A stretch of DNA of 49,525 nt from the NCBI RefSeq assembly GCF_024436055.1, contig NZ_JANFNH010000052.1:1-49525 (forward strand). The letters are read 5' to 3'. The notes under the pieces were generated by a model, which saw nothing but the letters and a program-made list of their open reading frames with translations, had not been told where the DNA came from and did not search any database. Shown piece by piece: positions 1 to 49,525 of this stretch. This stretch comes from Streptantibioticus rubrisoli (GTDB lineage: Bacteria > Actinomycetota > Actinomycetes > Streptomycetales > Streptomycetaceae). Positions within the stretch are counted from its first letter, which is position 1. The number at the start of each line of letters is the position of its first letter. The position numbers and the translations under genes are program-made.

Positions 1-1
1 G

Positions 2-184
2 CCTGGCGCCCCGCAGCGTCCGGCTGGTCCGCGCGGGCAGCCGGGCCCGATGGGTCCCGGCCCGATGGGTCAGGGTCCGATGGGTCAGGGTCCGATGGGC
101 CCCGGCAAAGGGCGGGGGTGGGGTCAGACCTTCCGCAACCGGAACGTCAGCCCGAGGGCCTCGTCCGTGAACGGCTCGCCGTAG
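2..184 (+). CDS. Possible 3' end of a Gly/Pro/Met-rich protein (divIVA candidate), partial
   Basis: An open frame enters from the left edge and reads a low-complexity Gly-Pro-Met-Gln segment with repeated GPMGQ units before stopping inside the 3' end of ileS on the opposite strand. In Streptomyces the dcw-cluster gene divIVA normally lies next to ileS, and DivIVA contains PQG-rich segments, so this may be its tail. Against this, I do not see the acidic C-terminal end I remember for Streptomyces DivIVA, and the frame overlaps ileS by about 60 nt. It may be non-coding. Weak call. Confidence 0.25.
   Translation, partial: PGAPQRPAGPRGQPGPMGPGPMGQGPMGQGPMGPGKGRGWGQTFRNRNVSPRASSVNGSP
50..109 (+). 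repeat. 15-bp tandem repeat, four imperfect units
   Basis: Four consecutive 15-nt units beginning ATGGGTC or ATGGGCC; units two and three are identical (ATGGGTCAGGGTCCG). In the frame starting at position 2 they read as repeated Met-Gly-x-Gly-Pro. Confidence 0.8.
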
Positions 185-3100
185 ACCGAATCCGCCTCGC
201 CCTCCGCGAAGTCGACCGCGAGCACCTCCTCCGCCACGAGGCCCGCGTGCTCCGAGAGCGCCGCCGCCAACTCCGCGCCGGATGCGGCCCAGCGCAGCGC
301 GATCCGGTCCGCCACGTCCAACCCGCTGTTCTTACGGGCCTCCTGGATGAGCCGGATGGCGTCCCGGGCCAGGCCCGCCCGCCGCAGCTCGGGAGTGATC
401 TCCAGGTCCAGGGCGACCGTCGCCCCCGAGTCGGACGCCACCGACCAGCCCTCACGCGGGGTTTCGGTGATGATGACCTCCTCGGGGGAGAGGCTGACCG
501 TCTCCCCGTTCACCTCCACCGACGCCGTGCCCTCGCGCAGCGCGAGCGACAGCGCGGCGGCGTCCGCCTCGGCGATGGCCTTGGCGACCGGCTGGGTGCC
601 CTTGCCGAAACGCCTGCCCAGCGCACGGAAGTTGGCCTTCGCCGTGGTGTCCACCAGCGAGCCGCCGACCGCGGAGAGCGATTGGAGGGAGCTGACGTTG
701 AGCTCCTCCGCGATCTGCGCGCGCAGGTCCGCGTCCAGCTCCTCGAAGCCCGCCGCCGCGACCAGTGCGCGGGACAGCGGCTGGCGGGTCTTGACGCCGG
801 ACTCCGCCCGGGTCGCCCGCCCGAGCTCAACAAGGCGGCGAACCAGGGTCATTCGGGCGGAAAGCACAGGGTTGATCAGGTTCTCGTCAACCGTCGGCCA
901 GCTGGACAGGTGCACCGAGTCCGGGGCGTCCGGCGTGGTCGGCACGACCAGGTCCTGCCAGACGCGTTCGGTGATGAACGGCACCAGCGGGGCCATCAGC
1001 CGGGTGACCGTCTCCACCACGTCGTGCAGGGTGCGCAGCGCCGCCTGGTCGCCCTGCCAGAACCGGCGCCGCGAGCGGCGGACGTACCAGTTGGACAGGT
1101 CGTCCACGAACGCCGACAGCAGCTTGCCCGCCCGCTGGGTGTCGTACGACTCCAGCGCCTCGGTGACGTCCCGCACCAGTGCGTTGAGCTCACCGAGCAG
1201 CCAGCGGTCCAGCAGCGGCCGGTCGGCGGGGGCCGGATCGGCGGCGCTGGGCGCCCAGTTGGAGGTGCGGGCGTACAGCGCCTGGAAGGCGACGGTGTTC
1301 CAGTAGGTGAGCAGCGTCTTGCGCACCACCTCCTGGATGGTGCCGTGGCCGACCCGGCGGGCCGCCCACGGCGAGCCGCCCGCGGCCATGAACCAGCGCA
1401 CCGCGTCCGCGCCGTGCTGGTCCATCAACGGGATGGGCTCCAGGATGTTGCCCAGGTGCTTGGACATCTTGCGGCCGTCCTCGGCGAGGATGTGGCCGAG
1501 GCAGACCACGTTCTCGTACGAGGACTTGTCGAAGACCAGCGTGCCGACCGCCATCAGCGTGTAGAACCAGCCACGGGTCTGGTCGATCGCCTCTGAGATG
1601 AACTGCGCCGGGTAGCTCTTCTCGAAGACCTCCTTGTTGCGGTACGGGTAGCCCCACTGCGCGAACGGCATGGAGCCCGAGTCGTACCAGGCGTCGATCA
1701 CCTCGGGGACGCGCACCGCTTCCAGAGCGCAACCGTCCGTGGTGCAGCCGAAGGTGATCTCGTCGATGTACGGACGGTGCGGGTCCAGTGAGGTCTGGTC
1801 GCTGCCGGTCAGCTCGCTCAGCTCGGCGAGCGAACCGACGCAGGTGAGGTGGCCCTCCGCGCAGCGCCAGATGGGCAGCGGCGTGCCCCAGTAGCGGTTG
1901 CGGGACAGCGCCCAGTCGATGTTGTTGTTCAGCCAGTCGCCGAAGCGGCCGTGCTTGACCGCCTCCGGGAACCAGTTGGTCCGCTCGTTCTCGCGCAGCA
2001 GCGCGTCCTTGATCTGCGTGGTGCGGATGTACCAGGACGGCTGTGCGTAGTACAGCAGCGCGGTGTGGCAGCGCCAGCAGTGCGGGTAGCTGTGCTCGTA
2101 CGGCAGGTGCCGGAACAGCAGGCCGCGCGACTGCAGGTCGGCCACCAGCGCCTCGTCGGCCTTCTTGAAGAACTGGCCGCCGATCAGGCCCAGTTCACCG
2201 GTGAAGGTGCCGTCCGGGTTGACCGGGTTGACCACCGGCAGCCCGTACGCCCGGCAGGTCTTGAGGTCGTCCTCACCGAAGGCGGGCGCCTGGTGGACCA
2301 GACCGGTGCCGTCGTCGGTGGTCACGTAGTCGGCGTTGACCACGAAGTGGGCGCCCTCGATGTCCACCAGCTCGAACGGGCGCTGGTACGTCCAGCGCTC
2401 CATCTCGGTGCCGCGGTAGGTCTCGCCGGTGGCGGTCCAGCCCTCGCCCAGCGCCTTGCCCAGCAGCGGCTCGGCCACCACCAGCTTCTCGGTGCCGTCG
2501 GTGGCCACCACGTAGCTGACGTCGGGGTGCGCGGCCACCGCGGTGTTGGAGACCAGGGTCCACGGGGTGGTGGTCCACACCAGCAGCGACGCCTGGCCCG
2601 CCAGCGGGCCCGAGGTGAGCGGGAAGCGGACGAACACCGACGGGTCGACGACCGTCTCGTACCCTTGCGCCAGCTCGTGGTCGGACAGTCCGGTGCCGCA
2701 GCGCGGGCACCACGGGGCCACCCGGTGGTCCTGCACCAGCAGGCCCTTGTCGAAGATCTGCTTCAGCGACCACCAGACGGACTCCACGTACTCCGGGTCC
2801 ATCGTCCGGTACGCCTGGTCCAGGTCCACCCAGTAGCCCATGCGCCGGGTCAGCGCGGCGAAGGCGTCGGTGTGCCGGGTGACGGACTCGCGGCACTTGG
2901 CGTTGAACTCGGCGATGCCGTAGCGCTCGATGTCCTGCTTGCCGGAGAAGCCCAGCTCCTTCTCGACGGCCAGCTCCACCGGCAGCCCGTGGCAGTCCCA
3001 GCCCGCCTTACGGGTCACATGGTGGCCCCGCATGGTCTTGAAGCGCGGGAAGACGTCCTTGAAGACGCGGGCCTCGATGTGGTGCGCGCCGGGCATTCCG

Positions 3101-3258
3101 TTGGCGGTCGGCGGGCCCTCGTAGAACACCCACTCGGGCCGCCCCTCGCTCTGCTCCAGGGAGCGGGCGAACACCTTGTTCTCCTGCCAGAACCGGAGCA
3201 CCTCGTGCTCCAGCGCGGGCAGGTCCACCTGAGCGGGGACCTGGCGGTACTGCGTCAT
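124..3258 (-). CDS. ileS: Isoleucyl-tRNA synthetase, type 2, with GAHH signature
   Basis: Charges tRNA-Ile with isoleucine in the cytoplasm. The 1044 residues match the long eukaryote-like (type 2) bacterial IleRS. Visible landmarks are the class I nucleotide-binding segment around residues 48-70, GWDCHGLPVE near residue 85, a CPRCG zinc-type motif in the editing half, and KMSKH at residues 597-601. The first signature, normally HxGH, reads GAHH at residues 57-60 (bases 3079-3090): first and third positions are swapped. Swapped-motif type 2 enzymes have been reported as extremely mupirocin resistant, so this enzyme probably tolerates mupirocin. ATG start; a GGAGGA ribosome site lies just upstream at the end of the T-box leader. 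Confidence 0.97.
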   Translation of the reverse strand: MTQYRQVPAQVDLPALEHEVLRFWQENKVFARSLEQSEGRPEWVFYEGPPTANGMPGAHHIEARVFKDVFPRFKTMRGHHVTRKAGWDCHGLPVELAVEKELGFSGKQDIERYGIAEFNAKCRESVTRHTDAFAALTRRMGYWVDLDQAYRTMDPEYVESVWWSLKQIFDKGLLVQDHRVAPWCPRCGTGLSDHELAQGYETVVDPSVFVRFPLTSGPLAGQASLLVWTTTPWTLVSNTAVAAHPDVSYVVATDGTEKLVVAEPLLGKALGEGWTATGETYRGTEMERWTYQRPFELVDIEGAHFVVNADYVTTDDGTGLVHQAPAFGEDDLKTCRAYGLPVVNPVNPDGTFTGELGLIGGQFFKKADEALVADLQSRGLLFRHLPYEHSYPHCWRCHTALLYYAQPSWYIRTTQIKDALLRENERTNWFPEAVKHGRFGDWLNNNIDWALSRNRYWGTPLPIWRCAEGHLTCVGSLAELSELTGSDQTSLDPHRPYIDEITFGCTTDGCALEAVRVPEVIDAWYDSGSMPFAQWGYPYRNKEVFEKSYPAQFISEAIDQTRGWFYTLMAVGTLVFDKSSYENVVCLGHILAEDGRKMSKHLGNILEPIPLMDQHGADAVRWFMAAGGSPWAARRVGHGTIQEVVRKTLLTYWNTVAFQALYARTSNWAPSAADPAPADRPLLDRWLLGELNALVRDVTEALESYDTQRAGKLLSAFVDDLSNWYVRRSRRRFWQGDQAALRTLHDVVETVTRLMAPLVPFITERVWQDLVVPTTPDAPDSVHLSSWPTVDENLINPVLSARMTLVRRLVELGRATRAESGVKTRQPLSRALVAAAGFEELDADLRAQIAEELNVSSLQSLSAVGGSLVDTTAKANFRALGRRFGKGTQPVAKAIAEADAAALSLALREGTASVEVNGETVSLSPEEVIITETPREGWSVASDSGATVALDLEITPELRRAGLARDAIRLIQEARKNSGLDVADRIALRWAASGAELAAALSEHAGLVAEEVLAVDFAEGEADSVYGEPFTDEALGLTFRLRKV

Positions 3259-3274
3259 CGGAATGTCCTCCGGC

Positions 3275-3522
3275 GGATACGGTCGATCTCCGTCGGAGGG
3301 ACGAGAGCGCGTGCTCCCGCGGTACCACCCTCCTTGGCCGGGAGTGTCCTCCCGACCCCCTCATTGGGGTCGCGACACCGGTTCTACTCGCCCATAGGGC
3401 TTTCTTCCGGCGGCTCCGGGGTGATCTTCACGTCGCGCACACCCCCGGGCTCACACCGTCCCCGGGTCGCTGATGGCTGCGTACGGCGCTACTCGTCCCC
3501 TTCCACGCCTTTCGCTTCGCAC
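3275..3522 (-). promoter_or_regulatory. T-box leader of ileS (tRNA-Ile-sensing riboswitch)
   Basis: On the minus strand the conserved T-box bulge reads GGTGGTACCGCGGGAG (bases 3314-3329), which pairs with the uncharged tRNA acceptor end. Further upstream GAAGATCACC offers an ATC isoleucine specifier codon (bases 3423-3425). The leader runs almost into the ileS ribosome site with no obvious U-rich terminator. That fits the translational, ultrashort-Stem-I T-boxes known for actinobacterial ileS. The T-box sequence is certain; the specifier position and the mode of control are inferred. Confidence 0.9.
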
Positions 3523-3528
3523 AGTGTA
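3523..3528 (-). promoter_or_regulatory. Candidate -10 box for the ileS leader transcript
   Basis: TACACT on the minus strand, just upstream of the T-box leader. I see no convincing -35 hexamer at the usual distance. Position fits a start of the T-box RNA near 3515. Confidence 0.4.
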
Positions 3529-3780
3529 CGGCGCGCCGGGCGGGTCCTCCTGCGGAATTCCCGGCTGGCCCCAGCCGTTCTCCCACTGACCCGAACAGGG
3601 GAGGTTGCGCGCCCTGGACGGGTCGCTACCGAGGCGTACCGGATTACCCACCGGTGAGCTGGGCACAACGGATGCAGACCTGCCTGCCGTGGGCGTGCCC
3701 CGTTGCCGCGGGCGCGGAGTCGATTTATCGTTCCGGCACGATTCGCGAGCAAGATCACACTATGTGAAGGGGCCGCGTCC

Positions 3781-4614
3781 ATGGCGGTGAAGAAGACCGC
3801 AGCGCCCAAGAGAGCGGCGCCCACCGCCAAGGCGGCCACGACCCCCAGGACGTCGGCCAAGAAGGCGGCGGCCAAGAACCCTCCGGCCAAGAAGGGGCCG
3901 GCGAAGGCGACGACCACCGGGAAGCAGGCCCCCGCCAAGAGGACACCGGCGAAGAAGGCGGCCAAGAAGGAGAGCGAGAAGAAGGAAGCGGCGACCGACG
4001 CCGCGACGCGACGAACGGCCGGAGCCGCCAAGGCCCCGGCCAAGAAGGCCACCGCCAGGAAGACGGCGGCCAGCGGCACCACCACCAAGAAGGCGCCGGC
4101 CGCGAAGAAGAACGCGACGGCCAAGCAGACAGGAGCCAAGACGGTGGTTGCGAAGAAGACAGCGGCCCGTGAGGCCTCCCCGCTCCCGACCGCCCGCACC
4201 GCGCCGGCCACGGTCGACCCCGGCACACTCGCCGTACGCCCCGGCGAGGAACCCTGGTCCTCGGCGGAGGTCGCCGAGGCCCGGACCGCCCTGACGGACG
4301 AGGCCAACCGGCTGCGCACCGAGATCCTCGCGTCCGAGGACGCGATCTCCGGCCTGATGCGGGACTCCGGCGACGGCGCCGGCGACGACCAGGCCGACGT
4401 GGGCACCAAGAACATCTCCCGTGAACACGAGATCGCGCTGGCCGAAAACGCCCGCGAGATGCTGGTGCAGACCGAGCACGCGGTCGAACGCCTGGACAAC
4501 GGCACATACGGTCTGTGCGAATCCTGCGGTAAACCGATCGGAAAGGCTCGAATGCAGGCCTTCCCCAGGGCGACCCTGTGCGTCGAGTGCAAACAGCGGA
4601 CGGAACGCCGCTGA
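3781..4614 (+). CDS. TraR/DksA-type C4 zinc-finger protein with histone-H1-like N-terminal tail
   Basis: 277 residues in two parts. Residues 1 to about 140 are almost pure Lys, Ala, Pro and Thr with many PAKK and AKKA units, like a eukaryotic histone H1 tail, and should bind nucleic acid. The rest resembles the DksA/TraR coiled coil and ends in a four-cysteine zinc finger (CESC, 17 residues, CVEC). DksA-type proteins enter the RNA polymerase secondary channel; whether this one does is inference. I chose ATG 3781 ([10 protein letters not shown]); an upstream in-frame TTG would add 26 unlikely residues. It diverges from ileS and precedes lspA in the same direction. Confidence 0.85.
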
Positions 4615-4646
4615 CCGCGGTCAACCCCATGCCGTACGCTCGACTC

Positions 4647-4665
4647 CGTCAGGCAGCGCCTGACG
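4647..4665 (+). terminator. Short perfect hairpin between the DksA-like gene and lspA
   Basis: CGTCAGGC and GCCTGACG form an 8-bp perfect stem with a 3-nt loop, with no T-run. Could be a weak terminator or an mRNA processing or stability element in the lspA leader. Confidence 0.4.
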
Positions 4666-4690
4666 CGGGACTCAACGCTGAAGGACTCAC

Positions 4691-5341
4691 GTGACGAAGG
4701 CGGAGCGGACCATCGGTACGCCAGGTTTCGAACAGGCGGCGGGCGAGCCGAGCGACGGTGAGGACGCGAAGTCGTCACCGGCCGCGGACGGCAAGGCCGC
4801 CGATGGTGGCCCGGAGCCGCACGCGGCGCCGGGCGGCGACGTGCCCGCTCCGCCCCGCAAGCGGCGGATCCCCGTGCTGTTCGGCGTGGCGGCGCTCGCC
4901 TACGCCCTGGACCTGATCAGCAAGACGCTGGTGGTCCAGCACCTGGAGAACCAGCCGTCGATCCAGCTGATCGGCCACTACCTGCAGCTGGAGGCGATCC
5001 GCAACTCCGGCGCCGCGTTCAGCATCGGCCAGGGCATGACCGTGGTCTTCACACTGATCGCGGTCATCGTGATCGGCGTGATCGCGCGGCTGGCCCGCAG
5101 GCTGTACAGCACGCCGTGGGCGGTCGCGCTCGGTCTGCTGCTCGGCGGCGCGCTGGGCAACCTCACCGACCGTATCTTCCGTTCGCCCGGGGTGTTCCAG
5201 GGCGGGGTGGTGGACTTCATCGCCCCGGCGCACTTCGCGGTGTTCAACCTGGCCGACTCGGCGATCGTCTGCGGTGGCGTCCTGATCGTCTGGCTCTCCT
5301 TCCGCGGCCTCGACCCGGACGGGACCATGCACCGGGACTGA
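4691..5341 (+). CDS. lspA: Lipoprotein signal peptidase (signal peptidase II)
   Basis: Membrane aspartyl protease that removes signal peptides from diacylglyceryl-modified prolipoproteins, acting after Lgt (also in this window near 40 kb). 216 residues, with a disordered, charged N-terminal extension of about 55 residues, then four predicted membrane segments. Family motifs are present: [14 protein letters not shown] with the first catalytic Asp, and [11 protein letters not shown] with the second. The GTG start at 4691 is the first one after the upstream hairpin. Followed at 47 nt by a pseudouridine synthase, the usual lspA neighbour in bacteria. Confidence 0.96.
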
Positions 5342-5387
5342 CGCCCAGTGGACCGGACCGCGCCCGGGGTCCGGCATACTCAATCGG

Positions 5388-6329
5388 GTGAGCACCCTTC
5401 CCGAGACCCGCACCCTTCCGGTACCCGACGGCCTGGAGGGCGAGCGGGTGGACGCCGCGCTGGCCCGAATGTTCGGTTTCTCCCGTACGAAGGCGGCCGA
5501 GCTGGCCGCCGACGGCAAGGTACGGGTGGACGGCGCCGCGGCCGGGAAGTCCGACCGGGTGCACGGCGGGGCCTGGCTCGAGGTCGAGATGCCCGCGCCC
5601 GCCGCGCCGGTGCGGATCGTGGCCGAGCCGGTCGAGGGGATGGAGATCATCCACGACGACGAGGACGTCGTCGTGATCGTCAAGCCGGTCGGCGTCGCGG
5701 CCCACCCCAGCCCCGGCTGGACCGGCCCCACCGTGATCGGCGGCCTCGCCGCGGCCGGGTACCGGATCTCCACCTCCGGCGCCGCCGAGCGCCAGGGCAT
5801 CGTGCACCGCCTTGACGTCGGCACCTCGGGGCTGATGGTCGTCGCCAAGTCCGAGCGCGCGTACACCCTGCTCAAGCAGCAGTTCCGGGAGCGCACCGTC
5901 GACAAGCGCTACCACGCCCTGGTGCAGGGCCACCCCGATCCGCTCAGCGGCACCATCGACGCGCCGATCGGCCGCCACCCGCACCACGACTACAAGTGGG
6001 CGGTCATCGCCGAGGGCAAGCCCAGCGTCACCCACTACGACCTGATCGAGGCGTTCCGCGCCGCCAGCCTGCTCGACATCAAGCTGGAGACCGGCCGCAC
6101 CCACCAGATCCGGGTGCACATGTCCGCGCACCGCCACCCCTGCGTCGGCGATCTGACCTACGGCGCCGACCCGACGCTGGCCAAGCGGCTGAAGCTCACC
6201 CGACAGTGGCTGCACGCGGTGCGCCTCGGCTTCGAGCACCCGGCCGACGGCCGCTGGGTGGAGTTCGAGGCCCCCTACTCGGCAGACCTCCAGCAGGCGC
6301 TGGACACGATTCGGGCCGACAGCGCGTGA
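5388..6329 (+). CDS. RluA-family rRNA pseudouridine synthase (RluD-like)
   Basis: Isomerises specific uridines in RNA, probably 23S rRNA by its likeness to RluD. 313 residues: an S4 RNA-binding domain at about 15-80, then the RluA catalytic domain with [13 protein letters not shown], whose Asp143 is the nucleophile, and the C-terminal motif [15 protein letters not shown] start preceded by CATACT 7 nt upstream, so the transcript may be leaderless. Its stop codon overlaps the GTG of the following GNAT gene. The exact rRNA target cannot be read from sequence. Confidence 0.93.
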
Positions 6330-6811
6330 CGGTCGCTCAGCGCTACCGGATCGCGGTGGCCGGCGAGCGGGAGCTGGACGGCTGCTACGCGGTGCGCCGC
6401 GAGGTGTTCGTCACCGAGCAGGGCGTCCCGGAGCACGTGGAGTTGGACGCGTACGACGCGCACGCCGTCCATCTGCTCGCCACCAGTCAGTGCGACGGCC
6501 GCCCGGCGGGCACCGCCCGCATCCTGTACGGCGCCGTGGCGCGGCGGAAGTACCCGCGCGCGGTGACCGACGACCTGACGGCGGTTCTGGGACGGCTCGC
6601 GGTGGGCAGGTCCGCCCGCGGCACCGGCCTTGGGGCCGCACTGGTACGGGCGGTCGAGGACGAGGCCCGCCGACTCGGGCTCACTCACGTCTACCTGGAG
6701 GCGCAGACCCACGCCCTCCCGTTCTACGAGCGGCTCGGATACGCGGCCTACGGGCCGGAGTTCGACGAGGGCAGCGGCATCCCGCACCGGGCGATGCGCC
6801 GCACGTTGTGA
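6326..6811 (+). CDS. GNAT-family N-acetyltransferase
   Basis: 161 residues of the acetyl-CoA-dependent GNAT fold. The N-terminal part ([16 protein letters not shown]) resembles the ElaA/YjcF type, and [20 protein letters not shown] holds the acetyl-CoA pyrophosphate-binding loop. The C-terminal [11 protein letters not shown] is typical of the family. Start GTG 6326 overlaps the stop of the pseudouridine synthase gene (GTGA), so the two are translationally coupled. Substrate unknown. Confidence 0.9.
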
Positions 6812-6821
6812 CCCGAACGCC

Positions 6822-6851
6822 CTGACAAGGGCTCAACGGCACGCTTGTCAG
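6822..6851 (+). terminator. Hairpin after the GNAT gene
   Basis: CTGACAAG and CTTGTCAG form an 8-bp perfect stem around a 14-nt loop, 10 nt after the stop codon. No T-run, as usual for Streptomyces. Plausible terminator of the lspA operon. Confidence 0.5.
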
Positions 6852-6970
6852 TGGCCCGTGGCACGCTGAGAACCACTGACGCAAGATCTCGACCTACGGG
6901 AGCGTGCCGACCGCTCGCTCCGCGACGGCATCCAACTCCCGTGCCAGCGCCTGACGTTGTGGTCCGGCCG

Positions 6971-7049
6971 GATGATCTGATCCCGCCGCAGCGGCGAGTA
7001 CCCCTCACGGCGCGGTTCGGCGGTGCCGATCGATCCGCAACCCCCCGGG
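6971..7049 (-). repeat. Dispersed intergenic repeat, copy 1
   Basis: 79-nt element almost identical to 7157-7235, in the same orientation. It contains the hairpin core CCGCCGCAGCGGCGAG and, further on, CGGTGCCGATCG. Read on the minus strand it aligns with similar elements at 17.5, 28.3 and 30.6 kb and, in the same orientation as itself, at 36.8 kb. The surrounding stretch 6812-7329 has no convincing gene. Confidence 0.85.
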
Positions 7050-7156
7050 GCAGCAACTCGCCCTGTGGGGACCCGGCATGGGGTAGACGGGTGGACCGTG
7101 CCGATACGCCGACACCGGGAGGTCTCGTCCCACGAGGGGTTGCCCGGGCGGTACTG

Positions 7157-7235
7157 GATGACCCGATCCCGCCGCAGCGGCGAGCACCCGTCACGGCGCG
7201 GTTCGGCGGTGCCGATCGAACCGCAACCCCCCGGG
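7157..7235 (-). repeat. Dispersed intergenic repeat, copy 2
   Basis: Second copy of the 79-nt element at 6971-7049, differing at only about five positions. Start-to-start spacing is 186 nt. The segment between the copies shows no recognisable coding sequence. Confidence 0.85.
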
Positions 7236-7329
7236 AGCAGGCCCGCCCGACAGGCGCCCTCCGCCGGGTAGGCGCCTGGCACGATGGGTGCTGGCACCCA
7301 TCGGAATCGCACGGGAAAGAGGGCCCGCG

Positions 7330-7908
7330 TTGGCCGCCGCTGAGACGATCATCCTGTTCCACTCCACGTGCGGGCTGCGGCCCGCCGTCCAGGCGGCGGC
7401 CGCCCGGCTGCGCGCCGCCGGGCACGAGGTGGTGGTCCCCGACCTGTTCGACGGCAGGACCGCCGACAACATCACCGACGGACTGGCGATCAAGGACGAG
7501 ATCGGCCAGGAGGAACTGCTCAGGCGAGCCGTCACCGCCGCCGCGCCCTACTCCGAGCGCGGAGTGGTCTACGCGGGCTTCTCGCTCGGCGGAGCCGTCG
7601 CGCAGAACCTGGCGCTGGCCGACGAGAAGGCCAGGGGCCTGTTGCTGCTGCACGGCACCTCGGACATCGCGGACGACGCCGCCACGGACATCCCGGTCCA
7701 ACTGCACGTCGCCGAGCCGGACCCGTTCGAGCCCGACGACTGGCTGAACGCCTGGTACCTGCGGATGCGGCGGGCCGGGGCCGACGTGGAGGTGCACCGC
7801 TACCGCGGCGCGGGCCACCTGTACACCGACCCCGACCTGCCGGACTGGGACGAGGAGGCCGCGGAGCGCACCTGGTCCACGGCCCTGTCCTTCCTCGCCG
7901 AGCTGTAG
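7330..7908 (+). CDS. Dienelactone-hydrolase-family alpha/beta hydrolase
   Basis: 192 residues with a compact alpha/beta-hydrolase fold. The nucleophile elbow reads YAGFSLGGAVAQ, so a serine stands where classical dienelactone hydrolase has cysteine. The catalytic Asp is probably in the EPDPFEPDDW segment, and the His in GAGHLYTD. True substrate unknown; a general esterase is likely. I chose TTG 7330 because it follows an AAAGAGGG ribosome site and matches relatives that begin just before the IILFHS strand; GTG 7288 is a possible longer start. Convergent with the next gene. Confidence 0.85.
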   Translation: MAAAETIILFHSTCGLRPAVQAAAARLRAAGHEVVVPDLFDGRTADNITDGLAIKDEIGQEELLRRAVTAAAPYSERGVVYAGFSLGGAVAQNLALADEKARGLLLLHGTSDIADDAATDIPVQLHVAEPDPFEPDDWLNAWYLRMRRAGADVEVHRYRGAGHLYTDPDLPDWDEEAAERTWSTALSFLAEL

Positions 7909-7941
7909 CGGTAGTGGTAGCCGTAGCCGCCGCTCCCGCCG

Positions 7942-8751
7942 CTACTTCTTCGGGCCGAGCGCCTTGTCGAAGGCCGCCGCGAGCTGGGCCGGGGTGATGA
8001 CGCCGGTCTGCGGGAAGTCGTTACCGGCGACGGGGAAGTCCTTGCCGTCCAGCTTGGCGGTCGGGGTGGCCTGCACGCCGCTGCTGTTGAAGGAGTCGGA
8101 CATCTTCTTCGCCCACGCGTCGTACGTACCGTCCTTGACCGCCTTCTGGAAGGCGGCGTTCCCCTTCAGCTCCGGAACCTGGTCGGAGATCTTGAACAGG
8201 TAGCTGGTGTCGCTGAACTTGTCCTGCGTCTCCTCAGGGTGGTTGGCCTGCGAGTACAGCGCGGTGTGGAACTTGATGAACGCGTCCGGGCTCACGTTCA
8301 GCGCCGCGCCCAGGGCGCTGAGCGCGTGCATGGAGCCGGTGCCGGGAGAGGCGCCCTGGTCCAGGAAGGTGCCGAAGGTGTACTGGATCTTGTAACGGCC
8401 GTCCTGCACCCCCTGGAGCACGTCCTTGCCGTCCGCCTGCTCGAACATCGCGCAGACCGGGCAGCGCGCGTCCTCGTACAGGTGCAGGGTGTGCGCGGCG
8501 TTCTTGTTGCCGTAGATCACCGTGGTGCCGTTCGGCCCCGAGGTGTTGGCGGGCAGTACCAGCGGCTTGCTGGAGCCGCCGGAGTTCGAGACGGCCACGG
8601 CGACGCCGCCCGCTATCGCCAGCGCGGCGACGATCGCGCCGCCCGCGATGAGCTGGCGGCGCAGCTTGTCCCGCTTCGCCTGCCGCGCCCGCTCGGCCTT
8701 CAGCCGCTCACGCGCCGAGGCCTTGTTCTCCCAGGAGTTCTTGCTGCTCAT
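7942..8751 (-). CDS. DsbA-like membrane-anchored thioredoxin-fold protein
   Basis: 269 residues. A highly charged cytoplasmic N-terminus (KASARERLKAERARQAKR) is followed by one membrane helix at about 36-55 and an extracytoplasmic thioredoxin fold with the redox motif CPVC. The family (Thioredoxin_4/DsbA) makes or rearranges disulfides in exported proteins. A paralogue of the same design with CPAC lies at 39260-40048. The neighbouring upstream gene encodes a membrane protein with extracytoplasmic cysteines, a possible partner. Confidence 0.93.
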   Translation of the reverse strand: MSSKNSWENKASARERLKAERARQAKRDKLRRQLIAGGAIVAALAIAGGVAVAVSNSGGSSKPLVLPANTSGPNGTTVIYGNKNAAHTLHLYEDARCPVCAMFEQADGKDVLQGVQDGRYKIQYTFGTFLDQGASPGTGSMHALSALGAALNVSPDAFIKFHTALYSQANHPEETQDKFSDTSYLFKISDQVPELKGNAAFQKAVKDGTYDAWAKKMSDSFNSSGVQATPTAKLDGKDFPVAGNDFPQTGVITPAQLAAAFDKALGPKK

Positions 8752-8823
8752 GATTCGTCCGCTCCGTCACGGTCGTGGATGTACGTGATTGCCTGGCTCG
8801 GTGCGGCGGCCCGACGGCGGGCG

Positions 8824-9477
8824 TCAGGCCGCGACCGGGCGCGGCGGACCACGCCGCAGGACGGAGTGCAGCAGCAGTGGAGCCGTCGGCGCGGCCGACC
8901 GAGCCTCGGGGCGGCAGGCCCGCGGCCGCTCCGGCACCGCGACGTGGCCGCACAGCACCGCCGCGGCCCGGGCCAGCGGGCGGAAGGCGAACGAGGCGGT
9001 GGCGCGCAGCAGTTGGTGCAGCGCCGCCTCACCGCGCCGCAGCCACCAGGAGGCGAGCAGCCCCACGGTGACGTGCGCGGCCAGCAGCAGCCACGGCACC
9101 GCCGGATCGGCGACCGGCACGGCACCGGCGAGCGGGGTGCCCACCCGTCCGCCGTCACAGATCACATCGGCCCCGAAGGACCGCAGCGCCCCGGTGACCG
9201 GCCCGCCGCTGGGCCCGTAGCAGGCGTGCTGGCCGGTGGTGAACACCGTGTCCGCGGCCAGCTCAAGCGGCACCAGCAGCGCGGTGATCGGCCAGAAGCC
9301 GCGCTCGCGTCCGGCGAGCGCGTAGGCCAGCGCGAACATGCCGAGGAAGGCGAACGCCACGGTGGTGAGCGGCAGCGGCTGGTGGGAGAGCAGTACATGC
9401 GAGGTGGTGGAGAGGGTGACGCACAACGCCGCGAACAGCGCCGCGCGCGCCGCCCTGAAGGGTGCGTTCCTCTCCAT
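8824..9477 (-). CDS. Integral membrane protein, function unknown
   Basis: 217 residues (223 if the upstream GTG at 9495 is used) with about five hydrophobic segments (for example AALFAALCVTLSTTSHVLL and VAFAFLGMFALAYALA). A central soluble stretch contains two cysteines (HACYG and VICDGG), and the C-terminal tail is Arg/Pro-rich. I recognise no named domain beyond that it looks like a conserved Streptomyces membrane protein. It is transcribed toward the DsbA-like gene 72 nt away, so the two may form an operon. Both possible starts have weak ribosome sites. Confidence 0.75.
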   Translation of the reverse strand: MERNAPFRAARAALFAALCVTLSTTSHVLLSHQPLPLTTVAFAFLGMFALAYALAGRERGFWPITALLVPLELAADTVFTTGQHACYGPSGGPVTGALRSFGADVICDGGRVGTPLAGAVPVADPAVPWLLLAAHVTVGLLASWWLRRGEAALHQLLRATASFAFRPLARAAAVLCGHVAVPERPRACRPEARSAAPTAPLLLHSVLRRGPPRPVAA

Positions 9478-9565
9478 GAGGGCAGAGTGTGCCACGGATC
9501 GCCGTAGGCGGCGCCTAAAGGTCCGGCAACGATGTGGAGCGGGCCGCGCTGTCGGTGCCGCGGAC

Positions 9566-9571
9566 TAGACT
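9566..9571 (+). promoter_or_regulatory. Candidate -10 box for dnaE
   Basis: TAGACT 41 nt before the dnaE start, matching the actinobacterial TAnnnT -10 consensus. No clear -35. A GGAGG ribosome site at 9597-9601 follows. Confidence 0.45.
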
Positions 9572-9612
9572 TTCCCCCTCGCCGAAAGCTCCCACCGGAG
9601 GTGTCCCGCACC

Positions 9613-12600
9613 GTGGCCAAGACCTTCACGCACCTGCATGTGCACACGCAGTACTCGCTGCTGGACGGTGCGGCGCGACTGAAGGACATGTTCAAGGCGT
9701 GCCAGGAAATGGACATGACGCACATCGCCATGACCGACCACGGCAACCTGCACGGTGCGTACGACTTCTACCAGCAGGCGACCAGCGCCGGGATCACCCC
9801 GATCATCGGCATCGAGGCGTACGTGGCACCCGAGTCGCGGCGCAACAAGCGCAAGATCCAGTGGGGCCAGCCGCACCAGAAGCGCGATGACGTCTCCGGT
9901 TCGGGTGGTTACACCCACAAGACGATCTGGGCGGCGAGCAAGACCGGTCTGCACAACCTGTTCCGGCTCTCCTCGGACGCGTACGCCGAGGGCTGGCTGC
10001 AGAAGTGGCCGCGGATGGACAAGGAGACCATCGCCCAGTGGTCGGAGGGGCTGATCGCGTCCACCGGCTGCCCGTCCGGCGAGGTGCAGACCCGGCTGCG
10101 GCTCGGGCAGTTCGACGAGGCGCTCAAGGCCGCCGCCGAGTACCAGGACATCTTCGGCAAGGAGCGGTACTTCCTGGAGCTGATGGACCACGGCATCGAG
10201 ATCGAGCGCCGGGTCCGCGACGGGCTGCTGGAGATCGGCAAGAAGCTCGGCATCCCCCCGGTCGTCACCAACGACTCGCACTACACGTACGCCCACGAGG
10301 CCGACGCGCACGACGCGCTGCTGTGCATCCAGACCGGCAAGAACCTCACCGACCCCGACCGCTTCAAGTTCGACGGCACCGGCTACTACCTGAAGTCGGC
10401 CGAGGAGATGTACGCCATCGACTCCTCCGACGCCTGGCAGGAGGGCTGCGCCAACACCCTGCTGGTCGCCGAACAGGTGGACACCACCGGCTGGTTCGAA
10501 AAGCGCGACCTGATGCCGCGGTTCGACGTGCCCGAGGGGTACACCGAGGTGACCTGGTTCCGTGAGGAAGTCATGCGCGGTATGCACCGCCGCTACCCGA
10601 ACGGCATCCCGGAGGACCGGCAGAAGCAGGTCGAGTACGAGATGGACATCATCATCCAGATGGGGTTCCCGGGGTACTTCCTGGTCGTCGCCGACTTCAT
10701 CATGTGGGCCAAGAACAACGGCATCGCGGTCGGCCCCGGCCGTGGCTCGGCGGCCGGTTCGATCGTGGCGTACGCGATGGGCATCACCGACCTGGACCCG
10801 ATCGACCACGGTCTGATCTTCGAGCGGTTCCTCAACCCCGAGCGCGTCTCCATGCCCGATGTCGACATCGACTTCGACGAACGTCGGCGCGCCGAGGTGA
10901 TCCGGTACGTCACCGAGAAGTACGGCGCCGACAAGGTCGCCATGATCGGCACCTACGGCACCATCAAGGCGAAGAACGCCATCAAGGACTCCGCGCGGGT
11001 ACTGGGCTACCCGTACGCGATGGGCGACCGGATCACCAAGGCGATGCCCGCCGACGTGCTCGGCAAGGGCATTCCGCTGTCCGGCATCCTGGACCCGCAG
11101 CACCCGCGCTACAGCGAGGCCGCCGAGGTGCGCGGGATGTACGAGAACGAGCCGGACGTGAAGAAGGTGATCGACACCGCGCGCGGTGTGGAGGGCCTGG
11201 TGCGGCAGATGGGCGTGCACGCCGCGGGCGTGATCATGTCCAGTGAGCGGCTGGTCGACCACGTCCCGGTCTGGGTGCGGCACACCGACGGCGTCACCAT
11301 CACACAGTGGGACTACCCCACCTGTGAGTCGCTTGGCCTGCTGAAGATGGACTTCCTCGGCCTGCGAAACCTGACGATCATGGATGACGCGGTCAAGCTG
11401 GTCAAGGCCAACAAGGGCATCGACATCAAGCTGCTCGACCTGCCGTTGGACGACCCCAAGACCTATGAACTGCTGTGCCGCGGCGACACGTTGGGCGTCT
11501 TCCAGTTCGACGGCGGGCCGATGCGTTCGCTGCTCCGGATGATGAAGCCGGACAACTTCGAGGACATCTCCGCCGTCTCGGCCCTGTACCGGCCGGGCCC
11601 GATGGGCATGAACTCGCACATCAACTACGCGCTGCGCAAGAACAAGCAGCAGGAGATCACCCCGATCCACCCGGAGCTGGAGGAGCCCCTCAAGGAGGTC
11701 CTCGACATCACCTACGGCCTGATCGTGTACCAGGAGCAGGTGCAGAAGGCCGCCCAGGTGCTCGCCGGGTACTCCCTCGGCCAGGCCGACCTGCTGCGCC
11801 GGGCGATGGGCAAGAAGAAGCAGGAGGTCCTGGACAAGGAGTTCGTGCCCTTCCAGGCGGGCATGCGCGAGCGCGGCTACTCGGACGAGGCGATCAAGGC
11901 GGTGTGGGACGTACTGGTCCCGTTCGCCGGTTACGCGTTCAACAAGGCGCACTCCTCGGCGTATGGCCTGGTCACCTACTGGACCGCGTACCTGAAGGCC
12001 AACTACCCGGCCGAGTACATGTCCGCGCTGCTCACCTCGGTGCGCGACGACAAGGACAAGTCGGCGGTCTACCTCAACGAGTGCCGCCGCATGGGCATCA
12101 AGGTGCTCCCGCCGAACGTCAATGAGTCGGACGCGAACTTCACCGCCCAAGGTGATGACACGATCCTGTTCGGCCTCACCGCGGTGCGCAACGTCGGCCA
12201 GAACGTGGTGGATTCGATCATCCGCTGCCGCAAGGCCAAGGGGAAGTACACCTCGTTCCCCGACTTCCTGGACAAGGTCGAGGCGGTGGTGTGCAACAAG
12301 CGGACCGTCGAATCGCTCATCAAGGCGGGCGCCTTCGACGAGATGGGGCACACCCGGCGCGGTTTGACCGAGCACTACGAGGCGATGATCGACAACGTGG
12401 TGCAGGTCAAACGCAAGGAGGCCGAGGGCCAGTTCGACCTGTTCGGCGGCATGGGCGACGATGACAAGGACGAGCCCGGCTTCGGCCTCGACGTGACCTT
12501 CTCCGACATCGAGTGGGACAAGGCGTACCTGCTGGCCCAGGAGCGCGAGATGCTCGGCCTGTACGTCTCCGACCATCCGCTGTTCGGCATCGAGCACGTG

Positions 12601-13170
12601 CTCAATGACAAGACCGACGCCGCCATCGCCCAGTTGACCGGCGGAGACTACGCCGACGGTTCGATCGTCACCATCGGCGGCATCATCTCCGGCCTGCAGC
12701 GGAAGATGACCAAGCAGGGCAACGCCTGGGCCATCGCCACCGTCGAGGACCTGGCCGGTTCCATCGACTGCATGTTCTTCCCGGCGACCTACCAGCTGGT
12801 GTCCACCCAGTTGATCGAGGACGCGGTGGTCTTCGTCAAGGGCCGCCTCGACAAGCGCGAGGACGTCCCCCGGCTGGTGGCGATGGAGCTCCAGGTCCCC
12901 GACCTGTCCGAGGCCTCGGCCAACGCCCCGGTCACCATCTCCATCCCCACCGTCAAGGTCACCCCGCCGCTGGTCGCCCGCCTGGGCGAGGTACTGGACA
13001 GCCACCGGGGCAACACCGAGGTGCGGGTACGTCTCCAGGGCGCCCGCAAGACCACCGTGCTGCGCCTCGACCGGCACCGCGTCGCCCCCGACCCCGCGCT
13101 GTTCGGCGACCTCAAGGCGCTGCTCGGCCCGGCCTGCCTGGGCGCGGCGCAGGGCTCGCAGGCCAGCTGA
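9613..13170 (+). CDS. dnaE: DNA polymerase III alpha subunit, main replicative polymerase
   Basis: 1185 residues, the usual length of actinobacterial DnaE1. Order: PHP domain opening with FTHLHVHTQYSLLDG (residues ~4-280); the C-family polymerase palm with catalytic PDVDIDF (Asp418 and Asp420, matching E. coli 401 and 403); fingers with the GYAFNKAHSSAYG segment; helix-hairpin-helix and an OB-fold near residues 1010-1100. It synthesises both strands at the fork. GTG 9613 is chosen because GGAGG lies 11 nt upstream; an in-frame GTG at 9601 would overlap that site. Monocistronic, closed by a strong terminator. Confidence 0.98.
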   Translation: MAKTFTHLHVHTQYSLLDGAARLKDMFKACQEMDMTHIAMTDHGNLHGAYDFYQQATSAGITPIIGIEAYVAPESRRNKRKIQWGQPHQKRDDVSGSGGYTHKTIWAASKTGLHNLFRLSSDAYAEGWLQKWPRMDKETIAQWSEGLIASTGCPSGEVQTRLRLGQFDEALKAAAEYQDIFGKERYFLELMDHGIEIERRVRDGLLEIGKKLGIPPVVTNDSHYTYAHEADAHDALLCIQTGKNLTDPDRFKFDGTGYYLKSAEEMYAIDSSDAWQEGCANTLLVAEQVDTTGWFEKRDLMPRFDVPEGYTEVTWFREEVMRGMHRRYPNGIPEDRQKQVEYEMDIIIQMGFPGYFLVVADFIMWAKNNGIAVGPGRGSAAGSIVAYAMGITDLDPIDHGLIFERFLNPERVSMPDVDIDFDERRRAEVIRYVTEKYGADKVAMIGTYGTIKAKNAIKDSARVLGYPYAMGDRITKAMPADVLGKGIPLSGILDPQHPRYSEAAEVRGMYENEPDVKKVIDTARGVEGLVRQMGVHAAGVIMSSERLVDHVPVWVRHTDGVTITQWDYPTCESLGLLKMDFLGLRNLTIMDDAVKLVKANKGIDIKLLDLPLDDPKTYELLCRGDTLGVFQFDGGPMRSLLRMMKPDNFEDISAVSALYRPGPMGMNSHINYALRKNKQQEITPIHPELEEPLKEVLDITYGLIVYQEQVQKAAQVLAGYSLGQADLLRRAMGKKKQEVLDKEFVPFQAGMRERGYSDEAIKAVWDVLVPFAGYAFNKAHSSAYGLVTYWTAYLKANYPAEYMSALLTSVRDDKDKSAVYLNECRRMGIKVLPPNVNESDANFTAQGDDTILFGLTAVRNVGQNVVDSIIRCRKAKGKYTSFPDFLDKVEAVVCNKRTVESLIKAGAFDEMGHTRRGLTEHYEAMIDNVVQVKRKEAEGQFDLFGGMGDDDKDEPGFGLDVTFSDIEWDKAYLLAQEREMLGLYVSDHPLFGIEHVLNDKTDAAIAQLTGGDYADGSIVTIGGIISGLQRKMTKQGNAWAIATVEDLAGSIDCMFFPATYQLVSTQLIEDAVVFVKGRLDKREDVPRLVAMELQVPDLSEASANAPVTISIPTVKVTPPLVARLGEVLDSHRGNTEVRVRLQGARKTTVLRLDRHRVAPDPALFGDLKALLGPACLGAAQGSQAS

Positions 13171-13184
13171 CGCCCGACGACGAC

Positions 13185-13216
13185 TGAGGGGCGCACGCTT
13201 TAGGGTGCGCCCCTCA
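13185..13216. terminator. Bidirectional terminator between dnaE and the convergent small gene
   Basis: TGAGGGGCGCAC and GTGCGCCCCTCA form a 12-bp perfect stem around an 8-nt loop, 14 nt after the dnaE stop. It can serve dnaE and the minus-strand gene that ends at 13249. Confidence 0.85.
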
Positions 13217-13248
13217 ACTGCTTTACGGCACCGGCCGGTTCCGCGTCC

Positions 13249-13422
13249 TCAGTTGTGACCGAAACGCTTCTGCCGACCCTTGTGTTCCGTCACGTTGGCC
13301 AGCGGCTCCTGGTGCGCCGCCATGGAGGCCTCCTTCGCCCGCTGCGCGCCCTGCTCCGCCGCGTTGCCCGGCTGGTGCCGCGCCTGCTTCTTGTTGTCCC
13401 TGCTCTTGACGTTTCTGGCCAC
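13249..13422 (-). CDS. Small basic hypothetical protein, 57 residues
   Basis: Begins at GTG 13422 after a near-perfect ribosome site (AGGAGG, about 8 nt spacing), strong evidence that it is real. The product is hydrophilic and rich in Lys, Arg, Gln and Ala, with a charged start (MARNVKSRDNKKQ) and a basic end (HKGRQKRFGHN). No membrane segment, no cysteines, probably largely disordered or helical. It resembles small nucleic-acid or ribosome-associated proteins only in composition. I do not recognise the family. Confidence 0.65.
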   Translation of the reverse strand: MARNVKSRDNKKQARHQPGNAAEQGAQRAKEASMAAHQEPLANVTEHKGRQKRFGHN

Positions 13423-13689
13423 GATGCTGCCTCCTGTGAGAATCCCGGACGACGGCCCGAGATGGTGGGCGCCCCCAAACGGCTCCCGAGACGGCTTCCG
13501 GGTGCGAACACAGAGTTGCACGGTGGAACGGAAGTCGCATTTCGGGCGTTTGCCGGAGGGCAGGAAGGCCTCAATCCGGTATCCGCCACGCCGATGATCG
13601 AGTTCCGGCTCATATCCCCGGCGAGGTCGGGCAGACTCAAGGCGAACATCGTGCCGGGGGGCGACCGGATGTAGAAAAGAGGGTGGAAC

Positions 13690-14916
13690 GTGGACCGCTG
13701 CGTCGTCCTCGTGGACGCCGGCTATCTGCTTGGCGCGGCCGCGAGCCTGCTGGCCGGAGAACCCTCTCGGTCCCGGATCACCGTGGACCACGCGGCCGTC
13801 GTCCAGGGCCTGCGAGAGCGCGCGGAACGCGAGACCGGTCAGCCCCTGCTGCGGATCTACTGGTTCGACGGCGCCCCCGACCGGGTGCCCCAGCCCGAGC
13901 ACAGAAGGCTGCGGGTGATGCCCCGGGTCACCGTACGGCTCGGCGCGCTCACCCGTACCGACGGGCGCTGGGCGCAGAAGGGCGTGGACGCCGCGATGCA
14001 CGCCGAACTGTCCGAGCTGGCCCGCAACCGGGCCTGCTCCGACGTGGTCCTGGTGACCGGGGACGGCGATCTGCTGCCCGGGATGATGTCCGCCAAGGAG
14101 CACGGCGTCGCCGTCCACCTGTGGGCCGTGCAGGCCGCCGACGGGGACTACAACCAGTCGGAGGACCTGGTCGCCGAGGCCGACGAGCGCCGGGTGCTGG
14201 ACCGCGAGTGGATCACCCAGGCGGTACAGGCCCGTGACACCGGCGCGGTGTGCCCACCTCCTCCGGCCGCGCGCCCGGAGATCGCCGCGATCCTGTCCGC
14301 ACCGCTGCCCGAGTCCGCGATGCCCGCCCCGGCCGCCAAACCCCGGCCCACGCCACCGCCGGAACCGGCCAAGAACGGCCACGGCCCGGCTCCCGCCGAG
14401 ACCGGCGTCGCGAAGACCGGTGTGCCCACCCCGAAGGATCTCGCCGGACTCGGCGGCGGCCGTGGCCCCGCGGGCGGCCAGCCCGCCCCGCATCCGCCCG
14501 CCGCCGCCACGCTGCGCTGGTCGTCGGAGAAGGGTTGGATCGAACGCGGTCCCGGCAGTGAGTCCGCCGACCCCGGGCTGCCCACCCTCGCCCAGCTCAC
14601 CAGCGCCGAGCAGCGCTGGGCGGACCGTGAGGAGGACATCACCGCGGTCAGCGGCGATCCCTTCGAGGTCGGCCAGGTCTTCGCCCGCCGCTGGATCGAC
14701 CGGCTCGCCGACCCCTCGGCGTTGCAGACGCTCTCCGCCGAGTACCCCCGGGTACCGCACCGCATCGACGGTGAGCTGCTGCGCTACGCGGCCCGCTTCG
14801 GTCTGCTGGCGCACAAGGACGACCAGATCGACGAGCACGACCGCTACGCCATCCGGGCGGGCTTCTGGCGCGAGGTCGACAGCCGCACCGCCGGGCAGGG
14901 CTCCTCCGGGGAGTGA
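13690..14916 (+). CDS. NYN-domain (PIN-like) putative RNase
   Basis: 408 residues. Residues 1-180 form an NYN domain: LVDAGYLLGAA (Asp9), KGVDAAMHAEL and VTGDGDLLPGM supply the acidic residues that coordinate metal in PIN-like nucleases. Residues about 185-275 are a Pro/Ala-rich linker. The C-terminal ~120 residues (QRWADREEDITAV onward) form a second conserved unit that I cannot name. NYN proteins usually cut or process RNA. GTG start after GAGGGTGG. The 267 nt between this gene and the divergent small basic gene hold no gene that I can see. Confidence 0.85.
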   Translation: MDRCVVLVDAGYLLGAAASLLAGEPSRSRITVDHAAVVQGLRERAERETGQPLLRIYWFDGAPDRVPQPEHRRLRVMPRVTVRLGALTRTDGRWAQKGVDAAMHAELSELARNRACSDVVLVTGDGDLLPGMMSAKEHGVAVHLWAVQAADGDYNQSEDLVAEADERRVLDREWITQAVQARDTGAVCPPPPAARPEIAAILSAPLPESAMPAPAAKPRPTPPPEPAKNGHGPAPAETGVAKTGVPTPKDLAGLGGGRGPAGGQPAPHPPAAATLRWSSEKGWIERGPGSESADPGLPTLAQLTSAEQRWADREEDITAVSGDPFEVGQVFARRWIDRLADPSALQTLSAEYPRVPHRIDGELLRYAARFGLLAHKDDQIDEHDRYAIRAGFWREVDSRTAGQGSSGE

Positions 14917-15010
14917 CGGTCACGGGCGGGCGGGGCGCGTTCTGCCAGGACACCGGCCGAAGCGAAGCCGCCCCCGGCACTCCGCCTGACCCACGCAAAA
15001 GCCGCCCCGG

Positions 15011-15016
15011 TACTCT
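15011..15016 (+). promoter_or_regulatory. Candidate -10 box for the ABC transporter operon
   Basis: TACTCT 8 nt before the GTG start, so the mRNA would be leaderless or nearly so; a CTGACC lies 19 nt further up as a weak -35. Confidence 0.4.
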
Positions 15017-15024
15017 CTCTCCCC

Positions 15025-16038
15025 GTGAGCAAGGGCACGGAATCGGCGGCGATCTGGACCGTCCGCGGGCTGGTGAAGCACTACCCCGCCGGGCGGACGC
15101 GCCTGCGCCGCAGGTCCGCCGACGCGCCGGGCGCGGCGCCGGTACGTGCCAACGATGGCATCGACCTGGACGTCCGGCGCGGCGAGATCTTCGGCCTGCT
15201 CGGACCCAACGGCGCGGGTAAGTCCACCCTGGTCCGCCAGCTCACCGGACTGCTGCGGCCGGACGCGGGCAGCATCACCCTGCTCGGCCACGACCTGGTG
15301 GCCCACCCCGAGCGCGCCGCCCGGCTGATCGGCTACCTGGGCCAGGAGTCCACCGCCCTCGACGAACTGACCGTCGCGCTGGCCGCCGAGACCACCGGAC
15401 GGCTGCGCGGCCTCGCCCCCGGCACCGCGCGCGCCGAACGAGACGCCGTACTCGACGAACTCGGCCTGACCGACATCGCCCAGCGCCCGCTGAAGCGGCT
15501 GTCCGGCGGGCAGCGGCGGCTGGCCTGCTTCGCCGCCGCGCTGGTGGGGGAGCGGCCGGTGCTCGTCCTGGACGAACCCACCACCGGCATGGACCCGGTC
15601 GCGCGGCGCGCCGTGTGGGCCGCCGTGGACCGCCGCCGCGCCGAACGCGGCACCACGGTGCTGCTGGTCACCCACAACGTCATCGAGGCCGAGACCGTGC
15701 TGGACCGGGTCGCGGTCATCGACCGCGGCAAGGTCATCGCCTGCGACACCCCGGCCGGGCTGAAGGCGATGGTCGACGGCGAGGTACGCCTCGACCTGGT
15801 GTGGCGCGACGAGCCGCCGCTGGAGCTGCCGGAGATCACCGCGCTGCGCGAGCAGGCGGAGACCGCCGGACGCCGCTGGACGCTGCGGCTGCCCCAGGAC
15901 CGGGCGCGGGCCGTGGTCGCCTCGGTCACCGCGGGAGAGGCGTTCGCGGCGCTGGATGACTTCACCCTTGCCACGCCGAGCCTGGAGGACGTGTACCTGG
16001 CGCTCGGCGGAAGCCAGAAAGGACTGGTCAAGGCGTGA
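15025..16038 (+). CDS. ABC transporter ATP-binding protein (ABC-2/DrrA type)
   Basis: 337 residues. Walker A GPNGAGKST, signature LSGGQRR, Walker B VLVLDEPTTG and switch-region TTVLLVTHNV are all intact. The C-terminal ~90 residues are typical of DrrA/CcmA-like exporters. An insertion after residue 20 (RTRLRRRSADAPGAAP) lies between the first strand and Walker A. It energises the membrane protein encoded immediately downstream, which overlaps it by 4 nt. Likely exporter; cargo unknown. Confidence 0.95.
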   Translation: MSKGTESAAIWTVRGLVKHYPAGRTRLRRRSADAPGAAPVRANDGIDLDVRRGEIFGLLGPNGAGKSTLVRQLTGLLRPDAGSITLLGHDLVAHPERAARLIGYLGQESTALDELTVALAAETTGRLRGLAPGTARAERDAVLDELGLTDIAQRPLKRLSGGQRRLACFAAALVGERPVLVLDEPTTGMDPVARRAVWAAVDRRRAERGTTVLLVTHNVIEAETVLDRVAVIDRGKVIACDTPAGLKAMVDGEVRLDLVWRDEPPLELPEITALREQAETAGRRWTLRLPQDRARAVVASVTAGEAFAALDDFTLATPSLEDVYLALGGSQKGLVKA

Positions 16039-16847
16039 CCACCATGTCCGCTCCGAGGGTGCCGGCGATGCGCGGCCCCGTGCCAGACGCGGCCCCGCTC
16101 GCGCCGCGCACCCGGCTGTGGCCGGGGCTGTGCGCCGTGTACCGGGCCCAGTTGTCCCGCGCGAAGGTCGCCCGGATTCCGCTGCTGTTCGTGGCGACGT
16201 TCCAGTCGATCGGCATCATGATCCTGATGCGCGGAGTGGTCGCCACCGGCTCCGACGCGGCCCGCGCGGTGGTCTCCGGCTCCAGCGTGCTGGTGGTGGC
16301 GTTCGTCGCGCTCAACCTGCTGGCCCAGTACTTCGGGCAGCTACGCGCGTCCGGTGGCCTTGACCATTACGCCACGCTGCCGGTGCCCGCGGCCTCCGTG
16401 GTGCTGGGCGCGGCGGCGGCGTACGCCTCGTTCACCCTGCCGGGGACGGTGGTGACCGCGGCCGTCGGCTGTGTGCTGTTCCATCTGCCGCTCGGCGGGC
16501 TGTGGGTGCTCGGCGCGGTGGTGCCGCTCGCGGGCGCCGCGCTGTCCGGGCTGGGGGCGGCCCTGGGGCTGCTCGCGCCGCGCCAGGAACTCGCCACGCT
16601 GTTCGGCCAGTTGGGCATGTCCGCCGCCCTGCTGCTCGGGGTGCTTCCGGCCGGGCACCTGCCCGGTGTGGTGGGGTTCGCCCGGGACGCGCTGCCGTCC
16701 ACGTACGGGGTGGAGGCCTTCGCCCGTACCTTCGGCGGGTCGCCGGACTGGGCCGCCGTGCTCGGTGATCTGTCGGTGTGCGCCGCGGTGGGCGTGGTGT
16801 CGCTGGCGGTGGCCACCTGGGCGTACCGCCGGGCCGCCTACCGCTGA
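16035..16847 (+). CDS. ABC-2-type transporter permease
   Basis: 270 residues with about six membrane helices (for example LLFVATFQSIGIMILM, VLVVAFVALNLLAQYF and GMSAALLLGVLPAGHLPGV), the pattern of ABC-2 exporters. GTG 16035 overlaps the stop of the ATPase gene, so the two subunits are coupled in translation; ATG 16044 is an alternative. Cargo cannot be inferred. Confidence 0.92.
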   Translation: MTTMSAPRVPAMRGPVPDAAPLAPRTRLWPGLCAVYRAQLSRAKVARIPLLFVATFQSIGIMILMRGVVATGSDAARAVVSGSSVLVVAFVALNLLAQYFGQLRASGGLDHYATLPVPAASVVLGAAAAYASFTLPGTVVTAAVGCVLFHLPLGGLWVLGAVVPLAGAALSGLGAALGLLAPRQELATLFGQLGMSAALLLGVLPAGHLPGVVGFARDALPSTYGVEAFARTFGGSPDWAAVLGDLSVCAAVGVVSLAVATWAYRRAAYR

Positions 16848-16896
16848 CCGCCGGGGCGTGCCACGGTCGCACAGCCGGACCTGGCACGATAGGCGG

Positions 16897-17532
16897 GTGA
16901 CCGCACCCTTGAGCCCGCACGACCAGCAGCCACCGAACCCGCCCGCCCCGGACACGGACGGCGGGGGCGCGCAGGAGCGGCCGCCCCTGGGCGGCGAGCT
17001 GCGGGACGGGGCGATCGCCGCGGCGGCGCTCGCGGTGTGCGGGCTGGTCCTCGGGCTGCTGTGGGTGTGGCTGGCGCCGCGGATTCCGCTGATCTCGGAC
17101 GGCTCGGCCGTCTACCTGAAGAACTCCGAGGGCGAGCAGGCGATCGGCGCGGACGGCTGGTTCGCGCTGATGGGCCTGGGCTTCGGCGTGCTGACCGCGG
17201 CGGCGGTCTTCTGGTGGCGCCGTGCGGGGGGCGTCGCGGTGGTGGTCGGGCTCGCGGTGGGCGCGGTGCTGGGGTCGGTGATCGCGTGGCGGCTGGGGGT
17301 GGCGCTCGGGCCCACGCAGAACGTGGTGGCGCACGCGAAGGCCGTGGGCCCCAACAAGGTCTTCTACGCGCCGCTGGAACTGCGGGCCAAGGGCGCGCTG
17401 CTGGCCTGGCCGGTGGCCGCGATGGCCACGTTCCTGGCGCTGACCTCGGGCTTCGGCCCCCGCGACCCGGAGCCCACCCCGCACTGGGACGGCTGGTCCG
17501 CGGGGTCCGGCGAGACGCCGGAACAGCGGTAG
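16897..17532 (+). CDS. DUF2567-like membrane protein
   Basis: 211 residues: a Pro-rich cytoplasmic start, then four membrane segments (AAAALAVCGLVLGLLWVWLA, WFALMGLGFGVLTAAAVFWW, GVAVVVGLAVGAVLGSVIAW and ALLAWPVAAMATFLALTS). A short extracytoplasmic loop follows the first helix (PRIPLISDGSAVYL). This pattern matches what I recall of actinobacterial DUF2567 proteins, whose function is unknown. GTG start, 49 nt after the ABC permease gene in the same direction. Confidence 0.8.
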   Translation: MTAPLSPHDQQPPNPPAPDTDGGGAQERPPLGGELRDGAIAAAALAVCGLVLGLLWVWLAPRIPLISDGSAVYLKNSEGEQAIGADGWFALMGLGFGVLTAAAVFWWRRAGGVAVVVGLAVGAVLGSVIAWRLGVALGPTQNVVAHAKAVGPNKVFYAPLELRAKGALLAWPVAAMATFLALTSGFGPRDPEPTPHWDGWSAGSGETPEQR

Positions 17533-17540
17533 TCCCTGGG

Positions 17541-17600
17541 ATGCGGCGGGTTTGGCACCGCCGGGCCGCGTCATCGTGGTTGCTCGCCGTCGCGGCGGAC
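17541..17600 (+). repeat. Dispersed intergenic repeat, copy 3
   Basis: Contains TTTGGCACCGCCGG, then GTGGTTGCTCGCCGTCGCGG, the same core as copies 1 and 2 read from the opposite strand. Lies in the 103-nt gap between two convergent genes. Confidence 0.75.
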
Positions 17601-17635
17601 TTTCTCGGGGGCAAGCCCCCGAACCCCCGGCGACC

Positions 17636-18802
17636 TCAGACCGCCCCCGTGCCGATCGCGTGCCCTATGCCGAAGACGGCCGCCGCGGCGCTCGCGCCGA
17701 CGGCGAGCTGGCGGACGCCCGAGCGTAGTGCGGCGCGGCCGTTGAGCAGGCCGAGGACGGCGCCGACGGTGAACAGCGCGCCGACGGCCAGGGCCACGGC
17801 GGCGACCAACGCGGCCGGACCGGAGCCGAACAGATAGGGCAGGACGACCACCAGGGCGCCCAGGGCGAAGGCGACGAGGCTGGACAGGGCCGCGGACAAC
17901 GGCGAGCCCAACTCGTCCGGGTCGAGCCCGAGTTCCTCGCGGGCCATCGTGTTCAGGGCCGCCTCGTTGTCCTTCATGATCGTGGTCGCGACGCGCTCGG
18001 CCTCCTCGGCGTCCAGACCCTTGGCCCGGTAGATCAGGGCGAGCTCCTCGGCCTCGGCCTCCGGGTCGTCGCGCAGTTCCTCGGCCTCCAGCGCGATCTC
18101 CCGTTCGTACGCCTCGCGCTGGCTGCGCATGGAGACGTACTCACCGGCGGCCATGGAGAACGCCCCGGCCAGCAGCCCGGCGACCCCGGCGAACAGGATG
18201 GTCGACCCCGCGGCGCCGGATCCGGCGAACCCCATCACCAGCGCGGTGTTGGACACCAGGCCGTCGTTGACGCCGAACACCGCCGCGCGCAGCGCGCCGG
18301 AACGGTCGCTGCGGTGCCAGCGCTCACGCCGGACGATGCCCCGGGCGCCGTCGTCGCCGGTCGCCGTGCCCTGCTCGCGCAGCCAGGTCAGCACGCGGGC
18401 GTGCGAACGCTCGTCCACGGCCATGCCCGGCGCGGCGTCCGGATCGTTCTCGTACAGACCGGCGTCGGCGTGCTCGGCGCGCTCCACCATCGGCAGCACC
18501 GCGTCCACCGAGAAGCGGCGGGCCAGCCAGGACAGCAGCCTGGTGCGCAGCCCGGCGCGCCCGGGGACCGGGACGGGTTCGCCGAGGGCGGTGAGCTTGT
18601 CCGCCCAGTGCCGGGCGTGCCGCTCCTCGACCGCGGAGAGCTCAAGGAAGATCTGCTGCCGCTCTCCGGAGGCACCGGCGGCCAGTCCCCGGTACAGGGC
18701 GGCGCTGCGGCGCTCGGATCGCAGGGCGGCCTTGTACCGGGCGGCCGCCTGCCGGTCCGCTGGAGGTCCGGCGACGTGGGTGTCGGGGGTCTTGGCGTTC
18801 AT
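17636..18802 (-). CDS. Ferritin-like/VIT (CCC1) fusion membrane protein, MbfA-like iron transporter
   Basis: 388 residues in two parts. Residues 20-160 are a ferritin-like diiron helical bundle with SERRSAALYRGL, SAVEERHARHW and a later DERSH motif. Residues 175-388 are a VIT1/CCC1 transporter domain beginning AVFGVNDGLVSNTALVMGFAG and including AGAFSMAAGEYVSMRSQRE. Fused proteins of this type (MbfA) export iron and protect against iron and peroxide stress. ATG start with GGGAG upstream. A 19-bp palindrome 99 nt upstream suggests a dedicated metal- or redox-sensing repressor. Confidence 0.92.
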   Translation of the reverse strand: MNAKTPDTHVAGPPADRQAAARYKAALRSERRSAALYRGLAAGASGERQQIFLELSAVEERHARHWADKLTALGEPVPVPGRAGLRTRLLSWLARRFSVDAVLPMVERAEHADAGLYENDPDAAPGMAVDERSHARVLTWLREQGTATGDDGARGIVRRERWHRSDRSGALRAAVFGVNDGLVSNTALVMGFAGSGAAGSTILFAGVAGLLAGAFSMAAGEYVSMRSQREAYEREIALEAEELRDDPEAEAEELALIYRAKGLDAEEAERVATTIMKDNEAALNTMAREELGLDPDELGSPLSAALSSLVAFALGALVVVLPYLFGSGPAALVAAVALAVGALFTVGAVLGLLNGRAALRSGVRQLAVGASAAAAVFGIGHAIGTGAV

Positions 18803-18900
18803 GGCGTGGTTCTCCCGCCGGGATCGGTGCCGGGCGCTCGCCGTCGGTCACGACAGTCAGCGCGCGGCACCACACCCGGGTGCGACGAGCGTGGCAAGTT

Positions 18901-18919
18901 ACTTAGACAATGTCTAAGT
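18901..18919. promoter_or_regulatory. 19-bp perfect palindrome, candidate Fur-family operator
   Basis: ACTTAGACAATGTCTAAGT: two 9-bp arms around one base, in an AT-rich pocket of otherwise GC-rich DNA. The 9-1-9 layout (core 7-1-7) is that of Fur/PerR/Zur-type operators. It lies upstream of the ferritin/VIT iron gene and downstream of the bL37-like gene, both on the minus strand. Which regulator binds is inference; no Fur gene is in the window. Confidence 0.65.
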
Positions 18920-19005
18920 TAACACTCGGACGAAAAAGCGGCGAGGAGCAGGTGCTCCCCGCCGCGACGGGTGATCAACCACGACCAATTGCGACTACTG
19001 AGGTG

Positions 19006-19080
19006 TCATGCGGGCCGGTGCCCGTGATTGGCGTGCCGCTTCTTCAGCCGCCACTTCCGCTTACGCGTGCGCTTCGACAT
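19006..19080 (-). CDS. 24-residue ribosomal-protein-like peptide (bL37 type)
   Basis: Very short frame beginning MSKRTRKRKWRLKK and ending with ANHGHRPA, preceded by GGAG. Basic start plus the ANHGxRP end is the pattern I remember for bL37, the 24-residue large-subunit protein first seen in mycobacterial ribosomes. Length agrees exactly. It would sit in the 50S subunit and bind rRNA. It lies on the minus strand between ybaK and the ferritin/VIT gene. Too short for most gene finders. Confidence 0.75.
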   Translation of the reverse strand: MSKRTRKRKWRLKKRHANHGHRPA

Positions 19081-19159
19081 GACGCTCCGCTCCCTCCGCG
19101 CGGCCGGACCTCCGCACTACGACCAGCGTGCGCCCGCCGCGCGGCTGTGTCGAGACGGC

Positions 19160-19657
19160 TCACCCGCGCCCGATCGGCGCCGTCGAAGCCCCGGTGACCC
19201 GCACCAGGTCGCCGGCGGCCAGCTCGACCTCCAGCCCCCGCCGCCCCGCCGAGACGAACACGGTCGGGTGCCCGAGCGCCGACGCGTCGACCACCGTGGC
19301 CAGCCGCTTGCGCTGCCCCAGCGGAGAGATCCCACCGCGCACATATCCCGTGGTGCGCTCGGCGACCGCCGGATCGGCCATCACCGCCCGCTTGCCGCCC
19401 ACCGCGGCGGCGAGCGCCTTGAGGTCCAGCGACCCCGCCACCGGAACGACCGCCACCGTCAGGGCCCCGTCCACCTCCGCGACCAGCGTCTTGAACACCC
19501 GCTCCGGCGCCACGCCCAACGCCCGCCAGGCCTCCTCGCCGTACGACGCGGCGGCCGGATCGTGCTCGTAGGCGTGCACGGTGAACGGCACGCCCGCGGC
19601 GTTCAGCGCGACCGTCGCCGGAGTCCCTCCGGACCCGGACTTCGCCTTCTTGGCCAA
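19160..19657 (-). CDS. ybaK: YbaK/EbsC-family aminoacyl-tRNA deacylase
   Basis: 165 residues. Hydrolyses mischarged Cys-tRNA-Pro (YbaK) or related mischarged tRNAs in trans, a proofreading role. Family features: FTVHAYEHDP near the start, RVFKTLVAEVDG with the conserved Lys, GGKRAVMADP and GYVRGGISPLGQRKRL. TTG start at 19657 (MAKKAKSGSG). Gene order on this strand (LON-like, ybaK, bL37-like) suggests a translation/quality-control group. Confidence 0.92.
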   Translation of the reverse strand: MAKKAKSGSGGTPATVALNAAGVPFTVHAYEHDPAAASYGEEAWRALGVAPERVFKTLVAEVDGALTVAVVPVAGSLDLKALAAAVGGKRAVMADPAVAERTTGYVRGGISPLGQRKRLATVVDASALGHPTVFVSAGRRGLEVELAAGDLVRVTGASTAPIGRG

Positions 19658-19670
19658 CTCGCCCAGACCT

Positions 19671-19708
19671 CAGCTCAGTTGTGGTTCGTCAGCTCAGTTG
19701 TGGTTCGT
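19671..19708. repeat. 19-bp perfect tandem duplication
   Basis: CAGCTCAGTTGTGGTTCGT occurs twice head to tail. The second copy (19690-19708) holds the stop codon and last codons of the LON-like gene; the first lies in the short gap before ybaK. Looks like a recent slippage event. Confidence 0.85.
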
Positions 19709-20413
19709 CGGCTGCCGGGTCAGCTCGACCGCGGGCAGCGAGGGGAGCCTACCGATCACCGCCGTCTCCCTGCGCAGCAGTCTCAGCTCCTCCGCGAGCC
19801 GGGTCGCGGTGTCCGGAGCCTCCAACAGCCCCTGCTTGACCGGGACTTCGACCACCGTGGCGGCGGCCACCAGATAGGACAGCACCGACGGCTGGCCGGG
19901 CAGTTCCTGCGCCGTGGACAGCGTCCGCTCCCGCGCCCCGGCGAGCTGCTTCTGGTAGGTACGGAACGCCAGCTCCACCTCGGCGGTGAGCGGTCCCGCG
20001 CCCTCGCCCGGCAACTCGGCCAACTCCTCGATCTCACCGACGAGATACGGCCCCGTGGCGTCCACCGACCGCAGCCGGAAGCGGGTGGTGCCGGTGGCCA
20101 CCATCTCGTAGCCGCCGCCCGCCTTCTCCCGTAGCGAGGCGGCGTCCGCTATGCACCCGACCTGGTACAGCGCCTTGTCCAGATCCGGTCCGAAGCCCGC
20201 CGCCGCACCACCGTCCGGCACACCGGGACCGCTCGGCGCGACCTCGTAACCGTCCCTGATCGCCACCACCCCGAAGTGCCGCGGTGTGTCCTCGGGCAGC
20301 GCCAGCAGATCGCGGGCCAGGGCGCGGTACCGCTCCTCAAAGAGGGTGAGCGGCAGCACGAGGCCGGGAAAGAGCACCGAGCCGAGCGGGAACAGCGGAA
20401 GTCGTGCGGTCAC
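19694..20413 (-). CDS. LON-substrate-binding-domain protein
   Basis: 239 residues that match the N-terminal substrate-binding domain of Lon protease (LPLFPLGSVLFPGLVLPLTLFEERY at the start) without the ATPase and protease domains. Stand-alone copies are widespread in actinobacteria and of uncertain role, perhaps as adaptors in protein turnover. The GTG start is at 20413. Its last codons lie in a 19-bp tandem duplication. 36 nt separate it from ybaK. Confidence 0.88.
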   Translation of the reverse strand: MTARLPLFPLGSVLFPGLVLPLTLFEERYRALARDLLALPEDTPRHFGVVAIRDGYEVAPSGPGVPDGGAAAGFGPDLDKALYQVGCIADAASLREKAGGGYEMVATGTTRFRLRSVDATGPYLVGEIEELAELPGEGAGPLTAEVELAFRTYQKQLAGARERTLSTAQELPGQPSVLSYLVAAATVVEVPVKQGLLEAPDTATRLAEELRLLRRETAVIGRLPSLPAVELTRQPTNHN

Positions 20414-20518
20414 AACAGGTAAGCCTAAGCGCAGGCCCTGTGCCCCAAGACCGGTTTTGCCGCAGTCCGGCCCGCAGCACGCGCGCTGTCCGGCCCGCAG
20501 CCGCCCGCGGCCCGACCG

Positions 20519-22126
20519 TCAGCCGCGCCGCAGCAGCCGTGACGCGCCGGTCACCACCGTGGACGCCAGGACCCAGCCCACCATGGTCATCGCCGCCGCC
20601 ACCCACTGCGCGGCACCGGCCAGCCGCCAGGCATGGCTCTGCCCCAGATCGACGACCGGCAGTAACAGGTCGAGCGCGAACAGCGCCGGGTTCCAGTGCG
20701 GCCAGGCCTGGTCGTCCGCCGGATGGGGCGTGGGCCCCATCCCGAAGTACAGCGTGCCCGCCGCCCACAGCACCGCCATCCACAGCGCCGCCCGGCCCGG
20801 CCGGTAGCCGTAGCCGACCGTGACGTCCTGCAGCCAGCCCCACACCATGCCCGCGGGCGGCAGCGTCTCCCGGCGTCTGCGCTGCTTGGCCAGCAGCACC
20901 TCGCGGGCCTGCGAGTCCTCGCCGCCGTCCCGCAGCACCTGCGCCAGCGTCTCGTACGGCTCGGGGTTGTACTCCGGCGTCGCGTCGGCCAGCCAGTCGA
21001 TCCGCTGCTCCAGCGGCACCGGACCGGGCGAGGACAGCGACTCGTAGCTGAACCCGGCCAGGTCGATGCCGCCCCGGCCGGGCCAACTCGACGGCTGGTC
21101 GGTGAGGTTGCCGACCCGGGCACCGGCCAGCGATATCCGCCCGGACGGCGGTTCGTCCAGGACCAGGCGGAGTTCGGGCGTCTGGACGCGGCGCAGCGAC
21201 AACTGCTGGGTGCCGGTGAGCCGGAAGTGCGCCTTGTCCGCGATCACCGCGTTGCCGAACCGCCCGTCGTCCAGCCGGATCCCGCCTTCGGAGGTGAACC
21301 GCTGGGTGTGCACGCCCGCGGGCGGGGTGCCGCCGCCCAGGTAGCCGCTGAACCAGCCGGAGCTGAGGTACAGGGTGTGCTCCACGGTGATCCGCGCCGC
21401 GTTCAGCGCGTAGCGGCCGTACGGGTTGTGCAGGGCGCTGCCGCGCAGGCTGAGCCGGCCGCCGATCCGGGCGCTGCGCAGGCTGATCTCGCCGGTCGAC
21501 TCCAGCAGCTCGGCCTCCACGTCCTGGGCGACGGTCAGCCCGTCCGCCGCGATGGAGTGGCCGCTGCGGCTCTGACCGACGGTGAGCTGGTTGAGCACCA
21601 GGTCGGTGCCGATGTGCGCGTCGGTCAGCCGGATACCGCCGGGCACCGTGCACTGCGGCAGGTAGAGGTCGCCCTCGCTGGTCAGCCGGGCCGCCTCTAT
21701 CCGCGGCACCTCGCAGCGCACCATGCGAACGGTGGTGAAATGGCATGCGGGCAGCAGCAGTTGGTGGTCGAAGCGGCACTCCCGCAACTCCACGTACGGG
21801 CGCACATGGCCGCCCGACAGGTTCAGTAGTCCGGTGACCAGCGCCCCCGAGAGCTTCAGCGCCGCGACCCGCCCGGGCTCGCCGGGCGGCCCGTCCAGCA
21901 GCAGCAGCGCCACCACCTCCGCCCGCACCGTACGGCCAGGCTCGTCGTCACCGCCCGGCTCACCGTCGCCCGCCCGGGGTGCGGGCAGCAAACCGGCGGC
22001 GTCCTCGTCCGCTCCGGGGCCCGCCAGCTCGCCGAGCCTGAGATCGCAGGTCTCGCCCCGGCGGAAGGCGTCCCACATGCGGCGCTCGGCGGCGGTCAGG
22101 TCCCAGGGGATGGCGGGCTGGCTCAC
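20519..22126 (-). CDS. Large beta-helix-like membrane protein of unknown function
   Basis: 535 residues. After an N-terminal WDLTAAERRMWDAFRRGE helix, residues about 85-360 consist of repeated strand-turn units (LRSARIGGRLSLRGSAL, LTDAHIGTDLVLNQLTV, ISLAGARVGNLTDQ) that suggest a right-handed beta-helix. Residues 360-430 are helical (YNPEPYETLAQVLRDGGEDS). The C-terminal 100 residues carry two or three membrane helices. I recognise no enzyme motif; database names such as oxidoreductase for similar proteins look unfounded. It starts at ATG 22126, divergent from hisD. Confidence 0.8.
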   Translation of the reverse strand: MSQPAIPWDLTAAERRMWDAFRRGETCDLRLGELAGPGADEDAAGLLPAPRAGDGEPGGDDEPGRTVRAEVVALLLLDGPPGEPGRVAALKLSGALVTGLLNLSGGHVRPYVELRECRFDHQLLLPACHFTTVRMVRCEVPRIEAARLTSEGDLYLPQCTVPGGIRLTDAHIGTDLVLNQLTVGQSRSGHSIAADGLTVAQDVEAELLESTGEISLRSARIGGRLSLRGSALHNPYGRYALNAARITVEHTLYLSSGWFSGYLGGGTPPAGVHTQRFTSEGGIRLDDGRFGNAVIADKAHFRLTGTQQLSLRRVQTPELRLVLDEPPSGRISLAGARVGNLTDQPSSWPGRGGIDLAGFSYESLSSPGPVPLEQRIDWLADATPEYNPEPYETLAQVLRDGGEDSQAREVLLAKQRRRRETLPPAGMVWGWLQDVTVGYGYRPGRAALWMAVLWAAGTLYFGMGPTPHPADDQAWPHWNPALFALDLLLPVVDLGQSHAWRLAGAAQWVAAAMTMVGWVLASTVVTGASRLLRRG

Positions 22127-22321
22127 GGCGTGGTCCCTTCCCGTCGGCGGCGGGTGACCACCCGGCGGTGACCGCCCGGTCGCACGCTATAGCGCGGCGC
22201 ACGACGCGCCACCACCCGATGGCCGAATCCAGCCATCGACCCACCCGGAACATGACAGCCACTCGGGGGTGTGCCGCGTCTCACCAAGTGGAGGCCCGCC
22301 GCGTGCGGGATTGGCGCTCTC

Positions 22322-22327
22322 TACACT
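22322..22327 (+). promoter_or_regulatory. Candidate -10 box for the his operon, leaderless
   Basis: TACACT ending 7 nt before the hisD GTG, the spacing expected when transcription starts at the start codon. hisD has no ribosome site, which agrees. No good -35 is visible. Confidence 0.5.
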
Positions 22328-22334
22328 TGACACC

Positions 22335-25377
<3,043 letters not shown>

Positions 25378-25531
25378 GCGCCCGCCCGTCGCCCGCCACC
25401 GCCCTCAGCGGAGGCGCTACGCGCCGCCGTCGCATGGGCGCGGCCGCCGGGCCGCAGGCGAAGGCGATGCCCGCACCGGTACGCCGCGCGGGCGACAGTG
25501 ACATGAGCCGCTGGCGCGGCGGGGCGAACGG

Positions 25532-25693
25532 ATGGACACCGTGAACAAGGCCGCGATGCTGTTCATTCTGTTGGGTCTGTTCCTCGCCGGAGGCGTTTAC
25601 TCCTTCTGGAAGCAGAAGATGCCCAAGAGCGTGGTCGTTCTGCTCGGACTCGGCTCGGTGATGTCGCTCGCCGCCGGGCTGTTGCGGCTCTGA
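25532..25693 (+). CDS. 53-residue membrane protein inside the his operon
   Basis: Starts ATG 25532 (or GTG 25541) and encodes two membrane helices: MLFILLGLFLAGGVYSFW and VVVLLGLGSVMSLAAGLL, joined by a short basic loop (KQKMPKS). Short and hydrophobic with no catalytic residues. It sits between hisB and hisH in the same direction, 27 nt before hisH. I recall similar small membrane proteins at this place in other Streptomyces, but no known function. Coding evidence is the open frame, helix pattern and operon position. Confidence 0.7.
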   Translation: MDTVNKAAMLFILLGLFLAGGVYSFWKQKMPKSVVVLLGLGSVMSLAAGLLRL

Positions 25694-25720
25694 CGCCGCG
25701 CACGTGGAAAGGGACAAGCC

Positions 25721-26356
25721 ATGAGCAAGCGCGTGGTCGTCTTCGACTACGGCTTCGGAAACGTCCGTTCCGCCGAGCGGGCGCTGGCCCGGGTCGGCGC
25801 CGACGTGGAGATCACCGCCGACTACGACGCCGCGATGGCCGCCGACGGGCTGCTGGTGCCCGGCGTCGGGGCGTTCGCCGCCTGCATGGCCGGGCTGAAG
25901 GAGGCCCGCGGCCACTGGATCATCGGTCGGCGACTGGCGGGCGGACGGCCGGTCATGGGCATCTGCGTCGGCATGCAGATCCTCTTCAGCCGCGGCGTGG
26001 AACACGGTGTGGAGACCGAGGGCTGCGACGAGTGGCCCGGCACCGTCGAGCCGCTGCGCGCGCCCGTCGTACCGCACATGGGCTGGAACACCGTCGAAGC
26101 GCCGGAGGGCTCGTCCCTCTTCGCCGGACTCGACCCCGACGAGCACTACTACTTCGTGCACTCCTACGCGGTGCGCGAGTGGGAACTGGAAGTCACCAAC
26201 GACGCCATCCGCGCCCCCAAGGTCACCTGGGCGACGCACGGTGAGCCGTTCGTCGCGGCGGTCGAGAACGGACCGCTGTGGGCCACCCAGTTCCACCCCG
26301 AGAAGTCCGGCGACGCCGGCGCCCAGCTGCTGACCAACTGGATCGAGACCCTGTGA
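25721..26356 (+). CDS. hisH: Imidazole glycerol phosphate synthase, glutaminase subunit
   Basis: 211 residues, class I glutamine amidotransferase that supplies ammonia to HisF. The nucleophile is Cys82 in [10 protein letters not shown]; the partner His and Glu lie in [11 protein letters not shown]. The oxyanion strand PGVGAF is present. ATG start with GGAAAGGGA upstream. Its stop overlaps the GTG in front of priA. HisF, its partner, lies two genes downstream. Confidence 0.97.
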
Positions 26357-26364
26357 GCCGCCCG

Positions 26365-27090
26365 ATGTCCAAGCTCGAACTCCTCCCCGCCGTCGACGTA
26401 CGGGACGGCCAGGCGGTCCGCCTGGTGCACGGTGAGTCCGGTTCCGAGACCTCCTACGGCGACCCGCTGGCCGCCGCCCTCACCTGGCAGCGGGCGGGCG
26501 CCGAGTGGCTGCACCTGGTCGACCTGGACGCGGCGTTCGGCACCGGCGACAACCGCGCCCAGATCGCCGAGGTGGTGCGCGCCATGGACATCAAGGTCGA
26601 GCTGTCCGGCGGCATCCGCGACGACGCCTCGCTCGCCGCCGCGCTGGCCACCGGCTGCACCAGGGTCAACCTCGGCACCGCCGCCCTGGAGAGCCCGCAG
26701 TGGGTGGCCAAGGCCATCGCCGAGCACGGCGACCGCATCGCCGTCGGGCTCGACGTACGCGGCACCACGCTGCGCGGCCGCGGCTGGACCCGGGACGGCG
26801 GCGACCTGTACGAGACGCTGGCCCGCCTCGACTCCGAGGGGTGCGCCCGCTACGTCGTCACCGACATCGCCAAGGACGGCACGCTCCAGGGCCCCAACCT
26901 GGAACTGCTGCGCAACGTGTGCGCCGCGACCGACGCGCCCGTGGTCGCCTCCGGCGGCGTCTCCTCGCTCGATGACCTGCGCGCCATCGCCGCGCTGGTC
27001 CCCGAGGGTGTGGAAGGCGCCATCGTGGGCAAAGCCCTCTACGCCAAGGCATTCACCCTTGAGGAAGCGTTGGAGGCGGTATCACGATGA
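26365..27090 (+). CDS. priA: Bifunctional HisA/TrpF isomerase (PriA)
   Basis: 241 residues, (beta-alpha)8 barrel. In streptomycetes and mycobacteria this single enzyme isomerises both ProFAR (histidine pathway) and phosphoribosyl anthranilate (tryptophan pathway). The two general acid/base aspartates fall at residues 11 (AVDVRDG) and 130 (GLDVRGTTL), as in S. coelicolor PriA. ATG 26365 matches the characterised start [15 protein letters not shown]; a GTG at 26353 overlaps the hisH stop. The lack of a trpF gene beside the trp genes in this window supports the dual role. Confidence 0.96.
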
Positions 27091-27533
27091 CCGGAACCCC
27101 CGCCGTGCGGCGAGTGCAGACCGACAGCCCCTGGGAGGAGACCATCGGCTTCGCCCGGGCCGTGGCGGTCGGCGACCGGGTGCTGGTGTCCGGCACGATG
27201 CCGCTGGTCAAGGGGGTCCTCCAGGGCGAGGGCGACCCGTACCTACAGACCAAGGCGGCCTTCGCGAACGCGTTCGCGGCACTGGAACCGCTGGGCCTGG
27301 GGGCCGCGGACGTGGTCCGCACCCGTATGTACATCACCCACGCCCGCGATGTGGACGCGGCGGGCCGCGCCCACAAGGAGCTGTTCGACGACATCCGGCC
27401 AGCCGCGACCCTGCTCGTGGTCTCCGGGTTCGTCGACTCGCGGGTGCTGGTCGAGGTGGAAGTCGAAGCAGTGCGTCCGGCGGCCCGCCCTGACGGACGG
27501 CACGCCGATGAACCGAGTGGAGATACGCCGTGA
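27087..27533 (+). CDS. Rid (YjgF/UK114) family protein, atypical
   Basis: 148 residues with the trimeric Rid fold: [33 protein letters not shown] and [10 protein letters not shown]. Archetypal RidA hydrolyses reactive enamines/imines using an Arg in a PARS motif. Here the matching place reads [12 protein letters not shown], so that Arg seems to be missing and the activity is probably different or lost. ATG start overlaps the priA stop (ATGA), and its own stop overlaps hisF, so it is made in step with the histidine enzymes. Confidence 0.9.
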
Positions 27534-28300
27534 GCCTGGCCGTCCGGGTCATTCCCTGCCTTGACGTGGCCGACGGTCGCGTCGTCAAGGGCGTGAACTT
27601 CCAGAACCTGCGGGACGCCGGGGACCCCGTCGAGATGGCGAAGGTGTACGACGCGGAGGGTGCCGACGAGCTCACCTTCCTCGACATCACCGCCTCCTCC
27701 GGCAACCGGGAGACCACCTACGAGGTGGTGCGCCGCACCGCGGAGCAGGTCTTCATCCCGCTGACCGTCGGCGGCGGCGTGCGCACCGCCGATGACGTCA
27801 ACAAGCTGCTGCGGTCCGGCGCGGACAAGGTCGGCGTCAACACCGCGGCGATCGCCCGGCCGGAACTGATCCGGGAGATCGCCGAGCGGTTCGGCAGCCA
27901 GGTGCTGGTGCTGTCGGTGGACGCCCGCCGCTGTCTGGAGGGCACGGTCACCCCGTCCGGCTACGAGGTCACCACGCACGGCGGCCGCCGCGGCACCGGC
28001 ATCGACGCGGTCGAATGGGCGCACCGCGCCGTCGAGTTGGGCGCCGGTGAGATCCTGCTGAACTCGATGGACGCGGACGGCACGAAGGACGGCTACGACA
28101 CCGAGATGATCGAGGCGGTGCGCAAGCACGTCACCGTCCCGGTCATCGCCAGCGGCGGCGCGGGCAAGCTCGACCACTTCCCGCCCGCCATCGCGGCGGG
28201 CGCGGACGCGGTACTGGCCGCCTCGGTGTTCCACTTCGGCGACCTGCGGATCAGTGACGTCAAGCGGACGCTGCGCGAGGCGGGGCATCCGGTCCGCTGA
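27530..28300 (+). CDS. hisF: Imidazole glycerol phosphate synthase, cyclase subunit
   Basis: 256 residues, (beta-alpha)8 barrel homologous to PriA. Uses ammonia from HisH to make imidazole glycerol phosphate and AICAR. Seen: [18 protein letters not shown] with the first catalytic Asp, [28 protein letters not shown] with the second Asp, and [21 protein letters not shown] start overlaps the preceding Rid gene by 4 nt. Last gene of the contiguous his operon. Confidence 0.97.
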
Positions 28301-28314
28301 GCCCTTCGCTGGAA

Positions 28315-28385
28315 GTGCCGCGGTGTGCCGTCGATCGGCTGCGGCACCGTCGTGGCTGGTCGCGCCCACGCGGCGGAGCCGCACA
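28315..28385 (+). repeat. Dispersed intergenic repeat, copy 4 (diverged), with hairpin
   Basis: Just after hisF. GTGCCGC at 28315 can pair with GCGGCAC at 28341. Next comes GGCACCGTCGTGGCTGGTCG and CACGCGGCGGAGCC, a variant of the repeat core at 17.5 and 30.6 kb. A sequence of this kind is common between Streptomyces genes, as I remember. It may also end the his transcript. Confidence 0.6.
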
Positions 28386-28467
28386 TGAACACAGCCCCGG
28401 GCCCCTTCGGGTCGCTGCCGAACCGCAGCGGACTTCAACCGACCTGCTGAGCGGACCGGATGCCGGG

Positions 28468-29106
28468 CTAGGCGTCGATGCCGAGTTTGGCGGAGCGCAG
28501 CTTCTCGACGGCTTCCTTGTCGCCGTCGAACTCCACATGGGCGGCGGACTGGCGGCCGAACACGAACAGCGTCAGCTCGCCCGGCTCCCCGGTCACCGTG
28601 ACCACCGGCGTGCCCCGGCGCGCGACCGCCGTCTGGCCGTCGGGGCGGCGCAGCACCACGCCGACCGGGGACTTGCGGCCCAGCACCCGGGCCGCCCGCT
28701 CCAGCCGCTTCCACAGCACGTCGGCGAAGACCGGGTCGAGGGTCCGCTCCGTCCAGTCCGGCTGGGCCCGCCGGACATCCTCGGCGTGCACATAGAACTC
28801 CACGCTATTCGCGACCTCGTCGATCTGCTTCAGGGCGAACGGTGAGGAGCGCGGCGGGCCGGTCCGGATGAGCTGGATCAGCTCCTCGTACGGCTTGGCG
28901 GCGAACTCCTGCTGGACCCGGTCGAGCCGGGCCCTCAGCGGCTTGAGCAGGAGGCCGCCCGCCGCGTCCGGACGCCGCTCGCGGACCACGACGTGGGCGG
29001 CCAGGTCGCGTGCGGTCCAGCCCTCGCACAGCGTCGGTGCCCCCGGGCCAGCGTTCTCCAACAGGTCTGCCAACAGCAGACGTTCACGCTGCGCATGTGT
29101 CGACAT
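28468..29106 (-). CDS. TIGR03085-family protein (DinB/maleylpyruvate-isomerase fold)
   Basis: 212 residues. The start AQRERLLLADLLENAGPGAPTLCEGW and ARDLAAHVVVRE is typical of the mycothiol-dependent maleylpyruvate isomerase/DinB superfamily, where His residues bind a metal; the whole length fits TIGR03085. Members are often mycothiol-dependent transferases or detoxification enzymes, but the substrate here is unknown. ATG 29106 is chosen as it begins the conserved STHAQRERLLL helix; an upstream in-frame start adds nine unlikely residues. Confidence 0.85.
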   Translation of the reverse strand: MSTHAQRERLLLADLLENAGPGAPTLCEGWTARDLAAHVVVRERRPDAAGGLLLKPLRARLDRVQQEFAAKPYEELIQLIRTGPPRSSPFALKQIDEVANSVEFYVHAEDVRRAQPDWTERTLDPVFADVLWKRLERAARVLGRKSPVGVVLRRPDGQTAVARRGTPVVTVTGEPGELTLFVFGRQSAAHVEFDGDKEAVEKLRSAKLGIDA

Positions 29107-29139
29107 GGCGGCAGCGTACGTCCACCCCGGCACGGGCGG

Positions 29140-29994
29140 CTACGGCAACGGGCCGGTCAGCTGCTTGCCGTCCATCGAATTGCTCAACGTCAGCGAGCAG
29201 GAGACGGTGTCCTCCCCCTCGAACTGATACGTCGTCAGTTCTGGGTAGAGGGCGTAGTTGTAGTACGTCCGCCCGTCCCTGGGTATGGACTCCAGCCGCT
29301 TCTTGGCGTCCGGTTCGCACAGCGCGAGCACCTTGCTCTTGAGGTCGTCCTCGGTGTTGATGGTGCCCGACAGGGTCTCGTTGGATATGACCTCGCCGTC
29401 GTGCGCCGAGTCACAGGAGATCTTGGTGATCTGCTGGACGTGGCTGTCCAGACCAGGGGAGTTGAAGCAGTCGCCGGGCGAGAGCTTCACGTACATCATG
29501 CGGTGGCTGGCCGACGGCGTGGGGATGCCGGGCAGCGAGGCGCCGTCCGACGGGTCCTGGCTCGGCAGGCCGGACGAGCCGGAGTCCGACGGCGCGGGGG
29601 GCGTGGACGTGGACGGGGAACTGTCCGCGCTCGCGCTGTTGTTGTCGCTGTGGCTGCTGCCGAGCCACACGATGCCGCCGATGACGATGGCCAGCACGAC
29701 CACGGCACCGATGACGATGCCCGCGACCTTCGGGCCCTTGCCCGGTCCGGGCGGGGGTGGCGGCGGGTACGGCGGGAACGCGCCGGGGCCACCGGGGCCG
29801 CCCGGGCCGTAACCACCCGGGCCCGCCGGGCCGCCGGGCGCGCCCGGACCGAAGCCGAACCCGCCCGGGCCGGGCGGTTGGGGACCGTATCCGCCATTGC
29901 CGGGCGGAGGCGGCGGGCCGAAGCCCTGCGGCGGGCCGAAGCCGCCCCCGGCCCCCGGGGGTGGGTTCTCGTTCGGCGGTGGTGGGAAACTCAT
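29140..29994 (-). CDS. Septum-formation-like membrane protein with Pro/Gly-rich N-terminus
   Basis: 284 residues. Residues 1-88 are a low-complexity Pro/Gly/Phe/Tyr segment in the cytoplasm; one membrane helix (VAGIVIGAVVVLAIVIGGIVW) follows at about 90-115; then a Ser/Pro-rich linker; then an extracytoplasmic domain from about 165 with LSPGDCFNSPGL, ISCDSAHDGEVI, LCEPDAKKRL and VSCSLTLS. The GDCF...C..HxxEV pattern is that of the septum-formation (Septum_form) domain of actinobacteria. The cysteines probably form disulfides. Role inferred only from the family name. ATG start. Confidence 0.85.
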   Translation of the reverse strand: MSFPPPPNENPPPGAGGGFGPPQGFGPPPPPGNGGYGPQPPGPGGFGFGPGAPGGPAGPGGYGPGGPGGPGAFPPYPPPPPPGPGKGPKVAGIVIGAVVVLAIVIGGIVWLGSSHSDNNSASADSSPSTSTPPAPSDSGSSGLPSQDPSDGASLPGIPTPSASHRMMYVKLSPGDCFNSPGLDSHVQQITKISCDSAHDGEVISNETLSGTINTEDDLKSKVLALCEPDAKKRLESIPRDGRTYYNYALYPELTTYQFEGEDTVSCSLTLSNSMDGKQLTGPLP

Positions 29995-30155
29995 GACCGA
30001 AGCATGCCCCATGGGACTGACAGTCGTTCCCTGGGGATGCCAAGTCGTGACTGGCAGCTCAGTGGCGGCAGTTGCGTTCCGTCGCACCGGGCGCAGCGGT
30101 TCGCCGACGCATCGCGGCGCGGGCCGTTTTCCGTATCCGGCGCGGCTGATCCACA

Positions 30156-30518
30156 ATGGGGGGCATGCCAGCCGTCTCCCGCCTCGATCCCGCCATCGCC
30201 GCCCGCCTCAAGCGGTCCGCCGACGGGCTGGTCCCGGCCATCGCCCAGCAGTACGACACCGGCGAGGTGCTGATGCTGGGGTGGATGGACGACGAGGCGT
30301 TGCACCGCACGCTCACCACCGGCCGCTGCACCTACTGGAGCCGCAGCCGCCAGGAGTACTGGGTCAAGGGCGACACCTCGGGCCATGCGCAGCACGTGAA
30401 GTCGGTCGCCCTCGACTGCGACGGCGATACCCTGCTGGTGAAGGTCGACCAGGTCGGCGCGGCCTGCCACACCGGAGACCGCACCTGCTTCGACGCGGGG
30501 TCGCTGCCGCTGGGCTAG
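30156..30518 (+). CDS. hisI: Phosphoribosyl-AMP cyclohydrolase
   Basis: 120 residues (117 if ATG 30165 is used). Opens the adenine ring of phosphoribosyl-AMP, third step of histidine synthesis; zinc enzyme. Motifs: [46 protein letters not shown] and [10 protein letters not shown] with metal-binding Cys and Asp residues. No HisE (pyrophosphohydrolase) domain is fused. Physically separate from the main his operon by two minus-strand genes; hisE and hisG are not in this window. Confidence 0.95.
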
Positions 30519-30590
30519 CGGGCTTTCCGGGGCCAGCCCCCGTGCGGCCCGCCCCGTGCGACCCGCCCCGGTGCCGGGGGTGCGTCTTCT

Positions 30591-30690
30591 TGGGTTGCGG
30601 CCGGTTCGGCACCGCGTCTTGGGCTGCGGCCGGTTCGGCACCGCCGGTCTGCGCTGTTGTGGTTCCTCGCCGCTGCGGCGGGGATTCGTT
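30591..30690 (+). repeat. Dispersed intergenic repeat, copy 5, with internal tandem unit
   Basis: Two successive GGCCGGTTCGGCACCGC units, then GTGGTTCCTCGCCGCTGCGG: the same core as copy 3. The whole stretch 30519-31031 between hisI and trpE shows no gene that I can support; an upstream in-frame extension of trpE through it would be low-complexity and repeat-derived. I searched it for a Trp-codon-rich leader peptide and found none. Confidence 0.75.
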
Positions 30691-31031
30691 GTGCGTGGCC
30701 GCCTTCCGTTGCGGCGGAGATCTGGCTTACCAGCCGCAGCTGTGCCGTGCGGCCGTCTGTCCCGGTGCGAGGACTTCTCCCGGCGCTGTACGAAGCGATC
30801 TTGCCGCAGGCACGAAAACCGCCCCGCGACCACACGCAACCACCCGGCGGAGACCGGCGCTGCCGAGCGCACCGCAGCCCAGGTCCAGGCCCCTGCGGCG
30901 GCACCCCACCCCGATCGCCCCGGAAGGCCCCGCGGCGCCCCCGCCGCGCCGCCGCAGCGCAGGCCCGCAGGCCCGCGCGGGCGCGCCATGAGCCGGATCC
31001 GGAAGCTCCCGGGAAGGGTATGGTGCGAGCC

Positions 31032-32555
31032 ATGACCACGGGCTACGTCACCCCCGACCTCGAAACATTCCGCGAGCTCGCCCAGGATCGCCGGGTCATC
31101 CCCGTGACCCGGCGCCTGCTCGCCGACGGCGACACGCCCGTCGGCCTGTACCGGAAGCTGGCGGGCGAGCGCCCCGGGACGTTCCTGCTGGAGTCCGCCG
31201 AGCACGGCCGCTCCTGGTCGCGCTACTCGTTCATCGGCGTGCGCAGCGACGCCGCCCTGACCGAGCGCGACGGCCGGGCGCACTGGCTCGGTACGCCCCC
31301 GGTAGGCGTACCCACCAGCGGTGACCCGCTCAGTGCGCTGCGGGCCACCATCGACACCCTGCACACCCCGCGCGACCTGCACTCCAGCGGCACGCTCCCG
31401 CCGTTCACCGGCGGCATGGTGGGCTACCTCGGCTACGACGTGGTGCGCCGCCTGGAGAAGCACATCGGCGACCACGCCAAGGACGACCTACGGCTGCCCG
31501 AGCTGACCATGCTGCTCACCTCGGACCTCGCCGTGCTCGACCACTGGGACGGCACCGTCCTGCTGATCGCCAACGCCATCAACCACAACGACCTGGCCAC
31601 CGGAGTCGACGAGGCCTACGCGGACGCCGTGGCGCGGCTCGACAACATGGCCGCCGATCTGGCCCGCCCGTCCGACGGCGCGCCGTGTGAACTGCCGCCC
31701 TCCGAGCTGCCGGAGTTCACCGCGCTGTGGGGCGGCCCCGCCTACCAGGACGTGGTGGTGGATATCAAGGAGCGCATCCGCGCCGGTGAGGCGTTCCAGG
31801 TCGTGCCGTCCCAGCGGTTCGAGACGCCGTGCCCGGCCAGCGCGCTGGACGTCTACCGGGTGCTGCGGGCGACCAACCCCAGCCCGTACATGTACCTGCT
31901 GCGATTCCCCTGCGGGGACGGGGGAGTCTTCGACGTCGTCGGATCCTCACCCGAGGCGCTGGTCAAGGTGGAGGACGGGCAGGCGATGGTGCACCCCATC
32001 GCCGGTACCCGGCCGCGCGGCTCCAGCCCGCAGGAGGACCAGGCGCTCGCCGAGGAACTGCTGGCCGACCCCAAGGAGCGCGCCGAGCACCTGATGCTGG
32101 TCGACCTCGGGCGCAACGACCTGGGCCGGGTCTGCGAGCCGGGCAGCGTCGAGGTGGTCGACTTCATGTCCATCGAGCGCTACAGCCACGTCATGCACAT
32201 CGTCTCGACGGTCACCGGAAAGGTCGCCGAGGGCCGTACCGCCTTCGACGTGCTGACCGCCTGCTTCCCGGCCGGGACCCTCTCGGGCGCGCCCAAGCCG
32301 CGCGCGATGCAGATCATCGACGAACTGGAGCCCACCCGGCGGGGGTTGTACGGGGGCTGCGTCGGCTATCTGGACTTCGCCGGTGACTCCGACACCGCCA
32401 TCGCCATCAGGACCGCGCTGCTGCGGGACGGGACGGCATATGTTCAGGCGGGCGCAGGCATCGTCGCGGACTCCGACCCGGTCGCCGAGGACAACGAGTG
32501 CCGCAACAAGGCGGCGGCGGTGCTACGCGCCGTCGCCACCGCCAACCGGCTCTGA
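31032..32555 (+). CDS. trpE: Anthranilate synthase component I
   Basis: 507 residues. Converts chorismate to anthranilate with ammonia from TrpG. Seen: [19 protein letters not shown], whose LLES segment binds feedback tryptophan; the chorismate-binding half with [62 protein letters not shown] and [15 protein letters not shown] 31032 has GGGAAGGG about 13 nt upstream; ATG 31020 lies too close to it. The missing amidotransferase (trpG) must be elsewhere. Directly followed by a strong terminator. Confidence 0.96.
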
Positions 32556-32560
32556 ACAGG

Positions 32561-32604
32561 AGGTGGGTTGGGCCGCCCCCGGGAGGGAGCGGCCCAACCC
32601 ACCT
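32561..32604. terminator. Strong bidirectional terminator after trpE
   Basis: AGGTGGGTTGGGCCG pairs perfectly with CGGCCCAACCCACCT (15-bp stem, 14-nt loop), between the stops of trpE and the convergent peptidase gene. It implies that trpE is not co-transcribed with the genes that follow. Confidence 0.9.
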
Positions 32605-32611
32605 GTGGCGC

Positions 32612-33814
32612 TCAGCCCTTGAAGGCGCTGACGCCCTTCGGGGTGCCAAGGCCCGTCGGGCCGTCGTACCCGGGCTTGGCGGTGCACAGGTAACTCCCGC
32701 CGCACGAGCCGTTGGAGCCGCTCGTCACGTCGTTGAGCGCTGAGGTGTGGGCGTACGGGAACGACGCCGGGGTGGAGCCGGAAGAGGGTGTTCCGGCGAG
32801 TGCGTAGACGCTGGCGATGATCGGCGACGACACACTCGTGCCGCCGAACACCTCCCAGCCCGGGTCGCCGCCATAGGTGTCGTAGACCGACACCCCGGTG
32901 GCCGGGTCGGCGACCGCCGAGACATCGGCGACCGTGCGCTTGCCGCACCCGCTGTCCTTCTGCCAGCTCGGCTTGGCGTCGTCCGCCGAGCAACCGGAAC
33001 CGGCGCCGCTCCAGGCGGTCTCGGTCCAACCCCGGCTGTTGGACGCCTTGGTGAGGTTCGTGCCGCCGACGGCGGTGACATAGCGGGAGGCGGCCGGGTA
33101 CCCCACGCCGTATCCGGAGTCGCCGGAGCTGGCGGTGATGGCGACACCCGGGTGCTTGAAGTACTGGTTGTCGTAAGTGGAATCGGACGCGGACTCTGAG
33201 CCGCCGTAGCTGTTGGAGACGTACCGGGCTCCGAGCTTGACCGCCTCGTTGACTGATGCGCCGAGGTCGGCCATGGACGCCGAGTTGGCCTCGACCAGCA
33301 CGATGTGGCAGCTGGGACAGATGGCGCTGACCATGTCGACGTCCAGCGACTCCTCCTCGGCCCAACCGGCGTCGGCGGAGGGGAGTTTGCTGGTGCTGCC
33401 GGTCTGGCCGACCTTCTTGAAGCAGCCGTTCGCACTGGTGCAGGCGGGCAGGCCGAACTGCTTGCGGTAGGCGGCGAGATCCTTCTCCGCGTTGGGGTCG
33501 TCCTGCGCGTCCACGATCGCGACGGTGGCGCGCGAACCGCCGCTGGACGGCAGGGAGTAGGCCTTGTGCAGGTCGCTCGGCCCGAGGCCGGAGGGGGCGG
33601 CCCCGGGGGACTCGGCGGTTACGGTGCCGACCACCTTGAGCGCGTCGCACGCCGCCCAGTGGGCCTGCTTTGGTACGGCGCAGGAGTGGACGGTGCGGAT
33701 GGTGTCGGCCGCCGCGTGGGCGGGGGCGGCGGCGAAGCAGGCGAGCGCCAGGCTCGCGGCGGCGGTCAGGGAGAGCCCGGTGCGGCGGAGTGCCTTGGGC
33801 GTGGGTCTGCGCAA
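32612..33814 (-). CDS. Secreted S53 (sedolisin-type) serine peptidase lacking a propeptide domain
   Basis: 400 residues from a TTG start that has AGGAGG upstream. A signal peptide (RRTGLSLTAAASLALACFAA, ending AHA) comes first. The catalytic domain starts at SDLHKAYSLPS (about residue 78). Catalytic residues: Glu154 and Asp158 in EESLDVDM, the oxyanion Asp in SSGDSGYG, and Ser327 in GGTSVSSP. The calcium-site segment DVTSGSNG...GYDGPTGLGTP ends the protein. Only about 40 residues separate signal and catalytic domain, so the long pro-kumamolisin domain of classical sedolisins is missing. Extracellular, probably acid-active. Confidence 0.92.
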   Translation of the reverse strand: MRRPTPKALRRTGLSLTAAASLALACFAAAPAHAAADTIRTVHSCAVPKQAHWAACDALKVVGTVTAESPGAAPSGLGPSDLHKAYSLPSSGGSRATVAIVDAQDDPNAEKDLAAYRKQFGLPACTSANGCFKKVGQTGSTSKLPSADAGWAEEESLDVDMVSAICPSCHIVLVEANSASMADLGASVNEAVKLGARYVSNSYGGSESASDSTYDNQYFKHPGVAITASSGDSGYGVGYPAASRYVTAVGGTNLTKASNSRGWTETAWSGAGSGCSADDAKPSWQKDSGCGKRTVADVSAVADPATGVSVYDTYGGDPGWEVFGGTSVSSPIIASVYALAGTPSSGSTPASFPYAHTSALNDVTSGSNGSCGGSYLCTAKPGYDGPTGLGTPKGVSAFKG

Positions 33815-33860
33815 TGTACTGCCTCCTGTGGGGTGGTGACCCGGAGTCATGAGGGGGGAC

Positions 33861-33893
33861 GGGCCACGGCGTACAGGGAGTGAGCCGTGGCCC
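33861..33893. repeat. 10-bp perfect inverted repeat upstream of the S53 peptidase
   Basis: GGGCCACGGC and GCCGTGGCCC separated by 13 nt, 47 nt before the peptidase start. Could be an operator or a leader hairpin. The rest of 33815-34160 shows no gene. Confidence 0.5.
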
Positions 33894-34147
33894 GGCTTGC
33901 GCGACGGTGTGACGGGGTGCCCCGATATCCGGAGCGGGATTGCCGGAAATCGCATTGTGACGGGCACACGTCAACAAGGGCAGCGGTGCGACCGTGTTCT
34001 GTGCCACCGCTTTGCCGGTGGATGCCGTTCCGTGGGCAAGAAATTGCCCAGCCGTGGCCATGGAGGCCGCATCAACCGCCACCCATGGGGCACGCGGGGC
34101 AAATCGCCGCCAGCGGACCCGGTTGCCCGGCCGCCGCGCCGTGACGA

Positions 34148-34153
34148 GATAGT
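34148..34153 (+). promoter_or_regulatory. Candidate -10 box for the trp-region membrane genes
   Basis: GATAGT ending 7 nt before the GTG start at 34161 (leaderless spacing), with TTGCCC 19 nt further up as a weak -35. Confidence 0.4.
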
Positions 34154-34160
34154 GGTAGGC

Positions 34161-34817
34161 GTGACTGCCGCCGCCGTACCTCCGCCCCGTCCCGCCGAGG
34201 AAGCCGCCGCCGAATCGCCGCACCGCGCCGCCGGACGGCGCAGCCTGGCCATGGCGCTGCTGCTCGGTGCGGTGGGCGCCGCCCTGGTGCTGCTCGCGGC
34301 GGGCAAGACCTGGTCCACCGGAACCGCGCCCTCCGCGGCCAGCACGGTCCCGGTCAGCGTCACCGGCAAGACGGTCACCGGACTGCCCGACGCCCTGGCG
34401 CTGGTGGGCCTGGCCGCCCTGGTCGCGGTCTTCGCGGTGCGCCGGGTCGGCCGCCTGGTCGTCTCCGTGCTGCTCGCGCTGTGCGGCGCCGGGACCATCG
34501 CGGCCTGCGTCACGGGCGTTGGCGACACCAGAGCGCTGAGCGCCGCCGCCGCCAAGGCCAGCGGCCTGACCGGAACCGCCGTCCAGCACGTCGGCCACAC
34601 CGGCTGGCCCTGGGCCGCCGCCGCGGGCGGCCTGCTCCTGCTGCTCGCCGGAGCACTGGCCGTCGTACGGGGCGCGACCTGGCCCGCCATGTCCAGCCGC
34701 TACGAACGCGCCGACGGCCCCCGTACCCCGCGCGCCGCCCGCCGGGCACCCGACCCCGAGCACCCCGGCGAGATGTGGAAGGCCCTGGACCGGGGAGAGG
34801 ACCCCACCGCCGACTGA
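34161..34817 (+). CDS. TIGR02234-family Trp-operon-associated membrane protein
   Basis: 218 residues. Four membrane segments: LAMALLLGAVGAALVLLAAG, DALALVGLAALVAVFAV, LVVSVLLALCGAGTIAACV and AAAAGGLLLLLAGALAVV; an extracytoplasmic loop after the first begins KTWSTGTAPS. Location after trpE and before trpC, plus this layout, fits the Trp-operon chaperone-like/TIGR02234 membrane family found in actinobacteria. Function unknown. C-terminal tail is charged (PRAARRAPDPEHPGEMWKAL, typical of the family). GTG start. Confidence 0.88.
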   Translation: MTAAAVPPPRPAEEAAAESPHRAAGRRSLAMALLLGAVGAALVLLAAGKTWSTGTAPSAASTVPVSVTGKTVTGLPDALALVGLAALVAVFAVRRVGRLVVSVLLALCGAGTIAACVTGVGDTRALSAAAAKASGLTGTAVQHVGHTGWPWAAAAGGLLLLLAGALAVVRGATWPAMSSRYERADGPRTPRAARRAPDPEHPGEMWKALDRGEDPTAD

Positions 34818-34922
34818 GACCCGGTACCGGGACCCCGCTCAAGAGCACTACGCCGGGCGGGGGACAATGGGCGGAGCATCAGAGCGCCGCCGTTCGGCGC
34901 CAAGCATTTTCGAGGAGCAGTA

Positions 34923-35135
34923 ATGGCGGGAAACCACCACGGACACACGCCTGCCGCCTGGACCGGCGTGACCATCGCCTTCATTGGCTTCTGCGTGTCG
35001 GCGGTCTTCACCGTGGCGGCCGAGCCGGTCGGTTTCTGGGCGGGCCTGGTCGTGGTCGCCCTCGGCGGTCTGGTGGGTCTGGGCATGCGCATGGCGGGGC
35101 TGGGCCAGCCGCTGCCCGGAAAGTCCCGCGGCTGA
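34923..35135 (+). CDS. HGxxPAAW family membrane protein
   Basis: 70 residues beginning with the family-defining motif NHHGHTPAAW, then two membrane helices (GVTIAFIGFCVSAVFTVAA and GFWAGLVVVALGGLVGLGM). Start ATG has GAGGAG 5 nt upstream. This small actinobacterial family has no known function and is regularly found beside the trp genes. Same strand as its two membrane-protein neighbours. Confidence 0.92.
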   Translation: MAGNHHGHTPAAWTGVTIAFIGFCVSAVFTVAAEPVGFWAGLVVVALGGLVGLGMRMAGLGQPLPGKSRG

Positions 35136-35211
35136 GACCCGCTCCGGCGCGGCACCCGGGGCGTCCGCCACGGTGCTGCGCCCACCGGTGGTTCCGTGGA
35201 GAATCGGCCCC

Positions 35212-35634
35212 GTGGCGTCAATCCAAACGTCCCCCCGCTCGCTGGCGCGCCGCGTCAGTGCTCCCGTCGGCCTGCTGGCCGCGGTCGCGGGGGGCTTCGG
35301 GTACGTGGGGTCGGTGGACCCCAACCACCCCGGGCACTACCCGGTCTGCCCGTTCCTCTACCTGACCGGCTGGTACTGCCCCGCCTGCGGCGGACTGCGC
35401 AGTGCGTACGCCGTGGCGCACGGCGACCTCGGCGCCGCGCTGCACGACAACGCGCTCGCCGTGGTCGGCTACGCGGCCGCCGCCGTGCTGTGGGTGCTCT
35501 GGCTCTCCCGCGAGGTGCGCGGCCGCCCGGCCGGTCCGCGGGTGCCGCGGGCCCTGTGGTGGGGCGTCGGGGCGGTCGTCCTGGTCTTCACGGTCGTCCG
35601 GAACCTGCCCTTCGGGGCGTTCCTGGCGCCCTAG
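35212..35634 (+). CDS. DUF2752-family membrane protein
   Basis: 140 residues with the DUF2752 signature: CPFLYLTGWYCPACGGLRSA, where two CP motifs frame an aromatic segment, followed by a helix and two more membrane segments (ALAVVGYAAAAVLWVLWL and WWGVGAVVLVFTVVRNLPF). The CPxCG cluster could bind a metal or form a disulfide. Function unknown. GTG start at 35212. Third member of the membrane trio between trpE and trpC. Confidence 0.9.
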   Translation: MASIQTSPRSLARRVSAPVGLLAAVAGGFGYVGSVDPNHPGHYPVCPFLYLTGWYCPACGGLRSAYAVAHGDLGAALHDNALAVVGYAAAAVLWVLWLSREVRGRPAGPRVPRALWWGVGAVVLVFTVVRNLPFGAFLAP

Positions 35635-35798
35635 CCGCCGCTCAGGGCACACCGCGTTCGTCCAGGTGGTGGGACTGGCGGCGCCCGGATGCGGGGTCTG
35701 GACCCTGCGGCGGATACCATCGCACTACCTGAGCTCCACAGATCCACCAGTAGGTTCTCGGAAACTTCGACAACCGCCACCGGAAGGGGGCCGCTCGC

Positions 35799-36608
35799 GT
35801 GAGTGTGCTCGACGAGATCATCGACGGAGTCCGCGCGGACCTCGCCGAACGGCAGGCGCGTGTCTCCCTCGACGAGCTCAAGGAGCGGGCAGCCAAGGCG
35901 CAGCCGGCCAAGGACGGGGTGGCCGCGCTGCGCGGCGACAGCGTGAAGGTGATCTGCGAGGTCAAGCGGTCCAGCCCCAGCAAGGGCGCGCTCGCCGCGA
36001 TCGCCGACCCCGCGGGCCTGGCCGCCGACTACGAGGCGGGCGGCGCGTCCATCATCAGCGTGCTGACCGAGGAGCGCCGGTTCGGCGGCTCCCTCGCCGA
36101 CCTCGAAGCGGTTCGGGCCAGGGTGGACGTGCCGGTACTGCGCAAGGACTTCATCGTCACCGCCTACCAACTGTGGGAGGCACGGGCGTACGGCGCGGAC
36201 CTGGCGCTGCTGATCGTCGCGGCGCTCGAACAGGAGGCGCTGGTCTCCCTCATCGAGCGCGCCGAGTCCATCGGGCTCACCCCCCTGGTCGAGGTGCACG
36301 ACGAGGACGAGGTGGAGCGCGCGGTGGCCGCCGGGGCGAAGATCATCGGCGTCAACGCGCGGGACCTGAAGACCCTCCAGGTGGACCGGGGCAACTTCGC
36401 GCGCATCGCGCCCGAGATCCCCGACCGCATCGTGAAGGTCGCGGAGTCGGGCGTACGCGGCCCGCACGACCTGATCGCCTACGCCAACGACGGCGCCGAC
36501 GCGGTGCTCGTCGGAGAGTCGCTGGTCACCGGCCGCGACCCCAAGGCCGCCGTCGCCGACCTGGTCGCGGCGGGGGCGCACCCCGCGCTGCGGCACGGAA
36601 GGGACTGA
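35799..36608 (+). CDS. trpC: Indole-3-glycerol-phosphate synthase
   Basis: 269 residues, (beta-alpha)8 barrel closing the indole ring. Seen: [18 protein letters not shown] with catalytic Glu and Lys, [70 protein letters not shown] and AVLVGESLV. No fused TrpF, in contrast to E. coli TrpC. GTG start with GGAAGGGGG upstream. 8 nt before trpM. Confidence 0.97.
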
Positions 36609-36616
36609 CCGTTCCC

Positions 36617-36772
36617 ATGCCGCTGTCCACCCGTCTCGCCCCCGGTTGCCGCCCGCGCGGCTGCCGTGCGCCCGATCGGCGGGTACTGGGGCGGCGCGTG
36701 CGGTACGTCATCGGCTGCGAGCCGGGCCAGACCAACGGCAGGCGATGGCGCCGTCGCGAAGCGACGGCTTGA
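36617..36772 (+). CDS. trpM: TrpM-like small arginine-rich protein
   Basis: 51 residues, start ATG 36617 with GGAAGGGA about 12 nt upstream, directly after trpC. Very basic (about a quarter Arg) with repeated short motifs PRGCRAPDRR and RVRYVIGCEPGQTNGRRWRR. Two or three cysteines. Its place between trpC and trpB and its composition match TrpM of S. coelicolor, reported to modulate tryptophan synthesis and development. Assignment rests on position and my memory of that family. Confidence 0.75.
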   Translation: MPLSTRLAPGCRPRGCRAPDRRVLGRRVRYVIGCEPGQTNGRRWRRREATA

Positions 36773-36840
36773 ACAGGCCGCGGGGTACGTTTCCGGTTCC
36801 CTCCCGGTGAGAAGCCCCCGCCGCACGCCGTAGCGATGGT

Positions 36841-36993
36841 GAGGAATCCCCGCCGCGACGGCGAGCCCCCCGCGGCGGAGCCCGGCGGTGCCAAACCCAC
36901 CGCAGACGCACCGCCGACCGGAACCACCGCGGGCGCACCGCCACCCGCGGCCGTCGCCGACCGGAACCACCGCGGGCGCACCGCCACCCGCGG
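36841..36993 (-). repeat. Dispersed intergenic repeat, copy 6, plus a 38-bp perfect direct repeat
   Basis: The first part (36841-36902) is the repeat core in the orientation of copies 1 and 2 (CCCGCCGCGACGGCGAG, CGGCGGTGCCAAACCCACCG). After it, a 38-nt segment occurs twice without change, at 36913-36950 and 36956-36993, 43 nt apart. The whole gap 36773-37126 between trpM and trpB has no gene that I can support. Confidence 0.85.
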
Positions 36994-37126
36994 GGACGCC
37001 ACCGGGCGCAGCGGGACCGCGGCCGGACCGCCGCAAGCCGCTAGAGTCGCAACTCACCGGGGAAAACACCGCATTCGCCGCAGATCACGGAGTACGGGGC
37101 GCCAGCCCCGTCAAGGAGCACACCGG

Positions 37127-38371
37127 ATGTCCACCGACTTCTTCATCCCGGACCCCGAGGGTCAAGTCCCCACCGCGGAGGGCTACTTCGGCCCCTTCGG
37201 CGGCAAGTTCATCCCCGAGGCGCTGGTCGCCGCGGTCGACGAGGTCGCCGCGGAGTACGAGAAGGCCAAGGGCGACCCCACCTTCGCCGCCGAGCTGAAC
37301 GACCTGCTCGTCCACTACACCGGGCGCCCCAGCCCGCTCACCGAGGTCCGGCGCTTCGCCGAGCACGCGGGCGGCGCGCGGATCTTCCTCAAGCGCGAGG
37401 ACCTCAACCACACCGGCTCGCACAAGATCAACAACGTGCTGGGCCAGGCACTGCTCACCAAGCGCATGGGCAAGACGAGGGTGATCGCCGAGACCGGCGC
37501 CGGTCAGCACGGCGTCGCCACCGCGACCGCCTGCGCGCTGTTCGGCCTGGACTGCACCATCTACATGGGTGAGGTGGACACCGAGCGCCAGGCGCTCAAC
37601 GTCGCCCGGATGCGGATGCTCGGCGCCGAGGTCATCGCCGTGAAGTCCGGCAGCCGCACCCTCAAGGACGCCATCAACGAGGCGTTCCGCGACTGGGTCG
37701 CCAACGTCGAGTCCACCCACTACCTGTTCGGCACCGTCGCCGGACCCCACCCGTTCCCGGCGCTGGTGCGCGACTTCCACCGGGTCATCGGGGTGGAGGC
37801 GCGCCGCCAGGTGCTGGAGCGGGCCGGACGGCTGCCGGACGCGATCTGCGCCTGCGTCGGCGGCGGCTCCAACGCGATCGGCATCTTCCACGCCTTCCTG
37901 TCCGACGAGACCGTACGTCTGGTCGGCCTGGAGGCCGCCGGGCACGGCGTGGAGTCCGGCGAGCACGCGGCCACCCTGACCGCGGGCGACCCAGGCATCC
38001 TGCACGGCTCCCGCTCCTACGTACTGCAGGACGAGGACGGCCAGATCACCGAGCCGTACTCGATCTCGGCCGGTCTGGACTACCCGGGCATCGGCCCCGA
38101 GCACTCGTACCTGAAGGACATCGGCCGGGCCGAGTACTACCCGGTGACCGACGACGAGGCGATGCAGGCGCTGCGGCTGCTGTCGCGTACCGAGGGCATC
38201 ATCCCGGCCATCGAGAGCGCGCACGCCCTCGCGGGCGCACTGCGCGTGGGCCGTGAACTCGGGCCCGAAGGACTGCTGTTGGTCAACCTCTCCGGCCGCG
38301 GCGACAAGGACATGGACACCGCGGCCCGCTACTTCGGGCTGTACGACACGCCGCAGGGGGACGCCAAGTGA
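37127..38371 (+). CDS. trpB: Tryptophan synthase beta subunit
   Basis: 414 residues. PLP enzyme that joins indole and serine to tryptophan. Seen: [33 protein letters not shown] with PLP Lys100, [45 protein letters not shown] (phosphate loop) and [11 protein letters not shown] 37127 follows AAGGAG at 8 nt; the open frame extends upstream into the repeat but that part is not protein-like. TAGAGT at 37042 may be a -10 box of a separate trpBA promoter. Stop overlaps trpA. Confidence 0.97.
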
Positions 38372-39180
38372 GCGGGAACATCCAGCTGTTGACCAAGGCA
38401 CTGGCCACCGCCAGGGCCGAGAACCGCGCCGCACTGGTGGGTTACCTGCCCGCGGGCTTCCCCACCGTGGCCGACGGCATCGCCGCCGCGACCGCCATGG
38501 TGGAGGGCGGTTGCGACATCGTGGAGATCGGACTGCCGCACAGCGATCCGGTGCTGGACGGCCCGGTGATCCAGACCGCCGACGACATCGCGCTGCGCGG
38601 CGGCGTCAAGATCGTCGACGTGATCCGCACGGTCGGCGAGGTGCACGAGGCGACCGGTGCGCCGGTGCTGTGCATGACGTACTGGAACCCGGTCGACCGG
38701 CACGGCGCGGAGCGGTTCGCCGAGGAACTGGCCGCGGCCGGGGGAGCCGGGTGCATCCTGCCCGACCTGCCGGTGGAGGAGTCCGCCGGATGGCGTGCGG
38801 CGGCCGAGCGGCACGGCCTCGCCACCGTCTTCGTGGTCGCGCCCAGCAGCCGCGACGAACGCCTGGCGAAGATCACCGCGGCCGGTTCCGGCTTCGTCTA
38901 CGCGGCCTCGCTGATGGGCGTCACCGGCACCCGTGAGTCCGTCGGCGCCCAGGCCGCCGACCTGGTGAGCCGCACCAGGGCCTGCACCGACCTGCCGGTC
39001 TGCGTGGGCCTCGGGGTCTCCAACGCGGAGCAGGCCGCCGAGGTGGCCGGGTTCGCCGACGGCGTCATCGTCGGCTCCGCGTTCGTCAAGCGGATGCTGG
39101 ACGCCCCCGACACCCCCTCCGGCATCGCGGCGGCCCGCGAACTGGCGGCGGAGCTGGCGACCGGCGTACGTAAGCGCTGA
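38368..39180 (+). CDS. trpA: Tryptophan synthase alpha subunit
   Basis: 270 residues, (beta-alpha)8 barrel that cleaves indole-3-glycerol phosphate and passes indole through a tunnel to TrpB. Seen: [32 protein letters not shown] with the catalytic Glu and Asp, [30 protein letters not shown] and [14 protein letters not shown] start overlaps the trpB stop (GTGA) so the two subunits are made together. A strong terminator follows. Confidence 0.97.
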
Positions 39181-39213
39181 GCCGCCCGATGTGATCCTTT
39201 CGGGGGAATTGAC

Positions 39214-39245
39214 CGCCGGGGACGCGTGATGTCGCGTCCCCGGCG
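39214..39245 (+). terminator. Terminator of the trp cluster
   Basis: CGCCGGGGACGCG pairs with CGCGTCCCCGGCG: 13-bp perfect stem, 6-nt loop, 33 nt after the trpA stop. Confidence 0.85.
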
Positions 39246-39259
39246 CGTTATGCAGGGGC

Positions 39260-40048
39260 GTGAGCGACAACAACAGCGAGCGAAAGCGCAGCGCACGCGA
39301 GCGGCTTCAGGCGGAGCGCGAGCGAGAGAAGGCCCGCGGCAGGCGCAGGCGGACCTTCATGGTGGCGGGCGGCATCGTCGGCGTCCTGGTGATCGCCGCG
39401 GCCGTCGGGTTCGCGGTCTCCAACATCAAGAGCGGCTCGGGCAGCGGCCCGGTGACCGCGCCCACGGGCGCCGTCGGCAAGGACAATCTCGCCATTCCGG
39501 TGGGCAGAAACGGTGCGCCCTCAACGCTCACGGTGTACGAGGACTTCCGCTGCCCGGCCTGCGATTCCTTCGAGAAGGGCTTCCGCGACACCGTGCACGG
39601 CCTGATGGACAGCGGACAGCTCAGGGGCGAGTACTACCTGGTCCGGCTGATCGACGGCAACAGCGGCGGCACCGGCTCGCTGAACGCGGCCAACGCCGCG
39701 GCCTGCGCGCAGACCGCCGGGAAGTTCCGCGACTACCACGACGTGCTCTACGACAACCAGCCCGACGAGCGGGTGGACAAGTTCGCCGACAAGAACTACC
39801 TGCTCCAGCTCGCCGACAAGGTACCGGGCCTGAAGACGCCGACCTTCACCTCCTGCGTGCACAACGGCACGTACAACGCCTGGGTGAACAAGTCCAACGC
39901 CAACTTCAACAGCTCCGGCTACAACTCGACCCCCACCATCCTGCTCAACGGCAAGAGCATCTTCGGCGAGAACCAGCCCCTCACCCCGGAGCAGCTGAAG
40001 TCCGACGTGGAGGCGGCCAACAAGGGCAAGTCGATCCCAAGCCACTGA
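39260..40048 (+). CDS. DsbA-like membrane-anchored thioredoxin-fold protein, second copy
   Basis: 262 residues with the same plan as the protein at 7942-8751: a very charged N-terminus (RKRSARERLQAEREREKARG), one membrane helix (VAGGIVGVLVIAAAVGFAV) and an extracytoplasmic DsbA fold with CPAC in VYEDFRCPACDSFE. The C-terminal half has NFNSSGYNSTPTILLNGK with the cis-proline that follows TP. Likely forms or isomerises disulfides, or donates electrons, outside the membrane. GTG start right after the trp terminator; lgt is next. Confidence 0.93.
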   Translation: MSDNNSERKRSARERLQAEREREKARGRRRRTFMVAGGIVGVLVIAAAVGFAVSNIKSGSGSGPVTAPTGAVGKDNLAIPVGRNGAPSTLTVYEDFRCPACDSFEKGFRDTVHGLMDSGQLRGEYYLVRLIDGNSGGTGSLNAANAAACAQTAGKFRDYHDVLYDNQPDERVDKFADKNYLLQLADKVPGLKTPTFTSCVHNGTYNAWVNKSNANFNSSGYNSTPTILLNGKSIFGENQPLTPEQLKSDVEAANKGKSIPSH

Positions 40049-40105
40049 AAGGGCTCGTTACGCACCCGTTGCCGGGTGGATTGCGCCCGCCCCCGCCCGG
40101 CACGG

Positions 40106-40111
40106 TAGCGT
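40106..40111 (+). promoter_or_regulatory. Candidate -10 box for lgt
   Basis: TAGCGT 10 nt before the lgt start, with TTGCGC 19 nt further upstream. Confidence 0.4.
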
Positions 40112-40121
40112 CGGTTACGCC

Positions 40122-41135
40122 ATGGACCTCGCATACATTCCCAGCCCGTCGAGGGGCGTCGTCTACCTCGGCCCCATTCCGCTGCGCGGGTACGCCTTCT
40201 GCATCATCATCGGCGTCTTCGTCGCCGTGTGGCTGGGCGGCCGCCGGTGGGTCGCGCGCGGCGGGGTGAAGACCACCGTCGCCGACATCGCCGTGTGGGC
40301 GGTGCCGTTCGGACTGCTCGGCGGGCGGTTGTACCACGTCATCACCGACTACGAGCTGTACTTCGGCAAGGGCAAGGACTGGGTCGGCGCCTTCAAGGTC
40401 TGGGACGGCGGTCTCGGCATCTGGGGCGCGGTCGCCCTGGGCGCCCTCGGCGCCTGGATCGGCTGCCGCCGCCGCGGCATCCCGCTGCCCGCGTACGCGG
40501 ACGCGGTGGCGCCCGGCATCGCCATCGCCCAGGGCATCGGGCGCTGGGGCAACTGGTTCAACCAGGAGCTGTACGGCGGCCCGACCAAGCTGCCGTGGGC
40601 GCTGGAGATCGACCCGGCGCACCGCCCGCTGTCCAGCCCCGACACCGGTCTGTACCACCCGACGTTCCTGTACGAGTCGCTGTGGGACATCCTGGTCGTC
40701 GCGTTGCTGGTGCTGTGGGCCGACAAGCGCTTCAAACTCGGCCACGGCCGCGCCTTCGCGCTCTACGTGGCCGCGTACTGCGTGGGCCGCGGCTGGATCG
40801 AGCACATGCGGGTCGACTACGCGCACCACATCCTGGGCCTGCGGCTCAACGACTGGACGGCGATCATCGTCTTCCTGGCAGCGGTCACCTACATCGTCGT
40901 CTCGGCACGACTGCGTCCGGGCCGTGAGACGGTCGTCGAACCGGCCGCCGTCGCGCAGCCCGACGGCGAGCCGGAAGCGGAGCCCGACGCGCCCGCCCAG
41001 CAGGCGGACGCCGCCACCGAGCCCGTGTCCGGCGAACCGGACGCGCACGCCACCCCCGACGCCGAGGCGGACAGGTCCTCCGCCGCCGAGGAGGCGCCCA
41101 AGGCCCCCGGCGCCGAGGCGTCCAAGAAGGCCTGA
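40122..41135 (+). CDS. lgt: Prolipoprotein diacylglyceryl transferase
   Basis: 337 residues. Moves diacylglycerol from phosphatidylglycerol to the lipobox Cys of prolipoproteins, the step before LspA. About seven membrane helices. Family signature GRWGNWFNQELYGGPT is intact; the position of E. coli His103 carries Ile-Trp (VWDGGLGIWGA), as in other actinobacterial Lgt that I recall. After residue ~265 a cytoplasmic tail of about 70 residues is rich in Ala, Glu, Pro and Asp and probably disordered. ATG start. Confidence 0.96.
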   Translation: MDLAYIPSPSRGVVYLGPIPLRGYAFCIIIGVFVAVWLGGRRWVARGGVKTTVADIAVWAVPFGLLGGRLYHVITDYELYFGKGKDWVGAFKVWDGGLGIWGAVALGALGAWIGCRRRGIPLPAYADAVAPGIAIAQGIGRWGNWFNQELYGGPTKLPWALEIDPAHRPLSSPDTGLYHPTFLYESLWDILVVALLVLWADKRFKLGHGRAFALYVAAYCVGRGWIEHMRVDYAHHILGLRLNDWTAIIVFLAAVTYIVVSARLRPGRETVVEPAAVAQPDGEPEAEPDAPAQQADAATEPVSGEPDAHATPDAEADRSSAAEEAPKAPGAEASKKA

Positions 41136-41155
41136 CGCCCACCGCGCACACCCCT

Positions 41156-41194
41156 GGGAAGGCCGCCGGATCTGACGGATCCGGCGGCCTTCCC
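41156..41194 (+). terminator. Strong terminator after lgt
   Basis: 17-bp perfect stem beginning GGGAAGGCCGCCGGATC, 5-nt loop, 20 nt after the lgt stop. Confidence 0.9.
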
Positions 41195-41352
41195 GGCTAC
41201 CGGGCGCGGGCCGCGGGCTGCGCCCCAGCGGCGTCCGCACCCGCTTCGGCCAGGCTTTCCTTGCTGGCAGAGGCCATCGCTTCGTGCGTATCTTCGATGC
41301 GTTTGGGAGGGACCGGACGGTCCGCACCTGGCCCGGAAGGGAGACCGAGCAG

Positions 41353-42087
41353 ATGTCCACCGTCGTCGAGAACGAGGCCGAGCGCTCCGACTACCACGTA
41401 CCGCACCACAGCCACCGCGATGTCAACGGTGGCTGGCTGCGCCCGGCCGTCTTCGGCGCGATGGACGGACTGGTGTCCAACTTCGCCCTGATCACCGGTG
41501 TCGCCGGAGGCCACGCCGCCAACAAGACCATCGTGATCGCCGGACTCGTGGGCCTTGCGGCCGGTGCCTTCTCGATGGCCGCCGGTGAGTACACCTCGGT
41601 CGCCTCGCAGCGCGAGCTGGTGGAGGCCGAACTGGAGCTGGAGCGGCTGGAGCTGCGCCGCAACCCCAAGGCCGAGCTGCACGAGCTGGCCAAGCTCTAC
41701 GAGTCCCGCGGTGTGGAACCGAAGCTGGCGCTGGAGGTCGCCCGCCAGCTGTCCGCCGACCCCGAGCAGGCGCTGGAGATACACGCCCGCGAGGAGCTGG
41801 GCGTCGACCCGTCCGACCTGCCCTCGCCACTGGTCGCTGCCGTCTCGTCATTCGGATCGTTCGCGGCCGGTGCGCTGCTGCCGGTGCTGCCGTACCTGCT
41901 CGGTGCCGGTGCGCTGTGGCCCTCGCTGCTGGTGGCGTTGCTCGGACTGTTCGTCTGCGGCGCGGTGGTGGCCCGGGTGACGGCCAGGTCGTGGTGGTTC
42001 AGCGGGCTGCGGCAGCTCGTGCTGGGCGCGGCGGCGGCCGGGGTCACCTTCGTACTGGGCTCGCTGTTCGGGACCGCCGTCGGTTAG
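41353..42087 (+). CDS. VIT1/CCC1-family transporter
   Basis: 244 residues, without the ferritin-like domain of the relative at 17636-18802. Membrane protein that probably carries Fe2+ or Mn2+. The first helix begins RPAVFGAMDGLVSNFALITG, then GAFSMAAGEYTSVASQRELVE; the amphipathic metal-binding region is ELELERLELRRNPKAELHE and REELGVDPSD; three C-terminal helices follow. ATG 41353 has GGGAG at about 10 nt. Between terminator and start a 158-nt stretch has no gene. Confidence 0.92.
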   Translation: MSTVVENEAERSDYHVPHHSHRDVNGGWLRPAVFGAMDGLVSNFALITGVAGGHAANKTIVIAGLVGLAAGAFSMAAGEYTSVASQRELVEAELELERLELRRNPKAELHELAKLYESRGVEPKLALEVARQLSADPEQALEIHAREELGVDPSDLPSPLVAAVSSFGSFAAGALLPVLPYLLGAGALWPSLLVALLGLFVCGAVVARVTARSWWFSGLRQLVLGAAAAGVTFVLGSLFGTAVG

Positions 42088-42304
42088 CCTGGTCAGCCGG
42101 ACCGTGACGCAGGCCATACGCCGTCGGCTGGTCCGGGGTGTTTCCCGTTCGTTTCGGCTCGCTCACAGCGGGGCATGAGGTACAAGCGCGTCGGGCAGTG
42201 CCGCCCGTGAAGGCGCCGGGTGACCCCGTCAGGGACCCGAATTCCACCCTGTTAGTCCACATGCTGGGAAGCCGATATCCACTGTTCGGGATCTCGGTCA
42301 TCAT

Positions 42305-42320
42305 GTAACCTGCACGAAAT
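42305..42320 (+). promoter_or_regulatory. Candidate GlnR box upstream of gltB
   Basis: GTAACCTGCACGAAAT fits the actinobacterial GlnR half-site pair (GTnAC, six bases, GAAAC) in nine of ten defined positions. It lies 83 nt before the gltB start, in the 316-nt region 42088-42403 that otherwise holds no gene. GlnR controls nitrogen assimilation genes, so the site makes biological sense. A second adjoining box, common in strong GlnR promoters, is not obvious. Confidence 0.6.
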
Positions 42321-42403
42321 CGCAGAGGGCCAGCGTCGTCCCTGTTGCGCCGTGACCATTTCACAGTGTTCCGGCACTGCAAGCCACGACGACAGGAGAG
42401 CCG

Positions 42404-45400
42404 ATGCGTTCCGCGTCCACGCACTCCGCGCCCGGCACCCGCTGGGCCCACATGGACGGGCGTCCCGCCCCGCAGGGGATGTACGACCCCCGCAACGAGC
42501 ACGACGCCTGCGGCGTCGGATTCGTGGCCACCCTCACCGGCGAGGCGGATCACGCGCTCGTAGAGCAGGCGCTGACGGTGCTGCGCAACCTGGAGCACCG
42601 AGGAGCCACCGGTTCGGAACCCGACTCCGGCGACGGCGCCGGAATCCTTGTCCAGATCCCGGACAGCTTCCTGCGCGAGGCGGTCCCCTTCGAACTGCCC
42701 GCCGCCGGTGCCTACGCGGTCGGCATCGGCTTCCTGCCCGTCGAGGACGAGGCGCGGGCCAAGGCGGTGGACTCCATCGAGCGGATCGCCGCCGAGGAGG
42801 GCCTGGAGGTACTGGGCTGGCGCGAGGTGCCGGTCGCCCCCGAACTGCTGGGCGCCACGGCCCGCGCCACCATGCCGTACTTCTCGCAGTTGTTCGTCGC
42901 CGACGCCACCGCGGGGCGGCAGGGCCTGGAGCTGGACCGGCTCGCGTTCGTGCTGCGCAAGCGCGCCGAGCGCGAGGTCGACGTCTACTTCCCCTCGCTG
43001 TCCGCGCGGACCATCGTCTACAAGGGCATGCTGACCACCGGCCAGCTGGAGCCGTTCTTCCCCGACCTGTCCGAGCGCCGGTTCGCCACCGCGATCGCCC
43101 TGGTCCACTCCCGCTTCTCCACCAACACCTTTCCCAGCTGGCCGCTGGCCCACCCGTACCGGTTCGTCGCCCACAACGGCGAGATCAACACCGTCAAGGG
43201 CAACCGCAACTGGATGCGCGCCCGTGAGTCGCAGCTGGCCAGCGAGCTGATCAAGGGTGACCTGGAGCGGATCTTCCCGATCTGCACCCCGGACGCCTCG
43301 GACTCCGCCACCTTCGACGAGGTCCTGGAACTGCTGCACCTCGGCGGCCGCTCACTGCCGCACAGCGTGCTGATGATGATCCCCGAGGCGTGGGAAAAGC
43401 ACGACTCCATGGACCCCGCCCGCCGGGCGTTCTACCAGTACCACTCCACGATGATGGAGCCCTGGGACGGCCCCGCCTGCGTCACCTTCACCGACGGCAC
43501 CCTGGTCGGCGCGGTGCTGGACCGCAACGGCCTGCGCCCCGGCCGCTACTGGGTCACCGACGACGGCCTGGTGGTGCTCTCCTCCGAGGTCGGCGTACTG
43601 GACATCGCACCGCAGAAGGTGGTCCGCAAGGGCCGCCTGCAGCCGGGCCGGATGTTCCTCGTCGACACCGCGAGCCACCGCATCATCGAGGACGACGAGA
43701 TCAAGGCCGAGCTGGCCGCCGAGCAGCCGTACGGCGAATGGCTGGACGCCGGTCTGATCCACCTCAAGGACCTGCCCGAGCGCGAGCACATCGTGCACAC
43801 CCACGCCTCGGTCACCCGCCGCCAGCAGACCTTCGGCTACACCGAGGAGGAACTGCGGGTCATCCTCGCGCCGATGGCCAAGAGCGGCGCCGAGCCGATC
43901 GGCTCGATGGGCACCGACTCCCCGATCGCCGCGCTCTCCGAGCGCCCGCGGCTGCTGTTCGACTACTTCACCCAGCTGTTCGCGCAGGTCACCAACCCGC
44001 CGCTGGACGCCATCCGCGAGGAACAGGTCACCTCGCTGATCTCCGCGGTCGGCCCGCAGGGCAACCTGCTGGAGCCCACCCCGGCGACCTGCCGCAACGT
44101 CACGCTGCCGTTCCCGGTGATCGACAACGACGAGCTGGCCAAGCTCATCCACATCAACGCCGACGGCGACCTGCCCGGTCTGAAGGCGGCGACCCTGTCC
44201 GGCCTGTACCGGGTCACCGGCGGCGGCCAGGCGCTGGCCGCCCGGCTCACCGAGATCTGCGCCGAGGCCGACGCCGCCATAGCGGACGGCGCCCGGCTGA
44301 TCGTGCTGTCCGACCGGCACTCGGACGCCGAGCACGCCCCGATCCCGTCGCTGCTGCTCACCTCCGCCGTCCACCACCACCTGATCCGCACCAAGACCCG
44401 CACCCACGTCGGCCTGCTGGTCGAGGCCGGTGACGTGCGCGAGGTGCACCACGTCGCGCTGCTGGTCGGCTACGGCGCCGCCGCCGTCAACCCGTACCTG
44501 GCCATGGAGTCGGTCGAGGACCTGGTGCGCGCCGGCACCTTCCTGCCCGGTATCGAACCCGAGACCGCCATCAAGAACCTGATCAAGGCGCTGGGCAAGG
44601 GCGTGCTGAAGGTGATGTCCAAGATGGGCATCTCCACCGTCGCCTCCTACCGCGGCGCCCAGGTCTTCGAGGCCGTCGGCCTGGACGAGGGCTTCGTCGA
44701 CACCTACTTCCACGGCACCACCACCAAGATCGGCGGCGCCGGGATCGACGTCATCGCCCAGGAGGTCGCCGCCCGGCACGCCAAGGCGTACCCCGCGTCC
44801 GGCATCGCCGCCGCGCACCGCCGACTGGAGATCGGTGGCGAGTACCAGTGGCGCCGCGAGGGCGAACCGCACCTGTTCGACCCGGAGACCGTCTTCCGGC
44901 TCCAGCACGCCACCCGCACCCGGCGCTACGACATCTTCAAGAAGTACACCGACCGGATCAACGAGCAGTCCGAGCGGCTGATGACGCTGCGCGGCCTGTT
45001 CAACCTCAAGACCGGCGAGCGCCCCCCGGTGCCGATCGAGGAGGTCGAGCCGGTCTCCGAGATCGTCAAGCGGTTCTCCACCGGCGCCATGTCCTACGGG
45101 TCGATCAGCCGTGAGGCGCACGAGACCCTGGCCATCGCCATGAACCAGCTCGGCGGCAAGTCCAACACCGGCGAGGGCGGCGAGGACCCGGAACGGCTCT
45201 ACGACCCGGCCCGACGCTCGGCGATCAAGCAGGTCGCCTCCGGCCGCTTCGGCGTCACCTCCGAGTACCTGGTCAACGCCGACGACATCCAGATCAAGAT
45301 GGCCCAGGGCGCCAAGCCCGGCGAGGGCGGCCAGCTGCCCGGCCACAAGGTCTACCCGTGGGTCGCCAAGACCCGGCACTCCACCCCGGGCGTCGGCCTG

Positions 45401-46978
45401 ATCTCCCCGCCGCCGCACCACGACATCTACTCCATCGAGGACCTCGCCCAGCTCATCCACGACCTGAAGAACGCCAATCCGGCCGCCCGCATCCATGTGA
45501 AGCTGGTCTCCGAGGTCGGCGTCGGCACGGTCGCGGCGGGTGTGTCCAAGGCCCACGCGGACGTCGTGCTGATCTCCGGCCACGACGGCGGCACCGGCGC
45601 CTCGCCGCTCACGTCGCTCAAGCACGCGGGCGGCCCATGGGAGCTGGGCCTGGCCGAGACCCAGCAGACGCTGCTGCTCAACGGGTTGCGCGACCGCATC
45701 GTGGTGCAGACCGACGGTCAGCTCAAGACCGGCCGGGACGTGGTCATCGCGGCTCTCCTCGGCGCCGAGGAGTTCGGCTTCGCCACCGCGCCGCTGGTCG
45801 TCTCCGGCTGCGTGATGATGCGGGTGTGCCACCTGGACACCTGCCCGGTCGGCATCGCCACCCAGAACCCGGTGCTGCGCGAGCGCTTCAGCGGCAAGGC
45901 CGAGTTCGTGGTCAACTTCTTCGAGTTCATCGCCGAGGAAGTGCGCGAGCTGCTGGCCGAGTTGGGCTTCCGCTCCATCGAGGAGGCCGTCGGCCACGCC
46001 GAGTTGATCGACACCACCCGTGCCGTCAACCACTGGAAGGCCCAGGGCCTCGACCTGGCCCCGCTGCTGTACGTCCCCGAATTGCCCGACGGCGCGGTGC
46101 GCCACCAGGTCGCCACCCAGGACCACGGGCTGGCCAAGGCGCTCGACAACCAGCTGATCAAGCTGGCCGCCGACGCGCTGGAGAGCGGCTCACCGGTCCG
46201 CGCCCAGCTGCCGATCCGCAACATCAACCGCACGGTGGGCACCATGCTCGGCCATGAGGTCACCAAGCGGTACGGCGGCGCGGGCCTGCCCGACGACACC
46301 ATCGACATCACCTTCACCGGCTCCGCCGGGCAGTCGTTCGGCGCGTTCCTGCCCAAGGGCGTCACGCTGCGCCTTGAGGGCGACGCCAACGACTACGTCG
46401 GCAAGGGCCTGTCCGGTGGCCGGGTCGTTGTGCGGCCGGACCGTGGCGCCGACCACCTCGCCGAGTACTCCACCATCGCGGGCAACACCCTCGCCTACGG
46501 CGCCACCGGCGGCGAGATGTTCCTGCGCGGCGCGGTCGGCGAGCGGTTCTGCGTCCGCAACTCCGGGGCCACCGTGGTGGCCGAGGGCGTCGGCGACCAC
46601 GGCTGCGAGTACATGACCGGGGGACGCGCGGTCGTACTCGGCGAGACCGGGCGGAACTTCGCCGCCGGAATGTCCGGCGGCATCGCCTACGTCCTCGACC
46701 TGGACCCGTCCAGGGTCAACAACCAGATGGTCGGCGTCGAACCGCTGGACGCCGATGACATCGCGTGGCTGCACGACGTGGTGCGACGCCACCAGCAGGA
46801 GACCGGCTCCACCGTCGCCGAGGCGCTGCTCGCCGACTGGGGCACCACCCTCACCCGCTTCGGCAAGGTCATGCCGAAGGACTACAAGGCAGTGCTCGCC
46901 GCCAAGGTCGCCGCCGAGCAAGAGGGACTCACCGAGTCCGAGACCACGGCGAAGATGATGGAGGCGGCTCATGGCTGA
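42404..46978 (+). CDS. gltB: Glutamate synthase (NADPH), large subunit
   Basis: 1524 residues. Makes two glutamates from glutamine and 2-oxoglutarate. Order: short propeptide, mature start at Cys36 in EHDACGVGF (class II glutaminase nucleophile); glutaminase domain to about 430; linker; FMN-binding synthase barrel with [14 protein letters not shown] and [13 protein letters not shown]; the 3Fe-4S cysteines Cys1136, Cys1142 and Cys1147 in [12 protein letters not shown]; and the C-terminal glycine-rich beta-helix ([19 protein letters not shown]). ATG start with AGGAGAG. Stop overlaps gltD. Confidence 0.98.
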
Positions 46979-48431
46979 CCCGAAGGGCTTTCTCACCACC
47001 GGCCGCGAGGTCGCCGCCTCCCGGCCGGTGAGCGAGCGGGTCAAGGACTGGAACGAGGTCTACGTCCCCGGCTCGCTGCTGCCGATCATCTCCAAGCAGG
47101 CCGGACGCTGCATGGACTGCGGCATCCCGTTCTGCCACAACGGCTGTCCGCTGGGGAACCTCATCCCGGAGTGGAACGACTACGCGTACCGCGGTGACTG
47201 GAAAGCCGCCTACGAGCGGCTGCACGCCACCAACAACTTCCCCGAGTTCACCGGGCGGTTGTGCCCCGCGCCGTGTGAGTCCGCCTGTGTGCTGGGCATC
47301 AACCAGCCGCCGGTCACCATCAAGAACGTCGAGGTCACCATCGTCGACAAGGCGTGGGAGGGCGGTCATGTCGCCCCGCAGCCGCCGGACCGGCTCTCCG
47401 GCAAGACGGTGGCGGTGATCGGTTCGGGACCGGCCGGACTGGCCGCCGCCCAGCAGCTCACCCGGGCCGGGCACACGGTCGCGGTCTACGAGCGCGCCGA
47501 CCGCATCGGCGGGCTGCTGCGCTACGGCATCCCCGAGTTCAAGATGGAGAAGCGGCACATCAACCGCCGCATCGAGCAGATGCGCGCGGAGGGCACCAAG
47601 TTCCGCACCGGAGTGCAGATCGGCACCGATCTGGACGCCGCCGAGCTGCGCAGGCGGTTCGACGCGGTGGTGATCGCCGCCGGTGCCACCACCGCCCGCG
47701 ACCTGCCGGTGCCGGGCCGGGAGCTGAACGGCATCCACCAGGCGATGGAGTACCTGCCGCTGGCCAACAAGGTCCAGGAGGGCGACTACGTCACCTCCCC
47801 GATCTCCGCCGAGGGCAAGCACGTCGTGGTCATCGGCGGTGGCGACACCGGTGCCGACTGCGTCGGCACCGCACACCGCCAAGGCGCGGCCTCCGTCACC
47901 CAGTTGGAGATCATGCCGCGCCCGTCCGACGAACGCCCGGCCCACCAGCCGTGGCCGACGTTCCCGATGACGTACAAGGTCACCTCGGCGCACGAGGAGG
48001 GCGGCGAGCGGGTCTACGCCGTCAACACCACGCACTTCGAAGGCGACGAGGACGGGAACGTGCAGTTCCTGCACCTGGTCGAAGTCGAGTTCAAGGACGG
48101 CAGGTTCGAGCCGAAGCCCGGCACCGAGCGGAAGATCCCGGCCCAACTGGTCACTCTCGCCATGGGGTTCACCGGCACCGACCAGCGCAACGGCCTGGTC
48201 GAGCAGCTCGGCCTGGAACTCGACCAGCGCGGCAACATCGCCCGCGACAAGGACTTCGCCACCAACGTGGACGGTGTCTTCGTCGCCGGTGACGCGGGCC
48301 GCGGCCAGTCGTTGATCGTATGGGCGATCGCCGAGGGCCGCTCGGCCGCCCGTGCCGTCGACAACTACCTGACCGGCGCCAGTTCACTGCCCGCGCCGAT
48401 CCGCCCGACCGACCGCGCACTGGCGGTCTGA
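46971..48431 (+). CDS. gltD: Glutamate synthase (NADPH), small subunit
   Basis: 486 residues. Takes electrons from NADPH through FAD and two 4Fe-4S clusters to GltB. N-terminal cluster cysteines: [17 protein letters not shown] and [15 protein letters not shown] motif [22 protein letters not shown] motif [15 protein letters not shown], and the C-terminal [23 protein letters not shown] start overlaps the end of gltB by 8 nt, so subunits are made together. Confidence 0.98.
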
Positions 48432-48471
48432 CGGCGACCTGAGTGAGCCGTACAACGCCGTACGGCTGGTA

Positions 48472-48520
48472 ACGCGGCGCCCGCTCCCTCCACCCCCGAC
48501 CGGAGGGCCGGGCGCCGCGT
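48472..48520 (+). terminator. Terminator of the gltBD operon
   Basis: ACGCGGCGCCCG pairs with CGGGCGCCGCGT (12 bp) and encloses a second stem CCCTCC/GGAGGG. A smaller hairpin (AGCCGTAC/GTACGGCT, 48446-48467) precedes it. Confidence 0.85.
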
Positions 48521-48555
48521 CGTGTCCGCGACGGAGGCGTAGCCTGAAGCTGGTT

Positions 48556-48567
48556 TACCGGACGGTA
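48556..48567. promoter_or_regulatory. Short palindrome upstream of the epoxide-hydrolase-like gene
   Basis: TACCGGACGGTA: 5-bp arms around 2 nt, 16 nt before the start codon. TetR-family operators in actinobacteria often contain such ACCG...CGGT arms, but chance is possible. Confidence 0.3.
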
Positions 48568-48583
48568 GTTGGGGAGGCATCAG

Positions 48584-49525
48584 GTGGTAGAGCACCGCAG
48601 CGTCAACGTGAACGGCATCCAGTTGCACATCGCCGAGGAGGGCGAGGGGCCGCTCGTGGTGCTGCTGCACGGCTTTCCCGAGTGCTGGTACTCCTGGCGC
48701 CATCAGTTCGCCCCGCTGGCCGCTGCCGGGTACCGGGTCGTCGCCCCCGACCAGCGCGGGTACGCGCGCAGCGACCGGCCACGGGAGATCGAGGCGTACA
48801 CCATCCTGCACCTGGTCGGTGACGTCGTCGGCCTGATCCACGCGCTCGGCGAGGAGCGCGCCGTGGTCATCGGCCACGACTGGGGGGCACCGGTCGCCTG
48901 GAACACCGCGCTGCTCCGTCCCGACGTGGTGTCCGCCGTGGTGGGCCTGAGCGTGCCGCCGCAGCCGCGCGGCCCGGTACCGCCGCTGCGGGCGATGCGT
49001 GAGCGGTTCGACGGCCAGTTCTACTGGAACTACTTCGAGACCCCCGGCGTCGCCGACGCCGACCTGGCGGCCGACCCGCGGGCCACGTTCCGCCGTGTGC
49101 TGTACGGGGCCTGCGGCGACAACCCGCACAACGACCCGCCCGCCCAGCCGCTGGTCCGGCCCGGCGGCGGCTTCCTCGACAGCGTCGAGGCCCCCGAGAA
49201 GCTGCCTTCCTGGATCACCGAGGAGGACATCGACGTCTTCATCGAGGAGTACGCCGAAGCGGGCTTCACCGGCGGCCTGAACTGGTACCGCAACCTGGAC
49301 CGCAACTGGGAACTGACCGCCGCCTGGCAGGACGCCGCCGTCCAGCCCCCGGCGCTGTACATCACCGGCGACCGGGACCTGGTCTACCGCTTCCCCGGTA
49401 TGGAGGACCTGCTCCCCGCCCTGCCCACCCTCCACCCGAACCTCCGCGAGCCCATCATCCTGGAAGGCTGCGGCCACTGGACCCAGCAGGAACGCCCCCA
49501 GGAGGTCAACGCGGCACTCCTGGAG
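48584..49525 (+). CDS. Epoxide-hydrolase-like alpha/beta hydrolase, 3' end cut by window edge
   Basis: 314 codons are present without a stop. Oxyanion motif HGFPECWYSWRHQ, nucleophile elbow VVIGHDWGAPVAW with Asp as nucleophile (as in epoxide hydrolases and haloalkane dehalogenases), catalytic acid in ITGDRDLVY and His in GCGHWTQQERP. The two Tyr that polarise the epoxide ring are probably in the cap (FYWNYFE and LNWYRNLD). GTG 48584 follows GGGGAGG at about 6 nt. Only the last few residues should be missing. Confidence 0.92.
   Translation, partial: MVEHRSVNVNGIQLHIAEEGEGPLVVLLHGFPECWYSWRHQFAPLAAAGYRVVAPDQRGYARSDRPREIEAYTILHLVGDVVGLIHALGEERAVVIGHDWGAPVAWNTALLRPDVVSAVVGLSVPPQPRGPVPPLRAMRERFDGQFYWNYFETPGVADADLAADPRATFRRVLYGACGDNPHNDPPAQPLVRPGGGFLDSVEAPEKLPSWITEEDIDVFIEEYAEAGFTGGLNWYRNLDRNWELTAAWQDAAVQPPALYITGDRDLVYRFPGMEDLLPALPTLHPNLREPIILEGCGHWTQQERPQEVNAALLE

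Follow-up and report, generated by a model that had tools for sequence, protein, structure and literature searches.

The window, i.e. the whole analysed stretch of 49,525 nucleotides, carries an ileS gene that is, with high confidence, the sole and housekeeping isoleucyl-tRNA synthetase (IleRS) of a Streptomyces-family actinomycete. It encodes a type 2 enzyme (IleRS2) under T-box control, in which the class I signature HxGH is replaced by GAHH, a swap that would confer hyper-resistance to mupirocin. A published resistance mechanism is built into an essential enzyme of a Streptomyces relative, which would therefore be expected to tolerate pseudomonic-acid-type IleRS inhibitors with no acquired gene. 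The trait is already known, its mechanism, the genus and a close orthologue having been published, and this host is not unusual in carrying it. Novelty is therefore low. Our data add counts of the spread of the trait among near relatives and establish no new principle. Table 1 gives an overview of the features of the ileS locus.

Table 1 Features of the ileS locus in the window
Feature	Position	Strand	Basis
ileS, type 2 isoleucyl-tRNA synthetase, 1044 aa	124..3258	-	TIGR00392 905.2 bits, matches to solved structures
GAHH, swapped class I HxGH signature, residues 57-60	3079..3090	-	translation, structure alignment
KMSKH, second class I signature (usually KMSKS), residues 597-601	1456..1470	-	position from sequence
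T-box leader of ileS	3294..3514	-	RF00230, 74.1 bits, E 3.8e-16
T-box specifier codon AUC (Ile)	3423..3425	-	read from RF00230 alignment
CGGAGG ribosome-binding site	3267..3272	-	sequence; pairing by inspection

The ileS product is a type 2 IleRS with a swapped signature

Translation of the window yielded a full-length open frame for ileS, and the protein scores well above the cut-off of 621.4 bits of TIGR00392. In a comparison with solved structures the best match was 1ile/1jzs (915.6 bits), which we take to be the IleRS of T. thermophilus. The IleRS2 entries of P. megaterium score 892.9–902.4 bits, whereas IleRS1 entries score lower (P. megaterium 332.5–341 bits, S. aureus 352.3 bits). The enzyme belongs to the ileS family and, as its scores are far higher against IleRS2 than against IleRS1 structures, it is a type 2 IleRS.

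The codons GGC GCG CAC CAC (3090–3079) specify GAHH, the last four of residues 49–60, at the position of HxGH. In the structure alignment this motif lies opposite HVGH of 1ile and opposite GVHH of 8c8w, an engineered GVHH mutant of the P. megaterium IleRS2. With glycine first and histidine third it belongs to the G/AXHH motif of IleRS2, which is defined by Gly or Ala in the first and His in the third position. WDCHGLP (residue 87) and GEDD of the editing domain (residue 328) are retained. The reading of GAHH for HxGH together with an intact KMSKH, made earlier from the letters of the stretch, was borne out by the translation.

The motif is fixed among near relatives

Near relatives were defined as the best 80 of 574 confirmed relatives from a contig scan. 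Their records are named Streptomyces, Actinacidiphila (2) and Actinobacteria bacterium (1), with best-segment identities of 83–96% and Streptomyces sp. RPT161 as the closest match (96%). MP-GAHH together with KMSKH is present in all 80, and the GAHH motif is written in 10 different synonymous 12-base spellings. Because all 80 relatives share the motifs with synonymous codon differences, GAHH is neither a sequencing slip nor due to chance.

This bears directly on the view that GAHH inactivates the enzyme or stems from faulty assembly, the gene being a decaying pseudogene. For several class I enzymes PMC10485003 cites a cost of about 1000-fold when the first histidine is lost, which would favour such decay, but the conservation of the same residues among the 80 best relatives refutes it. 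Furthermore, the frame is full-length, no other ileS was found in the genome and the S. griseus orthologue is reported to be active (PMC4861432). We therefore give a pseudogene practically no credence and continue with a functional GAHH enzyme.

A single ileS copy in the host genome

The host assembly comprises 103 contigs, with completeness rated at 100% and contamination at 2%. Searched with the window protein, it gave ileS itself and, at 29–30% identity, three segments of a single 880-aa frame. This frame encodes ValRS: two valine--tRNA ligase models match it at 1177.3 bits (cut-off 704) and 1025 bits (cut-off 612.1), and the ileS model gives 392.1 bits, below its own cut-off. In a search with the curated ileS profile one of nine matches exceeded the cut-off (905.9 vs 621.4 bits); the second-best match (176.9 bits) falls within the ValRS frame. 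Neither the protein query nor the ileS profile thus found a second ileS in the 103 contigs. With the assembly in this state, a second copy inside a gap is unlikely, though not impossible. The earlier note had held that a second, canonical ileS with the housekeeping role would overturn its inference of tolerance through the only visible IleRS, and the result of the search supports that inference.

The leader of ileS is a T-box

A permissive Rfam scan of 701 bases gave a match to RF00230 in the ileS leader that spans the whole model (positions 1–219 of 219). Its score lies below the gathering score of 93 bits, which is why the element is missing from a default Rfam scan. The full-length model match, the T-box core and a specifier fitting Ile together identify the leader as a T-box, and the T-box that the earlier note had placed ahead of ileS is indeed present. 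Among the best 80 of 574 relatives the core GGGTGG.ACCGCG lies upstream of ileS in every case, and the ATC specifier was detected by pattern in 74 and by eye in the other six.

By inspection, CCUCCG at 3294–3299, directly after the T-box core, is the complement of CGGAGG in the ribosome-binding site, and the two form a candidate sequestering hairpin. The minimum-energy single-strand fold of the leader was used neither for nor against this pairing. The 284-nt leader folds weakly better than shuffled sequences (z −1.78), a value not counted as T-box evidence. T-boxes upstream of actinobacterial ileS are described as hiding the Shine-Dalgarno box and as acting at the level of translation (PMC1262725). 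The window element resembles the type described there in that its end is complementary to the ribosome-binding site; no difference from it was apparent, with the window element scoring below the threshold of the general Rfam model. Such a T-box would sense uncharged tRNA-Ile and thereby control ileS, and its Ile specifier fits a housekeeping role of the enzyme.

Beyond the T-box leader lie a DksA/TraR-like gene (under the model cut-offs), a signal peptidase II gene and a gene of the RluA family. Gene context, copy number and leader together bear on a possible MupA/MupB-like role, in which the protein would serve resistance alone and another IleRS would do the housekeeping. MupA/MupB and the window enzyme are both IleRS2-like and resemble each other along nearly the whole length, with 769.7 and 744.4 bits on NF000257/NF000258. 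Both scores, however, are far under the cut-off of 1900 bits, and the identity to plasmid MupA records is about 37%. Moreover the gene is single-copy with no second ileS found in the genome, it is preceded by an Ile T-box and its neighbours resemble ordinary cell genes, so that a MupA/MupB-type enzyme is very improbable.

Expected consequences for mupirocin inhibition

According to Brkic et al. (2023), the swapped G/AXHH motif causes hyper-resistance to mupirocin, and the S. griseus IleRS2, for which they give a millimolar Ki, is one of its carriers (PMC10485003). In the set published there, 86 IleRS2 have G/AXHH and 77 HXGH, whereas all 158 IleRS1 have HXGH; values in Table 1 of that paper correspond to a shift of the mupirocin Ki of about 170- to 820-fold on motif exchange. 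The same paper describes a shifted helix tip in type 2 enzymes, by which the third histidine can replace the first one, and a model in which the third-position histidine clashes with mupirocin. For the S. griseus IleRS, Cvetesic et al. (2016) reported a Ki of 10 mM for mupirocin, rescue of E. coli on 100 µM mupirocin and a lack of tRNA-dependent pre-transfer editing (PMC4861432).

The window enzyme agrees with the S. griseus IleRS2, as described in both papers, in being of type 2 and in having GAHH and KMSKH. It is 85.2% identical (887/1041) to an S. griseus copy (L066), which may not be from the strain assayed. Within the catalytic-core stretches (residues 40–172 and 516–640) 239 of 258 residues are identical to this copy, and none of the 19 differences lies within the two signature motifs. 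Like the published G/AXHH subclass (PMC10485003), the enzyme is a type 2 IleRS with residues 1 and 3 of HxGH exchanged; nothing tested separates it from the subclass, X being Ala as in all of the 80 best relatives out of 574.

In the proposed mechanism, the third-position histidine of GAHH would do the catalytic work normally done by the first histidine, made possible by the shifted helix tip, and would collide with bound mupirocin, raising the Ki into the millimolar range. From the overall identity, the match of the core and the same motifs as in the S. griseus copy, we infer that the window IleRS is catalytically competent and, given the published motif exchanges and the 10 mM Ki of the orthologue, hyper-resistant to mupirocin. 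It probably also shares the editing behaviour of the S. griseus enzyme. Tolerance of mupirocin through the only IleRS, as suggested earlier, is on these published exchanges and this Ki a well-supported expectation.

Distribution of the swap in the class and phylum

A class search covered 197 genomes, the host genome included, all of which gave a match. Motifs were read in 61 of the other 196 genomes, hand-picked from ranked lists and hence a non-random choice. Among these, GxHH with Ala, Thr or Val as X is present in 50, at ≥60% identity, and HYGH in 11, at about 37–42%; in two further genomes picked (G043, G054) no IleRS N-terminus was found. The earlier note had implied that the swapped motif is rare. 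This did not hold, as 80 of the best 80 relatives (of 574) and 50 of the 61 non-randomly chosen class genomes carry it.

From a phylum sample of 198 genomes, 40 loci of 39 genomes, also chosen non-randomly, were read: 25 are GxHH, 9 HxGH and 6 other. Of the 25 GxHH loci, KMSKH is present at one, KMSKS or KMSKR at 21 and a different sequence at three, so a general coupling of KMSKH to the swapped motif was considered but rejected. KMSKH also occurs at one phylum locus without GxHH (GVHN, L182 in G230). Other altered signatures are HFGN with KMSKS (L184 in G238) and HLGT with KMSKL (L190 in G309), the latter on a far branch shared with an HLGH row. One genome (G345) holds two full-length IleRS2 genes (L186 and L187), one with GVHH and one with HYGH, and both exceed the ileS cut-off.

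Origin of the swap

A quick tree was calculated for 84 rows (the window and 83 loci), with SH-aLRT support and no bootstrap. Labels are GxHH for 60 rows, HxGH for 18 and other for 6. The window falls into a clade of 34 rows with support 100, all of which have GxHH and K/RMSKH. The GxHH label requires at least five changes on the 84-row tree; the motif is thus old but not changeless. Two HxGH rows from plasmid records (L211, L212) nest within a mainly GxHH part of the tree. In the published view the swapped motif arose at least twice (PMC10485003).

These data allow a reading in which the swap is an old alternative design of the active site that became fixed in the lineage, with mupirocin resistance as a by-product rather than a selected trait. 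The uniform GxHH in the 34 rows of the clade and in 25 of the 40 phylum loci read, as well as the GAHH kept by all 80 of the best relatives, agree with this. Nevertheless, wide and old conservation by itself does not separate such a design from antibiotic selection, which the authors of PMC10485003 presume. Furthermore the motif does change, as the minimum of five changes and the HxGH plasmid rows inside the GxHH part illustrate. We consider an old design with resistance as a by-product a serious candidate, though with a little less than even chances.

A more far-reaching proposal sees in GAHH a single stage of a wider drift of the active site in IleRS2, one that goes beyond adaptation to mupirocin. 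It draws on the old and fixed state of the swap and on a related phylum lineage with further altered motifs (AVHT/GVHT, EMHGS, FDCQGLW) in what is apparently the only IleRS of the cell. We regard this drift as rather unlikely and put it forward tentatively. If it were true, type 2 IleRS would be able to remodel almost all class I hallmarks, with mupirocin hyper-resistance as a side effect of active-site freedom. The preferred reading of the window gene, a sole housekeeping IleRS2 with a swap expected to confer resistance, was given above.

A lineage with further altered motifs

The divergent IleRS type was observed at eight loci in eight genomes of the phylum sample: L189 (G291), L192 (G357), L193 (G244), L194 (G359), L195 (G298), L199 (G331), L219 (G311) and L223 (G350). 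Six of them (L189, L192–L195, L199) form one clade with SH-aLRT support 99 in the 84-row tree, and L219 and L223 share the sequence marks of the lineage. FDCQGLW replaces WDxHGLP at all eight loci. The HxGH position reads AVHT or GVHT at three loci and GVHH at five, and the KMSKS position reads EMHGS, EMHYS, PMHKS or EEFSKS, with AVHT paired for example with EMHGS; at L219 a pattern search did not find the motif of the KMSKS position.

In each of the eight genomes (seven rated 90–98% complete, G244 82%) no match other than the divergent protein comes near the ileS cut-off: its score exceeds 621.4 bits in seven and is 620.0 in one, and the next-best profile match in any of them scores 211.5 bits. 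When L192 was the query, scores of ≥771 bits were reached in 13 of 296 genomes and the next score was 688, so the lineage is not a single odd assembly. Motifs were read in 8 of these 13 top genomes; percent identity by itself does not separate the two sides of the score gap, as 44% occurs on both. Among the papers listed, and judged by title, literature on IleRS motifs, IleRS divergence or Chloroflexi gave no account of this lineage, which may be included in the tree of PMC10485003, and a full-text literature search for EMHKS, EMHGS or MHKSWGN gave, again by title, nothing about synthetases. The lineage would matter more than the window gene, since it calls into question the extent to which an essential synthetase depends on the class I signature.

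Further observations

The Rhodococcus opacus plasmid NZ_CP095404.2 encodes an IleRS2 (L210:11977-15132) with GTHH and KMSKH that is 61% identical to the window enzyme. Its neighbours include condensation-domain, AMP-binding, LLM flavin oxidoreductase and TauD-type genes. It is likely the self-resistance gene of a biosynthetic cluster, and this cluster may make an IleRS inhibitor. A literature search found no paper on self-resistance by an IleRS in a Rhodococcus gene cluster. A megablast search of plasmids returned NZ_CP095404.2 and one partial match of 72% in Nonomuraea.

In the window, the DksA/TraR-like protein (3703–4614, + strand) has a long Ala/Lys-rich N-terminal extension, which weakly resembles histone H1-like proteins (20.5 bits vs a cut-off of 80).
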